Shown here: one piece after another, positions 1 through 64,000 of the stretch | Numbering within the stretch: position 1 is the stretch's first letter | Layout: every line of letters starts with the position of its first letter | Assembly: GCF_016767175.1 (NCBI RefSeq) | Contig: NZ_CP068564.1 | Coordinates: forward strand, 744,001 to 808,000 | DNA from: Keratinibaculum paraultunense | GTDB taxonomy: Bacteria > Bacillota > Clostridia > Tissierellales > Tepidimicrobiaceae | Reading direction: 5' to 3' | DNA length: 64,000 bases | Program-made: the position numbers and the translations under genes | Notes under the pieces: model-generated | What the model was told of the DNA's origin: nothing | Databases searched by the model: none | What the model saw: the letters and a program-made list of their open reading frames with translations, nothing else

Positions 1-375
1 ATTTGGTCCTACTACTTCTATAGGGCTACCTTTTCCATCTTTTACAAATCGTCCTCCAGATAACATGGTTTCAGGCTCTACTAATAGATTGCGAGGATCA
101 TTTATATTTTCTGGATTAAAAAATTTTTTACATCTGATGTTTGATATTTTTATAATTCTAGCATTTCTACCTAACTTAGGTGTAAACCTTACATTATTTA
201 CAGTGCTCAATGCTTGTAAGTTAACTAAAGTAGCATCAAATACTTTTTGAACGAATATTGGTTCTACTTTAACATTTCTCAATGTGCCATCCCATTCACA
301 TCCAGCATTTCCCACACAACATCTATCTGTTACTCCTAAACTAATACTTTCAGGTTTAATATTTGAACAGTTCAT
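1..375 (-). CDS. Unrecognised protein, N-terminal 125 residues (partial)
   Basis: An open frame runs on the minus strand from an ATG at 375-373 to the window edge without a stop, so the C-terminus is missing. The start is supported by a strong AAGGAGG-like ribosome binding site just upstream (about 381-387). The N-terminus is Cys-rich (MNCSN, then RCCVGNAGCEW at about residues 18-28); the rest is a mixed, soluble-looking sequence with no signal peptide or membrane segment. I do not recognise the family. It is divergent from the 526-1770 gene across about 150 bases in which I see no convincing promoter. A spore-surface or coat-type role would be a guess from the cysteines only. Confidence 0.75.
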   Translation of the reverse strand, partial: MNCSNIKPESISLGVTDRCCVGNAGCEWDGTLRNVKVEPIFVQKVFDATLVNLQALSTVNNVRFTPKLGRNARIIKISNIRCKKFFNPENINDPRNLLVEPETMLSGGRFVKDGKGSPIEVVGPN

Positions 376-525
376 ATTTTTCCTCCTTCCAATAAACAGT
401 ATTAAATTTATGTCTCATTCATAATATATTCTTTTACCTTTGCAGTTGTTACATATATGAATAGGAATAATTTGTGATACATATTAATATCATTTAAAAG
501 AAGTATAAATAGGTGGTGAAATAAA

Positions 526-1770
526 ATGTTTTATAATGATAAAATTGTGATAATAAAGGATATTGAAAGCAAAATAATTATGTTTAGATTAATAAATCAA
601 AATATAATTAAATATACTTTTTATAATACTGGAAACTTAGATGAAGAGAGTATAGTTGGTGAAAAAGTACATATGGATTTTGATGTTTCGATTGATAAAG
701 AAAATACTATATTTGTTTTATATCAGGATATGTCATTTAATTTAATTTTAACAGTATTAAAAGAGGATCAAATTGAAAATATAAAATTAACTAAAGAAGC
801 TATACCAGAAACATATAACTTAAATATAATTGTAAAAGATGATAGTATGCATATATTTTATTGCATTTCTCTGACAAAAAATAGCAATATCTATAGAATA
901 TATCATCATTATTATAATGGTAATTGTTGGAACACAAATATAGTAGACGAAATAAATTCAGGGGCGGTTTTAAACCCTTTTAAAATAGTGGAATGTGACA
1001 AAGGATTGATAATAGCCTATCATGATAAACAAGAGAATAATAATGTATATTTAAATTTTTTTAATATTATCAATAAAAAATGGGGAAAGAAGTTAAAGAT
1101 TGTTGATAGTAATCAAGGATTATTATATTTAGATATGCTTTTAAAGGATAATAAATTACATATAGTATATTGTCAATATGATGAAAATTTAGTAGTAAAA
1201 TATGAAAGATTTATTATTAATGACAAAATAATAAAGGATATAAGTGAGATATTATCTAATGAAGAAGGTATTATGTATCCAACTTTAGTATATTATGAAG
1301 ATAAGCTTTGGGCGGTGTGGCTTGAATATGAAAATATAATGAGTAGATATAGTAAAGACAATGGTACTACCTGGAGTCCAATTTATCTATGGGAAGATTC
1401 AAGACAAAAAAAGATTGTTAGATATAAATATATAGATAAATCTTCTTATAATGAAGATATATTAAATTATTCTTTTGGTAGCATAAAGCCACATGTTGAA
1501 TTTATAGGATTTGGAAATATTGAGGATGCTATTGAAGTTCCATTAAAAAAAAAGATTTCATCCTCTGATATTTTGAATTCTTGTAAAGAGATAAAGAAGG
1601 AGATTCAAGAAATATATGATAGATTGGATTTATTAGAAAAAAATATAGATATTTCATTACAACAAGACGGTGTTAAGGAATTAAGACTATTAAAAGATAA
1701 AGTAAATCAAATAGAAGAATTTTTGATAAGAAGAACTAGAGGTTTTTACTTAAAGGATATAAATAGATAG
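526..1770 (+). CDS. Hypothetical protein with Asp-box-like repeat and C-terminal coiled coil
   Basis: 414 residues, preceded by AGGTGGTG 8 bases before the ATG. It has no signal peptide. Most of the chain (about 1-330) is rich in beta-type residues and contains one clear BNR/Asp-box-like motif, YSKDNGTTWSP (about 275-285), as found in sialidase-like beta propellers. The last 70 residues (about 345-410) are Leu/Ile/Lys/Glu-rich and look like a coiled coil. No sialidase catalytic residues were identified, so an enzymatic role is not supported; a propeller scaffold fused to an oligomerisation helix is the best description. The stop codon lies inside a perfect 38-bp palindrome. Function unknown. 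Confidence 0.8.
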   Translation: MFYNDKIVIIKDIESKIIMFRLINQNIIKYTFYNTGNLDEESIVGEKVHMDFDVSIDKENTIFVLYQDMSFNLILTVLKEDQIENIKLTKEAIPETYNLNIIVKDDSMHIFYCISLTKNSNIYRIYHHYYNGNCWNTNIVDEINSGAVLNPFKIVECDKGLIIAYHDKQENNNVYLNFFNIINKKWGKKLKIVDSNQGLLYLDMLLKDNKLHIVYCQYDENLVVKYERFIINDKIIKDISEILSNEEGIMYPTLVYYEDKLWAVWLEYENIMSRYSKDNGTTWSPIYLWEDSRQKKIVRYKYIDKSSYNEDILNYSFGSIKPHVEFIGFGNIEDAIEVPLKKKISSSDILNSCKEIKKEIQEIYDRLDLLEKNIDISLQQDGVKELRLLKDKVNQIEEFLIRRTRGFYLKDINR

Positions 1771-1794
1771 GTGTATACACCTATCTATTTATAT
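1757..1794. terminator. Perfect 38-bp palindrome, probable terminator overlapping a stop codon
   Basis: Bases 1757-1794 read the same on both strands with no spacer (centre between 1775 and 1776, core GTGTATACAC). The TAG stop of the upstream gene (1768-1770) is inside the left arm. In RNA it would fold to a long hairpin, but only ATATTG follows, so the U-tract is poor and termination is an inference. Confidence 0.6.
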
Positions 1795-1853
1795 TGAAAC
1801 ATATTATAGCATTTATGTTTTTATAAATTGATGAATGGAATATACAAAAAATG

Positions 1854-1960
1854 AAAAAAGGCTCCAAAAGGAGCCCCCATCCATAGTGGATGTAAATAAA
1901 CCGTTCAAAAGGGGTATTGGGAATAGAGATCTTATCTGAGGTTACCAGGGGGATAACCAC
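1854..1960 (-). ncRNA. Free-standing C-rich small RNA with own promoter and terminator
   Basis: On the minus strand a consensus-like promoter (TTGCAA at 1995-1990, 17-base spacer, TATAAT at 1972-1967) predicts a start near 1960. About 85 bases later comes a rho-independent terminator: GGCTCC-TTTT-GGAGCC (1875-1860) followed by six Ts. No plausible reading frame with a ribosome binding site lies between. The transcript begins with a hairpin GGTTA/TAACC whose loop shows CCCCC, then has a second single-stranded CCC...CCCC stretch and a small hairpin CATCC/GGATG. C-rich exposed loops are typical of trans-acting sRNAs that pair with Shine-Dalgarno sequences (RsaE/FsrA/CsfG-type), but I cannot assign it to a named family. 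It is not 6S, SRP or tmRNA. Confidence 0.72.
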
Positions 1961-1966
1961 GTACAA

Positions 1967-1995
1967 ATTATAGCAAATTACGACAGAGTTTGCAA
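1967..1995 (-). promoter_or_regulatory. SigmaA-type promoter of the C-rich sRNA
   Basis: Minus-strand TTGCAA (-35, 1995-1990) and perfect TATAAT (-10, 1972-1967) are separated by 17 bases. No coding gene starts downstream, and a terminator lies about 100 bases on, so the promoter serves the small RNA. Confidence 0.75.
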
Positions 1996-2107
1996 GGGTT
2001 TTTTTAAAAAAATTTAAAATAATTTTTTATATATCTTTTTCCTTTAATATTATGTAAATATCTTATATAATAATACTTATAACTAATAGGTTATTGGAGG
2101 GTCCACT

Positions 2108-2713
2108 ATGGATAGAAATCTTTTATTAGCAAAATCAAATTTGGAAAAGAACGAATTTAAAGTAAAGATATTTGAAAGTATAGATGAAATGAAAAAAGAT
2201 CTTTTAAATGAAATTGAAATTAATAAAACTATAGCTTTTGGTGGTTCAATGACATTATTTGACATGGGTCTATATGAGGATTTTAAAAAACGAGGTAATA
2301 AAATATTTTGGCATTGGAAAGCAAAAGATAAGGATAAAGAGTTAGAATTAGCTAAAAACAGTCAAATTTATATATCTAGTACTAATGCTTTAACCTTGGA
2401 TGGGAAATTGGTAAACATAGATGGAGTTGGCAATAGAGTTTCTTCTATGTTTTATGGACATGAAAGAGTATATATAATAGCTGGTAGGAATAAAATATGT
2501 AAAGATTATGATGAAGCTATAGAAAGGGTTAAGAACGTAGCAGCACCTAAAAATGCTTGCAGATTAGATATTAATACGCCCTGTAAATTTACGGGAAAAT
2601 GTAATAATTGTAATTCGCCTGATAGAATATGTAGAGTAGAGGTAATAATTCATAAAAATCCAACAGGAGGAGATATTCGAATTTATTTAATTGATGAAGA
2701 ATTAGGATATTAA
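2108..2713 (+). CDS. LUD-domain (LutC/YkgG-like) lactate utilisation family protein
   Basis: 201 residues, ATG preceded by TTGGAGGG. The order of features fits the LUD/DUF162 family: an N-terminal helical part, then AFGGSMTLFDMG (about 39-50), a central SSTNALTLDGKLVNIDGVGNR stretch (about 97-117) typical of the family, and YIIAGRNKI. The C-terminus adds a Cys cluster at about residues 151-178 (spacing roughly C-x7-C-x5-C-x2-C-x6-C), as seen in many clostridial members and possibly binding a metal or Fe-S cluster. It stands alone, without lutA or lutB, so a role in lactate oxidation is not shown. It lies 19 bases upstream of the cysteine desulfurase gene and may be co-transcribed. Confidence 0.8.
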   Translation: MDRNLLLAKSNLEKNEFKVKIFESIDEMKKDLLNEIEINKTIAFGGSMTLFDMGLYEDFKKRGNKIFWHWKAKDKDKELELAKNSQIYISSTNALTLDGKLVNIDGVGNRVSSMFYGHERVYIIAGRNKICKDYDEAIERVKNVAAPKNACRLDINTPCKFTGKCNNCNSPDRICRVEVIIHKNPTGGDIRIYLIDEELGY

Positions 2714-2732
2714 AATTAGATGAGGTGATATT

Positions 2733-3890
2733 TTGGAAGTATATTTAGATAATTGTGCCACGACAAAACCTAGAGAAGAAGTAATTGAAGAAATGTTACA
2801 CGTGTTAAGGGAAGAATATGGGAATCCCTCATCTCTTCATAGAAAAGGTTTTAATGCAGAAAAAAAGATAGAAGAAGTTAGAGAAAACATTGGAAGATTT
2901 TTAAATGTTAGTAGTGATGAAATATATTTCACTTCTGGAGGCACGGAAAGCAATAATCTTGCTATTCAAAGTATAATAGATAAATGTCATAAGAAAGGTA
3001 AGCATATAATAACTAGTAAAATAGAACATCCATCAGTATTAAATGTTTTAGAATATTATGAACAAAAAGGATATGAAATTACTTATTTGGATGTAGATAG
3101 CAATGGATTAATTTCTTTAGAGCAATTTAGAGATAGTATTAGAGATGATACTATTTTAGTTTGTATAATGTTAGTAAATAATGAAGTAGGGAGTATACAA
3201 CCAATTGATAAAATAAAGGATATTTTACGAAAAGAAAAGTCTAAAGCCCTGTTACATGTAGATGGGATTCAAGCTTTTGGGAAAGTACCTGTAAATATAA
3301 AAGGATGGGGAATAGATACTTTTTCATTTAGTGGACATAAAATATATGGACCTAAAGGAATTGGAGGACTATTTGTAGATAAAAAAATAAAATTAAATCC
3401 AATAATATTTGGAGGCAATCAAGAACGAGGTCTTCGCTCTGGTACGGAAAATGTTCCTGGTATAGTTGGTCTAGGTAAAGCAGTTGAAATTATGGAGAAA
3501 AATTATGAAAAAGAAAGTGAAAAAGTAAAAAGAATAAAAAATTATTTTATTAAAAGATTGAGAGAGAATATTGAGCTTATTAAAATAAATAGTCCTATGA
3601 GTGAGAAATGTTCTCCATATATATTAAATGTATCTTTTAAATATGTTAAAGGTGAAGTGCTACTACATTATTTAGAGGATAAAGAAATATACGTATCTAC
3701 TGGTTCTGCATGTTCTTCAAAGGGGACTGAGAAAAGTCATGTATTGAAAGCTATGGGGCTATCTCCTTTAGACATAGATGGAGCTATCAGATTTTGTTTT
3801 TCCTATGAAAATACAATAAATGATGTTGATTATACTGTGGATGTATTAAAAAATTCAGTAGAAGAAATACGACAAATAACTATGAGGTGA
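2733..3890 (+). CDS. Cysteine desulfurase (IscS/NifS family)
   Basis: 385-residue PLP enzyme that takes sulfur from cysteine and passes it as persulfide to acceptors. Visible are the N-terminal YLDNCATTKP, the TSGGTESNN cofactor region, the PLP-binding SGHK (Lys about 203) and the sulfur-carrying Cys in TGSACSSKG (about 327). The start is TTG at 2733 with TGAGGTGAT upstream. The gene is followed 6 bases later by thiI, so its main partner is probably ThiI for 4-thiouridine formation in tRNA rather than general Fe-S assembly; no iscU is present here. The family assignment is firm; the specific iscS/nifZ-like role is inferred from position. Confidence 0.95.
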   Translation: MEVYLDNCATTKPREEVIEEMLHVLREEYGNPSSLHRKGFNAEKKIEEVRENIGRFLNVSSDEIYFTSGGTESNNLAIQSIIDKCHKKGKHIITSKIEHPSVLNVLEYYEQKGYEITYLDVDSNGLISLEQFRDSIRDDTILVCIMLVNNEVGSIQPIDKIKDILRKEKSKALLHVDGIQAFGKVPVNIKGWGIDTFSFSGHKIYGPKGIGGLFVDKKIKLNPIIFGGNQERGLRSGTENVPGIVGLGKAVEIMEKNYEKESEKVKRIKNYFIKRLRENIELIKINSPMSEKCSPYILNVSFKYVKGEVLLHYLEDKEIYVSTGSACSSKGTEKSHVLKAMGLSPLDIDGAIRFCFSYENTINDVDYTVDVLKNSVEEIRQITMR

Positions 3891-3896
3891 TTGTAG

Positions 3897-5060
3897 GTGG
3901 ATAAAGTAATAAGTGTTAGCTTAGGAGAGATCGCATTAAAAGGATTAAATAGAAAATATTTTGAGGATGAACTTATATCAAGAATTAAAGAAAATTTAAA
4001 GGATATAGGTTATGAAAGGATATATAAAGAACAAGGAAAATTTTATATTGAAGCACAGGAAAAAGATTTTGATATGATAATTGATAGATTAAAGAAAATA
4101 TTTGGACTGGTTTATATAAGTCCTTGTATTAGAATAGATAAGAACATGGGAAAAATTGAAGAAGCTTCTATACAGATGATAGGGGAAAAATTATCCAATG
4201 AAAATATAAAAACTTTTAAAGTAGTTACTAGGAGGATAGATAAAAGTTTTCCAATTAAATCTCCAGATGTATCAAAAGAGATAGGAGCTGTAATATTAAA
4301 AGAGTATGATGATTTAAAAGTAGATGTTCATAATCCTGATATATATTTATATATAGACATAAAAGAAAATTGTTATGTGTATATAGACAAAATAAGAGGT
4401 TATGGAGGACTACCGGTTGGTACTAATGGTCATGGATTACTTTTACTATCAGGTGGGATTGACAGCCCAGTAGCTGGATTTATGATGGCAAAACGTGGGG
4501 TTAAAATAAGTGTTGTCCATTTTCATAGCTATCCTTTTACTAGTGAAAGGGCAGAGGAAAAAGTTAAAAAATTGGCTAAAATATTAAGTTTATATACTGG
4601 TCCAATAAAGTTTTATAGTGTAAATATATTGGAGATACAAAAGGAGTTAAATTCTAAATGCCCTGAAGATGAGATGACTATCCTATCTAGGAGATTTATG
4701 ATGAGAATATCTGAAAGAATAGCAAATAAAAATCATATTAATGCCCTTATTACAGGAGAAAACTTAGGGCAAGTTGCATCCCAAACCATAGAAGGCATAT
4801 CTGTTATTAATGCAGTGGTAAATATTCCTATATTAAGACCTTTAATTGGATTTGATAAGGTAGATATAATAGATTTAGCAAAGGAAATAGAAACATATGA
4901 AACTTCCATATTACCTTATGAAGATTGTTGTACTTTATTTTTACCTCAACATCCTGTAACTAGACCTAAATTAGAGAATATAGAAAAATCAGAGGAAAAT
5001 ATAGATATAGAAAGATTAATTGAAAATGCTCTAAAAACCATGAAAATATATAATATTTAA
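3897..5060 (+). CDS. thiI: tRNA 4-thiouridine synthetase ThiI
   Basis: 387 residues. An N-terminal ferredoxin-like/THUMP region (about 1-165) is followed by a PP-loop ATP pyrophosphatase domain with SGGIDS at about 185-190. The late YEDCCTLF (about 341-348) carries the conserved sulfur-relay Cys. The C-terminal rhodanese domain of enterobacterial ThiI is absent, as is usual in Firmicutes, where a dedicated desulfurase (the gene immediately upstream) supplies sulfur directly. The start is GTG at 3897, with GAGGTGATTG upstream overlapping the end of the desulfurase gene. The product adds sulfur to U8 of tRNA. Confidence 0.95.
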   Translation: MDKVISVSLGEIALKGLNRKYFEDELISRIKENLKDIGYERIYKEQGKFYIEAQEKDFDMIIDRLKKIFGLVYISPCIRIDKNMGKIEEASIQMIGEKLSNENIKTFKVVTRRIDKSFPIKSPDVSKEIGAVILKEYDDLKVDVHNPDIYLYIDIKENCYVYIDKIRGYGGLPVGTNGHGLLLLSGGIDSPVAGFMMAKRGVKISVVHFHSYPFTSERAEEKVKKLAKILSLYTGPIKFYSVNILEIQKELNSKCPEDEMTILSRRFMMRISERIANKNHINALITGENLGQVASQTIEGISVINAVVNIPILRPLIGFDKVDIIDLAKEIETYETSILPYEDCCTLFLPQHPVTRPKLENIEKSEENIDIERLIENALKTMKIYNI

Positions 5061-5094
5061 TAAAGTATTAAATGGGAAAAAATGATATTTTATA

Positions 5095-5123
5095 TTGACA
5101 TACCTGTCGAATAAGTATAAAAT
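5095..5123 (+). promoter_or_regulatory. Promoter of the TetR/radical SAM operon
   Basis: TTGACA (5095-5100), a 17-base spacer and TAAAAT (5118-5123) form a near-consensus sigmaA promoter. The spacer carries ACCTGTCG-type sequence that could hold the TetR operator, as TetR regulators often repress their own promoter; a precise operator is not evident. Confidence 0.7.
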
Positions 5124-5131
5124 ATAATAAA

Positions 5132-5174
5132 GGCAATTTTCATCATATTGAAAGGAGGATAGTAATAAATTGCC
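5132..5174 (+). promoter_or_regulatory. Inverted repeat enclosing the RBS and TTG start of the tetR gene
   Basis: GGCAATTT (5132-5139) is the exact reverse complement of AAATTGCC (5167-5174). The 27-base loop holds the AAAGGAGG ribosome binding site (5151-5158), and the right arm contains the TTG start codon (5170-5172). In mRNA the pairing would hide the start codon; in DNA it could be an operator. Which one applies cannot be told from sequence. Confidence 0.5.
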
Positions 5175-5757
5175 TAAAATTGTAGATTATGATAAAAAAA
5201 AGCAGGAAATAATTGAAAAAGCTAAAATAGTGTTTGCAAAGCGTGGGTACCATGATACTAGCCTTTCTCATATATCAAAGAAATGTGGAATGGGTAGAAC
5301 AACTATATATCAGTATTTTAAAAATAAAGACGAAATATTTTATCATACTGTAGGAAGTACTTTAGAAGAAATACAAACACAGGTTGAAGTAATAGTAACC
5401 AATGAAGAATTGTCTTTTACAGAAAAGTTAAAACAAGTAATACATCAATTAACAGAAGGGCAAGAGGATAACAATACTTTCATATTGCTTTTAGAGACAT
5501 TACTTATAATAAATAGAGGAACAAATGAGGTATTAGAAAAAATAAAGGACGATATCCAAAAATTAAAAAATACTATTGAAGACTTAATTAAAGGAGCTAT
5601 TGAAAAAAAAGAGATTAAACCAGTAGATAGTAAAAGTTTTGCAGAAACTATCTATACATTTATTGAAACTCTTACACTTAAGAGTATTTCTAATAAAAAT
5701 GATTCAAAAGTTAAAGCTGAGTTTTTAAATCTATTAATTGATGATTTGAAAATTTAA
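5170..5757 (+). CDS. TetR/AcrR family transcriptional regulator
   Basis: 195 residues with a TTG start, AAAGGAGG ribosome binding site 11 bases upstream. The N-terminal DNA-binding domain is clear: AKIVFAKRGYHDTSLSHISKKCGMGRTTIYQYFKNKDEIF (about 18-57) gives the helix-turn-helix. The C-terminal ligand domain is variable and not diagnostic. It sits 20 bases upstream of a radical SAM gene under one promoter, so it very likely controls that gene and itself. The start codon is inside an inverted repeat that may regulate translation or bind the protein. The ligand is unknown. Confidence 0.9.
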   Translation: MPKIVDYDKKKQEIIEKAKIVFAKRGYHDTSLSHISKKCGMGRTTIYQYFKNKDEIFYHTVGSTLEEIQTQVEVIVTNEELSFTEKLKQVIHQLTEGQEDNNTFILLLETLLIINRGTNEVLEKIKDDIQKLKNTIEDLIKGAIEKKEIKPVDSKSFAETIYTFIETLTLKSISNKNDSKVKAEFLNLLIDDLKI

Positions 5758-5777
5758 AATAAGGGGGGAGAGTTATA

Positions 5778-7157
5778 ATGGCAAGTGTAAAACAATTAGT
5801 TAGTACTGCGGTGATAAATGAGGGGTTAAAATATATTGAAAAGGATCCAATGAAAAATATGCCTAAACTATTGGATTGGGCTGATAAGCTTGTTACTAAG
5901 GAAAATCATAAGAAACATGTTAAAACTTTTAGAAATATAGTTGAGAATCCTGATAATAATTGGTATAAACTTATGGAAAGATATTTTGATGAGTTATCCC
6001 CTGCATCAAGGAAAAAGTTTTTAATAAACTACATGGTAAATTCTGGTATAGTTGGTATACCTATTCAAGATAAAGCAAAGAAAAAGTATAATTGTAATAT
6101 ACCATGGGCAATACTTATGGATCCGACTAGTGCTTGTAATTTAAAATGTACTGGATGCTGGGCTGCAGAATATGATAAAACGGACTCATTAAGTTATGAT
6201 CTTTTAGATAGGATTATAAGAGAAGGAAAAGAACTGGGAATTTATATGTATATATATTCTGGTGGTGAGCCATTAGTAAGAAAAGATGATTTGATAAGGT
6301 TAGCAGAGGAACATAGTGATTGTTCTTTCTTAGCATTTACCAATGCTACCTTAGTAGATGAAGAATTTGCTAAAAAACTAGGTGAATTAGGCAATTTTGG
6401 ATTAGCTATTAGTGTAGAAGGTTATGAAGAAGATACTGATATGAGAAGAGGAAAAGGTACTTATAATAAGGTTATGGAAGCAATGGATCTATTGAAAAAA
6501 GAAGGAGTAATATTTGGTTTTTCAACTTGTTATCATAGATATAATACAGAAGCAGTGGCTGATGAAGAATATGTAGATTTCTTAGTAGATAAAGGATGTA
6601 TGTTTGGCTGGTACTTTACTTACATGCCAATTGGTAAAGATGCTGTTACTGACTTGCTTGTAACGCCTGAGCAGAGAAAATATATGTACCATCAAATAAG
6701 AGAGTTAAGATCTAAGAAACCAATATTTTTAATAGATTTCTGGAATGATGGAGAATATGTCAATGGTTGTATTGCTGGAGGAAGGAATTATCTTCATATT
6801 AATGCAAATGGAGATGTAGAACCTTGTGCATTCGTACATTATTCTAATGTTAATATTAAAGATGTAAGTTTAATAGAAGCATTGCAATCTCCATTATTTA
6901 TGCAATATAAAAAGAATCAGCCATTTAATGAGAATCATCTAAGACCTTGTCCTATATTGGATAATCCTGAAAAGATTGTAGATATGGTAGAGGCATCAGG
7001 TGCTTATTCTACTCAACCAATAGATAGAGAAGATGCAAGGGATTTAGCAGCAAAGACAAAACCTGTTGCTGAAAAATGGGCTCCTGTAGCAGATGAATTA
7101 TGGGAGAAACATTTAAAAGAAAAATCTAAAGAGAAAGCAGAAGTTGCAAGTGAATAA
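5778..7157 (+). CDS. Radical SAM protein with SPASM-like C-terminus
   Basis: 459 residues, ATG preceded by AAGGGGGGAG. An N-terminal helical region of about 110 residues precedes the radical SAM core: CNLKCTGC gives Cys120, Cys124 and Cys127 for the SAM-binding [4Fe-4S] cluster, and YSGGEPL (about 159-165) is the GGE motif. The C-terminal part has further cysteines in NGCIAGG, VEPCAF and RPCP (about 333-396), resembling an auxiliary-cluster (SPASM/twitch) region. A Lys/Glu-rich tail ends the chain. It is co-transcribed with a TetR regulator, which points to an inducible enzyme, but no precursor peptide or other substrate gene is adjacent. Substrate unknown. Confidence 0.85.
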   Translation: MASVKQLVSTAVINEGLKYIEKDPMKNMPKLLDWADKLVTKENHKKHVKTFRNIVENPDNNWYKLMERYFDELSPASRKKFLINYMVNSGIVGIPIQDKAKKKYNCNIPWAILMDPTSACNLKCTGCWAAEYDKTDSLSYDLLDRIIREGKELGIYMYIYSGGEPLVRKDDLIRLAEEHSDCSFLAFTNATLVDEEFAKKLGELGNFGLAISVEGYEEDTDMRRGKGTYNKVMEAMDLLKKEGVIFGFSTCYHRYNTEAVADEEYVDFLVDKGCMFGWYFTYMPIGKDAVTDLLVTPEQRKYMYHQIRELRSKKPIFLIDFWNDGEYVNGCIAGGRNYLHINANGDVEPCAFVHYSNVNIKDVSLIEALQSPLFMQYKKNQPFNENHLRPCPILDNPEKIVDMVEASGAYSTQPIDREDARDLAAKTKPVAEKWAPVADELWEKHLKEKSKEKAEVASE

Positions 7158-7165
7158 TTGTAATT

Positions 7166-7220
7166 AAAAGCTGGGAAACCAGCTTTTTTTTATTTCTAAC
7201 CAGTTAAATACTGGTTTTTA
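7166..7220 (+). terminator. Two tandem rho-independent terminators
   Basis: First hairpin AAAGCTGG-GAAA-CCAGCTTT (7167-7186) ends in a run of Ts. A second hairpin AACCAGT-TAAAT-ACTGGTT (7198-7216) followed by TTTATT comes directly after. They close the tetR/radical SAM operon. Confidence 0.85.
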
Positions 7221-7322
7221 TTGAGTAAAATAATTTATATATTAAGTTAATAAGATAATCTGTTATCTAAAATGTGTCATAATTGTAGTAGTATATATAA
7301 AGAAAATATTTTTTAATTTGTA

Positions 7323-7352
7323 TTGACATTTTATTATATTAGTGCTTATAAT
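7323..7352 (+). promoter_or_regulatory. Promoter of the potR-potABCD operon
   Basis: TTGACA (7323-7328), an 18-base spacer and TATAAT (7347-7352), about 80 bases upstream of the regulator gene. The interval 7221-7430 otherwise shows only AT-rich sequence. Confidence 0.7.
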
Positions 7353-7430
7353 GGTATAGTTAAAATAATAGTTTAGTAATTATAAACATATAGTTTAATA
7401 TAATGTCAATTTATTGATAGGAGGATAAAG

Positions 7431-7970
7431 GTGAAAATTGGTGAAAAGATAAGACGCCTTAGAATAAAAAATTCTTTAACCCAAGAGGAACTAGCAGATA
7501 GATGTGAACTTACAAAGGGTTTTATTTCCCAAGTAGAAAGGGATTTAACTTCACCTTCCATTGCTACTTTAGTAGATATATTAGATGGATTAGGGACAAA
7601 TTTAAAGGATTTTTTTAATGCGATGGATGATGAACAAATAGTATTTACTAAAGAAGACGTATTTATTACAGAAAATGAAGATTTAAAGTACAAATTGAGC
7701 TGGGTGATACCTAATGCCCAGAAAAATGTAATGGAACCAATTCTTGTAGAATTAGAACCTAAAGGGAGGACTAAGGAAGACTCCCCCCATGAAGGTGAAG
7801 AATTTGGATATGTGATTAATGGTAGCATTTTTGTCCATTTTGGAAATGAAAAGTATAAAGCTAAAAAAGGAGAAAGTTTTTATTTTAAAGCTAGTGCTAA
7901 TCATTATATATCTAACGCAGGAAAAACAGTAGCCAGGATTATTTGGGTGAGTACACCACCAAGTTTTTAA
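7431..7970 (+). CDS. XRE-cupin transcriptional regulator of polyamine uptake
   Basis: 179 residues with a GTG start and TAGGAGGATAAAG upstream. Residues 1-60 form an XRE-type helix-turn-helix (LTQEELADRCELTKGFISQVERD). Residues about 105-175 form a cupin with EFGYVINGSI and GESFYFKASANHYISN. This architecture matches the PuuR/YdcN-type regulators, which sense small molecules through the cupin. It is the first gene of an operon with potABCD, 25 bases upstream of potA, so polyamine-responsive control of the transporter is the likely role, inferred from context. Confidence 0.9.
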   Translation: MKIGEKIRRLRIKNSLTQEELADRCELTKGFISQVERDLTSPSIATLVDILDGLGTNLKDFFNAMDDEQIVFTKEDVFITENEDLKYKLSWVIPNAQKNVMEPILVELEPKGRTKEDSPHEGEEFGYVINGSIFVHFGNEKYKAKKGESFYFKASANHYISNAGKTVARIIWVSTPPSF

Positions 7971-7995
7971 ATAGCATTATAGAGGGGGTTATGAT

Positions 7996-9054
7996 GTGGA
8001 AAAAATTCATGCCATAGACTTAAAAAATATATCAAAGGAGTATAATGGAGTTCAAGTTCTTAATAATATAAATTTATATATTAGGAAAAATGAATTTTTA
8101 ACATTATTAGGTCCAAGCGGATGTGGTAAAACTACTACTCTTAGAATTATAGGAGGATTTGAACAACCTACTGAAGGTCAGGTAATTTTTGAAGGGAAGG
8201 ATATTACTAATTTACCACCTTATGAGAGACAAATAAATACTGTGTTTCAAAAATATGCTCTATTTCCTCATATGAATGTATTTGAAAATATAGCTTTTGG
8301 ATTAAAAATAAAAAAACTTCCAAAGGATAAAATAAAAATTAAAGTTAAAGAAATGTTAAAATTAGTAAATTTACAGGGATTTGAAAATCGAACTATAGAT
8401 TCCCTAAGCGGTGGGCAACAGCAGAGAGTAGCTATTGCTAGAGCTTTAGTAAATGAACCTAAGGTATTACTATTAGATGAACCTTTAGGTGCTTTAGATT
8501 TAAAGCTTAGAAAAGAGATGCAAACTGAACTTAAAAAGATGCAGCGAAAGGTTGGTATTACTTTCATATATGTTACCCATGATCAAGAAGAAGCACTTAC
8601 TATGTCTGATACAATTGTGGTGATGGATAAAGGAACTATCCAACAAATTGGTACACCAGTTGATATATATAATGAACCTAAGAATGCTTTTGTAGCTAAG
8701 TTTATAGGAGAAAGTAATATTGTGGATGGAATTATGCATGAAGATTATGTGGTAGAGTTTGCTGGAAGAATATTTGAATGTGTAGATAAAGGATTTGATA
8801 AAAAAGAGAATGTAGATGTGGTAATTAGACCTGAGGATTTGGAAATAACTTCTCCAGATGAAGGGCAACTAAGGGGAATAGTTACTTCTGTTACCTTTAA
8901 AGGTGTTCATTATGAAATATTGGTGCAAGATGGAAATATTGAATGGATGATTCATAGCACTATCATGAAGCCTGTAGGTAGTGAAATAGGAATGAATATA
9001 ATTCCTGAGAATATTCACATAATGAAGAAGGCGGTGGATCAATATGAGGACTAA
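7996..9054 (+). CDS. potA: Spermidine/putrescine ABC transporter ATP-binding protein PotA
   Basis: 352 residues. The start is GTG at 7996, with AGAGGGGGTTATGAT before it; the ATG codons just upstream are out of frame. Walker [10 protein letters not shown] (39-47), signature LSGGQQQR (about 137-144) and Walker B VLLLDEP are intact, followed by the H-loop region VTHDQEEA. The C-terminal part (about 240-345) is the TOBE-type regulatory domain usual for PotA/MalK-class ATPases. It powers polyamine import with PotB, PotC and PotD. Its 3' end overlaps potB by 11 bases. Confidence 0.96.
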
Positions 9055-9877
9055 GAGAATAGCCTATCCTTATATCTTATGGATGATCATATTTATAGTA
9101 GTACCCTTAGGTTTAATACTTTTATATTCTTTTACTACAGGAGATGGGGATATAAGAAATATTCAATTTACATTGGATAATTTTAAAAAATTCTTAGATC
9201 CTAGATATATAGATGTATTATGGCGTTCTATAAGTCTTGCATTAAAGTCTACAGTTATTACTTTAGTGTTAGGATACCCTATGGCTATGATAATTTCAAA
9301 GGAAAATATAAAAAAGAGAAATGTAATGATATTATTATTCGTAATACCTATGTGGATGAATTTTTTATTAAGAACTTATGCATGGTTAACTTTATTGGGG
9401 AAAAATGGATTTATTAATTATATATTGACTAAATTAGGATTAGAACCTTTAAATTTAATATATAATGATGGAGCAGTATTATTAGGTATGGTATATAATT
9501 TTTTACCTTTTATGGTACTTCCTATATATTCAGTATTGATAAAGATTGACAAAAGTTTAATTGAAGCAGCAGAGGATTTAGGAGCAGGTAAGATGAAAGT
9601 TTTTACAAAAATTATATTTCCCTTAAGTATTCCTGGTATAATTACAGGAATTACTATGGTTTTTATGCCTGCAGTTAGTACTTTTGTAATTTCAAGATTA
9701 TTAGGTGGAGGCCAATACATGCTTATTGGTAATCTAATAGAACAACAATTTTTAGGAACTGGAGATTGGCATTTTGGTTCTGCTATATCCATAATAATGA
9801 TGATTATAATATTAATTACTATGGCAATAACGTCTAAATTTGATAAAGATAATGAAGGTGGTGGAAGACTATGGTAA
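9044..9877 (+). CDS. potB: Spermidine/putrescine ABC transporter permease PotB
   Basis: 277 residues with about six membrane segments, the first at about residues 8-30. The cytoplasmic EAA loop, which docks on the ATPase, is seen as [25 protein letters not shown] (about 178-202; only key residues cited). The gene overlaps potA at its start and potC by 7 bases at its end, indicating translational coupling. It forms the channel with PotC. Confidence 0.95.
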
Positions 9878-10662
9878 GTAAAGGAATAAAAAAGATATAT
9901 ACTTTTTTAATCTTTTTATTTTTATATGCACCAATTATTGTATTGATAGTGTTTTCTTTTAATAATTCTAAATCTAGGGGAGTATGGAATGGATTTACTC
10001 TAAAATGGTATGTTGAATTATTTAAAAATGAGGAAATACTTATGGCTTTATACTATACATTAATAATTGCAATTTTATCATCAGTTTTGTCCACCATAAT
10101 TGGTACTTTTGCTGCTATAGGTATATATGGGATGCCTGGAATTAGCAAAAAAGTAGTATTAAATTTAAATTATTTACCTGTATTAAACCCAGATATTGTA
10201 ACAGCTGTATCCTTGATGACTTTATTTAGATTTATAAATGTGGAATTTGGATTTTTAACTATGCTATTATCTCATATTACATTCTCCATACCTTATGTAA
10301 TATTATCTATACTGCCAAAGCTTAAACAGATGAACAAACATTTGGCAGAAGCAGCTATGGATTTAGGAGCCACTCCTTTTTATGCATTAAGGAAGGTGGT
10401 AATTCCTGAGATAATGCCAGGTATAATATCGGGTGCACTTATAGCTTTTACATTATCTATCGATGATTTTGTTATATCCTTTTTTAATAAAGGACCAGGA
10501 GTTACAAATTTAAGTATTACTATATTTTCTATGGCACGAAGGGGAATTAATCCAGTTATTAATGCATTATCCACTTTGATGTTTGTAAGTTTACTCATAT
10601 TATTGTTAATAATAAATAGTAAATCATCAAATAAGATTGGTGAAAGAGGCGATATAATATGA
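9871..10662 (+). CDS. potC: Spermidine/putrescine ABC transporter permease PotC
   Basis: 263 residues, six predicted membrane segments. The EAA loop is AEAAMDLGATPFYALRKV (about 159-176), followed by IPEIMPGI. The ATG at 9871 lies inside the end of potB, with GAAGGTGGTGG as ribosome binding site. The last four bases overlap potD (ATGA). It is the second half of the heterodimeric permease. Confidence 0.95.
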   Translation: MVSKGIKKIYTFLIFLFLYAPIIVLIVFSFNNSKSRGVWNGFTLKWYVELFKNEEILMALYYTLIIAILSSVLSTIIGTFAAIGIYGMPGISKKVVLNLNYLPVLNPDIVTAVSLMTLFRFINVEFGFLTMLLSHITFSIPYVILSILPKLKQMNKHLAEAAMDLGATPFYALRKVVIPEIMPGIISGALIAFTLSIDDFVISFFNKGPGVTNLSITIFSMARRGINPVINALSTLMFVSLLILLLIINSKSSNKIGERGDII

Positions 10663-11705
10663 CAAGAAATATAAAGATTTTAATTATAGTAAGTTTAATT
10701 TTAACTATTAGTGTACTATTAATTGGTTGTGGTAATAAAAAGCCTGTTCTTAATGTATATAATTGGGGAGATTATATTGATCCTTCTGTAATAAGAGATT
10801 TTGAAAAGGAATTTAATGTAAAGGTAAATTATAATACCTTTGCAACCAATGAAGATATGTATGTAAGTATAAAAAAAGGAGGTACTAGTTATGATGTAGC
10901 TTTTCCTTCAGATTATATGATTGAAAGAATGATAAATGAAGGCTTATTAGAAAAGATAGATAAGGAAAACATTCCCAATATAAAGTATATAGAGGATAGG
11001 TTTTTAAATTTAGAATTTGATCCAAACAATGATTATTCAGTACCTTATATGTGGGGAACTTTTGGTATTATATATAATAAAAACATGGTTTTAGAAGAAG
11101 TGGATAGTTGGAATATACTATGGGATGAGAAATACAAAGATCAAATATTGATGCTAGATAGTCAAAGGGATTCTATAGCTGTAGCTTTAAAAAAACTTGG
11201 ATATTCTATGAATTCTAGGAATATAGATGAATTGGAAGAAGCTAAAGAAGAATTGATAAAACAAAAACCTTTGGTATATGCATATGTAGGAGATGAAGTA
11301 AAAGATATGATGATTGGTGAAGAAGCAGCATTAGCAGTTGTATGGTCAGGAGATGCAGTAGCCATGATTAGAGAAAATGATAATTTAGAATATGTTATTC
11401 CAAGAGAAGGAACTAATCTATGGTTTGATAGTATGGTAATTCCTAAAAATAGCAAAAATAAGGAGTTAGCGGAACAGTTTATAAATTTTATGAATAGACC
11501 TGAAATAGCTGCAAGAAATACCGATTATATTGGATATTCTACTCCTAATTACAAAGCCATGGAATTATTGCCAGAGGATATAATAAATAGCAAAGTAGCT
11601 TATCCTACTGATGAAGAAATAGGGGATGTAGAAATATTTAAAGATCCAAAGGATATTATTAAAGTATATGATGAAATATGGTTGGAGATAAAAGCACAAA
11701 GATAA
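10659..11705 (+). CDS. potD: Polyamine-binding lipoprotein PotD
   Basis: 348 residues. The N-terminus is a lipoprotein signal with lipobox LIGC (21-24), so the protein is anchored outside the membrane by Cys24. The mature part starts with LNVYNWGDYIDPSVI, characteristic of PotD/PotF periplasmic-type binding proteins, and contains the family motif MWGTFGIIYNKNMV (about 128-141). It overlaps potC by ATGA, with AGAGGCGAT as ribosome binding site, and is followed by a strong terminator. It captures spermidine or putrescine for PotABC; which polyamine is preferred cannot be read from sequence. Confidence 0.96.
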   Translation: MTRNIKILIIVSLILTISVLLIGCGNKKPVLNVYNWGDYIDPSVIRDFEKEFNVKVNYNTFATNEDMYVSIKKGGTSYDVAFPSDYMIERMINEGLLEKIDKENIPNIKYIEDRFLNLEFDPNNDYSVPYMWGTFGIIYNKNMVLEEVDSWNILWDEKYKDQILMLDSQRDSIAVALKKLGYSMNSRNIDELEEAKEELIKQKPLVYAYVGDEVKDMMIGEEAALAVVWSGDAVAMIRENDNLEYVIPREGTNLWFDSMVIPKNSKNKELAEQFINFMNRPEIAARNTDYIGYSTPNYKAMELLPEDIINSKVAYPTDEEIGDVEIFKDPKDIIKVYDEIWLEIKAQR

Positions 11706-11711
11706 TTATTT

Positions 11712-11752
11712 AAGGGGTATGAGTTTAAATTTCAAACTATACCCCTTTTTTA
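11712..11752 (+). terminator. Rho-independent terminator of the pot operon
   Basis: Stem AAGGGGTAT (11712-11720) pairs with ATACCCCTT (11739-11747), with an inner AGTTT/AAACT stem, followed by a run of Ts. Confidence 0.85.
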
Positions 11753-11842
11753 AAATTTATAGAGAAATTTATGTTATTATAGATATATAAAATAAGTTAT
11801 AGTATCATTAAAGATATAAGATTAATGAAGGAGGTAAGTTTT

Positions 11843-12808
11843 ATGAAGTATATTGATTTTCATTGTGACACTCTTTTAAAGATCATAGATGAAAAGGGAC
11901 AAAGTTTATATTCCAATACAGTGGCAAGTGTAGATTTTAAAAGATTAAAAAAGGCAGAAGCTATGGCACAATTTTTTGCAATATTTTTAATTGATAAGGA
12001 CACATTAGAAGAAAAGTTTGATTCTGATGATGATTATATTAAAAAATTGGCAAAAATTTTGAAAGATGAAGTGGCTAAAAATAATGATATTATTTCTATG
12101 GCATATAATGCTGAAGATCTAATAAAAAATTATGCTTCGGGAAAAGTATCAGCTTTTTTAACCATTGAAGATGGAAGAAGTGTAGATGGGAAATTGGAAA
12201 AGTTAGATGAATATTACGATTTAGGAATAAGATTATTAACATTAACTTGGAATTATGAGAATTGCTTTGGCTATCCAAATTCTGAAGATTTAGATATAAT
12301 GAATAAAGGTCTTAAACCTTTTGGTAAAGAGGCAGTTGAATACATGAATCATATAGGTATGATTATAGATGTTTCACATCTTTCAGATGGAGGATTTTAT
12401 GATGTAGCAAAAATTAGTAAAAAACCTTTTATTGCGTCTCATTCCAACTCAAGGGAATTATCACCTCATCCAAGAAATTTAACCGATGATATGATTAAAA
12501 TTTTAGCACAAAAAGGTGGCGTTATGGGACTTAACTTTGCACCCCAGTTTTTAAATGAAGATATATCTTTAAAAGATAGTAAGGTTGAACTTATGGTAAA
12601 ACATTTAAATCATATAAAGAATGTAGGAGGAGAAGATGTATTAGCATTAGGTTCTGATTTTGATGGAATTGGCGGAAACTTAGAAATAAATAGCTCTGAT
12701 AAGATGTATTTACTATTTGATGCTCTAAAAAAATATGGTTGGAGTGAAAGATTAATTGAAAAACTTGCATACAAAAATGCTATTAGAGTTATAGGAGATA
12801 TTTTGTAA
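11843..12808 (+). CDS. Membrane-type (renal) dipeptidase, peptidase family M19
   Basis: 321 residues from the ATG at 11843, chosen because AAGGAGG (11828-11834) is 8 bases upstream; an in-frame ATG at 11825 precedes this site and is unlikely. The zinc ligands of the M19 family are visible: DFHCDTL near the N-terminus (HxD), DVSHLSD (about 176-182) and ASHSNSR (about 195-201). There is no signal peptide, so the bacterial enzyme is cytoplasmic and probably hydrolyses dipeptides, including some with D-residues. It stands alone between the pot operon terminator and the beta-CASP nuclease gene, 30 bases upstream of the latter. Confidence 0.92.
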   Translation: MKYIDFHCDTLLKIIDEKGQSLYSNTVASVDFKRLKKAEAMAQFFAIFLIDKDTLEEKFDSDDDYIKKLAKILKDEVAKNNDIISMAYNAEDLIKNYASGKVSAFLTIEDGRSVDGKLEKLDEYYDLGIRLLTLTWNYENCFGYPNSEDLDIMNKGLKPFGKEAVEYMNHIGMIIDVSHLSDGGFYDVAKISKKPFIASHSNSRELSPHPRNLTDDMIKILAQKGGVMGLNFAPQFLNEDISLKDSKVELMVKHLNHIKNVGGEDVLALGSDFDGIGGNLEINSSDKMYLLFDALKKYGWSERLIEKLAYKNAIRVIGDIL

Positions 12809-12838
12809 TGTATAATAAATTTACAAGGGGGAATATCA

Positions 12839-14470
12839 GTGGATATTCAATTTTTTGGTGCAGCTAAGATGGTTACTGGTTCGAACCATTTAATTAAAAC
12901 TGATAAGTATAATATTTTGATAGATTGTGGGATGTTTCAAGGTTCTTCAGAAATAGAAAGATTAAATTATGAAGATTTTCCCTATGATCCTCGTGATATT
13001 GATTATTTAATATTAACTCATGCTCATATTGATCATAGCGGAAGAATACCAAAGCTTGTAAAAGATGGATTTAAAGGTAAAATTATAACAACTAAACCTA
13101 CTTATGATTTATGTAAAATAATGCTAAAAGATTCTGCTAAAATTCAAGAAGCAGATGTGGAATGGGAAAATAGGAAACGACAAAGAGCTGGTAAGGAATT
13201 TATAGAGCCTTTATATACTATTGAAGAAGCAGAAATTAGTTTAAAATTCTTTGAAACTTATTTATATAATCAAAGAATAAAAATAAATGATGATATCTTA
13301 CTTAAGTTTAGAGATGCAGGACATATGTTAGGTTCTGCTATTATAGAGTTATGGATAAAAGAAAATGGGCAATATGTTAAATTAGTTTTTTCAGGGGATT
13401 TAGGTATGCCTGATAGACCAATTATAAATGATCCTGAGTATATTGATAGTGCTGATTATTTAATAATTGAATCTACATATGGAAATAGAGTTCATGAAAA
13501 ATTTAAGGAAAGTGCAGAAAAATTGGTAGACATAATAAATAGAACAGTAGTAAAAGGTGGAACTGTAATTATACCTTCTTTTGCAGTAGGAAGAACTCAA
13601 GAAATTATATATGAATTAAATAAGCATTATGAGTATAATAATAATATTGAAGAATATATGAAAATTCCTATATATGTAGATAGCCCTATGGCTGTATTAG
13701 CTACAGAAGCATTTCAAGCTAATTCTAGTAGTTTTAACGAAGAAGCAAAAAAACTTATTTTAAAAGGAGATAATCCATTTATATTTCCAAACTTAAGATA
13801 TATAAAAGATCAAAAGGAATCTATAGCATTAAATAAATATAAGTTTCCAAAAGTTATAATTTCTTCCAGTGGTATGGCTACAGGAGGCAGAGTAAGGCAT
13901 CATCTAAAACATAATTTGTGGGATGAAAAAAACAGTTTAGTATTTGTTGGATATCAAGCAGAAGGAACTTTAGGTAGAATTATATTAAATGGAGCTAAAA
14001 AAGTAAAAATATTAGGGGAAGAGGTAGCAGTAAAGGCAGAAATATATGATCTGCAAGGTTTTTCTGGGCATGCAGATCAGTTAATGCTTATGGATTGGAT
14101 AAGGAAATTTAAAACTAAACCACAAAAGATATTTATTGTTCATGGTGAAGAAGATGCATCGGAAGTTTTTGCACAGTTAATAGAAAAGGAATTTAATATA
14201 GAAACTATAATACCTAATTTAGGAGATAAATATAGTATTAAAAAAGAAACTGTAGAATTTACTGAAAGGGAATTAATTGAATCTCATGCTTTAAAAAGTG
14301 ATATTTTAGAAGAGTTAGAAGATATATATCTTCAACTTCAATCTTTGAATAGAAGAAAATTCCAGTTAGTAGATCCTAAATTATTAGAAAAGAATTATGA
14401 CACTATTAAAAATATATTAATAGATTTACAACAAAATTTAATGGATTTAAATATTATATTAGGGAAATAA
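12839..14470 (+). CDS. MBL-fold beta-CASP RNA-processing hydrolase
   Basis: 543 residues with a GTG start at 12839 and AAGGGGG upstream. The metallo-beta-lactamase motif HAHIDHSG (His61, His63, Asp65, His66) binds two zinc ions. Later motifs DAGHMLGSA, FSGDLG, SSSGMATGGR and FSGHADQ, then VHGEE, are those of the beta-CASP (CPSF73/Ysh1-like) group. It is a probable RNA endo- or exonuclease, distinct from RNase J1/J2 in having the CPSF-like layout and a helical C-terminal extension (about 470-543). The RNA target is unknown. Confidence 0.9.
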   Translation: MDIQFFGAAKMVTGSNHLIKTDKYNILIDCGMFQGSSEIERLNYEDFPYDPRDIDYLILTHAHIDHSGRIPKLVKDGFKGKIITTKPTYDLCKIMLKDSAKIQEADVEWENRKRQRAGKEFIEPLYTIEEAEISLKFFETYLYNQRIKINDDILLKFRDAGHMLGSAIIELWIKENGQYVKLVFSGDLGMPDRPIINDPEYIDSADYLIIESTYGNRVHEKFKESAEKLVDIINRTVVKGGTVIIPSFAVGRTQEIIYELNKHYEYNNNIEEYMKIPIYVDSPMAVLATEAFQANSSSFNEEAKKLILKGDNPFIFPNLRYIKDQKESIALNKYKFPKVIISSSGMATGGRVRHHLKHNLWDEKNSLVFVGYQAEGTLGRIILNGAKKVKILGEEVAVKAEIYDLQGFSGHADQLMLMDWIRKFKTKPQKIFIVHGEEDASEVFAQLIEKEFNIETIIPNLGDKYSIKKETVEFTERELIESHALKSDILEELEDIYLQLQSLNRRKFQLVDPKLLEKNYDTIKNILIDLQQNLMDLNIILGK

Positions 14471-14488
14471 GTTGTAGAAGGTGATGTA

Positions 14489-14533
14489 ATGTCAAATAAA
14501 ATAGAAGGTAAATTAAATAAAATAAGGGACTGA
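14489..14533 (+). CDS. Possible 14-residue peptide (MSNKIEGKLNKIRD)
   Basis: A short frame follows the beta-CASP gene by 18 bases, with GAAGGTGATGTA as a fair ribosome binding site and a terminator hairpin close behind. It is highly charged and amphipathic. It may be a small peptide, a gene remnant or chance; there is no homology argument. Confidence 0.25.
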   Translation: MSNKIEGKLNKIRD

Positions 14534-14550
14534 AATGTTTATAAAAACAC

Positions 14551-14584
14551 AAAAAGCCATCTTCAATATTAAGAAGATGGTTTC
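14551..14584. terminator. Bidirectional terminator between beta-CASP gene and tRNA-Leu
   Basis: CCATCTTC (14557-14564) pairs with GAAGATGG (14573-14580) around an 8-base loop. On the minus strand it is followed by CTTTTTGTGTTTTT and so fits best as the terminator of the tRNA-Leu gene; the + strand side has only TTTCATT. Confidence 0.7.
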
Positions 14585-14606
14585 ATTATAAACTTAAAAT
14601 TTTAAT

Positions 14607-14695
14607 TGGTGCCGAAGGCGGGAATCGAACCCGCACGGAGTTTGAGCTCCATTGGATTTTGAGTCCAACGCGTCTGCCAGTTCCACCACTTCGGC
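14607..14695 (-). tRNA. tRNA-Leu (anticodon CAA)
   Basis: On the minus strand a class II tRNA of 89 bases including encoded CCA. Acceptor stem GCCGAAG/CTTCGGC, anticodon stem TTGGA/TCCAA with loop CTCAAAA (anticodon CAA), a long variable arm, and T loop GGTTCGATTCC. It reads UUG. Confidence 0.95.
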
Positions 14696-14713
14696 GTATT
14701 GTTTACAAAGATA

Positions 14714-14742
14714 ATAATAACATATATTTTAAAAATAATCAA
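14714..14742 (-). promoter_or_regulatory. Promoter of tRNA-Leu(CAA)
   Basis: On the minus strand TTGATT (14742-14737), a 17-base spacer and TATTAT (14719-14714), placing a start about 12 bases before the mature tRNA. Confidence 0.55.
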
Positions 14743-14857
14743 GAATTTTTATTTTTAATTTGTTTACTAGAAAGTACATTTATTATATACTTATAAATAT
14801 GTAAGTTTTTAGTGAATTAATATTAATGTTTAAACATAATATATGAGGAGTGGTATT

Positions 14858-17536
14858 GTGAGTGAAGAAAAATTGATGGTTATAGATGGCAATAGCTTAT
14901 TACATAGGGCTTTTTATGCTTTACCCTTATTATCAACTAAAGATGGAATTTATACGAATGGTGTTTATGGATTTTTAACTATGTTACATAAAATTCAGGA
15001 AGATTATGATATAGATTATATCTGTGTAGCTTTTGATAAGAAAGGACCTACTTTTAGGCACGAAGCTTTTGAACAATATAAAGCTAATAGAGACTCGACA
15101 CCTAATGAATTAGCTTTGCAATTTTCTATACTAAAGGAGATATTAAACGCTATGAATATTCGTCAAATAGAATTGGAAGGTTATGAAGCAGATGATATAG
15201 CAGGAACTCTATCTAGAATTGGTGAAGAAAATGGAATGGAGGTAATATTAGTTACAGGTGATAAAGATTATTTACAATTATTATCTTCAGATAATATAAA
15301 AGTTTTAATAACCAAGAAAGGAATTACAGAGTTAGAAGAATATAGTAGAGATAAGATTATAGAAGAGTACGGTATTACTCCAGAACAATTTATAGATCTA
15401 AAAGGGCTTATGGGGGATAAATCAGATAATATACCAGGAATACCAGGGATTGGAGAAAAAACTGGCATAAAATTATTGAAACAATTTGGTTCAATTGAAA
15501 ATATTTATGATAATATAGATGAAGTGGGAGGAAAGAAAACTAAAGAAGCTTTAATAGAACATAAAAATATTGCATTTTTAAGTAAAAAATTAGGGGAAAT
15601 TATAAAAAACGTCCCAATTCAAATTTCCATGGAAGAGTTAAAGATAAAAGAACCTGATTGGAATAAATTAGTTGAACTTTATAAGAAGTTTGAGTTTAAT
15701 AGTCTATTATCCAAAATACCTGATAGCAAATTAAAAATACAAGAAGAGTCTTCTCATAAAGTTAAATATAAATTAATAAAGGATAATAAGTTTAGAGATA
15801 TTATAGATGAGCTAGATTCCAATGAAGAATTTGGATTTAAATTTGTATTTGAACATGAAAATTATATGAAAAGTTCTATGTTAGGTATAGGAATAAAGAT
15901 TGCAGATAATTCACCTTATTATATTGATTTTTCAGAAAATAATATAGATGTTTTCATAACTACATTTAAAAAATATTTTGAATCTAAAGACATAAAAAAG
16001 TATGGTCATATGATGAAGGTTGATATAATAGGATTATTAAGGATGGATATCCATATAAAAGGTATTGAATTTGATACTATGATAGGAGAATATATATTAG
16101 ATCCTGCACAATCGAATTATAGTGTTAATCAATTAGCTATGAAATATTTAAATAGCTCTTGTAAAGAAGAAGAGCAATTACTAGGTAAGGGTAAACACAA
16201 AAAAACTTACGGAGATTTATCAGTTGAAACTAGAGCAAAGTATGTTTCCACTATATTAGATTTGGTTTACAGAGTTAAAAAACCAATAAGGGAAAAGATA
16301 AAAGAATTGAAAATGGATTGCCTGTACTATGAAGTAGAATTACCTTTAGTAGAAGTATTAGCGGATATGGAATATAATGGATTTAAAGTTGATTTAGAAG
16401 TACTTAAACAACTAGGTGATGAGTTTGAATCTCAAATAAATAATTTAACAAATGAAATTTATGAATTAGCAGGACAAGAGTTTAATATAAATTCTCCAAA
16501 ACAACTAGGTGAAGTGTTATTTGATAAGTTAAAATTACCTGTGATAAAAAGAACTAAGACAGGATATTCTACTGATGCAGAAGTATTAGATAAATTAAGA
16601 GGGCAGCATGAAATTATAGAAAAAATACTTAAGTATAGGCAACTGGTAAAGCTAAAAACTACATATATAGATGGGCTCATAAATTTAGTAGATGAAAAAA
16701 CACATAAAATCCATTCAAGTTTTAATCAAACGGTAACCAACACAGGGAGAATTTCAAGTACTGAACCTAATCTACAGAATATACCTATAAAAACTGAGGA
16801 AGGTAGAAAAATTAGAAAAGCTTTTGTACCTAAATCTAAGGATTATGTTCTTGTAGATGGCGATTATTCTCAAATAGAATTGAGGGTGTTAGCCCATCTT
16901 TCTAAAGATCCAAAACTTATGGAGGCTTTTTTTCGGGATGAAGACATTCATACTAAAACAGCTTCTGAAATATTTGGTATCCCCAAAGATGAAGTTACTC
17001 CAGCAATGAGAAATAAGGCCAAAGCAGTTAATTTTGGTATAATTTATGGGATAAGCGATTATGGACTCTCTAGAGATTTAAATATACCTAGAAAGGAAGC
17101 AAAGGAATATATAGATAATTATCTAGAAAATTATAAGATGGTAAAGAAATACATGGAAGATATTATAGAAATAGGTAGAAAAAAAGGCTATGTAGAAACC
17201 ATACTAAATAGAAGGAGATATGTACCAGAATTAAAATCTAAAAATTTCAATGTAAGATCTTTTGGAGAGAGAATAGCTATGAATACTCCAATACAAGGTA
17301 GTGCTGCTGATATAATAAAAGTTGCTATGGTGAAGATATATAAAGAATTAAAGGATAGAAATTTAAGATCTAAATTGATACTTCAAGTGCATGATGAACT
17401 TATTATTGAAACGCATAAGAATGAATTAGAAGAAGTAAAACAGCTTATGAAGAATATTATGGAAAATGCTATAAAATTAGATGTGCCCTTAAAGGTGGAA
17501 ATAAAGGTAGGGGATAATTGGTATGAAACACAATAA
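14858..17536 (+). CDS. polA: DNA polymerase I
   Basis: About 892 residues. GTG at 14858 is preferred because GAGGAGTGG lies just upstream, overlapping an in-frame ATG at 14843. Domains in order: 5'-3' exonuclease (about 1-290, with VIDGNSLLHRAFYAL and the GDKDYLQLL metal site), a 3'-5' exonuclease fold (about 305-470), and the polymerase domain with motif A DYSQIELRVLAHLS (about 668-681), motif B RNKAKAVNFGIIYG and motif C QVHDELIIE (HDE about 844). The proofreading site looks dead: the Asp/Glu pair of motif Exo I and the Exo III Asp are not conserved, as in Bacillus and Taq enzymes. It functions in Okazaki fragment processing and repair, and overlaps coaE by 14 bases. Confidence 0.97.
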   Translation: MSEEKLMVIDGNSLLHRAFYALPLLSTKDGIYTNGVYGFLTMLHKIQEDYDIDYICVAFDKKGPTFRHEAFEQYKANRDSTPNELALQFSILKEILNAMNIRQIELEGYEADDIAGTLSRIGEENGMEVILVTGDKDYLQLLSSDNIKVLITKKGITELEEYSRDKIIEEYGITPEQFIDLKGLMGDKSDNIPGIPGIGEKTGIKLLKQFGSIENIYDNIDEVGGKKTKEALIEHKNIAFLSKKLGEIIKNVPIQISMEELKIKEPDWNKLVELYKKFEFNSLLSKIPDSKLKIQEESSHKVKYKLIKDNKFRDIIDELDSNEEFGFKFVFEHENYMKSSMLGIGIKIADNSPYYIDFSENNIDVFITTFKKYFESKDIKKYGHMMKVDIIGLLRMDIHIKGIEFDTMIGEYILDPAQSNYSVNQLAMKYLNSSCKEEEQLLGKGKHKKTYGDLSVETRAKYVSTILDLVYRVKKPIREKIKELKMDCLYYEVELPLVEVLADMEYNGFKVDLEVLKQLGDEFESQINNLTNEIYELAGQEFNINSPKQLGEVLFDKLKLPVIKRTKTGYSTDAEVLDKLRGQHEIIEKILKYRQLVKLKTTYIDGLINLVDEKTHKIHSSFNQTVTNTGRISSTEPNLQNIPIKTEEGRKIRKAFVPKSKDYVLVDGDYSQIELRVLAHLSKDPKLMEAFFRDEDIHTKTASEIFGIPKDEVTPAMRNKAKAVNFGIIYGISDYGLSRDLNIPRKEAKEYIDNYLENYKMVKKYMEDIIEIGRKKGYVETILNRRRYVPELKSKNFNVRSFGERIAMNTPIQGSAADIIKVAMVKIYKELKDRNLRSKLILQVHDELIIETHKNELEEVKQLMKNIMENAIKLDVPLKVEIKVGDNWYETQ

Positions 17537-18140
17537 TTGTAAAATCATAGGAATAACTGGTGGTATTGCTACTGGTAAATCGACGGTTACATCTATGTTA
17601 ATAGAAAAAGGATACAAGGTAATAGATGCCGACAAAATAGCGAAACAAGTAGTAAGCAAAGATTCTTCTGTATATAGAGAGATAGTTACTTATTTTGGAG
17701 AGGATATATTAAAAAATGATGGAACTATAGATAGAAAAAAACTTGGAAATTTAGTATTTAGAGATGAATACAGTAGAAAAAAATTAAATGATATAGTGCA
17801 TCCTCATGTACTTTTAACTATAAAAGAAACTATAAAGAGAAATATGGAAAAAGAAAAGATTTTGTTTATTGATGTACCTTTATTGATAGAGGAGATAGAT
17901 AATTTTAAAAAGTATGGAATAGTATTTGATGAGATATGGCTGGTTTATACAGATGAGAAGACTCAATTAAATAGATTGATTAGACGAAATGATATAAGTG
18001 AAGAGGAGGCAATTTATAGGATTAAGTCTCAGATGCCAATAGATATGAAGAAAAGATATGTGACAAGAATTATAGATAATAGAGGAGATAAAAAAAGACT
18101 CGAAGAACAAGTAGATGAAGTTTTAAAAGAAATAATATAA
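17523..18140 (+). CDS. coaE: Dephospho-CoA kinase
   Basis: 205 residues; catalyses the last step of coenzyme A synthesis. P-loop GGIATGKST (13-21) is near the N-terminus, followed by DADKIAKQVV and the IVHPHV motif (about 92-97) of the family. The ATG lies within the end of polA, an arrangement (polA-coaE) common in Firmicutes. The ribosome binding site is GGTAGGGG inside polA. Confidence 0.95.
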   Translation: MKHNNCKIIGITGGIATGKSTVTSMLIEKGYKVIDADKIAKQVVSKDSSVYREIVTYFGEDILKNDGTIDRKKLGNLVFRDEYSRKKLNDIVHPHVLLTIKETIKRNMEKEKILFIDVPLLIEEIDNFKKYGIVFDEIWLVYTDEKTQLNRLIRRNDISEEEAIYRIKSQMPIDMKKRYVTRIIDNRGDKKRLEEQVDEVLKEII

Positions 18141-18158
18141 GATTTTGGAGGGTTACCT

Positions 18159-18812
18159 TTGATATGGAAGGGTAAATTATTTAAAAATGTACTAATTTTT
18201 TTAACAATATTTTTTAGTATGTTATTGATTATAAATTTATATTTTAATATCTCCTATCCTCTGTCATACAAAAATATAATTAGAAAATATTCTAAACAAT
18301 TTGATGTGGATCCTTATTTAGTAGCAGCAATAATAAATGTTGAGAGTAATTTTAATAAAGATGCTATATCTTCTAAAGATGCCCGAGGGCTTATGCAAAT
18401 TTCCCCAACTACAGGCAAATGGGCATCAGAGGTTTTAACAATAGAAAATTTTACTTTGGATAGATTATTTGAACCAGATGTAAATATAATGATAGGGACT
18501 TGGTATATAAATATGTTATCCAAAGAATTTAACAATGATTTATATTTAGTATTAGCAGCCTATAATGGCGGTAGTGGTAATGTAAGTAAGTGGCTAGAGG
18601 ACAAAAAATATTGTGATGATGGAGAAAATTTAAGAAAAATTCCATTTAAGGAAACAGAGCAATATGTAGAGAAAGTGATTAAAAATTATGAAATATACAA
18701 GAAATTGTATGATGGTCAATTTGAAAATCTCAATGATGATAATAGTTCTTTGCTTATAATATTATTTCATAATATAAAAAAATTAATTAAAGCTTTTATA
18801 ATATATAAATAA
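18159..18812 (+). CDS. Membrane-anchored lytic transglycosylase (SLT family)
   Basis: 217 residues with a TTG start and TTGGAGGG upstream. A single N-terminal membrane segment (about 9-30) is followed by an SLT lysozyme-like domain: the catalytic Glu62 lies in VESNFNKDAIS, then ARGLMQISPTTG and LAAYNGGSGNV complete the family signature. It cleaves peptidoglycan glycan strands to anhydromuramyl ends. It follows coaE by 18 bases, the usual position in many Clostridia. A short hydrophobic C-terminal stretch (about 200-215) is unusual and might be a second membrane contact. Confidence 0.9.
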   Translation: MIWKGKLFKNVLIFLTIFFSMLLIINLYFNISYPLSYKNIIRKYSKQFDVDPYLVAAIINVESNFNKDAISSKDARGLMQISPTTGKWASEVLTIENFTLDRLFEPDVNIMIGTWYINMLSKEFNNDLYLVLAAYNGGSGNVSKWLEDKKYCDDGENLRKIPFKETEQYVEKVIKNYEIYKKLYDGQFENLNDDNSSLLIILFHNIKKLIKAFIIYK

Positions 18813-18838
18813 TATAGATGGCAAAAGGGGGAGTGGAT

Positions 18839-20596
18839 TTGAATTTTAATAAGGTGATACTTATAATATTGGCTTTAATCATGTTAATTGTAACAGTAGG
18901 ATGTGAAAAAGATTTTCAAGATGACCATATGGTTGATTTAGATGTAGATGTAAATGTAGAAAAAGAGTATAAGCCTGAGTTTGGTGGTGAATTAATACTT
19001 CCTTTAACTATTATAAAAACATTAAATCCTTTAATAAACGAAAATGCAAGTTATTACTATTTTAGTAAACTTATATATGAAGGATTATTTGAGTTAGATG
19101 ATAATTTGAATATTAAAAATCAATTAGCTGAAGATTATACTGTTAAGGACGGAGGAAGAGTAATTAGTATTAAACTTAGAGAAGATGTATTGTGGCATGA
19201 TGGTGAAAAGTTTACGGCAGAAGATGTTGCTTTTACTATAAACACAATTAAATATGCTAATAATGATATTGGTTATAAAAAGATGTTTGATAATGCATTT
19301 GGCAGTTTCATAAATTCAGATATACGTAAAATTATAGATGTACAGGTGATTGATAGCTATAATATAGATATAATATTTAATAAAAAATTTAGTCATGAAT
19401 TGGAAATATTGACATTTCCAATTTTACCAAAACATAAATTTGTATTAGAAAAGGAAGATAAAAATGCCTATATAAATGCATTAGCAGAAGAGGATTTTGT
19501 TCCTATTGGTACGGGACCATATATGTTTGAAAAATACGATAAACATAAAACTATTTTTTTAAAAGCTTATGAACAATATAGAGAAGGTAGACCTTATATA
19601 GATAGTATAGTTGGGAAAATGTTAGAGGATGATGAATTATCTTTAGTAGCTTTTGAAACTGGACAAGTTCATCTTACTACAGCTTTAGATATAGATTGGG
19701 AAAAATATGATCAAAACAATAAAATTAGAATATATGAATTTATTTCGCCTAATTATGAATTTTTAGGATTTAATTTTTCAAATAGTATTTTTAGGAAAGA
19801 GGGAAGTAATAAACTAAGAAAGGCATTTGCTTATGGGATAGACAGACAGTCTATAATTCAGAGGGTGTATTTAGGGCATGGGACTCAAACAGATTTACCA
19901 ATTTACCCTAATTCATGGCTTTTATCAGAAGATTCTAATATCTATGGATACAATCCGTCCAAAGCCAAAGAAGAATTAGATAAATTAGGTTGGAAAGATG
20001 TAGATGGAGATGGGTTTTATGAAGATGAGCAAGGTAAAAAAGTTCAATTAAGGCTTATTACTAATTCATATAATCCTTTAAGATTAAAAGTGGCAGACAT
20101 GATAGTAGAGAATTTGAATGACATAGGCATTTTTGTAGTTAAGGATTATCCAGAAAAAATACCTGAAAATATAACAGAGGAAATGAGAGAAGAACAATGG
20201 GAGCAAGTAAAAAACCGAATATTAAAAGGAGATTATGATATAGCTTTATTAGGTTGGCATTTATCAGTAATTCCAGAATTATCTTTTGCTTTTCATTCTA
20301 CTCAAATAAAAGCAGGTACTAATTTTATTAGATACAATAATAAAATGATGGATGAAGCTTTAATTGAAACTTTTATTTCAGCGAATAGAAATGATAAACT
20401 AAGAGCTTATGAAAAATTACAAACTATAATAAATGAAGATTTACCCTATGTAAGTTTGTTTTTTATAAATGAGGCTTTACTTGTGGATAAAAAGGTTATG
20501 GGAGATATAGATCCAACATTTTTTAATATTTATAGAAATATTGAAAAATGGTATATACCTAAAGAATTTCAGCAGGAGACAGTTGATAAAAAATGA
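18839..20596 (+). CDS. Family 5 solute-binding lipoprotein (peptide/nickel type)
   Basis: About 585 residues from the TTG at 18839, chosen because AAGGGGGAG (18825-18833) is correctly spaced to it; an in-frame ATG at 18818 precedes this site. Lipobox TVGC puts the lipidated Cys at 22. The mature protein shows the SBP_bac_5 pattern: GGELILPLT, SKLIYEGLFELDDNLNI, LREDVLWHDGEKFTAEDVAFT (about residues 114-134) and LRKAFAYGIDR. It resembles OppA/DppA proteins, but no permease or ATPase gene is adjacent, so it must use a transporter encoded elsewhere or have a sensory role. The substrate is not predictable. Confidence 0.9.
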   Translation: MNFNKVILIILALIMLIVTVGCEKDFQDDHMVDLDVDVNVEKEYKPEFGGELILPLTIIKTLNPLINENASYYYFSKLIYEGLFELDDNLNIKNQLAEDYTVKDGGRVISIKLREDVLWHDGEKFTAEDVAFTINTIKYANNDIGYKKMFDNAFGSFINSDIRKIIDVQVIDSYNIDIIFNKKFSHELEILTFPILPKHKFVLEKEDKNAYINALAEEDFVPIGTGPYMFEKYDKHKTIFLKAYEQYREGRPYIDSIVGKMLEDDELSLVAFETGQVHLTTALDIDWEKYDQNNKIRIYEFISPNYEFLGFNFSNSIFRKEGSNKLRKAFAYGIDRQSIIQRVYLGHGTQTDLPIYPNSWLLSEDSNIYGYNPSKAKEELDKLGWKDVDGDGFYEDEQGKKVQLRLITNSYNPLRLKVADMIVENLNDIGIFVVKDYPEKIPENITEEMREEQWEQVKNRILKGDYDIALLGWHLSVIPELSFAFHSTQIKAGTNFIRYNNKMMDEALIETFISANRNDKLRAYEKLQTIINEDLPYVSLFFINEALLVDKKVMGDIDPTFFNIYRNIEKWYIPKEFQQETVDKK

Positions 20597-20610
20597 AAAT
20601 GTATTATAAT
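20583..20610 (+). promoter_or_regulatory. Promoter of tRNA-Leu(GAG)
   Basis: TTGATA (20583-20588), a 16-base spacer and TATAAT (20605-20610). The -35 box overlaps the last codons of the solute-binding protein gene. Confidence 0.65.
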
Positions 20611-20634
20611 GTATATGTATAACTAATATTAATT

Positions 20635-20718
20635 GCAGGAGTGGTGGAATAGGCAGACACGTACGCTTGAGGGGCGTATGGCACAGCCGTGAGGGTTCGA
20701 ATCCCTTCTCCTGCACCA
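20635..20718 (+). tRNA. tRNA-Leu (anticodon GAG)
   Basis: Class II tRNA, 84 bases with encoded CCA. Acceptor GCAGGAG/CTCCTGC, anticodon stem TACGC/GCGTA with loop TTGAGGG (anticodon GAG), variable arm, and GGTTCGAATCC T loop. It reads CUC and CUU. Confidence 0.95.
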
Positions 20719-20722
20719 GATA

Positions 20723-20755
20723 AACACAGGTAGACGTTTCTCCTGTGTTATTTTT
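20723..20755 (+). terminator. Terminator of tRNA-Leu(GAG)
   Basis: AACACAGG (20723-20730) pairs with CCTGTGTT (20742-20749), followed by ATTTTT. Confidence 0.85.
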
Positions 20756-20797
20756 ATAATATAGTATAAACAAATTATCATATTAAGGTGATAACTT

Positions 20798-21847
20798 ATG
20801 ACACATAGATCTATTATTCATGTGGATATGGATGCTTTTTATGCACAAATAGAGCAAAGAGATAATCCTAAATTAGTGGGTAAGCCTGTGATTATTGGCG
20901 GGACAAGTTCTAGAGGCGTAGTATCTACTGCTTCTTATGAAGCAAGAAGATATGGTGTTTATTCTGCAATGCCCATAGAAGCTGCAAAAAAACTTTGCCC
21001 AGAAGGAATATATTTACCAGTAAATATGGAAAAGTATAAGAAAGTATCAAGTGAAATTTATAATATATTTAAAAGGTATACTAAAATATATGAACCTATT
21101 TCCATAGATGAAGCTTTTTTAGATGTAACTGGTAAAGATGCTCTAGAAATTGCTAAAGCTATAAAAAGTGATATAAAGAATGAACTTAAACTTACAGCAT
21201 CAGTAGGTATATCTATAAATAAATTTTTAGCAAAATTAGCATCGGAAGCAGATAAACCTGATGGGCTAACTATTATAAAAAAAGATGAAATTTTATCTTT
21301 TTTAAGACCTTTACCTGTTAATAAAATTTGGGGTGTAGGTCCTAAAATGAATAGAGAATTAAATAAACTAGGGATTTATTATGTAAGAGATATACAAAAT
21401 TATGATATAGAAGTGTTAATGTCATTATTTGGTAAATGGGGCAAAGAAATATATGAACTTTCTCATGGAATAGATGAAAGGCCAGTAGAGCCTAATAATT
21501 TAAGTAAATCTATTGGAGAGGAAAAAACTTTTTTGAAGGATGTGTGTGACATAGATGTATTACTCAAGGCTCTAAAGAGTTATTCCATTAATCTTTCAAA
21601 TAAACTTAAAAAAAGAGGATACTTAGCTAGAACCATTAGTATAAAAATAAAATACAAAGATTTTACTATAGAAAATAGAAGTGTAACATTAAGTATTCCT
21701 ACAAGAGATGAAAATATAATTTTTGATACAGCGAAATATATATTATTAAACAAGTTTAATATAAACAAGGAAATTAGACTTATAGGGCTTATCCTTTCAA
21801 ATTTAATATATCCTGAGGATCCTTTACAGTTAAGTATGAAAATATAA
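20798..21847 (+). CDS. dinB: DNA polymerase IV (Y family)
   Basis: 349 residues. HVDMDAFYAQIEQ (Asp10, Asp12) and SIDEAFLDVTG (about 102-112) hold the three catalytic acids of Y-family polymerases. The thumb region KFLAKLASEADKPDG and the little-finger domain with RTISIKIKYKDF follow. The ATG is preceded by AAGGTGAT. The C-terminus lacks an obvious beta-clamp motif beyond LQLSM, which is a plausible clamp-binding sequence (consensus QLxLF-like). It performs translesion synthesis. No LexA box was identified. Confidence 0.95.
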   Translation: MTHRSIIHVDMDAFYAQIEQRDNPKLVGKPVIIGGTSSRGVVSTASYEARRYGVYSAMPIEAAKKLCPEGIYLPVNMEKYKKVSSEIYNIFKRYTKIYEPISIDEAFLDVTGKDALEIAKAIKSDIKNELKLTASVGISINKFLAKLASEADKPDGLTIIKKDEILSFLRPLPVNKIWGVGPKMNRELNKLGIYYVRDIQNYDIEVLMSLFGKWGKEIYELSHGIDERPVEPNNLSKSIGEEKTFLKDVCDIDVLLKALKSYSINLSNKLKKRGYLARTISIKIKYKDFTIENRSVTLSIPTRDENIIFDTAKYILLNKFNINKEIRLIGLILSNLIYPEDPLQLSMKI

Positions 21848-21856
21848 AAGGAAACT

Positions 21857-21878
21857 ATAGTTTATATATATAAACTAT
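21857..21878. repeat. 22-bp AT-rich perfect palindrome after dinB
   Basis: Bases 21857-21878 form a spacerless palindrome of arms ATAGTTTATAT. There is no T-run after it. It could be a weak terminator of dinB or a protein site. Confidence 0.4.
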
Positions 21879-22013
21879 TATGTAAATTAACATATTATGA
21901 AAAAATAACAAAACATGAGCAAAGTTTATCTTTAGTAAATTAGACTATAATATTTTCATTCAATAATTAGCTTTGGATATAATATAGTTAAAAATCTCAA
22001 TACGTCTATAGAG

Positions 22014-22042
22014 TATACATATAGCTAAAATAATGTTATAAT
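22014..22042 (+). promoter_or_regulatory. Putative promoter and leader of the rnf operon
   Basis: TATACA (22014-22019), a 17-base spacer and perfect TATAAT (22037-22042) lie in the 323-base gap before rnfC. About 120 bases of untranslated leader follow. It contains a small GCCC-TTTT-GGGT hairpin near 22067-22078 and no recognised riboswitch. Confidence 0.5.
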
Positions 22043-22170
22043 AAATTATAAAAAGATGTGGTATGAGCCCTTTTGGGTGTTAGAAGGTGTTTTTTAATTA
22101 TAGCAGTTTAAAAGTAAAAAATGTTTTTGTTGATTATTAATTAAAGAATAGAGAAAATGAGGTGAAAAAG

Positions 22171-23505
22171 ATGAGTTTGAAAAATCTTACTTTTAAAGGT
22201 GGAGTTATGGTGCCTGGATATAAAGAATTTACGAGAGAAAAACCAATAGAAAGGGCTATAGAACCTTCTGTTGTAGCTATTCCATTGCATCAACATACTA
22301 GTGCACCTTGTGAGCCAATAGTAAAGGTTGGGGATAGCGTGAAGGTAGGTCAAAAAATTGGGCAATCAGATGCTTTTGTTTCAGCACCAGTTCATTCATC
22401 TGTATCTGGTATTGTAAAGAGCATAACTCCTATGGCTATACCTACAGGACTTACTGTTAATTGTGTAGTCATTGAGTCTGATGGGAAAAATGAATTGCAT
22501 GAACTAGTAAAGCCTTATAAAAGTTTAAAAGAATTAACTTCTGAAGAAATAATAAATATAATAAAGGAAGCTGGTATAACAGGAATGGGAGGTGCAGGAT
22601 TTCCTACTCATGTAAAACTATCACCACCACCGGAAAAAAAGATTGATACCATTATAATAAATGGTGCTGAATGTGAACCATATATAACGGCAGATCATAG
22701 AAATATGGTGGAAGAACCTGAAAAAATAATATTTGGTTTGAGAGCTATTATGAAAGCAGTAGTAGGAGTTAAAAAAGGAATTGTTGCTGTAGAAGAAAAC
22801 AAACCTGATGCAATAGAAGCTTTAAAAAATGTTTGTAAGGATTATGAAAGTATCAAAGTAGTATCTTTAAAAGCAAAATATCCTCAAGGGGATGAAAAGA
22901 GATTAATAGATGCTATTTTAGGGCGTCAAGTCCCATCTGGTGGACTTCCAATGGATGTAGGAGCTGTTGTATGCAATGTATCTACTACTAAAGCTGTTGC
23001 AGAAGCAATAAGTATGGGAAAACCTTTGTATGAAAGAGTAGTAACTGTTACTGGAAAAGGTATAAAGGAACCTAAAAATTTAATAGTAAAAATAGGAACT
23101 AGCTTTAAAGATATAATAGAACAATGTGGCGGATTTACAGAAAATGCTCCGGGTAAGATAATTATGGGAGGACCTATGATGGGAATAAGTCAATTTTCAA
23201 TAGATGTACCAGTTATTAAAGGTACAGGTAGCATACTGATATTAACAAAAGAAGAAGCAGAACCAGTACAAGTTTCTTCTTGTATTAAATGTGGTAAATG
23301 TGTTGAAGTTTGCCCAGTATATTTACAGCCATTATATTTAAGTACTTATTCTTTGAAAGAAAAGTTTGAAAAGGCAGAAGAATTTCATGCTCTTGATTGC
23401 ATAGAATGTGGGGCATGTTCATATATATGTCCAGCAAAAAGGCCATTAGTTGAATCTATTCGTATTGCTAAAAGAGAAATAATTGCGAAAAGAAGGGGGA
23501 TATGA
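22171..23505 (+). CDS. rnfC: Rnf complex subunit RnfC (NADH-side, Fe-S)
   Basis: About 444 residues. ATG 22171 is preferred over the in-frame GTG at 22162, which lies in the GAGGTG ribosome binding site. The N-terminal part resembles a biotinyl-type barrel with KVGQKIGQ, then GMGGAGFPTHVKL (about 137-149), a glycine-rich nucleotide/flavin region shared with NuoF. Two [4Fe-4S] motifs follow: CIKCGKCVEVCP (from about Cys371) and CIECGACSYICP (from about Cys410). It is the subunit that exchanges electrons with NADH in the ferredoxin:NAD oxidoreductase. First gene of rnfCDGEAB. Confidence 0.96.
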   Translation: MSLKNLTFKGGVMVPGYKEFTREKPIERAIEPSVVAIPLHQHTSAPCEPIVKVGDSVKVGQKIGQSDAFVSAPVHSSVSGIVKSITPMAIPTGLTVNCVVIESDGKNELHELVKPYKSLKELTSEEIINIIKEAGITGMGGAGFPTHVKLSPPPEKKIDTIIINGAECEPYITADHRNMVEEPEKIIFGLRAIMKAVVGVKKGIVAVEENKPDAIEALKNVCKDYESIKVVSLKAKYPQGDEKRLIDAILGRQVPSGGLPMDVGAVVCNVSTTKAVAEAISMGKPLYERVVTVTGKGIKEPKNLIVKIGTSFKDIIEQCGGFTENAPGKIIMGGPMMGISQFSIDVPVIKGTGSILILTKEEAEPVQVSSCIKCGKCVEVCPVYLQPLYLSTYSLKEKFEKAEEFHALDCIECGACSYICPAKRPLVESIRIAKREIIAKRRGI

Positions 23506-23506
23506 A

Positions 23507-24496
23507 ATGAAAAATAAAGCGACAACTACTTCTAAAGTTGATGAAATGGACTTTGAAGGGATGTTATTAGTTTCTTCATCTCCTCATATAAGATCAGATG
23601 AAACTGTACAGAGAATAATGCTTGATGTAATAATAGCTCTAATACCAGCTATGATAGGAAGTGTCTATTTTTTTGGTATAAATGCGCTTAAGCTTATTTT
23701 AATTTCTGTTGCTTCATCTATTTTGTTTGAAGCTTTAATCCAAAAGGCTTTTAAAAGAGAAGTTACAATAAATGATTTATCGGCAGTTATAACAGGAATT
23801 TTAATTGCTTTTAATTTGCCAGCCAATGCACCTTTGTGGTTACCAATAATTGGTTCAGCATTTGCAATTATTATAGTAAAGCAATTTTTTGGAGGATTGG
23901 GTTCTAATTTTATGAATCCAGCTTTAGCAGCTAGAGCAATGCTGTTAACATCTTGGCCTAACCATATGTCAAGTTTTACAGGACCAAGACCTGATGTAGT
24001 AACAACTGCCACTCCTTTGACTATAATGAAAACTGGTGGGACTCAGTTAACAGGATCAGAGTTACCTTCTCTTATGGATATGTTTGTTGGAAATATTCCT
24101 GGAGCTATAGGCGAAACATCTGCACTATTGTTATTGATAGGAGCTATATATTTAATAATAAGACAAGTTATTGATTGGAGAATACCAGTATTCTATATTG
24201 GAACAACTTTTATAATGTTAATATTATTGGGAGTGGAATCAGAGTTTTTACTTTACCATATATTAGGTGGAGGTTTAATTCTTGGAGCTTTTTATATGGC
24301 TACAGATTATGCTTCATCGCCTGTAACACCTAAAGGTAGGATTATATATGGTATTGGAGCGGGGGTACTTACTGCTATAATTAGAGTAAAGGGCGGATAT
24401 CCAGAAGGAGTATCTTATTCAATTTTACTTATGAATATAGCAACTCCAATAATTGAAAAAATTACAAGACCTAAAGTTTTTGGGGAGGTGAAGTAA
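23507..24496 (+). CDS. rnfD: Rnf complex subunit RnfD (membrane, covalent FMN)
   Basis: About 329 residues from ATG 23507, just after the rnfC stop, with GAAGGGGG as ribosome binding site. Multiple membrane segments begin near residue 40. The motif TTATPLT (166-172) carries the Thr (about 169) to which ApbE attaches FMN in this NqrB/RnfD family. It helps couple electron flow to ion transport. The next gene starts immediately after the stop codon. Confidence 0.95.
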   Translation: MKNKATTTSKVDEMDFEGMLLVSSSPHIRSDETVQRIMLDVIIALIPAMIGSVYFFGINALKLILISVASSILFEALIQKAFKREVTINDLSAVITGILIAFNLPANAPLWLPIIGSAFAIIIVKQFFGGLGSNFMNPALAARAMLLTSWPNHMSSFTGPRPDVVTTATPLTIMKTGGTQLTGSELPSLMDMFVGNIPGAIGETSALLLLIGAIYLIIRQVIDWRIPVFYIGTTFIMLILLGVESEFLLYHILGGGLILGAFYMATDYASSPVTPKGRIIYGIGAGVLTAIIRVKGGYPEGVSYSILLMNIATPIIEKITRPKVFGEVK

Positions 24497-25072
24497 ATGA
24501 ATGAAACATTAAAATTAGGATTAATATTGTTTATTATAACTGCTGTATCAGCATCGGTTCTAGCAGTTTCAAATAATATAACTTCACCTAAAATAGCAGA
24601 AGCTGATAGAATAGCAGATCAAAAAGCAAAGGCTGAAATATTACCCCAAGGAGATGAATTTAGACCATTAAGTGAAGAAAAATTCAATGAAATAAAAGAA
24701 GAATATCCTGATGTAACTGAAATATTTGAAGCTTATAAAGGTGAAAAATTAGTGGGATATACTATTAAAAACATATCAAAAGGTTATGGTGGGGACATAG
24801 AAATTATGACTGGGATATCAACAGATGGAATGATCACGGGAATTAAAATTTTAAATCATTCTGAGACACCTGGGCTTGGAGCGAATCTTACTAAACCACA
24901 TTTTATAAATTCATTTAAAAATAAACCGATAGATAAAGAATTGGTAGCATCTAAAAGTCCAGAAAATGATAATGAAATACAAGCTTTAACTAGTGCTACC
25001 ATAACTACTAATGCAGTATTATATGGTGTCAATGTTGCTCGTGAAATATATAATTTAAAATTAGCTGATTAG
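24497..25072 (+). CDS. rnfG: Rnf complex subunit RnfG (covalent FMN)
   Basis: 191 residues: one N-terminal membrane anchor (about 5-26) and an extracytoplasmic FMN-binding domain. ETPGLGANLTKP (about 119-130) and TSATITTNAV (165-174) are the family motifs; the Thr after the SAT triplet region is the expected flavinylation site. The ATG directly abuts the rnfD stop, with GGGGAGGTG inside rnfD. Modification would require ApbE, encoded about 12 kb downstream. Confidence 0.95.
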   Translation: MNETLKLGLILFIITAVSASVLAVSNNITSPKIAEADRIADQKAKAEILPQGDEFRPLSEEKFNEIKEEYPDVTEIFEAYKGEKLVGYTIKNISKGYGGDIEIMTGISTDGMITGIKILNHSETPGLGANLTKPHFINSFKNKPIDKELVASKSPENDNEIQALTSATITTNAVLYGVNVAREIYNLKLAD

Positions 25073-25093
25073 CTGATAATGGAGGTGTAAATA

Positions 25094-25696
25094 GTGAAAT
25101 TATCCGAAGTATTTTATAATGGATTAATAAAAGAAAATCCAATATTTGTACAATTAATAGGTATGTGTTCGGTTTTAGCAGTAACATCTTCAGCTGTAAA
25201 TGGTTTGGCTATGGGATTGGCAGTTACTGGAGTATTAGTTGGTTCAAATTTAGTAATATCTCTTCTTAGAAAGGTAATTCCAGATAAAATTCGTATACCT
25301 GCCTTCGTAGTGGTTATAGCTACTTTTGTTACTATAGTGGAGATGTTTATGAAAGCGTATACTCAAGATTTATACAATGCTTTAGGTATATTTATACCAT
25401 TGATAGTAGTTAACTGTATTATATTAGCAAGGGCAGAAGCTTTTGCATCTAAAAATGGAGTTTTATCTTCAGTAGTTGACGGACTAGGCATGGGCTTTGG
25501 ATACACTTTAGCTTTATTAATATTAGGTAGTTTAAGGGAAATATTAGGTGCTGGTAGTATATTTGGAAAGCAATTATTTGGCTCTTCTTTTGAACCAGCA
25601 TTGATTTTTATAATGCCTCCAGGAGCATTTATATTATTAGGAATATTGATAGCTATTTTCAATACTATTAGGAAGAAAAAATCAATTGTAGAATAG
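25094..25696 (+). CDS. rnfE: Rnf complex subunit RnfE
   Basis: 200 residues, six membrane segments, GTG start with ATGGAGGTG upstream. It belongs to the NqrD/RnfE family, shown by FNGLIKENPIFVQLIGMCSVLAV-type N-terminus and the VVNCIILARAEAFA half-motif (about 105-118), whose Cys lies in the membrane and with RnfA holds an intramembrane iron centre in related complexes. Translation follows rnfG closely. Confidence 0.95.
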   Translation: MKLSEVFYNGLIKENPIFVQLIGMCSVLAVTSSAVNGLAMGLAVTGVLVGSNLVISLLRKVIPDKIRIPAFVVVIATFVTIVEMFMKAYTQDLYNALGIFIPLIVVNCIILARAEAFASKNGVLSSVVDGLGMGFGYTLALLILGSLREILGAGSIFGKQLFGSSFEPALIFIMPPGAFILLGILIAIFNTIRKKKSIVE

Positions 25697-25715
25697 AATT
25701 AGAGGAGGTAGAAAA

Positions 25716-26288
25716 ATGAATATATTTACAATATTGATAAGTACTATATTTGTTAATAATTTTGTATTGGCTCGTTTTTTAGGTATATGTCCTTTTTTAG
25801 GGGTATCTAATAAAACAGAAACGGCAACAGGTATGAGTATTGCTGTAACTTTTGTTGTTACTTTATCATCTATAATTACTTATGGAATTCAGAAAGGAAT
25901 CTTAGATAAATTTGGATTAGAGTATCTTCAAACTATAGTATTTATATTGGTTATTGCTGCATTGGTTCAATTTGTTGAGATGGTAATGAAAAAAACTAGC
26001 CCAACTTTATATAGCGCATTAGGAGTATATCTTCCTTTAATAACTACAAATTGTGTAGTATTAGGAGTTGCAATATTAAATATACAAGAAGGTTATAATT
26101 TAGTTGAAACTATATTTAATGCTATAGGTGCGTCTCTTGGATTTGGATTAGCTTTGATATTAATATCAGGGATAAGAGAACAATTAGAATTAAATGATGT
26201 ACCAGAAGCCTTAGAAGGTTTTCCCATTGCATTAATAACTGCAGGTCTGATGTCTATCGCATTTTTAGGATTTAATGGACTAGTATAG
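25716..26288 (+). CDS. rnfA: Rnf complex subunit RnfA
   Basis: 190 residues, six membrane segments; paralogue of RnfE with inverted topology. VNNFVLARFLGICPFLGVS (about 13-31) and LITTNCVVLGVAI (about 108-120) carry the membrane Cys residues of the NqrE/RnfA family. ATG preceded by AGAGGAGGT. Forms the ion-translocating membrane core with RnfD and RnfE. Confidence 0.95.
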   Translation: MNIFTILISTIFVNNFVLARFLGICPFLGVSNKTETATGMSIAVTFVVTLSSIITYGIQKGILDKFGLEYLQTIVFILVIAALVQFVEMVMKKTSPTLYSALGVYLPLITTNCVVLGVAILNIQEGYNLVETIFNAIGASLGFGLALILISGIREQLELNDVPEALEGFPIALITAGLMSIAFLGFNGLV

Positions 26289-26299
26289 GAGGTGAAATA

Positions 26300-27100
26300 A
26301 TGAGCATTATATATCCAATTGCTGTATTAGGAGGATTGGGACTATTATTTGGATTAGGTCTATCTTTAGCATCTAAAGCTTTTTCAGTAGAAAGGGATCC
26401 AAGGATTGATGAGATAAGAGAAGTTTTACCTGGTGCTAATTGTGGGGCATGTGGTTATCCTGGTTGTGATGGATTGGCTTCAGCGATTGTTGCAGGAGAA
26501 GCACCAGTAGATGCTTGTAATGTTGGTGGTACACCAGTAGCTGAAAAAATAGCAGATATTATGGGAGTAAATGTTACGGAAAGTGTTAGATATGTTGCTA
26601 CGGTATTTTGTCAAGGGGATTTTAATAAAGCTAAGGAAAAATATATTTATGATGGAATTATGGATTGTAGAGCACAGAATATGTTAGCTGGTGGGAGCAA
26701 ATCTTGTGCTTATGGATGTTTAGGTTGTGGTACATGTAAAGATGTTTGTGAATTTGATGCAATTCAAATTATAGATGGAATTGCAGTTATAGATAAAGAT
26801 AAGTGTACTGCTTGTAAAAGATGTATAAGCGTATGCCCTAAAGGAATCATTGAACTAATACCCTATGAACAAGAGGTAATTATAAAATGTAAAAGTAGAG
26901 ATCCAGGTAAAATAGTTAGAAATAATTGTAATATTGGTTGTATTGGTTGCGGAATTTGTGCTAAAAATTGTCCTCAAGAAGCTATTGAACTTGAAAATAA
27001 TCTAGCAAAAATTGATTATGAAAAATGTGTTAATTGTGGAATTTGTGCAGAGAAATGTCCTACTAAAGCTATTTATGCGAATTTAAAAATAAAAAAATAG
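26300..27100 (+). CDS. rnfB: Rnf complex subunit RnfB (ferredoxin-side, poly Fe-S)
   Basis: 266 residues, preceded by TAGGAGGTG. An N-terminal membrane segment is followed by the RnfB/Fe-S domain ANCGACGYPGC...C (about 46-74). Then come several ferredoxin-type clusters: CLGCGTCKDVC (about 146-156), CTACKRCISVCP, CIGCGICAKNCP and CVNCGICAEKCP. Four C-terminal cluster motifs make it the extended clostridial/Acetobacterium-type RnfB. It accepts electrons from reduced ferredoxin. Last gene of the operon, closed by a terminator. Confidence 0.96.
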   Translation: MSIIYPIAVLGGLGLLFGLGLSLASKAFSVERDPRIDEIREVLPGANCGACGYPGCDGLASAIVAGEAPVDACNVGGTPVAEKIADIMGVNVTESVRYVATVFCQGDFNKAKEKYIYDGIMDCRAQNMLAGGSKSCAYGCLGCGTCKDVCEFDAIQIIDGIAVIDKDKCTACKRCISVCPKGIIELIPYEQEVIIKCKSRDPGKIVRNNCNIGCIGCGICAKNCPQEAIELENNLAKIDYEKCVNCGICAEKCPTKAIYANLKIKK

Positions 27101-27112
27101 AAATTTCCAGTT

Positions 27113-27145
27113 AGAGCCTATAATATAGGCTCTTTCATTTTTTAA
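27113..27145 (+). terminator. Terminator of the rnf operon
   Basis: AGAGCCTA (27113-27120) pairs with TAGGCTCT (27126-27133) across a 5-base loop and runs into TTTCATTTTTT. Confidence 0.85.
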
Positions 27146-27297
27146 GAAATTCATTTATAATAATAAGGTAAGGATAATTTGAGAACAGTAGAAATTTGAG
27201 TTTCAATAATTTTTTGGGATAATTTTAACTTGTAAACAAAAAGTATAAATGATAAACTAATTATGATATATTAGAAATCAACGCCTTAAGTTAAAGG

Positions 27298-27687
27298 GTG
27301 AACATGTTGACAAAAGGAGATAAATATCTGATAGTTTTTATTATAATAATTAGCTTATTATCACTAGTATATGTAAATAAATCAGCTTTAAATTATAATA
27401 AAAAATATATAAGTATTCAAGTAGATGGGAAAGAAATAAAAAAAATAATATTTGATAAGAATATTATTGGGAAAACTATTCCCATTAAAACAGAATTTGG
27501 TTATAATTTGATAGAAATAGGAGATGAAAAAGTTAGAGTAATTGAGGCAGATTGTCCTGATAAATTAGATGTGAAACAAGGTTATATATCTAAAGTGGGT
27601 GAAGTTATAGTATGTTTACCAAATAAATTGGTAATAGAGATAAAAGGCATAGATGATGAAAGAGATGTAGATTATATAAGCTATTAA
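27298..27687 (+). CDS. NusG domain II-containing membrane-anchored protein
   Basis: 129 residues. One N-terminal membrane helix (about 10-26) is followed by a small beta domain with the pattern of NusG_II proteins (GYNLIEIGDEKVRVIEADCPDKLDV, key residues Glu-Ala-Asp-Cys-Pro-Asp near 85-92, and VVCLPNKLVIEI-like end). The GTG at 27298 is given; ATG 27304 is an alternative. Genes of this type commonly stand between rnf or apbE genes and a Gx transporter gene in Clostridia, as here. The function is unknown. Confidence 0.85.
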   Translation: MNMLTKGDKYLIVFIIIISLLSLVYVNKSALNYNKKYISIQVDGKEIKKIIFDKNIIGKTIPIKTEFGYNLIEIGDEKVRVIEADCPDKLDVKQGYISKVGEVIVCLPNKLVIEIKGIDDERDVDYISY

Positions 27688-27702
27688 AGGTGGATTACAA
27701 TT

Positions 27703-28200
27703 ATGAAAAGATTAAAAAAATTAATTTTTTTATCTTTATTGGTTTCTATTGGATTAGCTCTAGGGATTGTTGAGTCAATGATGCCAGTGCCTTTTATAGT
27801 ACCAGGAGCAAAATTGGGATTATCAAATATGGTTATATTAATTACTTTAGTATTATTTGGTTTTAAAGAAGCCATGATAGTTGGGATTCTTAAATCCATA
27901 ATATTTACATTGATTGCAGGAAGTGTTTCAAGCCTTTTTTATAGCCTATCTGGTTTTTTATTAAGTTGCTTAACTATGTATATAGTATATAGAAATTTTT
28001 CAGAAGTATTTAGTTTAATAGGGGTTAGTATATTTGGATCAGTAGCACATAATTTTGCTCAGATAATAGTGGCAAGTATCATGATGAATAATATAAAAGT
28101 GTTTTCTTATTTACCCATACTTCTATTGACGAGTCTTTTTACAGGATATTTTATAGGATTGACTTCAATTTTTGCAATCAAAAATTTAAAAAATTTTTAG
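27703..28200 (+). CDS. Gx transporter family / heptaprenyl diphosphate synthase component I-like membrane protein
   Basis: 165 residues, about five membrane segments, ATG 27703 with AAGGTGGAT upstream. The pattern ESMMPVPFIVPGAKLGLSNMVILI (about 24-47) is typical of PF07456 proteins, which resemble ECF-type S components; the old name as a prenyl synthase subunit is doubtful. It starts 15 bases after the NusG-II gene and is probably co-transcribed. A substrate-binding membrane subunit role is inferred. Confidence 0.85.
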   Translation: MKRLKKLIFLSLLVSIGLALGIVESMMPVPFIVPGAKLGLSNMVILITLVLFGFKEAMIVGILKSIIFTLIAGSVSSLFYSLSGFLLSCLTMYIVYRNFSEVFSLIGVSIFGSVAHNFAQIIVASIMMNNIKVFSYLPILLLTSLFTGYFIGLTSIFAIKNLKNF

Positions 28201-28215
28201 CTATAAGGTGATAAA

Positions 28216-28797
28216 ATGAATACTATAGTACTTGCTTCTTCTTCACCTAGAAGAAGAAAATTATTAGAAAAGTATAATGTCAAACCCGTTGTAGTAAAAT
28301 CGAATATACATGAAAAAATAAATTCCAATGAAACTATAGAACAAATAGCAATGGCATTAGCTTTTGAAAAAGCTAATCAATTAGAAGATAGGTTTTCTAA
28401 TGGAGAAATAATTATAGGGGCTGATACAATTGTAGCTTGTAATGATAAAATTCTCGGTAAGCCTAAAGATGAATATGATGCTTTTAATATGCTTAAATTT
28501 TTAAGTGATAAGGAACATTTAGTATTAACAGGAATTTGTATCATAAAAGCTAATTCTAATATAAAAGTTATTGATTACGAGAAGACTATAGTTAAATTTA
28601 GAAAACTTAGTGATAAAAAGATACAAAAGTATATTGAAACTAAAGAATATATAGATAAAGCAGGAGCATATGGTATACAAGGATTAGGAGGAGTGCTGGT
28701 AGAATGGATTAAAGGTTGTTATTTTAATGTTGTAGGGTTACCTATATATAAATTAGACATTTTATTAGAAAGGCATTTTGACATAAGCTTATTATAA
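28216..28797 (+). CDS. maf: Maf-type nucleoside triphosphate pyrophosphatase
   Basis: 193 residues. The signature ASSSPRRRKLLEKY (7-20) at the N-terminus and GADTIVACNDKILGKP (about 74-89) define the Maf family, which hydrolyses non-canonical or modified dTTP/UTP. ATAAGGTGATAAA precedes the ATG. In Bacillus maf also precedes radC and mreBCD, as it does here. Confidence 0.94.
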   Translation: MNTIVLASSSPRRRKLLEKYNVKPVVVKSNIHEKINSNETIEQIAMALAFEKANQLEDRFSNGEIIIGADTIVACNDKILGKPKDEYDAFNMLKFLSDKEHLVLTGICIIKANSNIKVIDYEKTIVKFRKLSDKKIQKYIETKEYIDKAGAYGIQGLGGVLVEWIKGCYFNVVGLPIYKLDILLERHFDISLL

Positions 28798-28816
28798 TAA
28801 AGTGTGGTGGAATAAT

Positions 28817-29524
28817 ATGGAAAAGAGCACAGATATAAAAAAAACCTATACTATAAAGGATCTTCCATTGAATGAAAGACCTAGAGAAAAATTATATAAA
28901 TATGGAGTTAAATCCTTATCAAATGCAGAATTAATTGCAGTAATTATTAGGACTGGTAATAGAGAAGATACAGCAATAGATTTGGCTAACAGGATACTAA
29001 GCATGGATAAAAGTGGAATAGGTTATCTATCTCATGTTACAGTAGAAGAATTGACAAGCATAAAAGGAATAGGAAATTGTAAAGCTGGACAAATAATAGC
29101 AGCTATAGAGTTAGGAAAAAGGATATCTAGGTATGGAGGAGAAGATAAGATAAAAGTAGATTCGCCAATAGTACTTGTACAATTACTTATGGAAGAAATG
29201 AGATATTTAAAAAAAGAATATTTTAAGATAGCAATTTTAGATACTAAAAATCAGATAATAAGTATTGAGAATATATCTATAGGTAATTTAAATGCATCTA
29301 TAGTACATCCCCGGGAGGTATTTAATATAGCTATAAAACGAAATGCAAATTCAATTATATTAATACATAATCACCCTAGTGGTGATCCAACTCCAAGTGA
29401 GGAAGACATAAATATTACACATAGACTTATAGATGCAGGAAATATAATTGGAATTAAAGTTTTAGATCATATTATATTTGGTGATAATAAGTATGTAAGT
29501 TTTAAACAAAGAAATATTATTTAG
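28817..29524 (+). CDS. radC: RadC/JAB-domain protein
   Basis: About 235 residues. ATG 28817 is chosen because GTGGTGG lies upstream; an in-frame GTG at 28802 is the alternative. An N-terminal helix-hairpin-helix region contains ELTSIKGIGNCKAGQI (about 77-92). The C-terminal JAMM-type metal site is HNHPSGDPTPSEEDI (about 188-202). Despite the name, a DNA repair function is not established for the family. Confidence 0.93.
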   Translation: MEKSTDIKKTYTIKDLPLNERPREKLYKYGVKSLSNAELIAVIIRTGNREDTAIDLANRILSMDKSGIGYLSHVTVEELTSIKGIGNCKAGQIIAAIELGKRISRYGGEDKIKVDSPIVLVQLLMEEMRYLKKEYFKIAILDTKNQIISIENISIGNLNASIVHPREVFNIAIKRNANSIILIHNHPSGDPTPSEEDINITHRLIDAGNIIGIKVLDHIIFGDNKYVSFKQRNII

Positions 29525-29550
29525 TTTAGAGAAAGGAAGGAGCAAATCAT

Positions 29551-30582
29551 ATGGGAATATTTAGTGCATTTACAAAAGATATGGGAATTGATCTGGGAAC
29601 AGCTAATACATTAGTTTATGTGAAAGGAAAGGATATAGTAATTAGGGAGCCTTCTGTAGTTGCAATTCAAACTAATACTAAGCAAGTATTAGCTGTAGGT
29701 GAAGAAGCGAAAAAAATGATAGGTAGAACCCCAGGTAATATAGTTGCAATTAGACCTTTAAGGGATGGGGTTATTGCCGATTTTGATATAACTCAAAGTA
29801 TGCTTAAATATTTTATACAAAGAGCAGTTCAAAGACGTTCTTTATTCCAACCAAGAGTGGTTGTATGTGTTCCAAGTGGAGTTACTGAGGTTGAAAAAAG
29901 AGCTGTAGAAGAAGCTGCTATACATGCTGGAGCTAGAGATGCTTATTTAATAGAAGAGCCTATGGCTGCAGCTATTGGCGCAGGGCTACCTGTGCATGAA
30001 GCAACAGGTAGTCTTATAGTAGATATAGGAGGAGGCACAACGGAGGTAGCTGTTATATCCTTAGGAGGAATAGTTACAAGCAAATCTATCAGAGTAGGTG
30101 GCGATGAGTTAGATGAGGCTATAGTAAATTATATTAAAAAAGAATATAGCTTAATGATTGGGGAACGTACAGCTGAGGATATTAAGATTACTATTGGCTC
30201 TGCAAATGTAAAAAACAAGGAATCTAAGATGAATATTAGAGGAAGAGACTTAATATCTGGATTGCCAAAAACAGTAACTGTTACGTCTAAAGAAATATAC
30301 GAAGCAATGAGAGAGCCTATTTACAATATAGTAGATGCTATTAAATCCACGTTGGAAAAAACTCCTCCCGAGTTAGCTGCTGATATAATGGAACAAGGCA
30401 TAATGCTCACTGGTGGTGGAGCACTACTTGATGGAATTGATTTATTGATAAAAAGTGAAACAGGCATGCCAGTTAATATAGCAGAGAACCCTTTAGATTG
30501 TGTTGCTATAGGTACAGGTAAAGCATTAGAAAGTATTGAAGTACTTAAAAAAACATCATATAATAACAAAAAAATGGGTTAA
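29551..30582 (+). CDS. mreB: Rod shape-determining actin MreB
   Basis: 343 residues of the actin/Hsp70 fold. Phosphate-1 motif [12 protein letters not shown] (12-23), phosphate-2 [19 protein letters not shown] (about 155-173) and adenosine motif [13 protein letters not shown] are intact. AAAGGAAGGAG precedes the ATG. It polymerises under the membrane to guide lateral wall synthesis and heads mreBCD-pbp2-minCDE. Confidence 0.97.
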
Positions 30583-30593
30583 TAGGTGATACT

Positions 30594-31430
30594 ATGTTTT
30601 TTTTAAAAAAATATAAAAACAGAATGATAGTAACTGCAGTTGCTATCATTCTGATTATTATTATCGGTGTAACTAGTACCGAAAGAATGTCTTTAACAAA
30701 AGTAGAGAAGGTAATAGGAAATATATTTGCACCAATAGGAAAGTTTTTTTACAATATCAGTATGAAAGTATCAGATTTTTTTGCTTCCATTAAAGATATG
30801 GGTAGATTAAAAACGGAAAATGAAGAATTGAAAAATATAGTTATAGAACTAGAAGAACAAAATAGAAAATATGAAGATTTAATTGGAAAGTCTGATTATT
30901 TAAAAAATGAAGCAGAACTTATGAAAAAAGCTAAGTATAATTTAATTCCAGCTCAAGTTATTGGGAAAGAGCCAGGGAATTGGTTTAATAGATTTGTAAT
31001 TGATAAAGGCTTTAAAGATGGTATAAAAAAAGATGACACAGTAATACAAGCTGTAGAAACTGAAAAAGGCATAGTGGAAGAGGGAATTGTAGGAAGAGTT
31101 GTTGAAGTAGAAGATAACTTTGCTAAAGTTGTTTCTATAATTGATGAGAATAACAAAATTTCGTTTAAGGTAATTAGAACTCAGGATGGTGGAATAATTT
31201 CTGGTATTGTTGATGAAAAATTAAGTGGATATTTGTTTGATATGAAAGCAGATGTGATAAAAGGAGACAAGCTTTTTACATCTGGACTTGGTGGTATATA
31301 TGTTAAAGATATTTATATAGGAGAAATAAAAGATGTAGTAAAAAATGATGAGGATTTGATGAAAAATGTATATGTAGAACCAGCAGTAGATTTTAAAAAA
31401 ATATATAGAGTTTTCGTTATATCAAAATAA
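30594..31430 (+). CDS. mreC: Rod shape-determining protein MreC
   Basis: 278 residues: a membrane helix (about 12-28), a coiled coil (about 60-105, GRLKTENEELKNIVIELEEQNRK, key Leu/Glu pattern) and the beta-barrel MreC domain (about 120-276), with GDKLFTSGLGGIY late in it. It bridges MreB and extracytoplasmic wall synthases. Its 5' end contains long T and A runs (TTTTTTTT then AAAAAAA) that are in frame here, in contrast to the frameshifts noted at yqeK and the LCP gene. Confidence 0.95.
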   Translation: MFFLKKYKNRMIVTAVAIILIIIIGVTSTERMSLTKVEKVIGNIFAPIGKFFYNISMKVSDFFASIKDMGRLKTENEELKNIVIELEEQNRKYEDLIGKSDYLKNEAELMKKAKYNLIPAQVIGKEPGNWFNRFVIDKGFKDGIKKDDTVIQAVETEKGIVEEGIVGRVVEVEDNFAKVVSIIDENNKISFKVIRTQDGGIISGIVDEKLSGYLFDMKADVIKGDKLFTSGLGGIYVKDIYIGEIKDVVKNDEDLMKNVYVEPAVDFKKIYRVFVISK

Positions 31431-31447
31431 AAGTTTAGGTGATTTTG

Positions 31448-31948
31448 TTGGAAATATTGATAATGTTATTAATAATAATAGGCAATTTTATATTACAAAG
31501 TACTGTGTTACCTCATATCAATATATTTGGTGTAACACCCAATACAGCCCTTATTATAATAGTAGTGATAGGGCTTCTAAGGGGTAGAATATTTGGAAGT
31601 ACAGTAGGTTTAATTATAGGTTTGCTGCATGATGTAATATTTTGTCCTGTAATAGGTGTAAATGGATTTATATATTTTTTTGTAGGTTATTTTGTAGGGA
31701 TGACTGAAAATAAATTAGCAAAAGATAATTTATTGATACCTTTCCTGGCAACAGCAATTTCTACTATAGTTTATCATGGGCTTTATTATATTTTTATGTT
31801 TTTTTTAGGATACAATATAGATTTTTCTGTTTTTTTTAAAAATGTAGTGATATTGGAAACTTTGTATAATAGTTTGATATCCATGTTGATTTATAAGTGG
31901 TTTTCCAATATATTTATTGTACCTTCCATAAGGTTTACAAGGAGATAG
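31448..31948 (+). CDS. mreD: Rod shape-determining protein MreD
   Basis: About 166 residues, five membrane segments. The TTG at 31448 is chosen because AGGTGA (31437-31442) is 5 bases upstream; an in-frame GTG at 31439 overlaps that site. PHINIFGVTPNTALIIIVVIGLLRG near the N-terminus fits the family. It lies between mreC and the PBP2 gene. Confidence 0.9.
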   Translation: MEILIMLLIIIGNFILQSTVLPHINIFGVTPNTALIIIVVIGLLRGRIFGSTVGLIIGLLHDVIFCPVIGVNGFIYFFVGYFVGMTENKLAKDNLLIPFLATAISTIVYHGLYYIFMFFLGYNIDFSVFFKNVVILETLYNSLISMLIYKWFSNIFIVPSIRFTRR

Positions 31949-31960
31949 GGGTGAGTTTGT

Positions 31961-34900
31961 TTGAAATTCTTAGAAAAACTAAAAGATAGATATAACATAT
32001 TAATATTAATATTAGTTGTAATGTTTTTAACCCTTTCCTTTAGATTAGCAACATTAACTATTGTTCAAGGAGATTATTATAGAGATATTTCAGATAATAA
32101 TAGGATTAAAGAGGTATATATTACTGCACCTAGAGGTGAAATACGTGATAGGAATGGGCGATTACTAGCAGGTAATAAGCCTAGTTTTACAGTACAAATA
32201 TTAAAAGATGAGATAGAAATTAAAAATAAAAAAGATACCAATAATACTTTATTGACATTAATTAGATTATTAGAGGAAGATGGAGTAGATTATGTTGATG
32301 ATTTTCCGATAAAGTTTAACATATTTAAATTCAGCAATGAGAATATGTATTTAACTGAAAATATGTCACCTGATGATAAAGTTATTGATATTATAATTGA
32401 AAATGATTTACTTTACTCAATTTTGGATACTTATTATATCTATCCTGATTACGAAGAGCATTTTCAATTTATAACGATAAACAAAGCAATAAATGCTTTA
32501 GAAAGTAAAGGTATAGAAGTACCAGTGATTGCTACGTTGACGTCTAATGGACTAAATATAAATTTTGATGAAACTAAAGATATAGATGTATGGAAAAAAC
32601 AATATGAGATAGAAAGTGATGCGACACCTAAACAAGCCATAATAAGTCTTATAGATAAAAACAAGAATATTATAAGAAAAATAATTGATCATTCTATTTC
32701 TAGAGAATTGGTATTTAATATATTACAAGAGAGAAATTTAAGTCAAGGATTGATACTAGAAGAGTATTCTATAACCTATGACGAAGAATATTTACAACAG
32801 AAAAGAAGTTTAATGAAGGATTTTAACGACATTTCTTTTGATACAAGTGCAAAAGATGATTTTGTAAATATCGTAACATCAACTTCATTGAAAAATTTAT
32901 TGGAAAAAGTTGTAGAGCAAGAAGATGAAAAAGGAGATTCTATAAAGATAGTGCCTGGTAAATTGCTAATTGAAAAAATTGAACAGAAAGGATTAAATTC
33001 GCCAGTGGATATAGAAATAAATGAGGAAAATAATACAGTGTTATATGTCCATAAGGATAAGAAATTATCATCTAAAGAAAATCCTTTAGATACTTTAATT
33101 GCTTTTAGCAAAGAAAATGATTTACTTAAAGATTTTATTACAGATAATAAAATCAAGGGGATAGCTCAAGAAACAATATTAGAAAATGGAATTAATCCAA
33201 AGATATCCATATCAAAATGGGAATATGTTTCATTAATTAACAAAGAAGATTGGCTAGATAAATATAAAATATCTAAAAACAAAAATGCAGAAGAAATATT
33301 TTTATATTTAAAGAAATATTTTGAAATAGATGATGATTTGAGTAAATATGAAGCTAGAGCTATTATGTCTTTATATGATCAATTAGATAAACAAAAACAT
33401 AGGGCATATCAACCTATTAATATTGCTTATGGCATAAGGGATTCAACAGTAGCAAAAATAGAAGAAGGCATGATGGAGATGCCTGGCATACAGGTATCTA
33501 TAGAGCCAATAAGATATTATCCAGAAGGCGAATTAGCTGCTCATTTATTGGGTTATTTAGGGAAAATATCCCAACCATCAGAAATTGAAAAGTATGTAAA
33601 TGAAAATAAGTATTCTCCTAATGATATTATAGGGAAAACTGGTATAGAAGAAAAATTTGAACATGAGCTTAGAGGAAAACCTGGAATAAAGAGAGTAGAA
33701 GTAGATGTGTATGGTAACACCACTAAAGTAATTAATAAGAAGCAAGCTATACCAGGAAACAATGTATATTTAACTATAGATGGGGAATTGCAAAAAGTAG
33801 CAGAAGATTCTTTAAAACATGCATTAGAAGAAATTCAAAAAGGTGGTACATTTAAAAGTAAGTGGGGAGATTATAAATTTGGAATTAATAGAAGTAAAGG
33901 AAGACCATATATTAATGCAACCTCTGGATCGGTTGTAGCCATAGATGTTAAAACTGGAGAATTATTAGCATTAGCTAATTATCCTGCATATGATCCTAAT
34001 CTATTTTCTACAGGGATTTCTGATTCTGATTGGGTTTCTTTGTTTCCAGAAAATGAAAATGATCCATTAGCCCCAAGGCCACTTTATAATATTGCAATAC
34101 AGACTGCAATTCAGCCAGGTTCAACATTTAAAATGGTACCTGCCCTAGCTGCATTGGAAAAGGGACTTAGTCCCAATAAAACTATTAGAGATATGGGTTA
34201 TGTAGATGTAGGAACGGAAAGATTTGGATGTTGGATTTGGCATTCTTATAAGGGTACTCATGGTTCCGTAAATCTATATGAAGCTCTTAGGGATTCTTGT
34301 AACTATTATTTTTATTCTTTAGCTTTTGGTAGAAATCCAAGAACTGGAGAGTCTTTAGGTGTAAGAGTAGATATAGAGGATATTGCTAACATGTCTAAAA
34401 AGTTAGGATTAAATGATAAAACAGGCATAGAAATAGATATTCCTAATGAAGTTGCTGGAGGAGTACCAGATCCTCAAAGGAAAATAATGACTACAAAGGC
34501 TATGTTAAAACGTTACTTAAATAACAATATTAAGTATTATATCAAAGAGGATGTTAAGTTAAAAGACGAAGAGATAGCAGAGAGAATTGATGAAATAGTA
34601 AGTTGGATTGAAGAGCCAGAGCCGATAACTAGAAATGAAGTAATTAGAAGACTTGAAGAGATGGGTATATATGCGGAAAAAGTGCTTCCTGGAGACAGAA
34701 ATGGATTAGCTGATAAAATAAAATTTGATTATATGAATCAAGCTAGCTGGAATATTACTGATACATTAAATGTAGTTATTGGACAGGGTCAAAATGCATA
34801 TACACCAATTCAAATGGCTAATTTTATTGCTACTATTGCCAATGGTGGATATAGACATAAAGTTACTGCTATAGATAATATTAAGAATTTCGATAATTCT

Positions 34901-35296
34901 AAAGTAATTATGGAAAATAATGAAAAACCAGAAAGAATTAAATTAAATAACTATGAAAACTTGGAACATGTGAAATTGGGTATGAAAAAGGTTTCAACAG
35001 AGGGAACAGCTAGAAGTTTGTTTAGCAATTTTCCTGTTACTGTAGGTTCTAAAACTGGAACTGCTCAAAAAAGTGGAATAAATCCTGCCACAGGTGATAC
35101 TTATGATGATTATGCATGGTTTGTTGCTTTTGCACCTTATGAAGATCCAGAAATAGCAGTAGCTGTAGTACTATTCCAAGGAGGTAGTGGTGGATATGCT
35201 GGACCTATTGCTAGAGAAATTATAGCGGAATATCTTGGATTTAATGATACAGATGAGAAAGGTACACTTCCTTTTGAAATTGAATTGGCTAGGTAA
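31961..35296 (+). CDS. mrdA: Very large penicillin-binding protein 2 (elongasome transpeptidase)
   Basis: 1111 residues, TTG start with GGAGATAGGGGTG upstream. One N-terminal membrane segment (about 12-30) precedes the dimerisation domain beginning APRGEIRDRNGRLLA (about 55-69). The transpeptidase motifs are intact: STFK with Ser about 721, SCN with Ser about 779, and KTG about 1031. Typical PBP2 proteins are about 600-700 residues. The extra length lies in a charged region between about 90 and 480 and in an insert of roughly 95 residues between SCN and KTG (about 840-935, Lys/Glu-rich). It crosslinks lateral wall with MreBCD. The stop codon lies in a strong hairpin. Confidence 0.93.
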   Translation: MKFLEKLKDRYNILILILVVMFLTLSFRLATLTIVQGDYYRDISDNNRIKEVYITAPRGEIRDRNGRLLAGNKPSFTVQILKDEIEIKNKKDTNNTLLTLIRLLEEDGVDYVDDFPIKFNIFKFSNENMYLTENMSPDDKVIDIIIENDLLYSILDTYYIYPDYEEHFQFITINKAINALESKGIEVPVIATLTSNGLNINFDETKDIDVWKKQYEIESDATPKQAIISLIDKNKNIIRKIIDHSISRELVFNILQERNLSQGLILEEYSITYDEEYLQQKRSLMKDFNDISFDTSAKDDFVNIVTSTSLKNLLEKVVEQEDEKGDSIKIVPGKLLIEKIEQKGLNSPVDIEINEENNTVLYVHKDKKLSSKENPLDTLIAFSKENDLLKDFITDNKIKGIAQETILENGINPKISISKWEYVSLINKEDWLDKYKISKNKNAEEIFLYLKKYFEIDDDLSKYEARAIMSLYDQLDKQKHRAYQPINIAYGIRDSTVAKIEEGMMEMPGIQVSIEPIRYYPEGELAAHLLGYLGKISQPSEIEKYVNENKYSPNDIIGKTGIEEKFEHELRGKPGIKRVEVDVYGNTTKVINKKQAIPGNNVYLTIDGELQKVAEDSLKHALEEIQKGGTFKSKWGDYKFGINRSKGRPYINATSGSVVAIDVKTGELLALANYPAYDPNLFSTGISDSDWVSLFPENENDPLAPRPLYNIAIQTAIQPGSTFKMVPALAALEKGLSPNKTIRDMGYVDVGTERFGCWIWHSYKGTHGSVNLYEALRDSCNYYFYSLAFGRNPRTGESLGVRVDIEDIANMSKKLGLNDKTGIEIDIPNEVAGGVPDPQRKIMTTKAMLKRYLNNNIKYYIKEDVKLKDEEIAERIDEIVSWIEEPEPITRNEVIRRLEEMGIYAEKVLPGDRNGLADKIKFDYMNQASWNITDTLNVVIGQGQNAYTPIQMANFIATIANGGYRHKVTAIDNIKNFDNSKVIMENNEKPERIKLNNYENLEHVKLGMKKVSTEGTARSLFSNFPVTVGSKTGTAQKSGINPATGDTYDDYAWFVAFAPYEDPEIAVAVVLFQGGSGGYAGPIAREIIAEYLGFNDTDEKGTLPFEIELAR

Positions 35297-35315
35297 ATAC
35301 CTTCCAATTCAATTT
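35277..35315 (+). terminator. Hairpin overlapping the PBP2 stop codon
   Basis: AAATTGAATTGG (35277-35288) pairs perfectly with CCAATTCAATTT (35304-35315), and the loop holds a further AGGT/ACCT stem. Two more Ts follow. It probably terminates or attenuates transcription between the mre-pbp2 and min genes. Confidence 0.65.
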
Positions 35316-35385
35316 TTAAAATAAGAAGGATTTTCAAAATATATGAAGAAATATATATATAAGGGAAGATGGAGGTTGCATAAGA

Positions 35386-36006
35386 GTGAAAGAAGGACTG
35401 ATTAGTTTTAAAGGTATCAAGGAAGGAATATATGTATATATAAAAGATGGAGAATTTCAGGATATATTAAATGAACTTGATAAAAAATTAAAAAATGGTT
35501 TAGATTTTTATCAAGAAGCAAATTTTTTAGGGATTAAAGCAGAAAAATTAAATTCAAGTCAAATTCTTGAACTATTATTTTTGATGAAGTATAGATATAA
35601 TTTAAATATAATAGAAGAGGGATTAACTGATTATTTAAAAGCCCCTAAGTATTATACAGATATAGATGAAGGTATGACCAAATTTATACATTCAACTATA
35701 AGATCGGGTCAGGTTGTAGAATACAATGGAAATATAGTGATAATTGGAGATGTAAATCCAGGAGCTCTAGTTAAAGCAAAAGGTAATATTATAATACTAG
35801 GAACCTTAAGAGGGGTAGCCCATGCTGGAATAGATGGAAATAAAAATGCCATAATTGCTGCATATGATTTGAGACCAACTCAATTAAGAATTGCTAATAT
35901 AATTAGCAGAAAGCCAGATGAGGAAGTAGCAACTTCAGGTATACCTGAAGTTGCTAAAGTAAAGGATGGGGAAGTCTATATAGAACCATATTTACCGAAT
36001 AAATAA
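35386..36006 (+). CDS. minC: Septum site-determining protein MinC
   Basis: 206 residues, GTG start with GATGGAGG upstream. The N-terminal domain (1-95) binds FtsZ. The C-terminal right-handed beta-helix has the repeats SGQVVEYNGNIVIIGDVNPGALVKAKGNIIILGTLRG (about 105-141; glycine-spaced turns) that bind MinD. It blocks polar Z-ring assembly. First of minCDE. Confidence 0.95.
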   Translation: MKEGLISFKGIKEGIYVYIKDGEFQDILNELDKKLKNGLDFYQEANFLGIKAEKLNSSQILELLFLMKYRYNLNIIEEGLTDYLKAPKYYTDIDEGMTKFIHSTIRSGQVVEYNGNIVIIGDVNPGALVKAKGNIIILGTLRGVAHAGIDGNKNAIIAAYDLRPTQLRIANIISRKPDEEVATSGIPEVAKVKDGEVYIEPYLPNK

Positions 36007-36028
36007 TAGAGGGAGGAATGATGATAAT

Positions 36029-36823
36029 ATGGGAAAAGCTATTGTAATAACATCAGGTAAAGGTGGAGTAGGAAAAACTACTGCAACAGCTAATATAGGT
36101 ACTGGATTAGCTATATTAGGTAATAAAGTTGTAGTAGTGGATACAGATATCGGTCTTAGAAATCTAGATGTTGTTATGGGATTAGAAAATAGGATAGTAT
36201 ATGATATAGTAGATGTAGTAGAGAAAACTTGTAGATTAAAGCAAGGATTGATAAGAGATAAAAGATATGATGGATTATTTTTATTACCAGCAGCTCAAAC
36301 GAAGGATAAAACTGCTATAAAACCAGAGCAAATGTTGGAATTAATAAATGAATTAAAAGAAGAATTTGATTACATAATAATTGATTCTCCAGCTGGGATT
36401 GAACAAGGTTTTCAAAATTCTATTGCTGGAGCAGATGAGGCCTATATAGTAACTACGCCTGAAATTGCAGCTGTAAGAGATGCGGATCGAGTTATAGGGT
36501 TGCTGGAAGCTAAAGGTATAACTCATCCTAAATTAATAATTAATAGAATAAGACAAGATATGGTTAAAAGAGGAGATATGATGAATGTAGAAGATATTGT
36601 AGATATTTTAGCTATAGATTTATTAGGAATAGTACCTGATGATGAGGCTATTGTTGTTTCCACTAATAAAGGAGAGCCTGTAGTTGTTGAAGATAGTCCA
36701 CTATCTGCAAAAGCTTTTAAAAATATCTGTAGACGAATTACAGGAGAAGAAGTAGAGTTACTTAATTTGGAAGATTGTGAAGGTAAATTTAGTAAATTAA
36801 TAAAATTACTTTTTAATAAGTAA
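36029..36823 (+). CDS. minD: Septum site-determining ATPase MinD
   Basis: 264 residues. The deviant Walker A GKGGVGKTT (10-18) is at the N-terminus, with switch I DTDIGLRNLDVVMG (about 39-52) and IIDSPAGIE. The C-terminus GKFSKLIKLLFNK is an amphipathic membrane-targeting helix. AGAGGGAGG precedes the ATG. It recruits MinC to the membrane and is recycled by MinE. Confidence 0.97.
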   Translation: MGKAIVITSGKGGVGKTTATANIGTGLAILGNKVVVVDTDIGLRNLDVVMGLENRIVYDIVDVVEKTCRLKQGLIRDKRYDGLFLLPAAQTKDKTAIKPEQMLELINELKEEFDYIIIDSPAGIEQGFQNSIAGADEAYIVTTPEIAAVRDADRVIGLLEAKGITHPKLIINRIRQDMVKRGDMMNVEDIVDILAIDLLGIVPDDEAIVVSTNKGEPVVVEDSPLSAKAFKNICRRITGEEVELLNLEDCEGKFSKLIKLLFNK

Positions 36824-36837
36824 AGGGGGTATAAAGC

Positions 36838-37119
36838 TTGGATTTTTTTAAAAAGTTAGGGATAAGAAATGAGCAGAGTAAAGATATAGCTAAAGAAAGG
36901 TTAAAATTAGTATTGGTTCATGATAGATCTGATTTATCTCCAAAATTTTTAGAAATGATAGAAGGAGATATCATAAGAGTCATAAAAGAATATGCTGAGA
37001 TTGATGAAGAAGCATTAGACATTAAACTTACTAGAATGAGAAGAGAAACAGATAATATGCCAATGTCAGCTTTAGTAGCTAATATTCCAATAATCAAGAT
37101 AAAGGATAATATAGGATAG
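36838..37119 (+). CDS. minE: Cell division topological specificity factor MinE
   Basis: 93 residues, TTG start with AAAGGGGGT upstream. The N-terminal FFKKL membrane-targeting segment, the anti-MinCD helix region AKERLKLVLVHDRSDLSP (about 18-35) and the C-terminal dimer domain are all present. Its presence means division site control by an oscillating Min system rather than by DivIVA/MinJ alone. Confidence 0.95.
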   Translation: MDFFKKLGIRNEQSKDIAKERLKLVLVHDRSDLSPKFLEMIEGDIIRVIKEYAEIDEEALDIKLTRMRRETDNMPMSALVANIPIIKIKDNIG

Positions 37120-37153
37120 AAAAGTATATAAAAATTATGGAGAGATATTAAGT

Positions 37154-38206
37154 ATGAATTTTAAAAAAAACAGTATTTATGCAATATTTATATTATTAAT
37201 AATTTTATTTGTTGTTGGTTGTACAAATAATCAATCTCAGCCACTTGAGAAAACAGATTTTTTAATGGATACAGTTATTAATATAAAAATATATGATAAT
37301 CAGGATAAAAAAATAATGGATATGGCTATGGATAGGCTGAAAGAGATTGAAAGTAGAATGAGTGTCACTATTGCTAATAGTGATATAAGTAAAATTAATG
37401 AAAGTGCAGGTATAAAACCTGTACAAGTTCATGAAGATGTATACTATGTAATAAAAAAAGCAAAATATTTTGCAGAATTATCTCAAGGCGCATATGAACC
37501 TACTATTGGACCTTTAGTAGAATTATGGAATATAACTGATGTACATGGAGAAGAACGGAAGTCTATACCTACAGAAGAAGAAATAGAAGAAAAAATGAGC
37601 CTAATTGATTATAATGATTTGGTTTTAATGGAAGATAATCAAGTATATTTAAAAAGAAAGGGTATGAAATTAGATTTGGGAGGTATTGTGAAAGGCTACG
37701 CGGCAGATGAAGTTAAAAGGATATTTAAAAATAATGGAATTCAATCAGCTATTATAGATTTGGGAGGCAATATTTATGCTTTAGGAGAAAAAGTTAACGG
37801 AGAGTCTTGGCGAATAGGAATACAAGATCCTTTTAATATTATTGGCAACTATATAGGCATATTAAGTGTAAAGAATCAATCTATAGTTACTTCTGGAGAT
37901 TATGAAAGATATTTTTTATATAAAGGAGAAAGATATCATCATATTATAGATCCTAAAACTGGTTATCCTGTAAAAAATGGATTAGCTGGAGTAAGTGTAG
38001 TATCGGATAAATCCATAGATGGTGATGCTTTATCTACAGCATTATTTGTACTAGGAATAGAAGAGGGAACTGAATTAATAAATCAATTAGAAGACATAGA
38101 TGAAATATTTATAACTAAACAAAAAGAAGTTTATATTCAAGAAAAACTAAAAGATAAATTTATATTAAAAGATAAGGATTTTAAATTAATATACAATCCT
38201 TATTGA
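37154..38206 (+). CDS. apbE: FAD:protein FMN transferase ApbE (lipoprotein)
   Basis: 350 residues. Lipobox VVGC puts the lipidated Cys at 23, so the enzyme works outside the membrane. MDTVINIKI (about 38-46), GAYEPTIGPLVELW (about 113-126), LDLGGIVKGYAADE (about 173-186), AIIDLGGNIYALG, TSGDYERYF and HHIIDPKTGYP follow the ApbE family order. It transfers FMN from FAD onto Thr residues; RnfD and RnfG encoded upstream carry such sites, so they are the likely clients. It follows minE by 34 bases. Confidence 0.94.
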   Translation: MNFKKNSIYAIFILLIILFVVGCTNNQSQPLEKTDFLMDTVINIKIYDNQDKKIMDMAMDRLKEIESRMSVTIANSDISKINESAGIKPVQVHEDVYYVIKKAKYFAELSQGAYEPTIGPLVELWNITDVHGEERKSIPTEEEIEEKMSLIDYNDLVLMEDNQVYLKRKGMKLDLGGIVKGYAADEVKRIFKNNGIQSAIIDLGGNIYALGEKVNGESWRIGIQDPFNIIGNYIGILSVKNQSIVTSGDYERYFLYKGERYHHIIDPKTGYPVKNGLAGVSVVSDKSIDGDALSTALFVLGIEEGTELINQLEDIDEIFITKQKEVYIQEKLKDKFILKDKDFKLIYNPY

Positions 38207-38217
38207 TAGGAATAAAA

Positions 38218-38257
38218 CCCACCTTATATAAATATCATAGTAGTAGATTAAGGTGGG
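38218..38257 (+). promoter_or_regulatory. Hairpin hiding the ribosome binding site of the SpoIVFA-like gene
   Basis: CCCACCTTA (38218-38226) is the exact complement of TAAGGTGGG (38249-38257), with a 22-base loop. The right arm is the AAGGTGG ribosome binding site, 8 bases before the ATG at 38265. No T-run follows, so it is less likely a terminator of apbE. It would restrain translation in read-through transcripts from min-apbE. Confidence 0.55.
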
Positions 38258-38264
38258 TGAAAAT

Positions 38265-38948
38265 ATGAATAAAAAAATATATGGTAATAAATATAGAGGA
38301 ACTAAAAATTTTTTGAGAAAAAGATTTCATTATAAAAGGCAGTTAAAAAGATTTATATGTATATTAATAATATTATCTCTTATATTGGTATTAAAAGTAA
38401 TAAATAACAAGTTAACTTCCAATATAATACAGATCATAAATAAAGGGATAAATTATGAGTTTAGTATAAAAGAAGATGGGAAAAAAATATTAAATTATAG
38501 TAAAAAGTTATTAGAATTATCAGGGAAAACCTTAGAAGCATTAAATATAAAGAACAAGCCAATGTATTCTTCTCCTATAGAGGGAGCTGTATATAAACCT
38601 TTTGGAGAAGTTAAACATTTAGATGGTAGTGTAAATTTTAATAATGGAGTAGACATTATACCAAAAGATGAAAAAGAACCAATAGTTATCGAAAAGGGTA
38701 TAGTGTCTAAAATAGAAGACAAAAACACTAAAGGTTATTTTGTAACAATACAACACGAAAATATGACAACAGTTTATGGATACTTGATAGAAGTATATTT
38801 GAGAGAAGGAGAAAGGGTAAATATAGGAGATAAAATAGGAACTCTTGGAACTAATAAAGATGGAAATAAGTATTTACATTTTGAAATATGGATTGATAAC
38901 GTACCTGTAAATCCCATGGAATACATAAAATTTAGTAAGAGTATTTAA
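38265..38948 (+). CDS. SpoIVFA-like membrane protein with degenerate LytM (M23) domain
   Basis: About 227 residues from ATG 38265; an in-frame GTG at 38253 is part of the ribosome binding site. A basic N-terminus precedes one membrane helix (about 32-50). The outer part is an M23/LytM domain, but zinc ligands are lost: the HxGxD motif reads NNGVD (Asn126 for His, Asp130 kept), the middle His is Tyr in VYGYL, and the final HxH reads YLH (203-205). It is therefore a binding rather than a lytic domain. It occupies the place of spoIVFA between minCD(E) and rplU in Bacillus. No spoIVFB gene follows. A role in forespore-mother cell signalling is inferred from these points. Confidence 0.8.
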   Translation: MNKKIYGNKYRGTKNFLRKRFHYKRQLKRFICILIILSLILVLKVINNKLTSNIIQIINKGINYEFSIKEDGKKILNYSKKLLELSGKTLEALNIKNKPMYSSPIEGAVYKPFGEVKHLDGSVNFNNGVDIIPKDEKEPIVIEKGIVSKIEDKNTKGYFVTIQHENMTTVYGYLIEVYLREGERVNIGDKIGTLGTNKDGNKYLHFEIWIDNVPVNPMEYIKFSKSI

Positions 38949-38974
38949 AACTGTCTTGGACAGTTTTATTTTTT
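38947..38974 (+). terminator. Terminator after the SpoIVFA-like gene
   Basis: AAAACTGTC-TTG-GACAGTTTT (38947-38967) followed by ATTTTTT. Confidence 0.85.
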
Positions 38975-39043
38975 CTATTAAAATTCTTTAAAAAGTGGTA
39001 ACATAGTAATAGTATATATAATAAAAGACGAAAGGTGATACTT

Positions 39044-40888
39044 ATGATAGATATAGAAAAATTTAATAAAATACTAAAAAGAGTAGAAAAACCTGCCAGA
39101 TATATAGGTTTAGAAAAAAATTCAATAAAGAAAAATTTAAAAGATATGGAAGTAAAATTTGCTTTTGCATTCCCAGATATATATGAAGTAGGTATGTCTC
39201 ATTTAGGGCTTCATATATTATATAATTTGATAAATGAAGAAGAAGAAATTGCTTGTGAAAGAGTGTTTGCTCCTTGGGTAGATATGGAAAAAGAAATGAT
39301 TCGAGAGGGAATTCCTCTTTTTACTTTAGAAAGTAGGGAACCTGTAAAAAATTTTGATTTTTTAGGTTTCACTTTACAATATGAAATGAGTTATACAAAT
39401 GTAATTAATATGTTACATTTAAGTGGTATTCCTATATTGTCAAAGGAAAGAAGTTTAGAGGATCCTTTTGTAATAGCCGGTGGTCCTTGTGTATATAATC
39501 CTGAACCATTGGCTGATATAATTGATTTTTTTGTGATAGGAGAAGGAGAAGAAGTTACATTAGAAATATTAAATAGATATAAAGATTTTAAAAAATCAGG
39601 AAAAGATAAACGAGATTTTCTTAAAGAAGTAAGTAAATTAGAAGGAATATATGTACCATCTTTCTATCAAGTAAGCTATAATGAAGATGGGACAATAAAA
39701 GATATGATACCTATAATAGAGGAAGCACCAAAGACTATAAAAAAAAGAATAATAAAGGATTTGAATAAAGTATATTTTCCAGAAAAATTAATAGTCCCTT
39801 ATATAGAAATAGTTCATGATAGAATTCCATTAGAAATATTTAGAGGATGTACTAGAGGATGTAGATTTTGTCAAGCAGGGATAATATATAGACCAGTAAG
39901 AGAAAAAAGTATTCTTAAACTATTAGAATTAGCTGATAATCTTGTAAAAAATACAGGATATGAAGATATATCTTTAACCTCTTTAAGTTCTTGCGATTAT
40001 TCACAACTTAAATTACTAGTATCAGAATTGATAAATCGATATGAAGAAAAAAAAGTTGGTATATCATTACCTTCACTAAGGCTTGATTCTTTTAGTTTAG
40101 ATATATTAAAAGAAATAGAAAAAGTAAGAAAAACTGGACTTACTTTTGCACCAGAGGCAGGTAGTCAACGGTTAAGGGATGTAATTAATAAAGGAGTAAC
40201 AGAAGAAGATTTAACAACAGCTGTATCTTATGCTTTTAAAGAAGGTTGGTCTAATATAAAATTATATTTTATGATAGGATTACCTACTGAGACTGATGAA
40301 GATGTATTAGGGATTAAGAATTTAGGATATAAAGTTAAAGATATATTTTTTAATCAGCCAAAAGAGAAAAGAAAGGGTAATTTAAAAATAACTTTAAGTG
40401 CCTCATGTTTTGTACCTAAACCTTTTACACCTTTTCAATGGGTAGGACAAAATTCTATTGATGAATTTAATAGGAAAATTAATTTGTTAAAAGACAATAT
40501 AAAGGATAGAAAGATAACATTTAATTACCATGATCCAAGATTGAGTTATTTAGAGGCCATATTAGCTAGAGGGGACAGAAGGTTAGGGAAAACTTTAATA
40601 AAAGCTTGGGAAAAAGGTTGTAAATTTGATGGATGGTCAGAATTGTTTGATTATGACAAATGGATAGAGGCTTTTTATGAAACGAAAGTTCAAGGCGATT
40701 TTTATGCATTAAGGGAAAGAGACTTGGAGGAAATATTACCTTGGGATTTTATAGATTCAGGAGTAAGTAAAGAATATTTGATAAAGGAATATAAAAAAGC
40801 TAAAGCTCAAGAATTAACTAGGGATTGTAGACTAGGTTGTACAGGATGTGGAATTAATAAAAGTTTTTCAGGTGGTGTTTGTAATTGA
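39044..40888 (+). CDS. TIGR03960-type B12-binding-like/radical SAM protein
   Basis: About 614 residues. ATG 39044 is preferred since AAAGGTGAT overlaps an in-frame GTG at 39035. An N-terminal B12-binding-like region (FAFPDIYEVGMSHLGLHILY, key residues about 36-55) precedes the radical SAM cluster motif CTRGCRFCQAG (about 268-278). A C-terminal Cys pair-rich end (CRLGCTGCG, about 593-601) is present. This family is regularly paired with the DUF2344 protein encoded next, and both sit before RNase G and rplU in many Clostridia. The reaction is not known; a tRNA or rRNA modification role has only contextual support. Confidence 0.88.
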   Translation: MIDIEKFNKILKRVEKPARYIGLEKNSIKKNLKDMEVKFAFAFPDIYEVGMSHLGLHILYNLINEEEEIACERVFAPWVDMEKEMIREGIPLFTLESREPVKNFDFLGFTLQYEMSYTNVINMLHLSGIPILSKERSLEDPFVIAGGPCVYNPEPLADIIDFFVIGEGEEVTLEILNRYKDFKKSGKDKRDFLKEVSKLEGIYVPSFYQVSYNEDGTIKDMIPIIEEAPKTIKKRIIKDLNKVYFPEKLIVPYIEIVHDRIPLEIFRGCTRGCRFCQAGIIYRPVREKSILKLLELADNLVKNTGYEDISLTSLSSCDYSQLKLLVSELINRYEEKKVGISLPSLRLDSFSLDILKEIEKVRKTGLTFAPEAGSQRLRDVINKGVTEEDLTTAVSYAFKEGWSNIKLYFMIGLPTETDEDVLGIKNLGYKVKDIFFNQPKEKRKGNLKITLSASCFVPKPFTPFQWVGQNSIDEFNRKINLLKDNIKDRKITFNYHDPRLSYLEAILARGDRRLGKTLIKAWEKGCKFDGWSELFDYDKWIEAFYETKVQGDFYALRERDLEEILPWDFIDSGVSKEYLIKEYKKAKAQELTRDCRLGCTGCGINKSFSGGVCN

Positions 40889-41613
40889 ATTTAAGAATAA
40901 AGTTTACTAAAAAAAATTATTTAAGATATATATCCCATCATGATTTAATGCGATTATTTAAAAGGGCATTTAGAAGAGCTGATATTCCAATAAAATACTC
41001 AGAAGGATTTAATCCTCAACCTAGACTTTCTATTGCTAATCCATTAGCATTAGGTATTGCTAGTTGTAGTGAATATATGGATATAGAGTTACAGGAAAGA
41101 ATGTCAGAGCATGTATTTATGGATAGAGTAAATGAGGAACTTCCAGATGATATTAAAATTTTAGAAGTAAAATATATAGAGAACACTAAATCCTTGCCTT
41201 CGCTTATTAGATGGGGTTTTTACGAAATAGAGTTTAAGGCTAAAAATTTAAAAGAGGTTGAAGAATTAAAAAAATTGATAAAAAACTGGTTAAAAGAAGA
41301 CGAGATATTGATGAAAAAGGTAAAACGTAAGGGTAATAAAGTTATTGAAAAAGAACTTAATATTAGAAAGTTAATAGGGAATGTAGTAGTTAAAGATAAA
41401 GATATAATAGATAGCGATATAAAAAAGGATGTCAATTGTATAGTTTTAAATTGTCTATTAAAGGCAGGAGATAAAGGAAATTTAAATCCTATGGATTTTA
41501 TGTTATCAATGGACAAATATCTTAATTTAGATATTGATTGGGATACAGTAGATATTGTTAGATTAGCATTATTTATTGAAGAAGATGGGAAAATCAAATT
41601 ACCCATTTATTGA
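40885..41613 (+). CDS. TIGR03936/DUF2344 family protein
   Basis: 242 residues, TTG start overlapping the stop of the radical SAM gene, with CAGGTGGTG as ribosome binding site. The N-terminal LRYISHHDLMRLFKRAFRRADIPIKYSEGFNPQPRL (about 12-47; His15, His16 and Arg-rich) is the signature of DUF2344, a basic, probably RNA-binding module. In some genomes it is fused to the preceding radical SAM protein, so the two likely act as one enzyme. Confidence 0.88.
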   Translation: MNLRIKFTKKNYLRYISHHDLMRLFKRAFRRADIPIKYSEGFNPQPRLSIANPLALGIASCSEYMDIELQERMSEHVFMDRVNEELPDDIKILEVKYIENTKSLPSLIRWGFYEIEFKAKNLKEVEELKKLIKNWLKEDEILMKKVKRKGNKVIEKELNIRKLIGNVVVKDKDIIDSDIKKDVNCIVLNCLLKAGDKGNLNPMDFMLSMDKYLNLDIDWDTVDIVRLALFIEEDGKIKLPIY

Positions 41614-41630
41614 GTAGGAGAGATATTATT

Positions 41631-42887
41631 ATGAATTATATATTTATAGATTCCAAAGGTCTTGAAGAGAAAGTTGGAATTATTGAAGAAGGAAGACTAG
41701 TAGAATATTATATTGACAAAAAGAAGAATGAAAAATGCGTTGGTAATATATATAGGGGAAGAGTAATAAATGTGCTTCCAGGAATGGAAGCTGCATTTGT
41801 AGATATAGGTGAGAAAAAAAATGCATATTTGTATGTAAAAGATGCACTACCAAAAGATATGATTTATAAAAATTCTTATGTAAAAATTGAAAAAGTGATT
41901 AAAAAAGGGCAGGAAGTTATAGTACAAGTTTTAAAAGAATCTAGTAAAAACAAAGGTCCTAAAGTAACAACTCATATTACTTTGCCAGGTAGATATTTAG
42001 TATTGACTCCTTATTCTTCTAAAATAAATATATCTAGAAAAATACATGATGAAGAAGAAATTAAAAGATTATTGAAAATAGGTATGGAAATTAAAAAAGA
42101 TGATATTGGATTTATTTTTAGAACTCAAGCAGAGGGTATAGAAAAGGATAAATTATTTGATGAATATACTAAACTTATTAATCTATATAGTAAATTAGAA
42201 AGAGAGAGAAATTTTTTACCTTGTCCTAAGTTACTATATAGAGATGTGGACTTAGGTTATAAAATAGTAAGAGATGCTTTTAATGATAAAATACACAAAA
42301 TTATAGTCAATGATAAAGAAAAATATGATAGGCTATTGGATTTACAGGATATGATTTCTTCAGAGTTAAAGGATAAGCTTTTTTTTCAAGAAGATTTTAC
42401 CGTAGAAAAGCAAGAATATATTATGAAGAATATAAATTTAGCATTGGAAAGAAAGGTACCTTTAAAAAGTGGAGGTTATATTGTAATTGATGAAACTGAA
42501 GCATTAACAGCTATTGATGTAAATACAGGTAAATATATTGGAAGTAAAAGTTTAGAGGACACGATAGTTAAAACTAATTTGGAAGCTGCAGAGGAAATAG
42601 CTAGGCAAATAAGATTGAGGGATATTGGAGGAATTATTATAATAGATTTTATAGATATGAAAAATAACCAGGATGTAAATGCGGTAGTAGCTGAACTGGA
42701 AAAATATTTAAGTTTTGATAGGAATAAAACTAATATAGTTGGGATGACTAAATTGGGATTAGTTGAAATGACAAGACATAAAGTAAGAAATAGTCTTGGT
42801 TATAACTTTATCAAAATATGTCCTTATTGCTATGGTAAAGGTAAAATTTTAGAAAGTGCTATTGACAAAAGGAGTTCAATCTGCTAA
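41631..42887 (+). CDS. rng: Ribonuclease G/E family endoribonuclease
   Basis: About 418 residues. ATG 41631 has TAGGAGAG at proper spacing; an in-frame TTG at 41610 lies before it. An S1-like RNA-binding region (about 35-110, GNIYRGRVINVLPGMEAAFVDIG) is followed by the RNase H-like/DNase I-like catalytic part with AIDVNTGKYIG (about 298-308) and IIIIDFIDM (about 337-345), which carry the two Mg-binding Asp. The zinc-link CPYCYGKG is near the C-terminus. The long RNase E scaffold tail is absent. It processes rRNA and mRNA. Confidence 0.93.
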   Translation: MNYIFIDSKGLEEKVGIIEEGRLVEYYIDKKKNEKCVGNIYRGRVINVLPGMEAAFVDIGEKKNAYLYVKDALPKDMIYKNSYVKIEKVIKKGQEVIVQVLKESSKNKGPKVTTHITLPGRYLVLTPYSSKINISRKIHDEEEIKRLLKIGMEIKKDDIGFIFRTQAEGIEKDKLFDEYTKLINLYSKLERERNFLPCPKLLYRDVDLGYKIVRDAFNDKIHKIIVNDKEKYDRLLDLQDMISSELKDKLFFQEDFTVEKQEYIMKNINLALERKVPLKSGGYIVIDETEALTAIDVNTGKYIGSKSLEDTIVKTNLEAAEEIARQIRLRDIGGIIIIDFIDMKNNQDVNAVVAELEKYLSFDRNKTNIVGMTKLGLVEMTRHKVRNSLGYNFIKICPYCYGKGKILESAIDKRSSIC

Positions 42888-42898
42888 AATTTTTGTTT

Positions 42899-42966
42899 GT
42901 AGGTGGCCGCTCAGTATGGGTTTTTAAAGCATAGTCACCTAATACTGGCGAGACTGGTTAGAGGAG
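42899..42966 (+). promoter_or_regulatory. Ribosomal protein L21 leader RNA
   Basis: The 5' UTR of rplU matches the L21 leader: AGGTG (42901-42905) pairs with CACCT (42936-42940), and CAGTA in its loop (42912-42916) pairs with TACTG just outside (42943-42947), giving a pseudoknot, followed by GGCGAGACTGG. Such leaders bind L21 and repress the rplU-prp-rpmA operon. Confidence 0.82.
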
Positions 42967-42978
42967 GTGCAATTAATA

Positions 42979-43290
42979 ATGTATGCTGTAATTGAAACTG
43001 GTGGTAAACAATACAAAGTTCGAGAAGGAGATACAATTTTTGTTGAGAAGATTGATTCTAAAGAAGGAGATAAAATTGATTTTTCAAAAGTTCTTCTTAT
43101 ATCAAAGGAAGATGGACTTGTAGTTGGTAAACCTTATATAGAAAATGCAAAAGTAGAAGGAACTATATTAAAACAAGGTAAAGGCAAGAAGATTATAGTA
43201 TTTAAATACAAACCTAAGAAAAACTACAAGAAAAAACAAGGACATCGTCAACCTTATACAAAAGTAAAAATTGAAAAAATAGTGGGTTAA
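42979..43290 (+). CDS. rplU: 50S ribosomal protein L21
   Basis: 103 residues from ATG 42979 ([14 protein letters not shown]), 7 bases after GAGGAGGTG; an in-frame GTG at 42967 is inside the ribosome binding site. The C-terminal [21 protein letters not shown] is the rRNA-binding loop region. Standard bL21, autoregulated through the upstream leader. Confidence 0.97.
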
Positions 43291-43294
43291 TTCT

Positions 43295-43651
43295 ATGATA
43301 GAGGTAAAAATATACGTAGACAGTGAAGATAATATTATCAGATATACTATATCTGGGCATGCAGGTTATGATGTAAAAGGTCAAGATATAGTGTGTTCTG
43401 CTGTTTCAGTATTAGCTCAGAATACCTTAAATTCTTTAGTAGAAGTGTGCGGAATATCAGAGGAAAGAATAGATTATTCTATAAATGAAAAAAAGGGTTT
43501 TTTAGATGTTATTATTCCAAGTGAATTAGACAAAGATACTAAAATTAAAGTTGAAACAGTTTTGAAGACTTTAGAATTAGGAATAAAGTCCATTGTGGAA
43601 AATTATCCTAAATATGTTACTCTTAAATATGGGAGGTGTAGAGAATGTTAA
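43295..43651 (+). CDS. prp: Ribosomal-processing cysteine protease Prp
   Basis: 118 residues. [23 protein letters not shown] (about 21-43) holds the catalytic His22 and Cys34 of the Prp (YsxB) family. It removes the N-terminal extension of L27, and the next gene encodes an L27 with exactly such an extension. It lies between rplU and rpmA, overlapping rpmA by 7 bases. Confidence 0.94.
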
Positions 43652-43923
43652 AGCTTAATTTACAGTTGTTTGCTACTAAAAAAGGAGTAGGAAGTTCCAG
43701 AAATGGTAGAGATAGTAGAGCTAAAAGATTAGGTGTTAAAAGAGGAGACGGTCAATATGTGTTAGCTGGGAATATCCTTGTAAGACAAAGAGGAACTAAA
43801 ATTCATCCCGGTAACAATGTAGGTAGAGGTGGCGATGATACTCTATTTGCTAAAGTAGATGGTATAGTTAAATTTGAAAGAAAAGGAAAGGATAAGAAAC
43901 AAGTTAGTGTTTATCCTGCTTAA
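43645..43923 (+). CDS. rpmA: 50S ribosomal protein L27 with Prp-cleaved extension
   Basis: 92 residues, GGGAGGTG before the ATG. The N-terminus [14 protein letters not shown] matches the Firmicutes extension cut by Prp after residue 10, exposing the mature tail that reaches the peptidyl transferase centre. The remainder ([23 protein letters not shown]) is typical bL27. Confidence 0.97.
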
Positions 43924-43944
43924 GAGTTAATATATTTTTATAGC

Positions 43945-43968
43945 TTACCTACACGGTAGGCTTTTTTA
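43945..43968 (+). terminator. Terminator of the rplU-prp-rpmA operon
   Basis: CCTAC-ACG-GTAGG (43948-43960) followed by CTTTTTTATTTT. The stem is short but the T-run is good. Confidence 0.65.
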
Positions 43969-44016
43969 TTTTAATAAAAAGTATTTATTGAATTGAGAAT
44001 AAAATAATTAAAATTA

Positions 44017-44044
44017 TTGACACTAATTGATAACTTGATATAAT
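44017..44044 (+). promoter_or_regulatory. Promoter of the obgE gene cluster
   Basis: TTGACA (44017-44022), a 16-base spacer and TATAAT (44039-44044), about 40 bases upstream of obgE. Confidence 0.7.
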
Positions 44045-44084
44045 AAAATTATTGACAGTATAAAGAAAAATAGAGGATGATAAT

Positions 44085-45356
44085 ATGTTTATAGATGTTG
44101 CAAAAATTAAATTAAAAGCAGGTAAAGGTGGAGATGGTGCAGTAGCATTTAGAAGAGAAAAATATGAGCCAGCAGGTGGTCCTTTTGGAGGAGACGGAGG
44201 AGATGGCGGTAGCATAATATTGCAAGCTGATGAAGGAATAAGGACATTAATGGATTTTAGATATAAGCGTTTCTATAAAGCTGAAGATGGTGAAAGAGGT
44301 AAAACTAAAAAGCAATATGGGAAGAAAGGTCAGGATTTAATCTTAAAGGTACCAGTAGGAACATTAGTTAAAGATGCAGATTCTGGGAAGGTAATAATAG
44401 ATATGAAAGAACATGGTCAAGTATATACTATTGCTAAAGGTGGCAAAGGAGGCAGAGGAAATGCTAAATTTGCAACATCTACTAGGCAAGCTCCTAAATT
44501 TGCTGAAACAGGTACAGAAGGAGAAGAGATAACTGTTATATTAGAATTAAAGTTATTAGCGGATGTAGGTCTGGTAGGTTTTCCTAATGTAGGAAAATCC
44601 ACATTACTTTCTATTTTATCGGCAGCTAAACCTAAAATTGCAAATTATCATTTCACAACATTAAAGCCTAATTTAGGAGTAGTACAAATAGATGAAGGCA
44701 AATCTTTTGTAATAGCAGATATTCCAGGGCTAATAGAAGGTGCTCATGAAGGAGCAGGTTTGGGGCATGATTTTTTAAGACATGTTGAAAGGACTAGGGT
44801 ACTTGTTCATGTATTAGATGCCTCAGGTATGGAAGGAAGAAATCCGATAGATGATTTTTATAAAATAAATGAAGAGTTAGTTAAGTATAATCCTAAATTG
44901 TCTAATAAACCTCAAATAATTGCAGCTAATAAAATGGATCTTCCAGAGGCTGAAGAATGGCTAGAAAAAATAGAAGAAGAATTAAAGCCAATGGGATATG
45001 AAATATATCCTATTTCTGCAGCTACTATGAAAGGAGTCGATGAACTTAAATTTGCTATATGGAATACTCTTTTAAATACAAAACCTGAATATGAAACTTT
45101 TGATGAAGAAATGGAAATTACTTTGAAAGAGCCAGAAAAAACTATAGTAGTAAAAAAAGAAAATGGAAGGTATATTATTGAAGGATCTTATATAGAAAAA
45201 CTTATTAATTCTACAAATTTTGACAATTTAGATTCATTAAGATATTTTCAAAATGCGTTAAAACAAAAAGGAGTAGTGGAGGAATTAAAAAAATTAGGTA
45301 TTGAAGATAACGATACAGTATTTATTTGTGGATATGAATTTGAATTTTTTGATTAA
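44085..45356 (+). CDS. obgE: GTPase ObgE/CgtA
   Basis: 423 residues. A glycine-rich Obg domain (1-158, many GGxGG turns), a GTPase domain with GFPNVGKST (about 165-173), DIPGLIEGAHEGAGLG and NKMD, and a C-terminal OCT domain (about 340-423) make it the full-length form. It functions in 50S assembly, (p)ppGpp response and, in Bacillus, sporulation. First gene of obgE-yhbY-nadD-yqeK-LCP-rsfS. Confidence 0.97.
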   Translation: MFIDVAKIKLKAGKGGDGAVAFRREKYEPAGGPFGGDGGDGGSIILQADEGIRTLMDFRYKRFYKAEDGERGKTKKQYGKKGQDLILKVPVGTLVKDADSGKVIIDMKEHGQVYTIAKGGKGGRGNAKFATSTRQAPKFAETGTEGEEITVILELKLLADVGLVGFPNVGKSTLLSILSAAKPKIANYHFTTLKPNLGVVQIDEGKSFVIADIPGLIEGAHEGAGLGHDFLRHVERTRVLVHVLDASGMEGRNPIDDFYKINEELVKYNPKLSNKPQIIAANKMDLPEAEEWLEKIEEELKPMGYEIYPISAATMKGVDELKFAIWNTLLNTKPEYETFDEEMEITLKEPEKTIVVKKENGRYIIEGSYIEKLINSTNFDNLDSLRYFQNALKQKGVVEELKKLGIEDNDTVFICGYEFEFFD

Positions 45357-45375
45357 TGGAGGTTTTGAATATACA

Positions 45376-45579
45376 ATGAATTGTTATAATTGTGGTAATT
45401 GTAAAGAAAATCATCCTACTTATTACTGCTTAGCGAGGAATGAAGTAGTAATAAATCAACATTATAGGCCTGAGGAGAAGTCTAGAACTGGCTGGAAAAA
45501 GGGAAATAAGGAATATGAAGTTCATAGAAGAAAATCTAGAAAAGAAATAGAAGTTCAAAACGAAAAAGGAGTGTATTGA
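45376..45579 (+). CDS. Small Cys-rich hypothetical protein
   Basis: 67 residues from ATG 45376; TGGAGG lies about 13 bases upstream, a rather long spacing. The N-terminus MNCYNCGNCKENHPTYYC has five cysteines in a zinc-ribbon-like cluster; the rest is basic (RRKSRKEIEV). It lies directly between obgE and yhbY, touching both, so a ribosome- or RNA-related role is possible by context. I do not recognise the family. Confidence 0.65.
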   Translation: MNCYNCGNCKENHPTYYCLARNEVVINQHYRPEEKSRTGWKKGNKEYEVHRRKSRKEIEVQNEKGVY

Positions 45580-45870
45580 TTGTTAACGGGGAAACAGAGA
45601 AGTTATTTGAAAGGGCTAGCAAATGGCATAGAACCCATTTTTCAAGTGGGGAAAAATGGTATTACAGAAAACTTTATAAAACAAGTTGATGAATCATTAG
45701 AGGCTAGAGAATTAATAAAAATAAAGGTATTGAATAATAGTCTTTTAGATGCTAAAGAAGTTGCACTAGAATTAGCAGAAAGTACTAAAGCTGAGTTTGT
45801 TCAAAGCATAGGGAATAAATTTATACTTTATAGAGAATCTAAAGATAATAAAAAAATTCAATTGCCTTAA
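45580..45870 (+). CDS. yhbY: CRM-domain RNA-binding protein YhbY
   Basis: 96 residues, TTG start, AAAGGAGTG upstream. LTGKQRSYLKGLANGIEPIFQVGKNGIT (about 2-29) and the GNKFILYR end form the KH-like CRM fold that binds pre-50S particles. Position after obgE is conserved in Firmicutes. Confidence 0.95.
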   Translation: MLTGKQRSYLKGLANGIEPIFQVGKNGITENFIKQVDESLEARELIKIKVLNNSLLDAKEVALELAESTKAEFVQSIGNKFILYRESKDNKKIQLP

Positions 45871-45880
45871 TAAATAGTCT

Positions 45881-45914
45881 AAACTTCAGAAGTTTTTCTG
45901 AAGTTTATTTATTA
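45881..45914 (+). terminator. Hairpin after yhbY
   Basis: AAACTTCAGAA (45881-45891) pairs with TTCTGAAGTTT (45896-45906), 11 bp with a 4-base loop, then ATTTATT. Partial terminator; nadD begins 35 bases later. Confidence 0.65.
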
Positions 45915-45940
45915 AAGCAAATATAAGTGGAGGAGATAGA

Positions 45941-46549
45941 TTGAAAAGAAAAGTAGGAATTATTGGAGGAACTTTTGATCCTATTCATAATGGACATTTG
46001 ATGTTAGCAGAATATTCTAGAGTTAATTTTAAATTAGAAGAAATCATATTTATACCTTCTGGGAACCCTCCTCATAAGGAAAAAGGAATAGTTTCACCTA
46101 TAATTCATAGATATAATATGACATTATTAGCAATAAACTCCAACCCTCATTTTGTACTATCAACATTAGAAATTAAAAAAGAAGAAGAAATAAATTATAC
46201 AGTAGATACTATAAAAAAATTAAAAGAGATAAATAAAAACATAGATTATTACTTTATATTAGGAGAAGATTCTATAAAAGAGATTCATACTTGGAAAGAT
46301 TATAATAAATTATTGAGAATGTGTAAATTTATAGTAGCGCCTAGACCTTATTCAGATAGAAAAACTTTAATGGACAAAGTAAATAGTTTAAATGTAAAGT
46401 ACGGACATTCTATATATATACTTGATATGCCGTTAATAGAGATATCTTCAACAGATATTAGAAATCGAGTAAGCAAGGGATTGTCAATTAAATATTTAGT
46501 ACCGGAAATAGTAGAGATGTATATACAAAAACATAAATTGTATATTTAA
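45941..46549 (+). CDS. nadD: Nicotinate-nucleotide adenylyltransferase
   Basis: 202 residues, TTG start with TGGAGGAGAT upstream. GGTFDPIHNGHL (about 9-20) is the nucleotidyltransferase HxGH-type motif and ISSTDIRNRV (about 168-177) the second signature. It makes deamido-NAD from NaMN and ATP. It is followed 12 bases later by yqeK, as is usual. Confidence 0.95.
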   Translation: MKRKVGIIGGTFDPIHNGHLMLAEYSRVNFKLEEIIFIPSGNPPHKEKGIVSPIIHRYNMTLLAINSNPHFVLSTLEIKKEEEINYTVDTIKKLKEINKNIDYYFILGEDSIKEIHTWKDYNKLLRMCKFIVAPRPYSDRKTLMDKVNSLNVKYGHSIYILDMPLIEISSTDIRNRVSKGLSIKYLVPEIVEMYIQKHKLYI

Positions 46550-46561
46550 TAGGAGGCTTTT

Positions 46562-47135
46562 ATGATAGAACAATGGATGCATGAAAAATTAAAAAAAGAT
46601 ATAGGTGAAGTAAGATATAATCACTCCATTGGTGTCATGAATACTAGCATGGAATTAGCTAAACTTTATGGTTATCCTGAGGGAGAAGCTGAATTAGCGG
46701 GTTTTTTACACGATTGTGGAAAACTAAAAGATAAAATAAATTTGTTGAAAATTGCAAAAGAGTTTGATATAATTTTAGACAATGTTATGAAACATAATCC
46801 AGAATTAATTCATGGACCATTAGGTGAAAAAAATAGCTATTAAAGAGTATAAGGTAACTAATAAAAATGTTTTAAATGCTATTCGATATCATACAACTGG
46901 ACGTGAAAATATGTCTTTACTAGAAAAGATAGTTTATGTAGCAGATATTATAGAACCAGGAAGAAAATTTGAGGGAGTAGATACGATTAGGCAATTGGCT
47001 TATGAAGACATAGATAAATGTTTATTGTATGCACTAGATAGAACTATAGTGTTTGTTATTTCAAAAGGGAAATTAATTCATTTAGATACAATAAAAGCGA
47101 GAAATCAGTTGATAATACTAAAAGATTTGGAGTGA
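46562..47135 (+). pseudogene. yqeK: HD-domain hydrolase YqeK, interrupted by one frameshift
   Basis: Two frames together give a full YqeK-type (symmetrical Ap4A hydrolase/HD) protein. Frame one (46562-46843) holds the first His in RYNHSIGV and the HDCGK motif, then stops just after HGPLGE. Frame two (to 47135) continues with AIRYHTTGRENMS, KIVYVADIIEPGRKFEG and ARNQLIILKDLE. The switch is at a run of seven As (46827-46833); with six As one frame of 190 residues, the family's normal length, results. It may be a real mutation, a sequencing error in the homopolymer, or a gene rescued by slippage. The metal-binding Asp of VYVAD is cut off from the HD part by the break. Confidence 0.85.
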
Positions 47136-47169
47136 TTATAGATGAAAAAAACTTTTTTTAAAACTTTTT

Positions 47170-48081
47170 TTGTTTCTTTTATTGTTTTTTTCTTTAATAT
47201 GGGGTGGATTTATATATAAAACAGTTATAAAAGCTCAAAGTGAAGAAGATGAAGATGTATATAACGAAAGTTTTATTGATAGACTAATGCATGATAAAGA
47301 TGATATAACTTTTTTAATGTTAGGAATAGATTCAAAAGATGTGAAAAAGGCTACTAATGTTAGAACTGATACAATGATGTTATGTAAAGCTAATAAATCT
47401 ACGGGAGAAGTACATTTATTATCAATACCTAGAGATACCAAAACTCATATTCGTGGTAGAAAGAATGAGGAAAAGATAAATCATGCTCATGTTTACGGAG
47501 GACCTGAATTATCTGTAAAAGCTGTTAAAGATTTATTAGGTATAGATTTAGAATACTATGTTAGAGTAGATTATAATATTGTAAAGAAGTTTGTAGATTT
47601 GATAGGCGGAGTTGAAGTTTATGTTCCTATGGATATGAAATATACAGATCCAGTTGCAGATCCACCACTATACATAGATTTGAAACAAGGGTATCAGACA
47701 TTAGATGGGGATAAAGCCCTTCAATTTTTAAGATTTAGAAAAGGATATAAAGATCAAGATTTAGGAAGGATAAAAGCTCAGCAACAATTTATTGAAGCAG
47801 TTTTAGAAAAAACTTTAAGACCTGGGAATATTGCAAATATTCCTCAAATGATAAAAACTTATTATGATTATGTAGATACTAATATACCATTTGATGTGAT
47901 GATGAAATTTGCTATGAATGCTAAAAACTTTAGTCCTGATAATGTTAGTATGGCTACATTACCAGGAGAAGGAGAATATATAGGTAATACATCCTATTTT
48001 ATTGTGGATAAAGAGGAATGTATTAAATTAGTAAAAACAATGTTTATTGAGGATAAATCTGTTGAAAATATAGAGAAATAA
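47170..48081 (+). CDS. LytR-CpsA-Psr family protein with frameshifted N-terminus
   Basis: The frame from TTG 47170 gives 303 residues: a short hydrophobic start, then the LCP domain with FLMLGIDSKDVKKATNVRTDTMMLC (about 43-67), LSIPRDTKTHI, INHAHVYGG and RFRKGYKDQDLGRI (about 190-203). LCP enzymes move polymers such as teichoic acids to peptidoglycan. TTG 47170 has no ribosome binding site. ATG 47142 does (TTGGAGTGAT) but is out of frame by one base and ends early. Removing one T from the 7-T run at 47085-equivalent position 47185-47191 would fuse MKKTFFKTFFVSFIVF to SLIWGGFIYK, a normal anchor. So the true gene is probably 47142-48081 with one extra base. Confidence 0.85.
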   Translation: MFLLLFFSLIWGGFIYKTVIKAQSEEDEDVYNESFIDRLMHDKDDITFLMLGIDSKDVKKATNVRTDTMMLCKANKSTGEVHLLSIPRDTKTHIRGRKNEEKINHAHVYGGPELSVKAVKDLLGIDLEYYVRVDYNIVKKFVDLIGGVEVYVPMDMKYTDPVADPPLYIDLKQGYQTLDGDKALQFLRFRKGYKDQDLGRIKAQQQFIEAVLEKTLRPGNIANIPQMIKTYYDYVDTNIPFDVMMKFAMNAKNFSPDNVSMATLPGEGEYIGNTSYFIVDKEECIKLVKTMFIEDKSVENIEK

Positions 48082-48113
48082 ATAGTAATTTTCAATTATC
48101 AGGAGGTAATTAA

Positions 48114-48458
48114 GTGAAAGATATTGATAAAAGAGTATCTATCATAACAAAAGCTTGTTATGATAAAAAAGGATTTAATGTTAAAGTACTGAATTTAAAA
48201 AAAATAACACCTATGGCTGATTATTTTATTATTGCCAGTGGAAATTCTACAATTCAAACAGTTGCTATAGCAGATGAAGTTGAAGAAAAAATGGAAACTT
48301 CAGGATATCCTCTATTAGGTAAAGAAGGATATCAAACTGGGAGATGGATTTTATTAGATTTTGGAGATATAGTAGTACATGTATTTCACAAAGAAGATAG
48401 GGAATATTATAATTTAGAAAAATTGTGGGCAGATGGTGAAGAAATAGAATTGGATTAG
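48114..48458 (+). CDS. rsfS: Ribosome silencing factor RsfS
   Basis: 114 residues, GTG start with CAGGAGGT upstream. MADYFIIASGNSTIQTVAIADEVEE (about 38-62) and GRWILLDFGDIVVHVFHKEDREYYNLEKLW (about 79-108) are the RsfS/Iojap family motifs. It binds L14 and stops subunit joining in starved cells. Position after nadD-yqeK-LCP is conserved. Confidence 0.96.
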   Translation: MKDIDKRVSIITKACYDKKGFNVKVLNLKKITPMADYFIIASGNSTIQTVAIADEVEEKMETSGYPLLGKEGYQTGRWILLDFGDIVVHVFHKEDREYYNLEKLWADGEEIELD

Positions 48459-48507
48459 ATAATTTATTTTAAATTTATATAAATTTAAAGGGAGGATGAA
48501 TAACATC

Positions 48508-48888
48508 ATGAATATAGTACCAATAAATACCAATAAGGCACCAGGAGCTGTGGGTCCTTATTCTCAAGGAATAAAGGCTGGTAATCTCATATTTACATCT
48601 GGGCAACTTCCAATAGTTCCAGAAACAGGTGAATTATTAAAAGATGATATTAAAGAAGAAACAAGACAATGTTTAAAAAATGTAGAAGCTATATTAAAAG
48701 AAGTAGGAGCAACTTTAAAAAATGTAGTTAAAGTAAATATTTATATAGTGGACATGGATATGTTTTCATCTATCAATGAAGCCTATGAAGAATATTTTAA
48801 CGAACATAAACCAGCTCGTTCTTGTATAGAAGTTTCAAGATTACCAAAGGATGGAAATATTGAAATAGAAGTAATTGCAGTATTATAA
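48508..48888 (+). CDS. ridA: RidA family enamine/imine deaminase
   Basis: About 126 residues. ATG 48508 is preferred; the in-frame ATG 48496 directly touches GGAGG with no spacing. APGAVGPYSQGIKAGNLIFTSGQLP (about 10-34) and ARSCIEVSRLPKDGNIEIEVIAV (about 103-125, Arg for substrate carboxylate) define RidA. It hydrolyses 2-aminoacrylate from PLP enzymes. It runs towards dacF on the other strand, with a 54-bp palindrome between. Confidence 0.95.
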   Translation: MNIVPINTNKAPGAVGPYSQGIKAGNLIFTSGQLPIVPETGELLKDDIKEETRQCLKNVEAILKEVGATLKNVVKVNIYIVDMDMFSSINEAYEEYFNEHKPARSCIEVSRLPKDGNIEIEVIAVL

Positions 48889-48901
48889 GTAAAGATATAA
48901 A

Positions 48902-48955
48902 ATACAGAGTGCATTAAACCTTGCCTACGTAGGCAAGGTTTAATGCACTCTGTAT
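48902..48955. repeat. Perfect spacerless 54-bp palindrome at the ridA/dacF junction
   Basis: Each of the 27 bases left of the centre (48928/48929, core CCTACGTAGG) is complementary to its mirror base on the right. It begins 13 bases after the ridA stop and contains the last codons and TAA stop (48942-48940) of the converging dacF. It is richer in G+C than its surroundings. It may be a bidirectional terminator, but neither side has an immediate T-run. Confidence 0.9.
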
Positions 48956-50199
48956 ACAGAATTTCTCTTTTTTTTTCTCAACCGTTTTCTTCTAAAGGAT
49001 GAAATTTGGATTATACTTAATATCCCAATTACGATAATATACCATTTGTTTATAATTTTTTGTATTAAAGTTAATGGAGGAATTTTTTCAATATTTAATG
49101 TGGATATTATATCTACTTCTCCTAAAAATTGATCATTTAAATAATATTCTACTTTACCTAAAGTTTGTCCATCTATTAATGGTGCTTCAATTACATCATT
49201 AAGATATATTTTTTTCTCTATTGTATTCATATTTCCTTTAGGTATTGAGGCAGTTAAATCTTCTTTTAAGATGCCTGCTACAACTGGATTAGTTCCATTA
49301 GATACTTCGATATTTTTTATAAATTGACCTTTATGTGCAATATGAACTTTTTCATAGTTATTAAATCCATAATTGAATAATTTATGGATATCTGAGTAAA
49401 CTTCTCGCCCATTTGCTTTTAATACAACTGCAATTAATCTTTGATTTCCTCTTTCTGCTGAAGCTACTAGACAATTTTGTGCTGCTATTGTATATCCAGT
49501 TTTTATACCAGTAATTCCTTCATATTTTATTGGAACAATTTTCCCATCAACATCAATTTTCTGTGTACTATATAATAGTTTATTAGCTGATTTTAAATAT
49601 CGTTCTTCATTTTTTTTATTAGTTACAGGTATAACATAAGTATAATTTTTAACTATTTCCCTAAATATTTCATTTTCCATGGCATACTTAGCAATTAAAC
49701 TTAAATCATAAGGAGTAGTAATATGGTTTTCGGCGGTTAAACCATTAGGATTAACGAAATTAGTATTAAGAGTTCCTATTTCTTTAGCTTTTTTATTCAT
49801 AAGTTTTACAAATTCATCAATGCTACCAGAAACATGTTTTGCTAAGGCTAAAGCTGCATCATTAGCTGATTCAATTAAAAGGGCATTTACTAAATCTTCA
49901 AATTTTACTCGTTCTCCAGGCTCTAAAGCAATGTGACTACCATCAGTAAGTTTTACAATTTCATCATCTATAGTAACATAATCATCCATGTTCCCATTTT
50001 CTATGGCAAGTATGCCTGTCATTATTTTAGTAGTACTAGCAGGATGTAGTTTCATATGAGGATTTTTAGAATATAAAATTTGTCCTGTATCCATATCTAT
50101 GAGTATAGCGCCTTCTCCTGAAAGATTTAATTCTTCAGCATAGGATATATTATATGTAAATATTAAAAAAAGCAATATAAAATAAAAAAACTTTTTCAA
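48940..50199 (-). CDS. dacF: D-alanyl-D-alanine carboxypeptidase (peptidase S11, DacF-like)
   Basis: About 419 residues. TTG 50199 is chosen because AGGAGGGAGG lies just before it and a signal peptide (KKFFYFILLFLIFTYNISYA) begins there; an ATG further up has no such site. The serine peptidase motifs are STTK (about 58-61), SAN (about 116-118) and KTG (about 218-220). A C-terminal domain and a membrane helix (about 380-400) with a basic tail follow. It trims D-Ala from peptidoglycan stem peptides; DacF in Bacillus acts in the forespore. The last codons lie in the 54-bp palindrome. Confidence 0.94.
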   Translation of the reverse strand: MKKFFYFILLFLIFTYNISYAEELNLSGEGAILIDMDTGQILYSKNPHMKLHPASTTKIMTGILAIENGNMDDYVTIDDEIVKLTDGSHIALEPGERVKFEDLVNALLIESANDAALALAKHVSGSIDEFVKLMNKKAKEIGTLNTNFVNPNGLTAENHITTPYDLSLIAKYAMENEIFREIVKNYTYVIPVTNKKNEERYLKSANKLLYSTQKIDVDGKIVPIKYEGITGIKTGYTIAAQNCLVASAERGNQRLIAVVLKANGREVYSDIHKLFNYGFNNYEKVHIAHKGQFIKNIEVSNGTNPVVAGILKEDLTASIPKGNMNTIEKKIYLNDVIEAPLIDGQTLGKVEYYLNDQFLGEVDIISTLNIEKIPPLTLIQKIINKWYIIVIGILSIIQISSFRRKRLRKKKRNSVYRVH

Positions 50200-50381
50200 A
50201 TGTTCCTCCCTCCTTTTATATATAATCAAGTATATCAAAAATAAGTATTTTTTTGAATATAAATTAAAAAAAACCATGAATAAAAAAGGGAAATTAAATA
50301 TAAAGTCGAATATTTAAATTAGTGATTGGATAATTTTATAAGTTTAAATTATAAGTAGAGGGATTTAGGAGAGGTGAAAAT

Positions 50382-51014
50382 ATGGATTATTTTACAAAAA
50401 AAGAACAAATAGTTATAATATTATTGATATTAATTATTGTTTTAATATCTCTTTTTAATTTTTTAAAGAAAAATGATTCTTTGATAGGGAAGAAAATTGA
50501 TGAAGAGAATAAAGAGAAAGTAGATCCTGAGGAATTAATTACGGAATTGGAAGAACAATTGGAAGATGACGTTGAAAATGGAGAAATTATCATGGTGCAT
50601 ATAAGTGGTGAGGTATATAATCCAGGTTTGGTAGAATTACCTCGTGATTCTAGAGTAATTGATGCAGTAAATTTAGCAGGAGGATTAAAAAAAGAAGCAG
50701 ATTTGGATAGAATAAATTTGGCGAAGAAATTAGAAGATGAAGAAAAAATATATATACCAAAAGTAGGTGAAGATATAAACCCTGTTGAGAATTTTGTAGA
50801 TATGCAATATGATAATAGTAGTGGTAAAATCAATATAAATATGTGTACTAAGGAAGAGCTAATGTCTTTACCAGGTATAGGGGAAGTATTAGCAGGAAGA
50901 ATATTGGAATATAGAGAGCAAAATAAATTTAAAAATATTGAAGATATAAAAAATGTATCTGGTATAGGAGAAAAGAAGTTTGAAAGTATAAAGGAATTAA
51001 TTACTACAAGATAA
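50382..51014 (+). CDS. comEA: ComEA-type DNA-binding protein (SLBB + helix-hairpin-helix)
   Basis: 210 residues, GAGAGGTGAAAAT before the ATG. An N-terminal membrane helix (about 9-26) is followed by an acidic linker, an SLBB domain (IMVHISGEVYNPGLVELP, about 70-87) and a C-terminal double helix-hairpin-helix (LMSLPGIGEVLAGRILEYR and VSGIGEKKFESIKELI, about 160-208). It is the surface DNA receptor for uptake. The channel gene comEC is about 9 kb downstream rather than adjacent. It ends 13 bases before selD. Confidence 0.94.
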   Translation: MDYFTKKEQIVIILLILIIVLISLFNFLKKNDSLIGKKIDEENKEKVDPEELITELEEQLEDDVENGEIIMVHISGEVYNPGLVELPRDSRVIDAVNLAGGLKKEADLDRINLAKKLEDEEKIYIPKVGEDINPVENFVDMQYDNSSGKININMCTKEELMSLPGIGEVLAGRILEYREQNKFKNIEDIKNVSGIGEKKFESIKELITTR

Positions 51015-51027
51015 AGGAGTGAATGAA

Positions 51028-52059
51028 ATGACAATTAGATTAACAGAATTAACAAAAACATCTGGCTGAGCTGCTAAAATCGGTCCCGATATTTTGGCAC
51101 AAGTTTTGTGTCATTTACCAAAAAATTATGATGAAAATTTAATAGTAGGTTTGGATACTTCTGATGATGCAGCAGTTTATAAGATAAATGGAAATTTAGC
51201 ATTAATTCAAACTTTAGATTTTTTTACTCCTGTAGTAGATGACCCGTATGTATTTGGGCAAATAGCTGCTGCTAATTCTTTAAGTGATGTATATGCTATG
51301 GGAGGAGAGCCCAAATTAGCTATGAATATAGTATGCTTTCCTAATTGTTTAGATCCTAGTGTTTTAGTTGAGATATTAAAAGGAGGTTATGATAAAGTAA
51401 AGGAAGCAGGTGCTATATTGGTAGGAGGGCATACAGTTGAAGATGATGAGCCTAAGTACGGATTGTCAGTAGCTGGATTTGTTCATCCTGACAATGTATT
51501 GACAAATAGTAATGCTAAACCTGGAGATGTGTTGGTTATAACTAAGCCTTTAGGTCTAGGTATTATTAATACTGCTATAAAAGGTGGTATAGCAGATAAA
51601 ACTTCTTATGATGAAGCTGTAAAAGTAATGTCAACATTAAATAAGTTTGGGAAAGAAGCATTAGAAAAGGTAAAGGTTAATAGTGTAACAGATATTACTG
51701 GATTTGGATTACTCGGTCATGCTTTAGAAATGGCTGAAAATAGTGAAGTGTCTATTAAAATTTACCATAAAAGAATTCCTTTAATTTCCAATACATTAGA
51801 ATATGCACAAATGGGATTGGTACCTCAAGGAGCATATAACAATAGAAAATATATTGGAGATAATGTGAAATTTAATAATCAAATTTCTGAAGAAATGGAA
51901 GATGTATTGTTCGATCCTCAAACATCTGGAGGATTATTAATATCTATTCCTAAAGAAGAGGTAGACCAATTGATTAAAGCTTTAACAAACAATCCTACAT
52001 CTTATAGTATAATTGGAGAAGTAATAGAAAAAGAAGAACAATATTTGATTGTAGAATAA
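51028..52059 (+). CDS. selD: Selenophosphate synthetase SelD, itself a selenoprotein (UGA = Sec)
   Basis: 343 residues if the in-frame TGA at 51067-51069 is read as selenocysteine at position 14: [21 protein letters not shown]. The ATG at 51028 has AAAGGAGTGAATGAA upstream. The Sec replaces the catalytic Cys17 of E. coli SelD in the same SG-C/U-AAK motif. The remainder has [14 protein letters not shown] (about 38-51), [15 protein letters not shown] and [12 protein letters not shown] of the family. It makes selenophosphate from selenide and ATP, the Se donor for SelA. Any start after the UGA (for example 51094) would lose the catalytic residue and glycine loop. First of selD-selA-selB. Confidence 0.95.
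51070..51097 (+). promoter_or_regulatory. Putative bacterial SECIS hairpin of selD
   Basis: Directly after the UGA, CTAAAA (51074-51079) pairs with TTTTGG (51092-51097) and TCG (51080-51082) with CGA (51087-51089), leaving a two-base bulge (51090-51091) and the apical loop GTCC. A short hairpin with a bulge and a G at the loop start, at this distance from UGA, fits SelB-binding SECIS elements. Confidence 0.65.
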
Positions 52060-52079
52060 AATATAAGGAGAAAGATTAT

Positions 52080-53507
52080 ATGAAGGAAAATAAAAATTTG
52101 TATAGATTAATTCCAAAAGTTGATGATTTATTAGAAAATGATGATATCAATAAATTATTAAATTTTATACCAAGGAAGTTAGTAGTAGATTCAATAAGAG
52201 AGGAAATAGATTTAATAAGGGAGGATATAAAAAATAAAGTATTAGATGAAGATAATATAAAAGAGAGGATAAAACTATTACCTAAACTAATTAAAACAAG
52301 GGCTAATAGGAAAAATTCCTATAGATTGAAAAGAGTGATAAATGGGACTGGAGTGGTAATTCATACCAATATTGGCCGTTCTTTAATTCATAAAGATGTT
52401 ATGGATAATGTAGTTGAAATTGCAACTAATTATTCAAATTTAGAATATGATTTAGAAAAAGGAACTAGAGGTTCTAGATATAGCCATTTAGAGGATATAT
52501 TAATAGAGATTACAGGTGGAGAAGCAGCTATGGTTGTTAATAATAATGCTGCTGCAGTATTGTTAGTGTTAAGTACTTTAGCTAAGAATAAAGAGGTTAT
52601 AGTATCTAGAGGTGAGTTAATAGAAATAGGAGGTTCTTTTAGAATTCCTGATGTAATGGAACAAAGTGGAGCTATTTTGGTATCAGTAGGAACGACCAAT
52701 AAGACTCATCTTTGGGACTATGAAAATGCTATTAATGAAGAAACTGCAGCATTATTAAAAGTACACACAAGTAACTATAGAATATTAGGTTTTACCTCTT
52801 CTGTATCGGCAGAAGAATTATATAAATTAAAACAAAAATATAATATACCTTTAATAGAAGATTTAGGCAGTGGTGTGTTAATTGATTTATCAAAGTATGG
52901 ATTGGAGCATGAACCTACTGTACAAGATTCTATAAAAAGTGGAGTGGATGTAGTTACATTTAGTGGAGATAAATTATTAGGAGGACCTCAAGCAGGAATT
53001 ATTATAGGTAAAAAGGAATATATTGAAGCTATGAAAAGGAACCCATTAACAAGAGCATTTAGAGTAGATAAATTTACAATATCTGCCTTAGAAGCTACCT
53101 TGAGACTTTATTTAGATGAAGAAAATGTTATCGAGAAGATACCTACTTTGAATATGTTAACCATGGGAATGGATGAATTAGAAAATAAAGCAAATATGCT
53201 GTATAATTTACTTAAAGCAAAAATTAAACATGATGATTTAATAATAGATATAGTGAACAATTATTCTGAAGTAGGTGGAGGGTCTTTACCATTAGAAAGA
53301 ATTCCTACAAAATGTATTAGTTTAAAATTTAAAAATTCAAATATAACTAAATTTGAAAAGTATTTAAGGGAATTACAAGTTCCTATAATAACTAGAGTAT
53401 ATAAAGATACAATATTTATTGATTTAAGAACAGTAAAAGAAGAAGAGTTTTTCATAGTGGTTGATGGCATATATGATGCTTTAAAGGAACTAGGAGGAGT
53501 TGGGTAG
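52080..53507 (+). CDS. selA: L-seryl-tRNA(Sec) selenium transferase SelA
   Basis: 475 residues, AAGGAGAAAG before the ATG. An N-terminal tRNA-binding part (about 1-75) precedes the PLP domain with INGTGVVIHTNIGRSLI (about 88-104), NNNAAAVLL, and the PLP Lys in TFSGDKLLGGPQAG (Lys about 298). It converts Ser-tRNA(Sec) to Sec-tRNA(Sec). Its stop is directly followed by selB. Confidence 0.96.
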   Translation: MKENKNLYRLIPKVDDLLENDDINKLLNFIPRKLVVDSIREEIDLIREDIKNKVLDEDNIKERIKLLPKLIKTRANRKNSYRLKRVINGTGVVIHTNIGRSLIHKDVMDNVVEIATNYSNLEYDLEKGTRGSRYSHLEDILIEITGGEAAMVVNNNAAAVLLVLSTLAKNKEVIVSRGELIEIGGSFRIPDVMEQSGAILVSVGTTNKTHLWDYENAINEETAALLKVHTSNYRILGFTSSVSAEELYKLKQKYNIPLIEDLGSGVLIDLSKYGLEHEPTVQDSIKSGVDVVTFSGDKLLGGPQAGIIIGKKEYIEAMKRNPLTRAFRVDKFTISALEATLRLYLDEENVIEKIPTLNMLTMGMDELENKANMLYNLLKAKIKHDDLIIDIVNNYSEVGGGSLPLERIPTKCISLKFKNSNITKFEKYLRELQVPIITRVYKDTIFIDLRTVKEEEFFIVVDGIYDALKELGGVG

Positions 53508-55415
53508 ATGAAACATGTTATAATTGGAACAGCTGGGCATATTGATCATGGGAAGACTACTTTAATAAGAGCTCTAACTGGTAGAAATACCGACAGATTA
53601 AAAGAAGAGCAAAAGAGAGGAATTTCTATAGATTTAGGATTTACTTATTTTGATTTGCCCAGTGGTAAAAGAGCAGGCATAATAGACGTACCTGGGCATG
53701 AAAAGTTTATAAAAAACATGCTCGCTGGAGTTGTAGGAATTGATATAGTTTTATTGGTGGTGGCAGCTGATGAAGGAGTTATGCCACAAACTAGTGAACA
53801 TTTAGCAATACTAGATCTTATTGGAGTAGAAAAGGGATTTGTAGTAATTACAAAATCAGATTTAGTAGAAGAAGAATGGTTAGAATTAGTTAAAGATGAT
53901 ATAAAAGATGAATTAAAAGATACTTTTTTAGAAGGAGCACCTATTATACCAGTATCTTCTACTAAAGGTATTGGTTTAGAGGATGTTAAGACGTTAATAG
54001 ATAAATTGGCATTAGAATTAGAAGACAGAGAAGTGAATGATATGCCTAGACTTCCTGTAGATAGGGTATTTTCTATACCAGGTTTTGGGACTATAGTAAC
54101 AGGTACTTTACTTTCAGGTAAATTTCATATTGGAGAAGAAATTCAAGTTTTCCCAGGAAATAGAATTGGTAGGATACGTTCTATGCAGGTTCATGATGAG
54201 GATACCGATGTAGCTTATGCAGGGCAGAGAGTAGCTATTAACATTGCAGGACTTAAAAAGGAGCAGATAAGTAGAGGAGATGTAGTAGCTCCTATAAATT
54301 CGATGAAAGAAACTTCTTTATTAGATGTTAAAGTAAAATTGATTGAAGGAATAGATCGTTCAATAGAAAATAGAACTCGTCTTCGTCTTTATATAGGAGC
54401 TAGAGAAGTTTTGTGTAGAATTGTTTTATTGGATAGAGATATATTAAATCCAGGTGAAGAGACTTATGCTCAATTAATACTGGAAGAGGAAATAGTAGCC
54501 AAAAGAGGAGATAGATTTATATTAAGATTTTACTCTCCAATGTTTACAGTTGGAGGAGGGCAAGTATTAGAACCTAATCCGACTAAAAAGAAAAGATTTG
54601 ATGAAAAGGCATTGGAAGAATTAAGAATAAAGGAAAAAGGGGAACCTATAGATGTTATAGAAAAAATAATACTAGATAAAAGTTCTTCTTTTCCTACTTT
54701 AAAAGAAATATCAATTTATACTGCTATGTTAGAAAATAAAATAAAAGAGGAAATAGAAAAGTTAATTCAAGAAAATAAAATTATACAATTTAGTTTGACT
54801 AAAGATTTGCATTTTATTCATATACAATATTTTAATCAATTAAAAGATAATATAATAGAAGAGCTTAGAAAGTTTCATAAAAAGCACCCTCTTAGGATAG
54901 GTATGCCTAAAGAGGAAATAAGAAGTAAATTTTTAAAAAATGCAAAACCAAAAATAGGAGATAGATTTATTGATTTGTTGATAGAGAAGGGTTATATAGA
55001 GCAACATAAAGAAAATATATGCATAAAAGGATTTAAAATAGAATACAGTCCTTCTCAGTTAAAGATAAAAGAAGAAATAATAGAAAATTATGTAATGAAT
55101 AAATTTTTACCTCCTAAGCGAGAAGAATTGTATGAGAAAATTCAGGGAGAAAAAGAGGAAATAGAGCAGGTTTTAAATTCTCTTATAAATGAAGGGGAAA
55201 TTGTTAAATTAAATGAAGAAATATTGGTGCATAAATTTGCTTATGCTGAAGCTTTAAAAATATTAAAAAAACATATAGAAAAAAATGGTTCTATTACTGT
55301 TGCAGAATATAGGGATGAATTAAATACGAATAGAAAAGTTGCTTTAAGTCTTCTAGAATATTTTGATCAGATAAAGATAACAAAAAGGGAAGGGAACAGA
55401 AGATTTTTTTTCTAG
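53508..55415 (+). CDS. selB: Selenocysteine-specific elongation factor SelB
   Basis: 635 residues. The EF-Tu-like part has GHIDHGKTT (10-18), DVPGHEKF (about 60-67) and TKSD. After domains II and III come four winged-helix units (about 375-635) that bind the SECIS hairpin; the C-terminal one ends in [23 protein letters not shown] precedes the ATG, which follows the selA stop directly. It delivers Sec-tRNA(Sec) to in-frame UGA codons such as that of selD. Confidence 0.96.
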
Positions 55416-55447
55416 AATTATAAATTCCTAATTTTGGAGTGATATTC

Positions 55448-56173
55448 ATGGGCATGAAAATAATGGTTGTTGACAGGGATAAGTCTCTTATAAAAGCTTT
55501 AAAATATAGTTTAGAAAAAGATAATTATCAAGTAGATTCTGCTTTTACAATAAAAAAAGCAATAGAAAAAGTAAAAAGGAGAGATTATGAATTAATAATT
55601 TTGGAAATATTATTACCTGATGGGAATGGATTAAATTTATGCCAAACTATCAGGAAACAATCTCAAGTACCAATAATAGTGTTAACAGAAAAAAAGGAAG
55701 ATATATCTAAGATATTAGCTTTAGAATATGGTGCAGACGATTATGTTACCAAGCCATTTAATATATTGGAATTAAAAGCAAGAATTAAGGCAATATTAAG
55801 AAGGGTAAATGTGGTAATTCCTCAAGTTGATAATCAAAGTATTAAGATAGATGATTTTGTCATAAATGCTTTAGGTAGGAAATTAACTGTAAATGGAGAA
55901 GATATAATTTTAACAGGCAAAGAGTTTGATTTGTTTTATATACTTGTGTCTAATCCTGGTAAAGTATTTACAAGAGAAGAACTATTGGAAAATATTTGGG
56001 GGTGTGAATATTTTGGAGATCTAAGGACTGTAGACGTACACATTAGAAGACTTAGAGAAAAAATAGAAAAGGATCCAGCCGATACTAAGTATATTCATAC
56101 CAAGTGGGGAGCTGGGTATTATTTTGAAAATAAAAAAGATAATCTTAATAGGGAATTAAAAGATGAAGATTAA
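55448..56173 (+). CDS. Orphan OmpR-type response regulator with atypical receiver
   Basis: About 241 residues from ATG 55448, with TTGGAGTG upstream; an in-frame GTG at 55439 overlaps that site. The C-terminal winged helix is normal (FDLFYILVSNPGKVFTREELLENIWG, TVDVHIRRLREKIE). In the receiver, the phospho-acceptor Asp is replaced by Glu53 (ILEILLPDG), and the acidic pair reads Asp9-Arg10 instead of Asp-Asp, so one Mg ligand is lost. The Lys of TKPF is kept. No histidine kinase gene is nearby. It probably works without phosphorylation. It lies between selB and tRNA-Sec, 32 bases after selB. Confidence 0.9.
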   Translation: MGMKIMVVDRDKSLIKALKYSLEKDNYQVDSAFTIKKAIEKVKRRDYELIILEILLPDGNGLNLCQTIRKQSQVPIIVLTEKKEDISKILALEYGADDYVTKPFNILELKARIKAILRRVNVVIPQVDNQSIKIDDFVINALGRKLTVNGEDIILTGKEFDLFYILVSNPGKVFTREELLENIWGCEYFGDLRTVDVHIRRLREKIEKDPADTKYIHTKWGAGYYFENKKDNLNRELKDED

Positions 56174-56237
56174 ATTGATTTATTAATGGTAGCAAAAAGT
56201 AAGAAAATTCTATCAAAACTAACATTATTGACAAGAC

Positions 56238-56265
56238 TTGACATGGAAATAAAAAATGCTATAAT
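56238..56265 (+). promoter_or_regulatory. Promoter of tRNA-Sec
   Basis: TTGACA (56238-56243), a 16-base spacer and TATAAT (56260-56265), giving a start about 30 bases before the tRNA. Confidence 0.75.
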
Positions 56266-56296
56266 GTAGTAGTGTTTAAATATTATAGCATTTTTT
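56251..56296. promoter_or_regulatory. 15-bp inverted repeat enclosing the tRNA-Sec -10 box
   Basis: Bases 56251-56265 (six As, TGC, TATAAT) are exactly complementary to 56282-56296, separated by 16 bases. Read from the upstream gene it is a hairpin ending in Ts, so it may terminate the response regulator transcript; as DNA it could be an operator covering the tRNA-Sec start site. Confidence 0.6.
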
Positions 56297-56300
56297 ATAT

Positions 56301-56397
56301 GGGAGTAGATGGGTGCTGGTGTGCCCTCTGGTCTTCAAAACCAGTACGGGGCGTTAGGAGCGTCCTGGGTGGGTTCGATTCCCACATACTCCCGCCA
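56301..56397 (+). tRNA. selC: tRNA-Sec (anticodon TCA)
   Basis: 97 bases including CCA. Acceptor GGGAGTA/TACTCCC, long D arm, anticodon stem CTGGT/ACCAG with loop CTTCAAA (anticodon TCA), a very long variable arm (about 56346-56367) and T loop GGGTTCGATTCCC. The long extra arm and extended acceptor are typical of selenocysteine tRNA, not of a suppressor. Confidence 0.96.
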
Positions 56398-56405
56398 TAG
56401 TATAT

Positions 56406-56430
56406 AAGCAGCTTATGCTGCTTTTTTTGT
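56406..56430 (+). terminator. Terminator of tRNA-Sec
   Basis: AAGCAGC-TTAT-GCTGCTT (56406-56423) followed by TTTTTG and more Ts. Confidence 0.85.
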
Positions 56431-56535
56431 TTTTTTATATTTTTGTTTTCTCCTAAAATTGCCGTGTATTTTAATTATAGATATTAGATAAAATAATATA
56501 GAAACAATTTTAATTATATTATTTGAGGTGATTAT

Positions 56536-56739
56536 ATGAGTAGAATAGACCCTAATGCTATAAAAGCATTAAAAGAAATGAAATTAGAAATTGCACAGGA
56601 ATTGGGTATATCTGAAGATTTTACGAATAAAGATAATATTAGTTCAGCTACTAATATATTTGCTGCTGGTCCTGTTGGAGGTTTAATGACTAGAAGATTG
56701 ATAGAAATTGGAGAAAAACAATTGATAGATGAAGAATAG
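56536..56739 (+). CDS. Alpha/beta-type small acid-soluble spore protein
   Basis: 67 residues, TGAGGTGATT before the ATG. ALKEMKLEIAQELGI (about 10-24) contains the GPR cleavage site (between Glu and Ile of LEIAQ), and GPVGGLMTRRLIEIGEKQL (about 46-64) is the second conserved block of SASPs. It coats forespore DNA and is degraded on germination by GPR, whose gene starts at the right edge of the window. A spacer of acidic/Asn residues between the blocks is somewhat divergent from the major SASPs. Confidence 0.93.
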   Translation: MSRIDPNAIKALKEMKLEIAQELGISEDFTNKDNISSATNIFAAGPVGGLMTRRLIEIGEKQLIDEE

Positions 56740-56765
56740 GATAGGGTTCCTATCCTATTTTCTTT
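56735..56765 (+). terminator. Terminator of the SASP gene, overlapping its stop codon
   Basis: AATAGGATAGG (56735-56745) pairs with CCTATCCTATT (56749-56759), loop GTT, then TTCTTTT. The TAG stop (56737-56739) is in the left arm. Confidence 0.8.
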
Positions 56766-56866
56766 TAAATAATTATAAAAAAACATATAAAAAAATAAAG
56801 CTTAATGATTTTTTATATTTCATGATATAATAAAATAGGTGTTACTCTTTAAAAGGGGGTTTTCAT

Positions 56867-57247
56867 ATGAATAAGACTAATATAATGGTATGTGTGACTC
56901 AGCAAAAGACTTGCGAAAGGCTTATTTTAAATGGTTATAAATTAGCTGAAGCAACAAAAGGTAAATTATATGTGATACATGTAGTAAATGAAAAGGATAA
57001 GTTTTTAAATAATGTAGATGATGGAGAAGCTTTAGAATATTTATTTAGAGTATCAAAAAAAGCAGGAGCTGATTTAACTGTGCTTAGATCAAAGGATGTG
57101 ATACAAGCAATAATTAATTTTGCTAAAGATAACAACATTACTCATATGATTCTAGGAACTACTCCCAAAGAAAATAATTCTAAAGAATCAAATTTTGCAT
57201 TAAAATTGCAGGAAAGTTTACCAAATGTGGAATTTATTATAATATAA
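56867..57247 (+). CDS. Universal stress protein-like (UspA/KdpD-type) protein
   Basis: 126 residues, AAAGGGGGTTTTC before the ATG. An N-terminal strand NIMVCVTQQKTCERLILNGYKLAEATKGKLYVIHVV (about 5-40) and late ITHMILGTTPKEN (about 97-109) match the USP alpha/beta fold found in KdpD sensors. The ATP-binding G-x2-G-x9-G motif is incomplete (GTTPKEN). It stands alone, with a possible TATAAT at 56826-56831. Function unknown. Confidence 0.8.
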   Translation: MNKTNIMVCVTQQKTCERLILNGYKLAEATKGKLYVIHVVNEKDKFLNNVDDGEALEYLFRVSKKAGADLTVLRSKDVIQAIINFAKDNNITHMILGTTPKENNSKESNFALKLQESLPNVEFIII

Positions 57248-57385
57248 TTGTATATGAGCGTTAGTATCATTTATTTCAATTTGCTAATATTATTATAATT
57301 ATTATAGTGCAAAGAATTCTATTTTATGCACATAATAAAACTAAAGGAATAAATTAATAATATATGTTTATTTAGGAGGTTTCAT

Positions 57386-58447
57386 ATGACAAAAGTTCGT
57401 AGAATGTTTCCAGGAGGTAATACTGCAGAGGGCTTTTACTCTTTTCATAATAATATAATTGGTAATAACAGAAATATGTTATATATATTAAAAGGTATGC
57501 CTGGTGGAGGTAAATCATCTCTTATGAAAGAAATAGGTAAGCAAGCTTTAAAAGAAGGTTATACGGTAGAGTATCATCATTGTCCATCAGATCCTAATTC
57601 TGTAGATGGTATAGTTATTGATGAATTTAAAGTAGCCATAGTAGATGGGACATTTCCCCATGTAATAGACCCTGTGTATCCAGGCTTAAAAGATAAATTA
57701 ATAAATTTAGGTATTTTTATAGATTCAGATAAATTGAAAGAAAATGAAGAACAAATTATAGATGCAAAGTTAAATAATAAAATTGCTTATAGAAAAGCAT
57801 TTAGTTATTTTAAAACAGCAAAATGTATTTATAAAGAAATAGAGGAGACCAACAAAATAGGAGTAGATTTTAAAAAGGTAAACAAATTAACTAAAACATT
57901 AATAGATGAAATTTTTTCTAGAGAAGCAAATATGGATTTTACATTTTTAAAAAAAAGGCATATGTTTTCTAATGCTAATACGCCAGACGGTTTCATAGAT
58001 TATACTTTGACAATATTAAAAGGAGTTTCAAATATTTATTATATAGAAGGAGAAATAGGTACAGGAAAATCCACAATGCTAAGTAGAATTATGGAGGAAG
58101 CTGTAGTTAGAGGGTATTCTATGGAGATATACCATGATGCTACTATTCCTGATAAAATTGAATCGGTATTTATTAAGGATATAGATGTGTTTATAACCTC
58201 AAATAGTCAATGCAAGGAAATTCCCCATAATAAAATAAATTTAAATCAATATTTTGATGAAAGCGTAAAAAATGAAGAAGATTATAAAATGTATAATTTA
58301 TTAATTGAAAAAGCTATTTCAAAACTTTTAACTGCTAAAGAAAACCATGAGATATTAGAAAAATGCTATAATGTATCCGTAGATTTTGAAGGAATAAATA
58401 AAGTTAAAGATAAGATATTAAAAGAAATATTCACAGTTTATATTTAA
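57386..58447 (+). CDS. Tandem P-loop ATPase (PRK06851-type)
   Basis: 353 residues, TAGGAGGTT before the ATG. Two related ATPase halves are visible: the first opens MFPGGNTAEGFYSF and has Walker A GMPGGGKSS (37-45); the second repeats it as MFSNANTPDGFIDY (about 193-206) with Walker A GEIGTGKST (222-230). Each half also has a YHH/YHD strand (YTVEYHHCPSDP and YSMEIYHDATIPD). So the gene arose by duplication. Proteins of this layout are common in Clostridia and Bacilli and their role is unknown. It converges on the AlaX gene. Confidence 0.85.
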   Translation: MTKVRRMFPGGNTAEGFYSFHNNIIGNNRNMLYILKGMPGGGKSSLMKEIGKQALKEGYTVEYHHCPSDPNSVDGIVIDEFKVAIVDGTFPHVIDPVYPGLKDKLINLGIFIDSDKLKENEEQIIDAKLNNKIAYRKAFSYFKTAKCIYKEIEETNKIGVDFKKVNKLTKTLIDEIFSREANMDFTFLKKRHMFSNANTPDGFIDYTLTILKGVSNIYYIEGEIGTGKSTMLSRIMEEAVVRGYSMEIYHDATIPDKIESVFIKDIDVFITSNSQCKEIPHNKINLNQYFDESVKNEEDYKMYNLLIEKAISKLLTAKENHEILEKCYNVSVDFEGINKVKDKILKEIFTVYI

Positions 58448-58463
58448 AAAATGTTATTTTAAT

Positions 58464-58511
58464 AGTATGGGAAAGATTCAAAAATTTATAAGTAAAAATC
58501 TTTCCCATACT
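58464..58511. terminator. Bidirectional hairpin between the ATPase and AlaX genes
   Basis: AGTATGGGAAAGATT (58464-58478) is complementary to 58497-58511, 15 bp with an 18-base loop, placed between converging genes. Confidence 0.7.
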
Positions 58512-58526
58512 TTAGGATAATAAATT

Positions 58527-59723
58527 TTATAATAAATTTATTATTTTTTCATAAAATTTTTCAAGTACAGAATCAAGTTCTTCTTGATTACAAGTTCCTT
58601 GAACTGTTTGAGGACTCCCGCCTCCTTTTATATTTATATTTTGTGCTATTTCATTATGAATATCTTTTATATTAATATTTATATTGGAACTACGACTAAC
58701 TATATAATTTGCAGTATTTTTGTTATTTATTCCAAGTAATAATATATTATCTTTTAATGTATTTATATGGGACACTATGTTATATATTTCCTTTGGTTTT
58801 ATATTCTCAAATTTATGACATATGAAATTTATGTCTTTTATTAAACAAGCTTTTTCAAGTAATTCTTGTGCTTTATATTTATATAATTCTTCTTTAAGTG
58901 CTCTATTTTCTTTTTCTAAAATTTCTTTTTGGGAATATAATTTTTTTACTCTATCGTATACATTTTTATCTTTAGTAGACAAAAGATTGCTTATATTTTT
59001 AATATAATTACTTTTCCATGAATAATCTATCAATGCTCTGTTACCGCATACAAATTCTACTCGAATGTTTCCCTTATAATTTTCAACCTTTCGAATTTTT
59101 ATTATTCCTATTTCTCCAGTATTTCTAACATGGGTTCCACAGCAAGGTGAAAAATCAATACCATCTATTTCAACTATACGAATATTAGAATTAACAATAG
59201 GTTCTTTTCTTACAGGAATTTTTTCCATATCTTTTTTTTCAACAATATATGATTTTATTTGAAAGTTAGAAAATATTATTTTGTTAGCAAATTCCTCTAT
59301 TTTTTCTATATGGATTTTATTGATATTGGGTATATTTATATCTATATATACGTATTCTTTACCTATATAAAATCCAACTGTTTCTCCATTATATAATTTA
59401 TAAAATACTGCTGATAATAGATGTTGTCCAGAATGTTGTTGCATATAATCAAATCTGTTTTCCCAATCTATAGATAATTGCACTTTATCACTATGTATAT
59501 TATCCTTAACTACATGGATTATATCATTTCCTTCTTCATAAGTGTCCAATACCTCAACCCCATTGATAGTGCCTTTATCACCAGGTTGTCCTCCTGCTAA
59601 ATTAGGATAAAATATGGTCCTATTAGTTTTGATATAATACTTGTTATTTAAGTATTTTTTTTCTACAATTCGTGCATCAATTTGACGTAAATATGGATTT
59701 TCTAAATATATTTTTTCTGTCAT
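58527..59723 (-). CDS. Alanyl-tRNA editing protein AlaX (long form with DHHA1)
   Basis: 398 residues, minus strand, ATG preceded by AGGTGG. The editing-site zinc ligands are HSGQH (His97, His101) and CCGTH (Cys194/195, His198). A coiled-coil (about 245-285) leads into a DHHA1-type C-terminus ending with GGGSPQTVQGTCN (about 367-379). This is the editing half of AlaRS without the synthetase; it hydrolyses Ser- or Gly-tRNA(Ala). Confidence 0.93.
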   Translation of the reverse strand: MTEKIYLENPYLRQIDARIVEKKYLNNKYYIKTNRTIFYPNLAGGQPGDKGTINGVEVLDTYEEGNDIIHVVKDNIHSDKVQLSIDWENRFDYMQQHSGQHLLSAVFYKLYNGETVGFYIGKEYVYIDINIPNINKIHIEKIEEFANKIIFSNFQIKSYIVEKKDMEKIPVRKEPIVNSNIRIVEIDGIDFSPCCGTHVRNTGEIGIIKIRKVENYKGNIRVEFVCGNRALIDYSWKSNYIKNISNLLSTKDKNVYDRVKKLYSQKEILEKENRALKEELYKYKAQELLEKACLIKDINFICHKFENIKPKEIYNIVSHINTLKDNILLLGINNKNTANYIVSRSSNININIKDIHNEIAQNINIKGGGSPQTVQGTCNQEELDSVLEKFYEKIINLL

Positions 59724-59877
59724 AATATACCACCTATCCTTTTTAACCGTTAATACTATTTTAACATTTTTAAAATAAAATCAATAGTTTTTTATTATTA
59801 TTAGAATTTATTAAATTTATTTCTATATTATGTTATAATTACTTTGTAGGTATATTAATGATATAAAGGAGGCTAAA

Positions 59878-59964
59878 ATGATTATACGTTTATTAGGTAT
59901 TATATTTATATTATTAGGTATTGCACTTCTAATAAGATCTTTAAGTAGAATAAATAAGGGATAA
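59878..59964 (+). CDS. 28-residue single-pass membrane protein
   Basis: ATG 59878 to TAA 59964, with a perfect AAAGGAGG 7 bases upstream and TATAAT at 59834-59839 further up. The product starts MIIRLLGIIFILLGIALLI, one hydrophobic helix, and ends RSLSRINKG (basic, inside). It lies 16 bases before comEC and is probably co-transcribed. The strong ribosome binding site makes chance unlikely. Function unknown. Confidence 0.7.
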   Translation: MIIRLLGIIFILLGIALLIRSLSRINKG

Positions 59965-59980
59965 ATAAAGGTGTATTAAT

Positions 59981-62431
59981 ATGAAAAGTCCTTTTTTATA
60001 TTTAAGTTTTTTTTTATTATTGGGGATAATATTTTCTTATTATATAGATATAAATACTATATTTTTATTGATTTTATTATTTATATCTTTATTCATTAAT
60101 TTTATAGGGAAAAAAGAAAATAAATTTAAATCATTAAATTTATTTTTTTCTATTTTTCTATTGGGAATAATATTAACTAATTTAAAAACTATAGATAGTC
60201 AATTGCTTGAGTATAAGGATGCATTAGTAGAAATAACTGGAATAGTTGATGAGATTAAAATTATAGAAGAAAATGAAAGCAGATATATAGTTAGAGTTAC
60301 TAATATATGTCATGATGGAAATAATAAAAAAGTTTCAGAGAAAATTCAATTAAAAATACTAGGAGAGAAAACATTATCTATTGGAGAGGAATTATTGTTT
60401 AAAGGGGTTTTGAGAGAACCTTTACCTAATACAAATCCTAAATTATATAATCATAGGTTAAAATTGTTGACAGAAGGAATATATACAAGTACTACAATTA
60501 AAGATTATTCAATTATTCATGTGGTTAAAGGAAATTTAGATTTTATCGATAGAATGAAATATAAATTTATAGAAAGTGTAGAAGAAATATTTGATTCATA
60601 TTTAACGGAAAAAAATAGTTCTTTGATGAAAGCAGTTATATTAGGAAAGAGTTCTTATCTTACTGAGGATAATATAGAGAAATTTAGGCATTTAGGTTTG
60701 GCTCATATATTAGCAGTTTCAGGATTACATATAGGATTGATTACTAATATATTGACAGGATTACTTGGATATTTAGGAATAAATAAAAAATTAAATATAG
60801 GTATAACTTTGAGTGGAATATGGATGTATGCTTACATTATAGGAGGACCACCTTCCGTAATAAGGGCTAATATAATGTTTACTATTCTATTTTTATCCAA
60901 AGTTTTTTGGCAAGCTTATGAATCAATAAATGCACTTTTTTTTGCACTTTTTATAATGCTAATAATAAACCCCTATTGGGCATTTAGTATTGGATTTCAA
61001 CTATCATTTATTGCTACATTCTTTATATTGTATTTAACACCAAAAATAAAAATAATTTTTTATCCAAGTGATAGTCAATTGATTAAATCTTTAAAATCTA
61101 TTTTATCTGTTCAAATAGGTTTATTACCAATACAAGCATATTATTTTAATAGGGTTCCTATAATTAGTATGGTAGCTAATTTGTTAATAGTTCCTTTGTT
61201 TTCTATAGGTTTAATTTTAGGATTACTTTTATTATTTTTTTCTTATTTAATAGAACCTATAGCTTATTTTATTGGAATAGTAATTAATTTTTTGTTAGAT
61301 ATTCAATTTTATATTATAAATATTCTTGAGTGTTTCCCTTATATTGATTTAAAAGTTCCATCTCCATCAATAATGGGAATATTATGCTATTATATTTTGT
61401 TATTTATAGGCATGGGTATTATAAAAATATCCAATATAGATAAGAAAATAAGTAAGGTTATTATATTTTATTTATTATTTTTAATATTAGTAAATTTTTT
61501 GACTATGTATTTTGATCAAAGTATAGAGATAAGATTTATAGATGTAGGTCAAGGGGATAGCATATTAATAAAAACTCAAGGAGGAAACTATTTAATAGAT
61601 ACAGGAGGAGATTTATTTGGAAATTTTGATGTAGGTGAGAATATTCTTTTTCCATATTTAGAAAAAGAGGGTATATTTAAGTTAAAGGGTGTTTTCATTA
61701 CTCATTATGATATAGATCATTGCAAAAGTTTACCTTATTTAATGGATAATATGAAAATAGAAAAAATATATATTGGTCATGAAAAATTGGATAATGATTT
61801 ATATGAAGAAATTAATAATAAAGCTAAAGAAAAAAATATTCCTATTATATTGTTAAAAAGAGGCCATAAATTAAAATTGGATGATAATACTGATATGATA
61901 GTGCTTGGTCCTCACGAACAATTATTAAAGACTTCTGAAACTAGTAATGAAAATGATTTGTCCTTAATTTTAATGCTAAATTACTATGATAAAAATATTT
62001 TATTTACAGGTGATATAGAGGATAAAGGAGAACGTACGTTAATAAACAATGCGACCCCTAAAGCATATTTTTTAAAAGTGCCGCATCATGGAAGTAAGAC
62101 ATCATCATCTATGGAGTTTTTAGATAAAGTTTCTCCAGAAGCAGCGTTTATATCTGTTGGTAGAAACAATATGTTTGGGCATCCTCATGAAGAGGTAATT
62201 AAGCGATATAACAATAGAAATATTCAATTATATAGAACTGATGAATTAGGACTTATAACATTAACATTTAATAAAGAAAAATATCAAGTGTATTCTTTTT
62301 TAAAAGAAAAATTAAATATTATGTATGCAGTAAAATACTTTTATCCATATATATTTTACATTATTATTTCATATATGCTTATTAAATATTATATAATACT
62401 GGAGAAGGAGATGAAAATCATTGAATTATAA
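59981..62431 (+). CDS. comEC: Competence DNA channel protein ComEC/Rec2
   Basis: 816 residues. N-terminal membrane segments and a soluble domain (about 70-170), then the competence domain with SSYLTEDNIEKFRHLGLAHILAVSGLHIGL (about 222-251), many further helices, and a C-terminal metallo-beta-lactamase domain with DVGQGDSILIKT, THYDIDHCKSL (about 575-585) and KVPHHGSKTSS. A final hydrophobic segment (about 785-805) follows, which is unusual. It forms the channel for single-stranded DNA. The end overlaps holA by 11 bases. Confidence 0.95.
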   Translation: MKSPFLYLSFFLLLGIIFSYYIDINTIFLLILLFISLFINFIGKKENKFKSLNLFFSIFLLGIILTNLKTIDSQLLEYKDALVEITGIVDEIKIIEENESRYIVRVTNICHDGNNKKVSEKIQLKILGEKTLSIGEELLFKGVLREPLPNTNPKLYNHRLKLLTEGIYTSTTIKDYSIIHVVKGNLDFIDRMKYKFIESVEEIFDSYLTEKNSSLMKAVILGKSSYLTEDNIEKFRHLGLAHILAVSGLHIGLITNILTGLLGYLGINKKLNIGITLSGIWMYAYIIGGPPSVIRANIMFTILFLSKVFWQAYESINALFFALFIMLIINPYWAFSIGFQLSFIATFFILYLTPKIKIIFYPSDSQLIKSLKSILSVQIGLLPIQAYYFNRVPIISMVANLLIVPLFSIGLILGLLLLFFSYLIEPIAYFIGIVINFLLDIQFYIINILECFPYIDLKVPSPSIMGILCYYILLFIGMGIIKISNIDKKISKVIIFYLLFLILVNFLTMYFDQSIEIRFIDVGQGDSILIKTQGGNYLIDTGGDLFGNFDVGENILFPYLEKEGIFKLKGVFITHYDIDHCKSLPYLMDNMKIEKIYIGHEKLDNDLYEEINNKAKEKNIPIILLKRGHKLKLDDNTDMIVLGPHEQLLKTSETSNENDLSLILMLNYYDKNILFTGDIEDKGERTLINNATPKAYFLKVPHHGSKTSSSMEFLDKVSPEAAFISVGRNNMFGHPHEEVIKRYNNRNIQLYRTDELGLITLTFNKEKYQVYSFLKEKLNIMYAVKYFYPYIFYIIISYMLIKYYIILEKEMKIIEL

Positions 62432-63479
62432 AGAATTAATAAGAAAAGCTAAGTCATTAGATTTAAAATCAGTTTATTTATTTTATGGAGAAGAACATTA
62501 TTTAATTGATCATACATTAAATACTATTAAAGAGATATATATAGATGAGGCTTTTGAACCTTTAAATTATTTAGTTATGGAAGGTAAAAATTTAAATTTT
62601 GAAGCTATTTTAAATGCTTGTGAAACTTTACCTTTTATGTCAGATAAAAAAATTGTTGTTATAAAGGATCATCCATTGTTTAAATCAAATAAGGATGTAA
62701 TAATTGGAGATAAAAATATTGAGGATTATAAAAATGAATTAGTTGATTATTTAGATAAATTAGAAGATTATCTATGCTTGATATTTTTAGAGAAAACGAC
62801 CAATATAAGAAAGTCCAATGCGTTGTACAAAAAAATTGCAAAAGTAGGTGATGTTATTGAATTTAAGAAATTAAGAGGGCAAGATTTAAATAATTGGGTG
62901 GAAAATAGTTTCAAAAAATATAATAAGAGTATATTAAAATCAGATATAAATTATTTTATTACATATTCTGCATATTTTGATCCCAATCAAGAAAAAAATT
63001 TATATGATTTAGAAAATGAAATAATTAAAATATGTAATTATTTAAGGGATGAAGAGAGGGTTAATAGAAAAATATTAGATTTGATAATGACAAAACCATT
63101 AGATATGAATGTGTTTAATCTATTAAATAGTATAAGTCAAAAAGATGGCAGAAATGCCATAATATTGTTTAATGAAATGTATATGTCTAATCAACCAGTT
63201 TTATTTATATTACATATGATAATTAGACAAATAAGAAATATGTTTAATTATAAAGTGTTAAGAGCTAAGGGTTATACTGATATGGATGCATATGAGAAGA
63301 TGAAATTATCCAAATTTGAATATCAGAAAGTTTCTCAACAGAGTAATAATTTTACCATATCTCAATTGGAAAGTGCATTAAAATTTTGTTTACAAGCAGA
63401 TAGAAATATAAAATTTAGTCTTGTTGAAGATAGATTAGCTTTAGAAATACTAATAGCTAATTTATGCTATAAAATTTAA
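62421..63479 (+). CDS. holA: DNA polymerase III subunit delta
   Basis: 352 residues, TTG start within the end of comEC, GGAGAAGGAG upstream. SVYLFYGEEHYLIDHTLNTI (about 18-37) is the degenerate P-loop start of clamp-loader delta, and the C-terminal helical collar (about 225-345) completes the fold. It opens the beta clamp. The comEC-holA-rpsT-gpr order is widespread in Clostridia and Bacilli. Confidence 0.95.
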   Translation: MNYKELIRKAKSLDLKSVYLFYGEEHYLIDHTLNTIKEIYIDEAFEPLNYLVMEGKNLNFEAILNACETLPFMSDKKIVVIKDHPLFKSNKDVIIGDKNIEDYKNELVDYLDKLEDYLCLIFLEKTTNIRKSNALYKKIAKVGDVIEFKKLRGQDLNNWVENSFKKYNKSILKSDINYFITYSAYFDPNQEKNLYDLENEIIKICNYLRDEERVNRKILDLIMTKPLDMNVFNLLNSISQKDGRNAIILFNEMYMSNQPVLFILHMIIRQIRNMFNYKVLRAKGYTDMDAYEKMKLSKFEYQKVSQQSNNFTISQLESALKFCLQADRNIKFSLVEDRLALEILIANLCYKI

Positions 63480-63483
63480 AGTT

Positions 63484-63512
63484 AAAAAACTTCGGTGTTT
63501 CCGAAGTTTTTA
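63484..63512. terminator. Bidirectional terminator between holA and rpsT
   Basis: AAAACTTCGG (63486-63495) pairs with CCGAAGTTTT (63501-63510); Ts on both strands. Confidence 0.85.
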
Positions 63513-63791
63513 TTATACAGCTTTATTTAATTCAGCTTCGTTTAATTTCTTTGTTAATTTACTTAATTTTCTAGAAGCAGCATTTTTATGAATTACATTT
63601 TTATGAGCTGCTCTTTTAAGTTTTTTATCTATAATTTTAAGCAGTTCTTTAGCTTCATTAATATTTTCTTCCTCTAAAGCTGTATCAAATTTTTTAATAT
63701 ATGTTTTAATTTCAGATTTTCTACTCTTATTTATAGCTGTTTTTTTCTTAGTAATGCGGATTCTCTTTTCTGCAGATTTAATATTTGCCAA
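63513..63791 (-). CDS. rpsT: 30S ribosomal protein S20
   Basis: 92 residues from the TTG at 63791-63789, with GGGAGGTGAAAGGA directly upstream on the minus strand; longer in-frame starts precede this site. ANIKSAEKRIRITKKKTAINKS at the N-terminus and KNVIHKNAASRKLSKLTKKLN near the end are typical of bS20. A TTG start is common for rpsT and relates to autoregulation in other bacteria. Confidence 0.96.
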   Translation of the reverse strand: MANIKSAEKRIRITKKKTAINKSRKSEIKTYIKKFDTALEEENINEAKELLKIIDKKLKRAAHKNVIHKNAASRKLSKLTKKLNEAELNKAV

Positions 63792-63929
63792 TCCTTTCAC
63801 CTCCCTAATCTTAACAACAGATATTTTACCATGAAGAAGAATAAATTGCAAGGATAAACAAAATTATTATACATAAAATATCAAAAATGAAGAAAAATAA
63901 TATTAATAAGATATGAGGAGGAGATAAAT

Positions 63930-64000
63930 ATGGAGATTAGGACAGATTTAGCTATTGAGAACAGAGAACTGTATAAAGAAGAGAAAAATGAAGAAGTGCC
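63930..64000 (+). CDS. gpr: GPR germination protease, N-terminus (partial)
   Basis: ATG 63930 with GAGGAGGAGAT upstream opens a frame running off the window: MEIRTDLAIENRELYKEEK. This start (EIRTDLA-x-E) is characteristic of GPR zymogens, and the place after rpsT matches the conserved order. GPR degrades SASPs when spores germinate. Only 23 codons are visible. Confidence 0.85.
   Translation, partial: MEIRTDLAIENRELYKEEKNEEV

Follow-up and report, generated by a model that had tools for sequence, protein, structure and literature searches.

Between positions 1995 and 1850 of the window (the whole stretch of 64,000 nucleotides analysed), the minus strand carries a compact locus in which TTGCAA, a 17-nt spacer and TGC-TATAAT precede an RNA of ~105-112 nt that ends in a GC-rich terminator (Table 1). 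The promoter, which a first, sequence-only reading of this DNA had called perfect, is indeed present with this spacing, and since it matches the consensus at only 10 of 12 bases, with an extended -10 in addition, it is better described as good. Promoter-like sites number 55 in window positions 1-6000 versus 43 in shuffled sequences. The stem-loop at 1878-1857 with its T-run, the terminator named in the same reading, is the sole terminator-like site scanned in these 6000 positions; however, shuffles contain 1.2 such sites on average, so the terminator scan alone is not above chance. The folding energy is unexceptional as well (z -1.27; 24 of 200 shuffles fold equally well), and what raises the RNA above chance is its conservation rather than its folding energy or the terminator scan.

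No gene is enclosed between promoter and terminator, as had been noticed: apart from a 61-aa TTG frame, which comparison across loci showed not to be kept in relatives, no ORF of 60 aa or more crosses the RNA. The CCCCC loop, the second CCC/CCCC stretch and the G5 ahead of the terminator are likewise all present. The suggestion that the G5 masks the C-loop and so provides a switch did not hold up, as G5 is present in just 3, and G4 in 12, of 39 loci; G5 is thus not a conserved part.

A 414-aa protein with no Pfam family at E<=0.001 is encoded convergently with the RNA (526-1770, plus strand), and a protein similar to it by eye occupies the same place in a related locus (L028). Genes for a LUD-domain protein, a NifS/IscS-type cysteine desulfurase and ThiI follow in a row (2108-5060, plus strand), the desulfurase-ThiI pair being kept beside the RNA in Clostridioides-like genomes, too. 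Further away, a selenocysteine tRNA (56301-56393, plus strand; Rfam 77.1 bits) indicates that the organism likely uses selenocysteine.

Table 1. Features of the RNA locus in window coordinates.
Feature	Position	Strand	Basis
-35 hexamer TTGCAA	1990..1995	-	promoter scan; TTG kept in alignment of relatives
TGTCG between -35 and -10, putative Spo0A (0A) box core	1981..1985	-	sequence; promoter counts
Extended -10, TGC-TATAAT	1967..1972	-	promoter scan and alignment
Predicted transcription start region, ~5-7 nt past -10	1958..1962	-	inferred from promoter spacing
Conserved 5' hairpin GGUUAU-CCCCCUG-GUAACC, 6-bp stem, loop 1952-1946	1940..1958	-	fold and pair counts
Stretch UUAUCCCCCUG(G), predicted to be antisense to the spo0A ribosome-binding site CAGGGGGGUA	1944..1955	-	prediction
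AUUCCCAAUACCCCUUUU, single-stranded, widest-conserved element of the RNA	1907..1924	-	alignments; target search negative
GAACGG, kept in most Tissierellales-type copies, other sequence elsewhere	1901..1906	-	alignments
Second hairpin CATCCA-CTA-TGGATG, lineage-variable, 3' end abutting G5	1878..1892	-	fold and alignment
Intrinsic terminator stem-loop, T-rich tail to ~1847	1857..1878	-	scan; terminators of relatives differ in sequence, same place

Distribution and conservation of the RNA

A DNA search detected the RNA together with its promoter in 45 of the 61 genomes of the order, each time as a single copy, except for one genome (G026) whose two matches both lie at contig ends. Half of the 44 other matching genomes (22, from five families) share 85-95% identity over 110-147 nt, and in 21 of these 22 close matches the alignment begins at or before the -35 hexamer; the remaining matches within the order are shorter or more diverged, with identity down to 72%. 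The aligned core reads GGTTATCCCCCTGGTAACC...CTCTATTCCCAATACCCCTTTTGAACGG, and both the core and the promoter TTGC..TGTCG..TTTG.TATAAT are almost invariant in most aligned copies; terminators and flanks vary between relatives. The other DNA match in the genome of origin (L002) was rejected as a second copy, being AT-rich sequence upstream of the promoter only.

A covariance model built from 37 core sequences (R2) extended the search to the class, where 23 of 381 genomes match, a count limited to E<=2e-8; of the 13 class genomes with weaker matches, 8 were examined at the match sites. Under strict filters, 2 of 398 genomes of the phylum match, both within the class. A pattern scan of named genomes returned at least 119 stretches, and among the matches listed are Schnuerera, Anaerosalibacter, Soehngenia, Sedimentibacter, Dethiosulfatibacter, Alkaliphilus, Natronincola, Romboutsia, Emergencia and many Clostridium species. 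All 8 genomes of a Clostridioides-like genus harbour the RNA, this label being based, for G445, G355 and their genus, on gene order and the literature. In the Clostridium copies the loop UGACCAU (or UAACCAU) replaces CCCCCUG, and the core is UCUCAUAAAUUCUCAAUACCCUUUUAUACCAU.

Weak model matches were read at their true places at 16 loci (L251-L257 from seven weak class genomes, L301 and L306 from G426, and all matches in the 16 RNA-negative order genomes), and hairpin and promoter occurred together in none of them. One of these, L252 (G166:C20:3511-3571; E 9.6e-4), has a GGTTAT...ATAACC hairpin and a C-rich 3' part with no visible promoter; it comes from a family otherwise without the RNA and has the status of a candidate only.

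Several copies deviate from the common layout. In three of them (L042, L043 and L044, from G025, G041 and G054, respectively) the promoter and the GTTATCCCCCTG loop persist and the CAATACCCC element is lost or rebuilt; the two C stretches are here naturally uncoupled, in mirror image to the situation in Clostridium. In L062 (G409, whose Spo0A_C match is weak), L088 and L097 the C-loop is degenerate and CAATACCC retained. In one contig of a Tissierellia MAG (L151) the RNA core occurs twice, at a distance of 227 nt (5462-5504 and 5689-5731); the copies are separated by masked N and may be an assembly effect.

Small RNAs are described as usually being taxonomically restricted (PMC8216469). The RNA described here, which hardly differs between Tissierellales and Peptostreptococcaceae and is still recognisable in Clostridium and Emergencia-type genomes, would be unusually well conserved.

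A noncoding RNA absent from Rfam

The 6-bp stem of the 5' hairpin is paired in 99.1% of cells among the 37 sequences, with compensatory changes at 3 of 6 pairs, a result that 0 of 500 shuffles reached. When the stem partner is slid along the alignment, pairing falls to 23-60%, even though a slide of +3 still gives two compensated pairs. A narrower set of 22 sequences shows weak covariation, with one compensated pair and 72 of 500 shuffles equal. The possibility that the conserved stretch encodes a small protein was rejected, because the distance between hairpin and CAAUA falls into all residue classes (19, 6 and 12 of 37 sequences) and because each of the three reading frames is interrupted by a stop in some sequences (14, 34 and 30 of 37).

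At gathering threshold, a search of the whole window against Rfam 15 (4227 families) yielded tRNA and tRNA-Sec only. The best score for the RNA region at E<=5 was 17.6 bits, every score lying far below the thresholds, and the RNA was matched by no family at 16 related loci. A different part of one locus, L116 2759-2857, matches Rfam n00280, a C. difficile sRNA located inside a helicase gene; in Clostridioides-like genomes, a gene for a UvrD/PcrA-like helicase is located a few kb away from the RNA. Open full-text papers were searched for six sequence stretches of the RNA, and none was found; the RNA may be among the unnamed entries of supplementary RNA-seq tables. The covariance and Rfam comparison suggested in the sequence-only reading thus returned no known family and revealed a hairpin and C-loop conserved in relatives, in line with its view of a candidate for a new clostridial regulatory RNA.

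The genes surrounding the RNA change from clade to clade. In Tissierellales its neighbours are divergent LUD and cysteine desulfurase genes, so the link to LUD genes drawn previously applies there as a matter of neighbourhood only, other clades having sipL and veg, RNase H-like or still other genes instead. In the Clostridium loci examined the RNA is located between sipL-like and veg genes, an RNase H-like gene adjoins it in L054 and, as judged by eye, in Emergencia, and in Sedimentibacter-type loci the next gene is a convergent one of 268-285 aa. Many Tissierellales and Peptostreptococcaceae loci, but not the window, contain a same-strand gene of ~325-338 aa within ~320 nt of the hairpin, which is asparaginase-like in the three sequences examined (L005, L116 and L158; one tested by Pfam). 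Such an arrangement would suit a cis-acting leader of a downstream gene, e.g. the asparaginase. However, the RNA has its own terminator, the next gene in the window is convergent, as it is in Sedimentibacter-type loci, and the sipL-like and veg genes flanking it in Clostridium lie on the other strand, which makes a leader most improbable. The changing gene neighbours argue for an RNA acting in trans, and the locus has the sequence features of a trans-acting antisense small RNA, namely its own promoter and terminator, noncoding nature and changing neighbours. As judged from comparative sequence evidence, the RNA represents a genuine and widely conserved family of small RNAs that is absent from Rfam.

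Complementarity to the spo0A ribosome-binding site

The loop sequence UUAUCCCCCUG is complementary to the spo0A ribosome-binding site CAGGGGGGUA and is predicted to pair with CAGGGGGGUAA over 11 positions with one G-U. Lineages with the C-loop have an unusual G-run ahead of spo0A, typically CAGGGGGGUAA or a close form, often followed by a UUG start, and G5 or more is found at the spo0A start in 31 of the 33 genomes that possess both a C-loop RNA and a spo0A start found by script. The ability of the C-loop to pair with G-rich ribosome-binding sites, proposed beforehand from the sequence, is hence supported by prediction.

Among 414 gene starts of the own genome, a sample made up of the window and 20 stretches with the spo0A stretch added on purpose and called by a crude gene-start caller, spo0A ranks 1st for loop pairing and is alone in having CAGGGGG. 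For two distant genomes the ranks are 4th of 345 and 6th of 332, although the ranking was made after the spo0A start sites had already been seen and is therefore not blind. When the full RNA is co-folded, spo0A becomes unremarkable (105th of 414, 83rd of 345 and 215th of 332). Target prediction at gene starts, also advised in the sequence-only reading, ranks spo0A high by the loop and not by the full co-fold.

In Clostridium, where the loop differs, spo0A is preceded by a site such as AAAGGGGAG or AAAGGAGAG, with G5 in 0 of 5 genomes and weak loop duplexes of -4.7 to -7.3 kcal/mol. The loop-duplex energies include neither the Clostridium copies of G177, G264, G337, G372 and G408 nor those of G010 and G055, in which the script located no spo0A start. 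As the Clostridium-type RNA has no C-loop, spo0A cannot be its target by this route. Meanwhile, family f10 (G028 and G044) has a G-rich spo0A ribosome-binding site and no recognisable RNA: in these spo0A-containing genomes, neither the model nor a search with a loose TATAAT-TTATCCCCC pattern hit anything but unrelated places. Since AGGGGG(G) persists in these RNA-free genomes, a G-run alone is no proof of pairing.

It is a real possibility, if not a probable one, that this is a genuine trans-acting small RNA whose main targets lie elsewhere, be it the many genes with G5 ribosome-binding sites or a partner of the CAAUACCCC element, the match to spo0A then being incidental or one of many. GGGGG precedes 38 of the 414 gene starts in the own genome and G5 9-11% of starts in two of the genomes, so that other genes could be targets too; further genes score near spo0A, and above it in 2 of 3 genomes. 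The widest-kept element of the RNA, moreover, is CAAUACCC(C)UUUU, which is retained even where the C-loop is lost. On the other hand, the number of AAGGGGTATT occurrences ahead of start codons in 14 genomes was close to that of a reversed-pattern control, and of 30 such loci fetched, 8 had an ORF of at least 60 aa at the start, with no gene recurring between genomes. Furthermore, a general regulator would have no need to track spo0A or to carry a Spo0A-type promoter box, and the RNA does both.

The single-stranded C-rich stretches, the fixed sequence and the little covariation would also fit recognition by a protein, in which case the RNA would mainly bind and sequester an RNA chaperone or translational regulator rather than act by base pairing. 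We consider this unlikely, given that the loop is complementary to a specific, unusual ribosome-binding site and that loop and site differ together between clades.

Co-occurrence with spo0A and a putative Spo0A box in the promoter

With spo0A searched for as PF08769, the 61 order genomes divide into 41 with both the RNA and spo0A, 4 with the RNA only, 5 with spo0A only and 11 with neither (Fisher p 9.6e-6, ignoring kinship). For the 48 genomes that are at least 95% complete, the corresponding numbers are 33, 3, 2 and 10 (p 2.5e-6, again ignoring kinship); in all counts given here the species are not independent of each other. In the class, spo0A is above the cut-off in 295 of 381 genomes and the RNA in 23, which means that outside the RNA-bearing lineages spo0A without the RNA is the rule. 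Conversely, the RNA occurs without spo0A in three well-assembled genomes of the order (G021, G034 and G038) and in three of the class (G127, G154 and G286).

The core of the 0A box is TGTCGAA, of which C. difficile Spo0A was reported to require G2, C4 and G5, many Spo0A target genes having degenerate motifs (PMC3485338). TGTCG is present in 102 of 167 promoters of the RNA versus 14 of 167 downstream control stretches (shuffle mean 8.8), and the full TGTCGAA in 37 versus 8 (shuffle mean 1.4). The copy in the window, TGTCGTA, is a degenerate box. Out of 99 TGTCG sites on the plus strand, 58 are placed 25-28 nt and 22 are placed 17-18 nt upstream of the hairpin, i.e. between -35 and -10 or overlapping -10, so a protein bound there would block RNA polymerase. 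The arrangement TTG-N7-TGTCG-N3-TTTG-N-TATAAT occurs, as an exact match, solely at the RNA in 11 of 12 genomes. That it represents a general promoter type was rejected, as in the twelfth genome the RNA copy has one mismatch and all 10 other matches have two.

TGTCG lies within 45 nt of 46 of the 59 RNA copies whose genomes have spo0A, versus 2 of the 7 whose genomes lack it (p 0.014). The two spo0A-less genomes that have TGTCG are G003, which is 86% complete, and G127, a true exception that retains TGTCGAA. Among the 13 spo0A genomes without TGTCG near the RNA, five are those with Clostridium copies (G177, G264, G337, G372 and G408), whose promoters show TGACG, TGGCG, TGACA or AGCG forms in its place while spo0A is present.

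A possible double-negative switch with Spo0A

Clostridia are thought to lack the classical phosphorelay of Bacillus (PMC11210211). An RNA that targets spo0A and is itself controlled by Spo0A would, if real, be a simple answer to how they decide to sporulate. The best-supported function of the RNA, held with a confidence that falls just short of even, is that of a trans-acting small RNA in a double-negative circuit with Spo0A. According to this proposal, the SigA-type promoter would direct the synthesis of an RNA of ~105-112 nt during growth, and the RNA would act in trans, its C-loop hairpin pairing with the G-rich ribosome-binding site of spo0A and thereby lowering Spo0A synthesis. Some further mRNAs whose ribosome-binding sites contain G5-6 would probably be paired with as well. 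Accumulating Spo0A~P would then bind to the 0A-type site within the core promoter and switch the RNA off, the outcome being a sharper commitment to sporulation. The Clostridium-type RNAs must act differently, for they have no C-loop.

In a wider and more doubtful, though possible, form of this idea, an ancient RNA-Spo0A switch would operate across much of Clostridia as the RNA equivalent of AbrB, setting the sporulation threshold; it would have been retuned by joint changes of the loop and the spo0A site, retargeted in Clostridium, and lost in many spo0A-less lineages. What had been observed in the sequence-only reading is confirmed and its interpretation partly supported; both the link to Spo0A and the wide spread of the RNA had escaped it.

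Comparison with known regulators

The RsaE/RoxS-type sRNAs of Bacillales direct C-rich single-stranded stretches at ribosome-binding sites. The RNA described here resembles them in this general character, and differs from them in having no Rfam match and in being found, in the class and phylum searches, only in Clostridia.

In C. difficile, SpoX (nc038) pairs with the 5' untranslated region of spo0A, which makes it similar to the RNA proposed here; however, it binds further upstream and raises spo0A translation, nucleotides 22-39 and 47-52 being protected (PMC10267692). SpoY (nc020) represses spo0A translation by pairing at the ribosome-binding site via a G-rich motif, and eight further C. difficile sRNAs were ligated to spo0A mRNA (PMC10267692). 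SpoY is a published parallel, as a small RNA directed at the spo0A ribosome-binding site, which for the RNA described here is a prediction only. An early idea that the RNA is nc176 was dropped.

The proposed target and site are those of SpoY, and the RNA lies at 0.92 Mb in a Clostridioides-like genome, broadly in the same chromosome region as the neighbour gene of SpoY; the two might thus be one and the same, which we regard as decidedly improbable. SpoY comes from a 5' untranslated region: it was described as sharing a start site with CDIF630_00827 and having a protected stretch at nt 30-41 (PMC10267692), whereas the C stretches here fall at ~nt 9-14 and 44-55, counted from the predicted start 5-7 nt past -10, and the Clostridioides-like copies end in their own terminator before a convergent gene. 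CDIF630erm_00832-00833, reported as CooSC (PMC6311696), are placed by gene number ~40 kb from the RNA; if both gene numberings agree, CDIF630_00827 should therefore be another locus, apparently ~40-45 kb away. The part of its description considered here names no relative outside C. difficile (PMC10267692). The RNA is thus probably not SpoY, from which it is set apart by locus, seed position and terminator as described, rather than by the sequence of SpoY.

The regulatory logic of the proposed circuit has a parallel in the clostridial AbrB, which represses spo0A and is in turn switched off by Spo0A (PMC9871927). AbrB is a protein, however, whereas the repressor proposed here would be an RNA.
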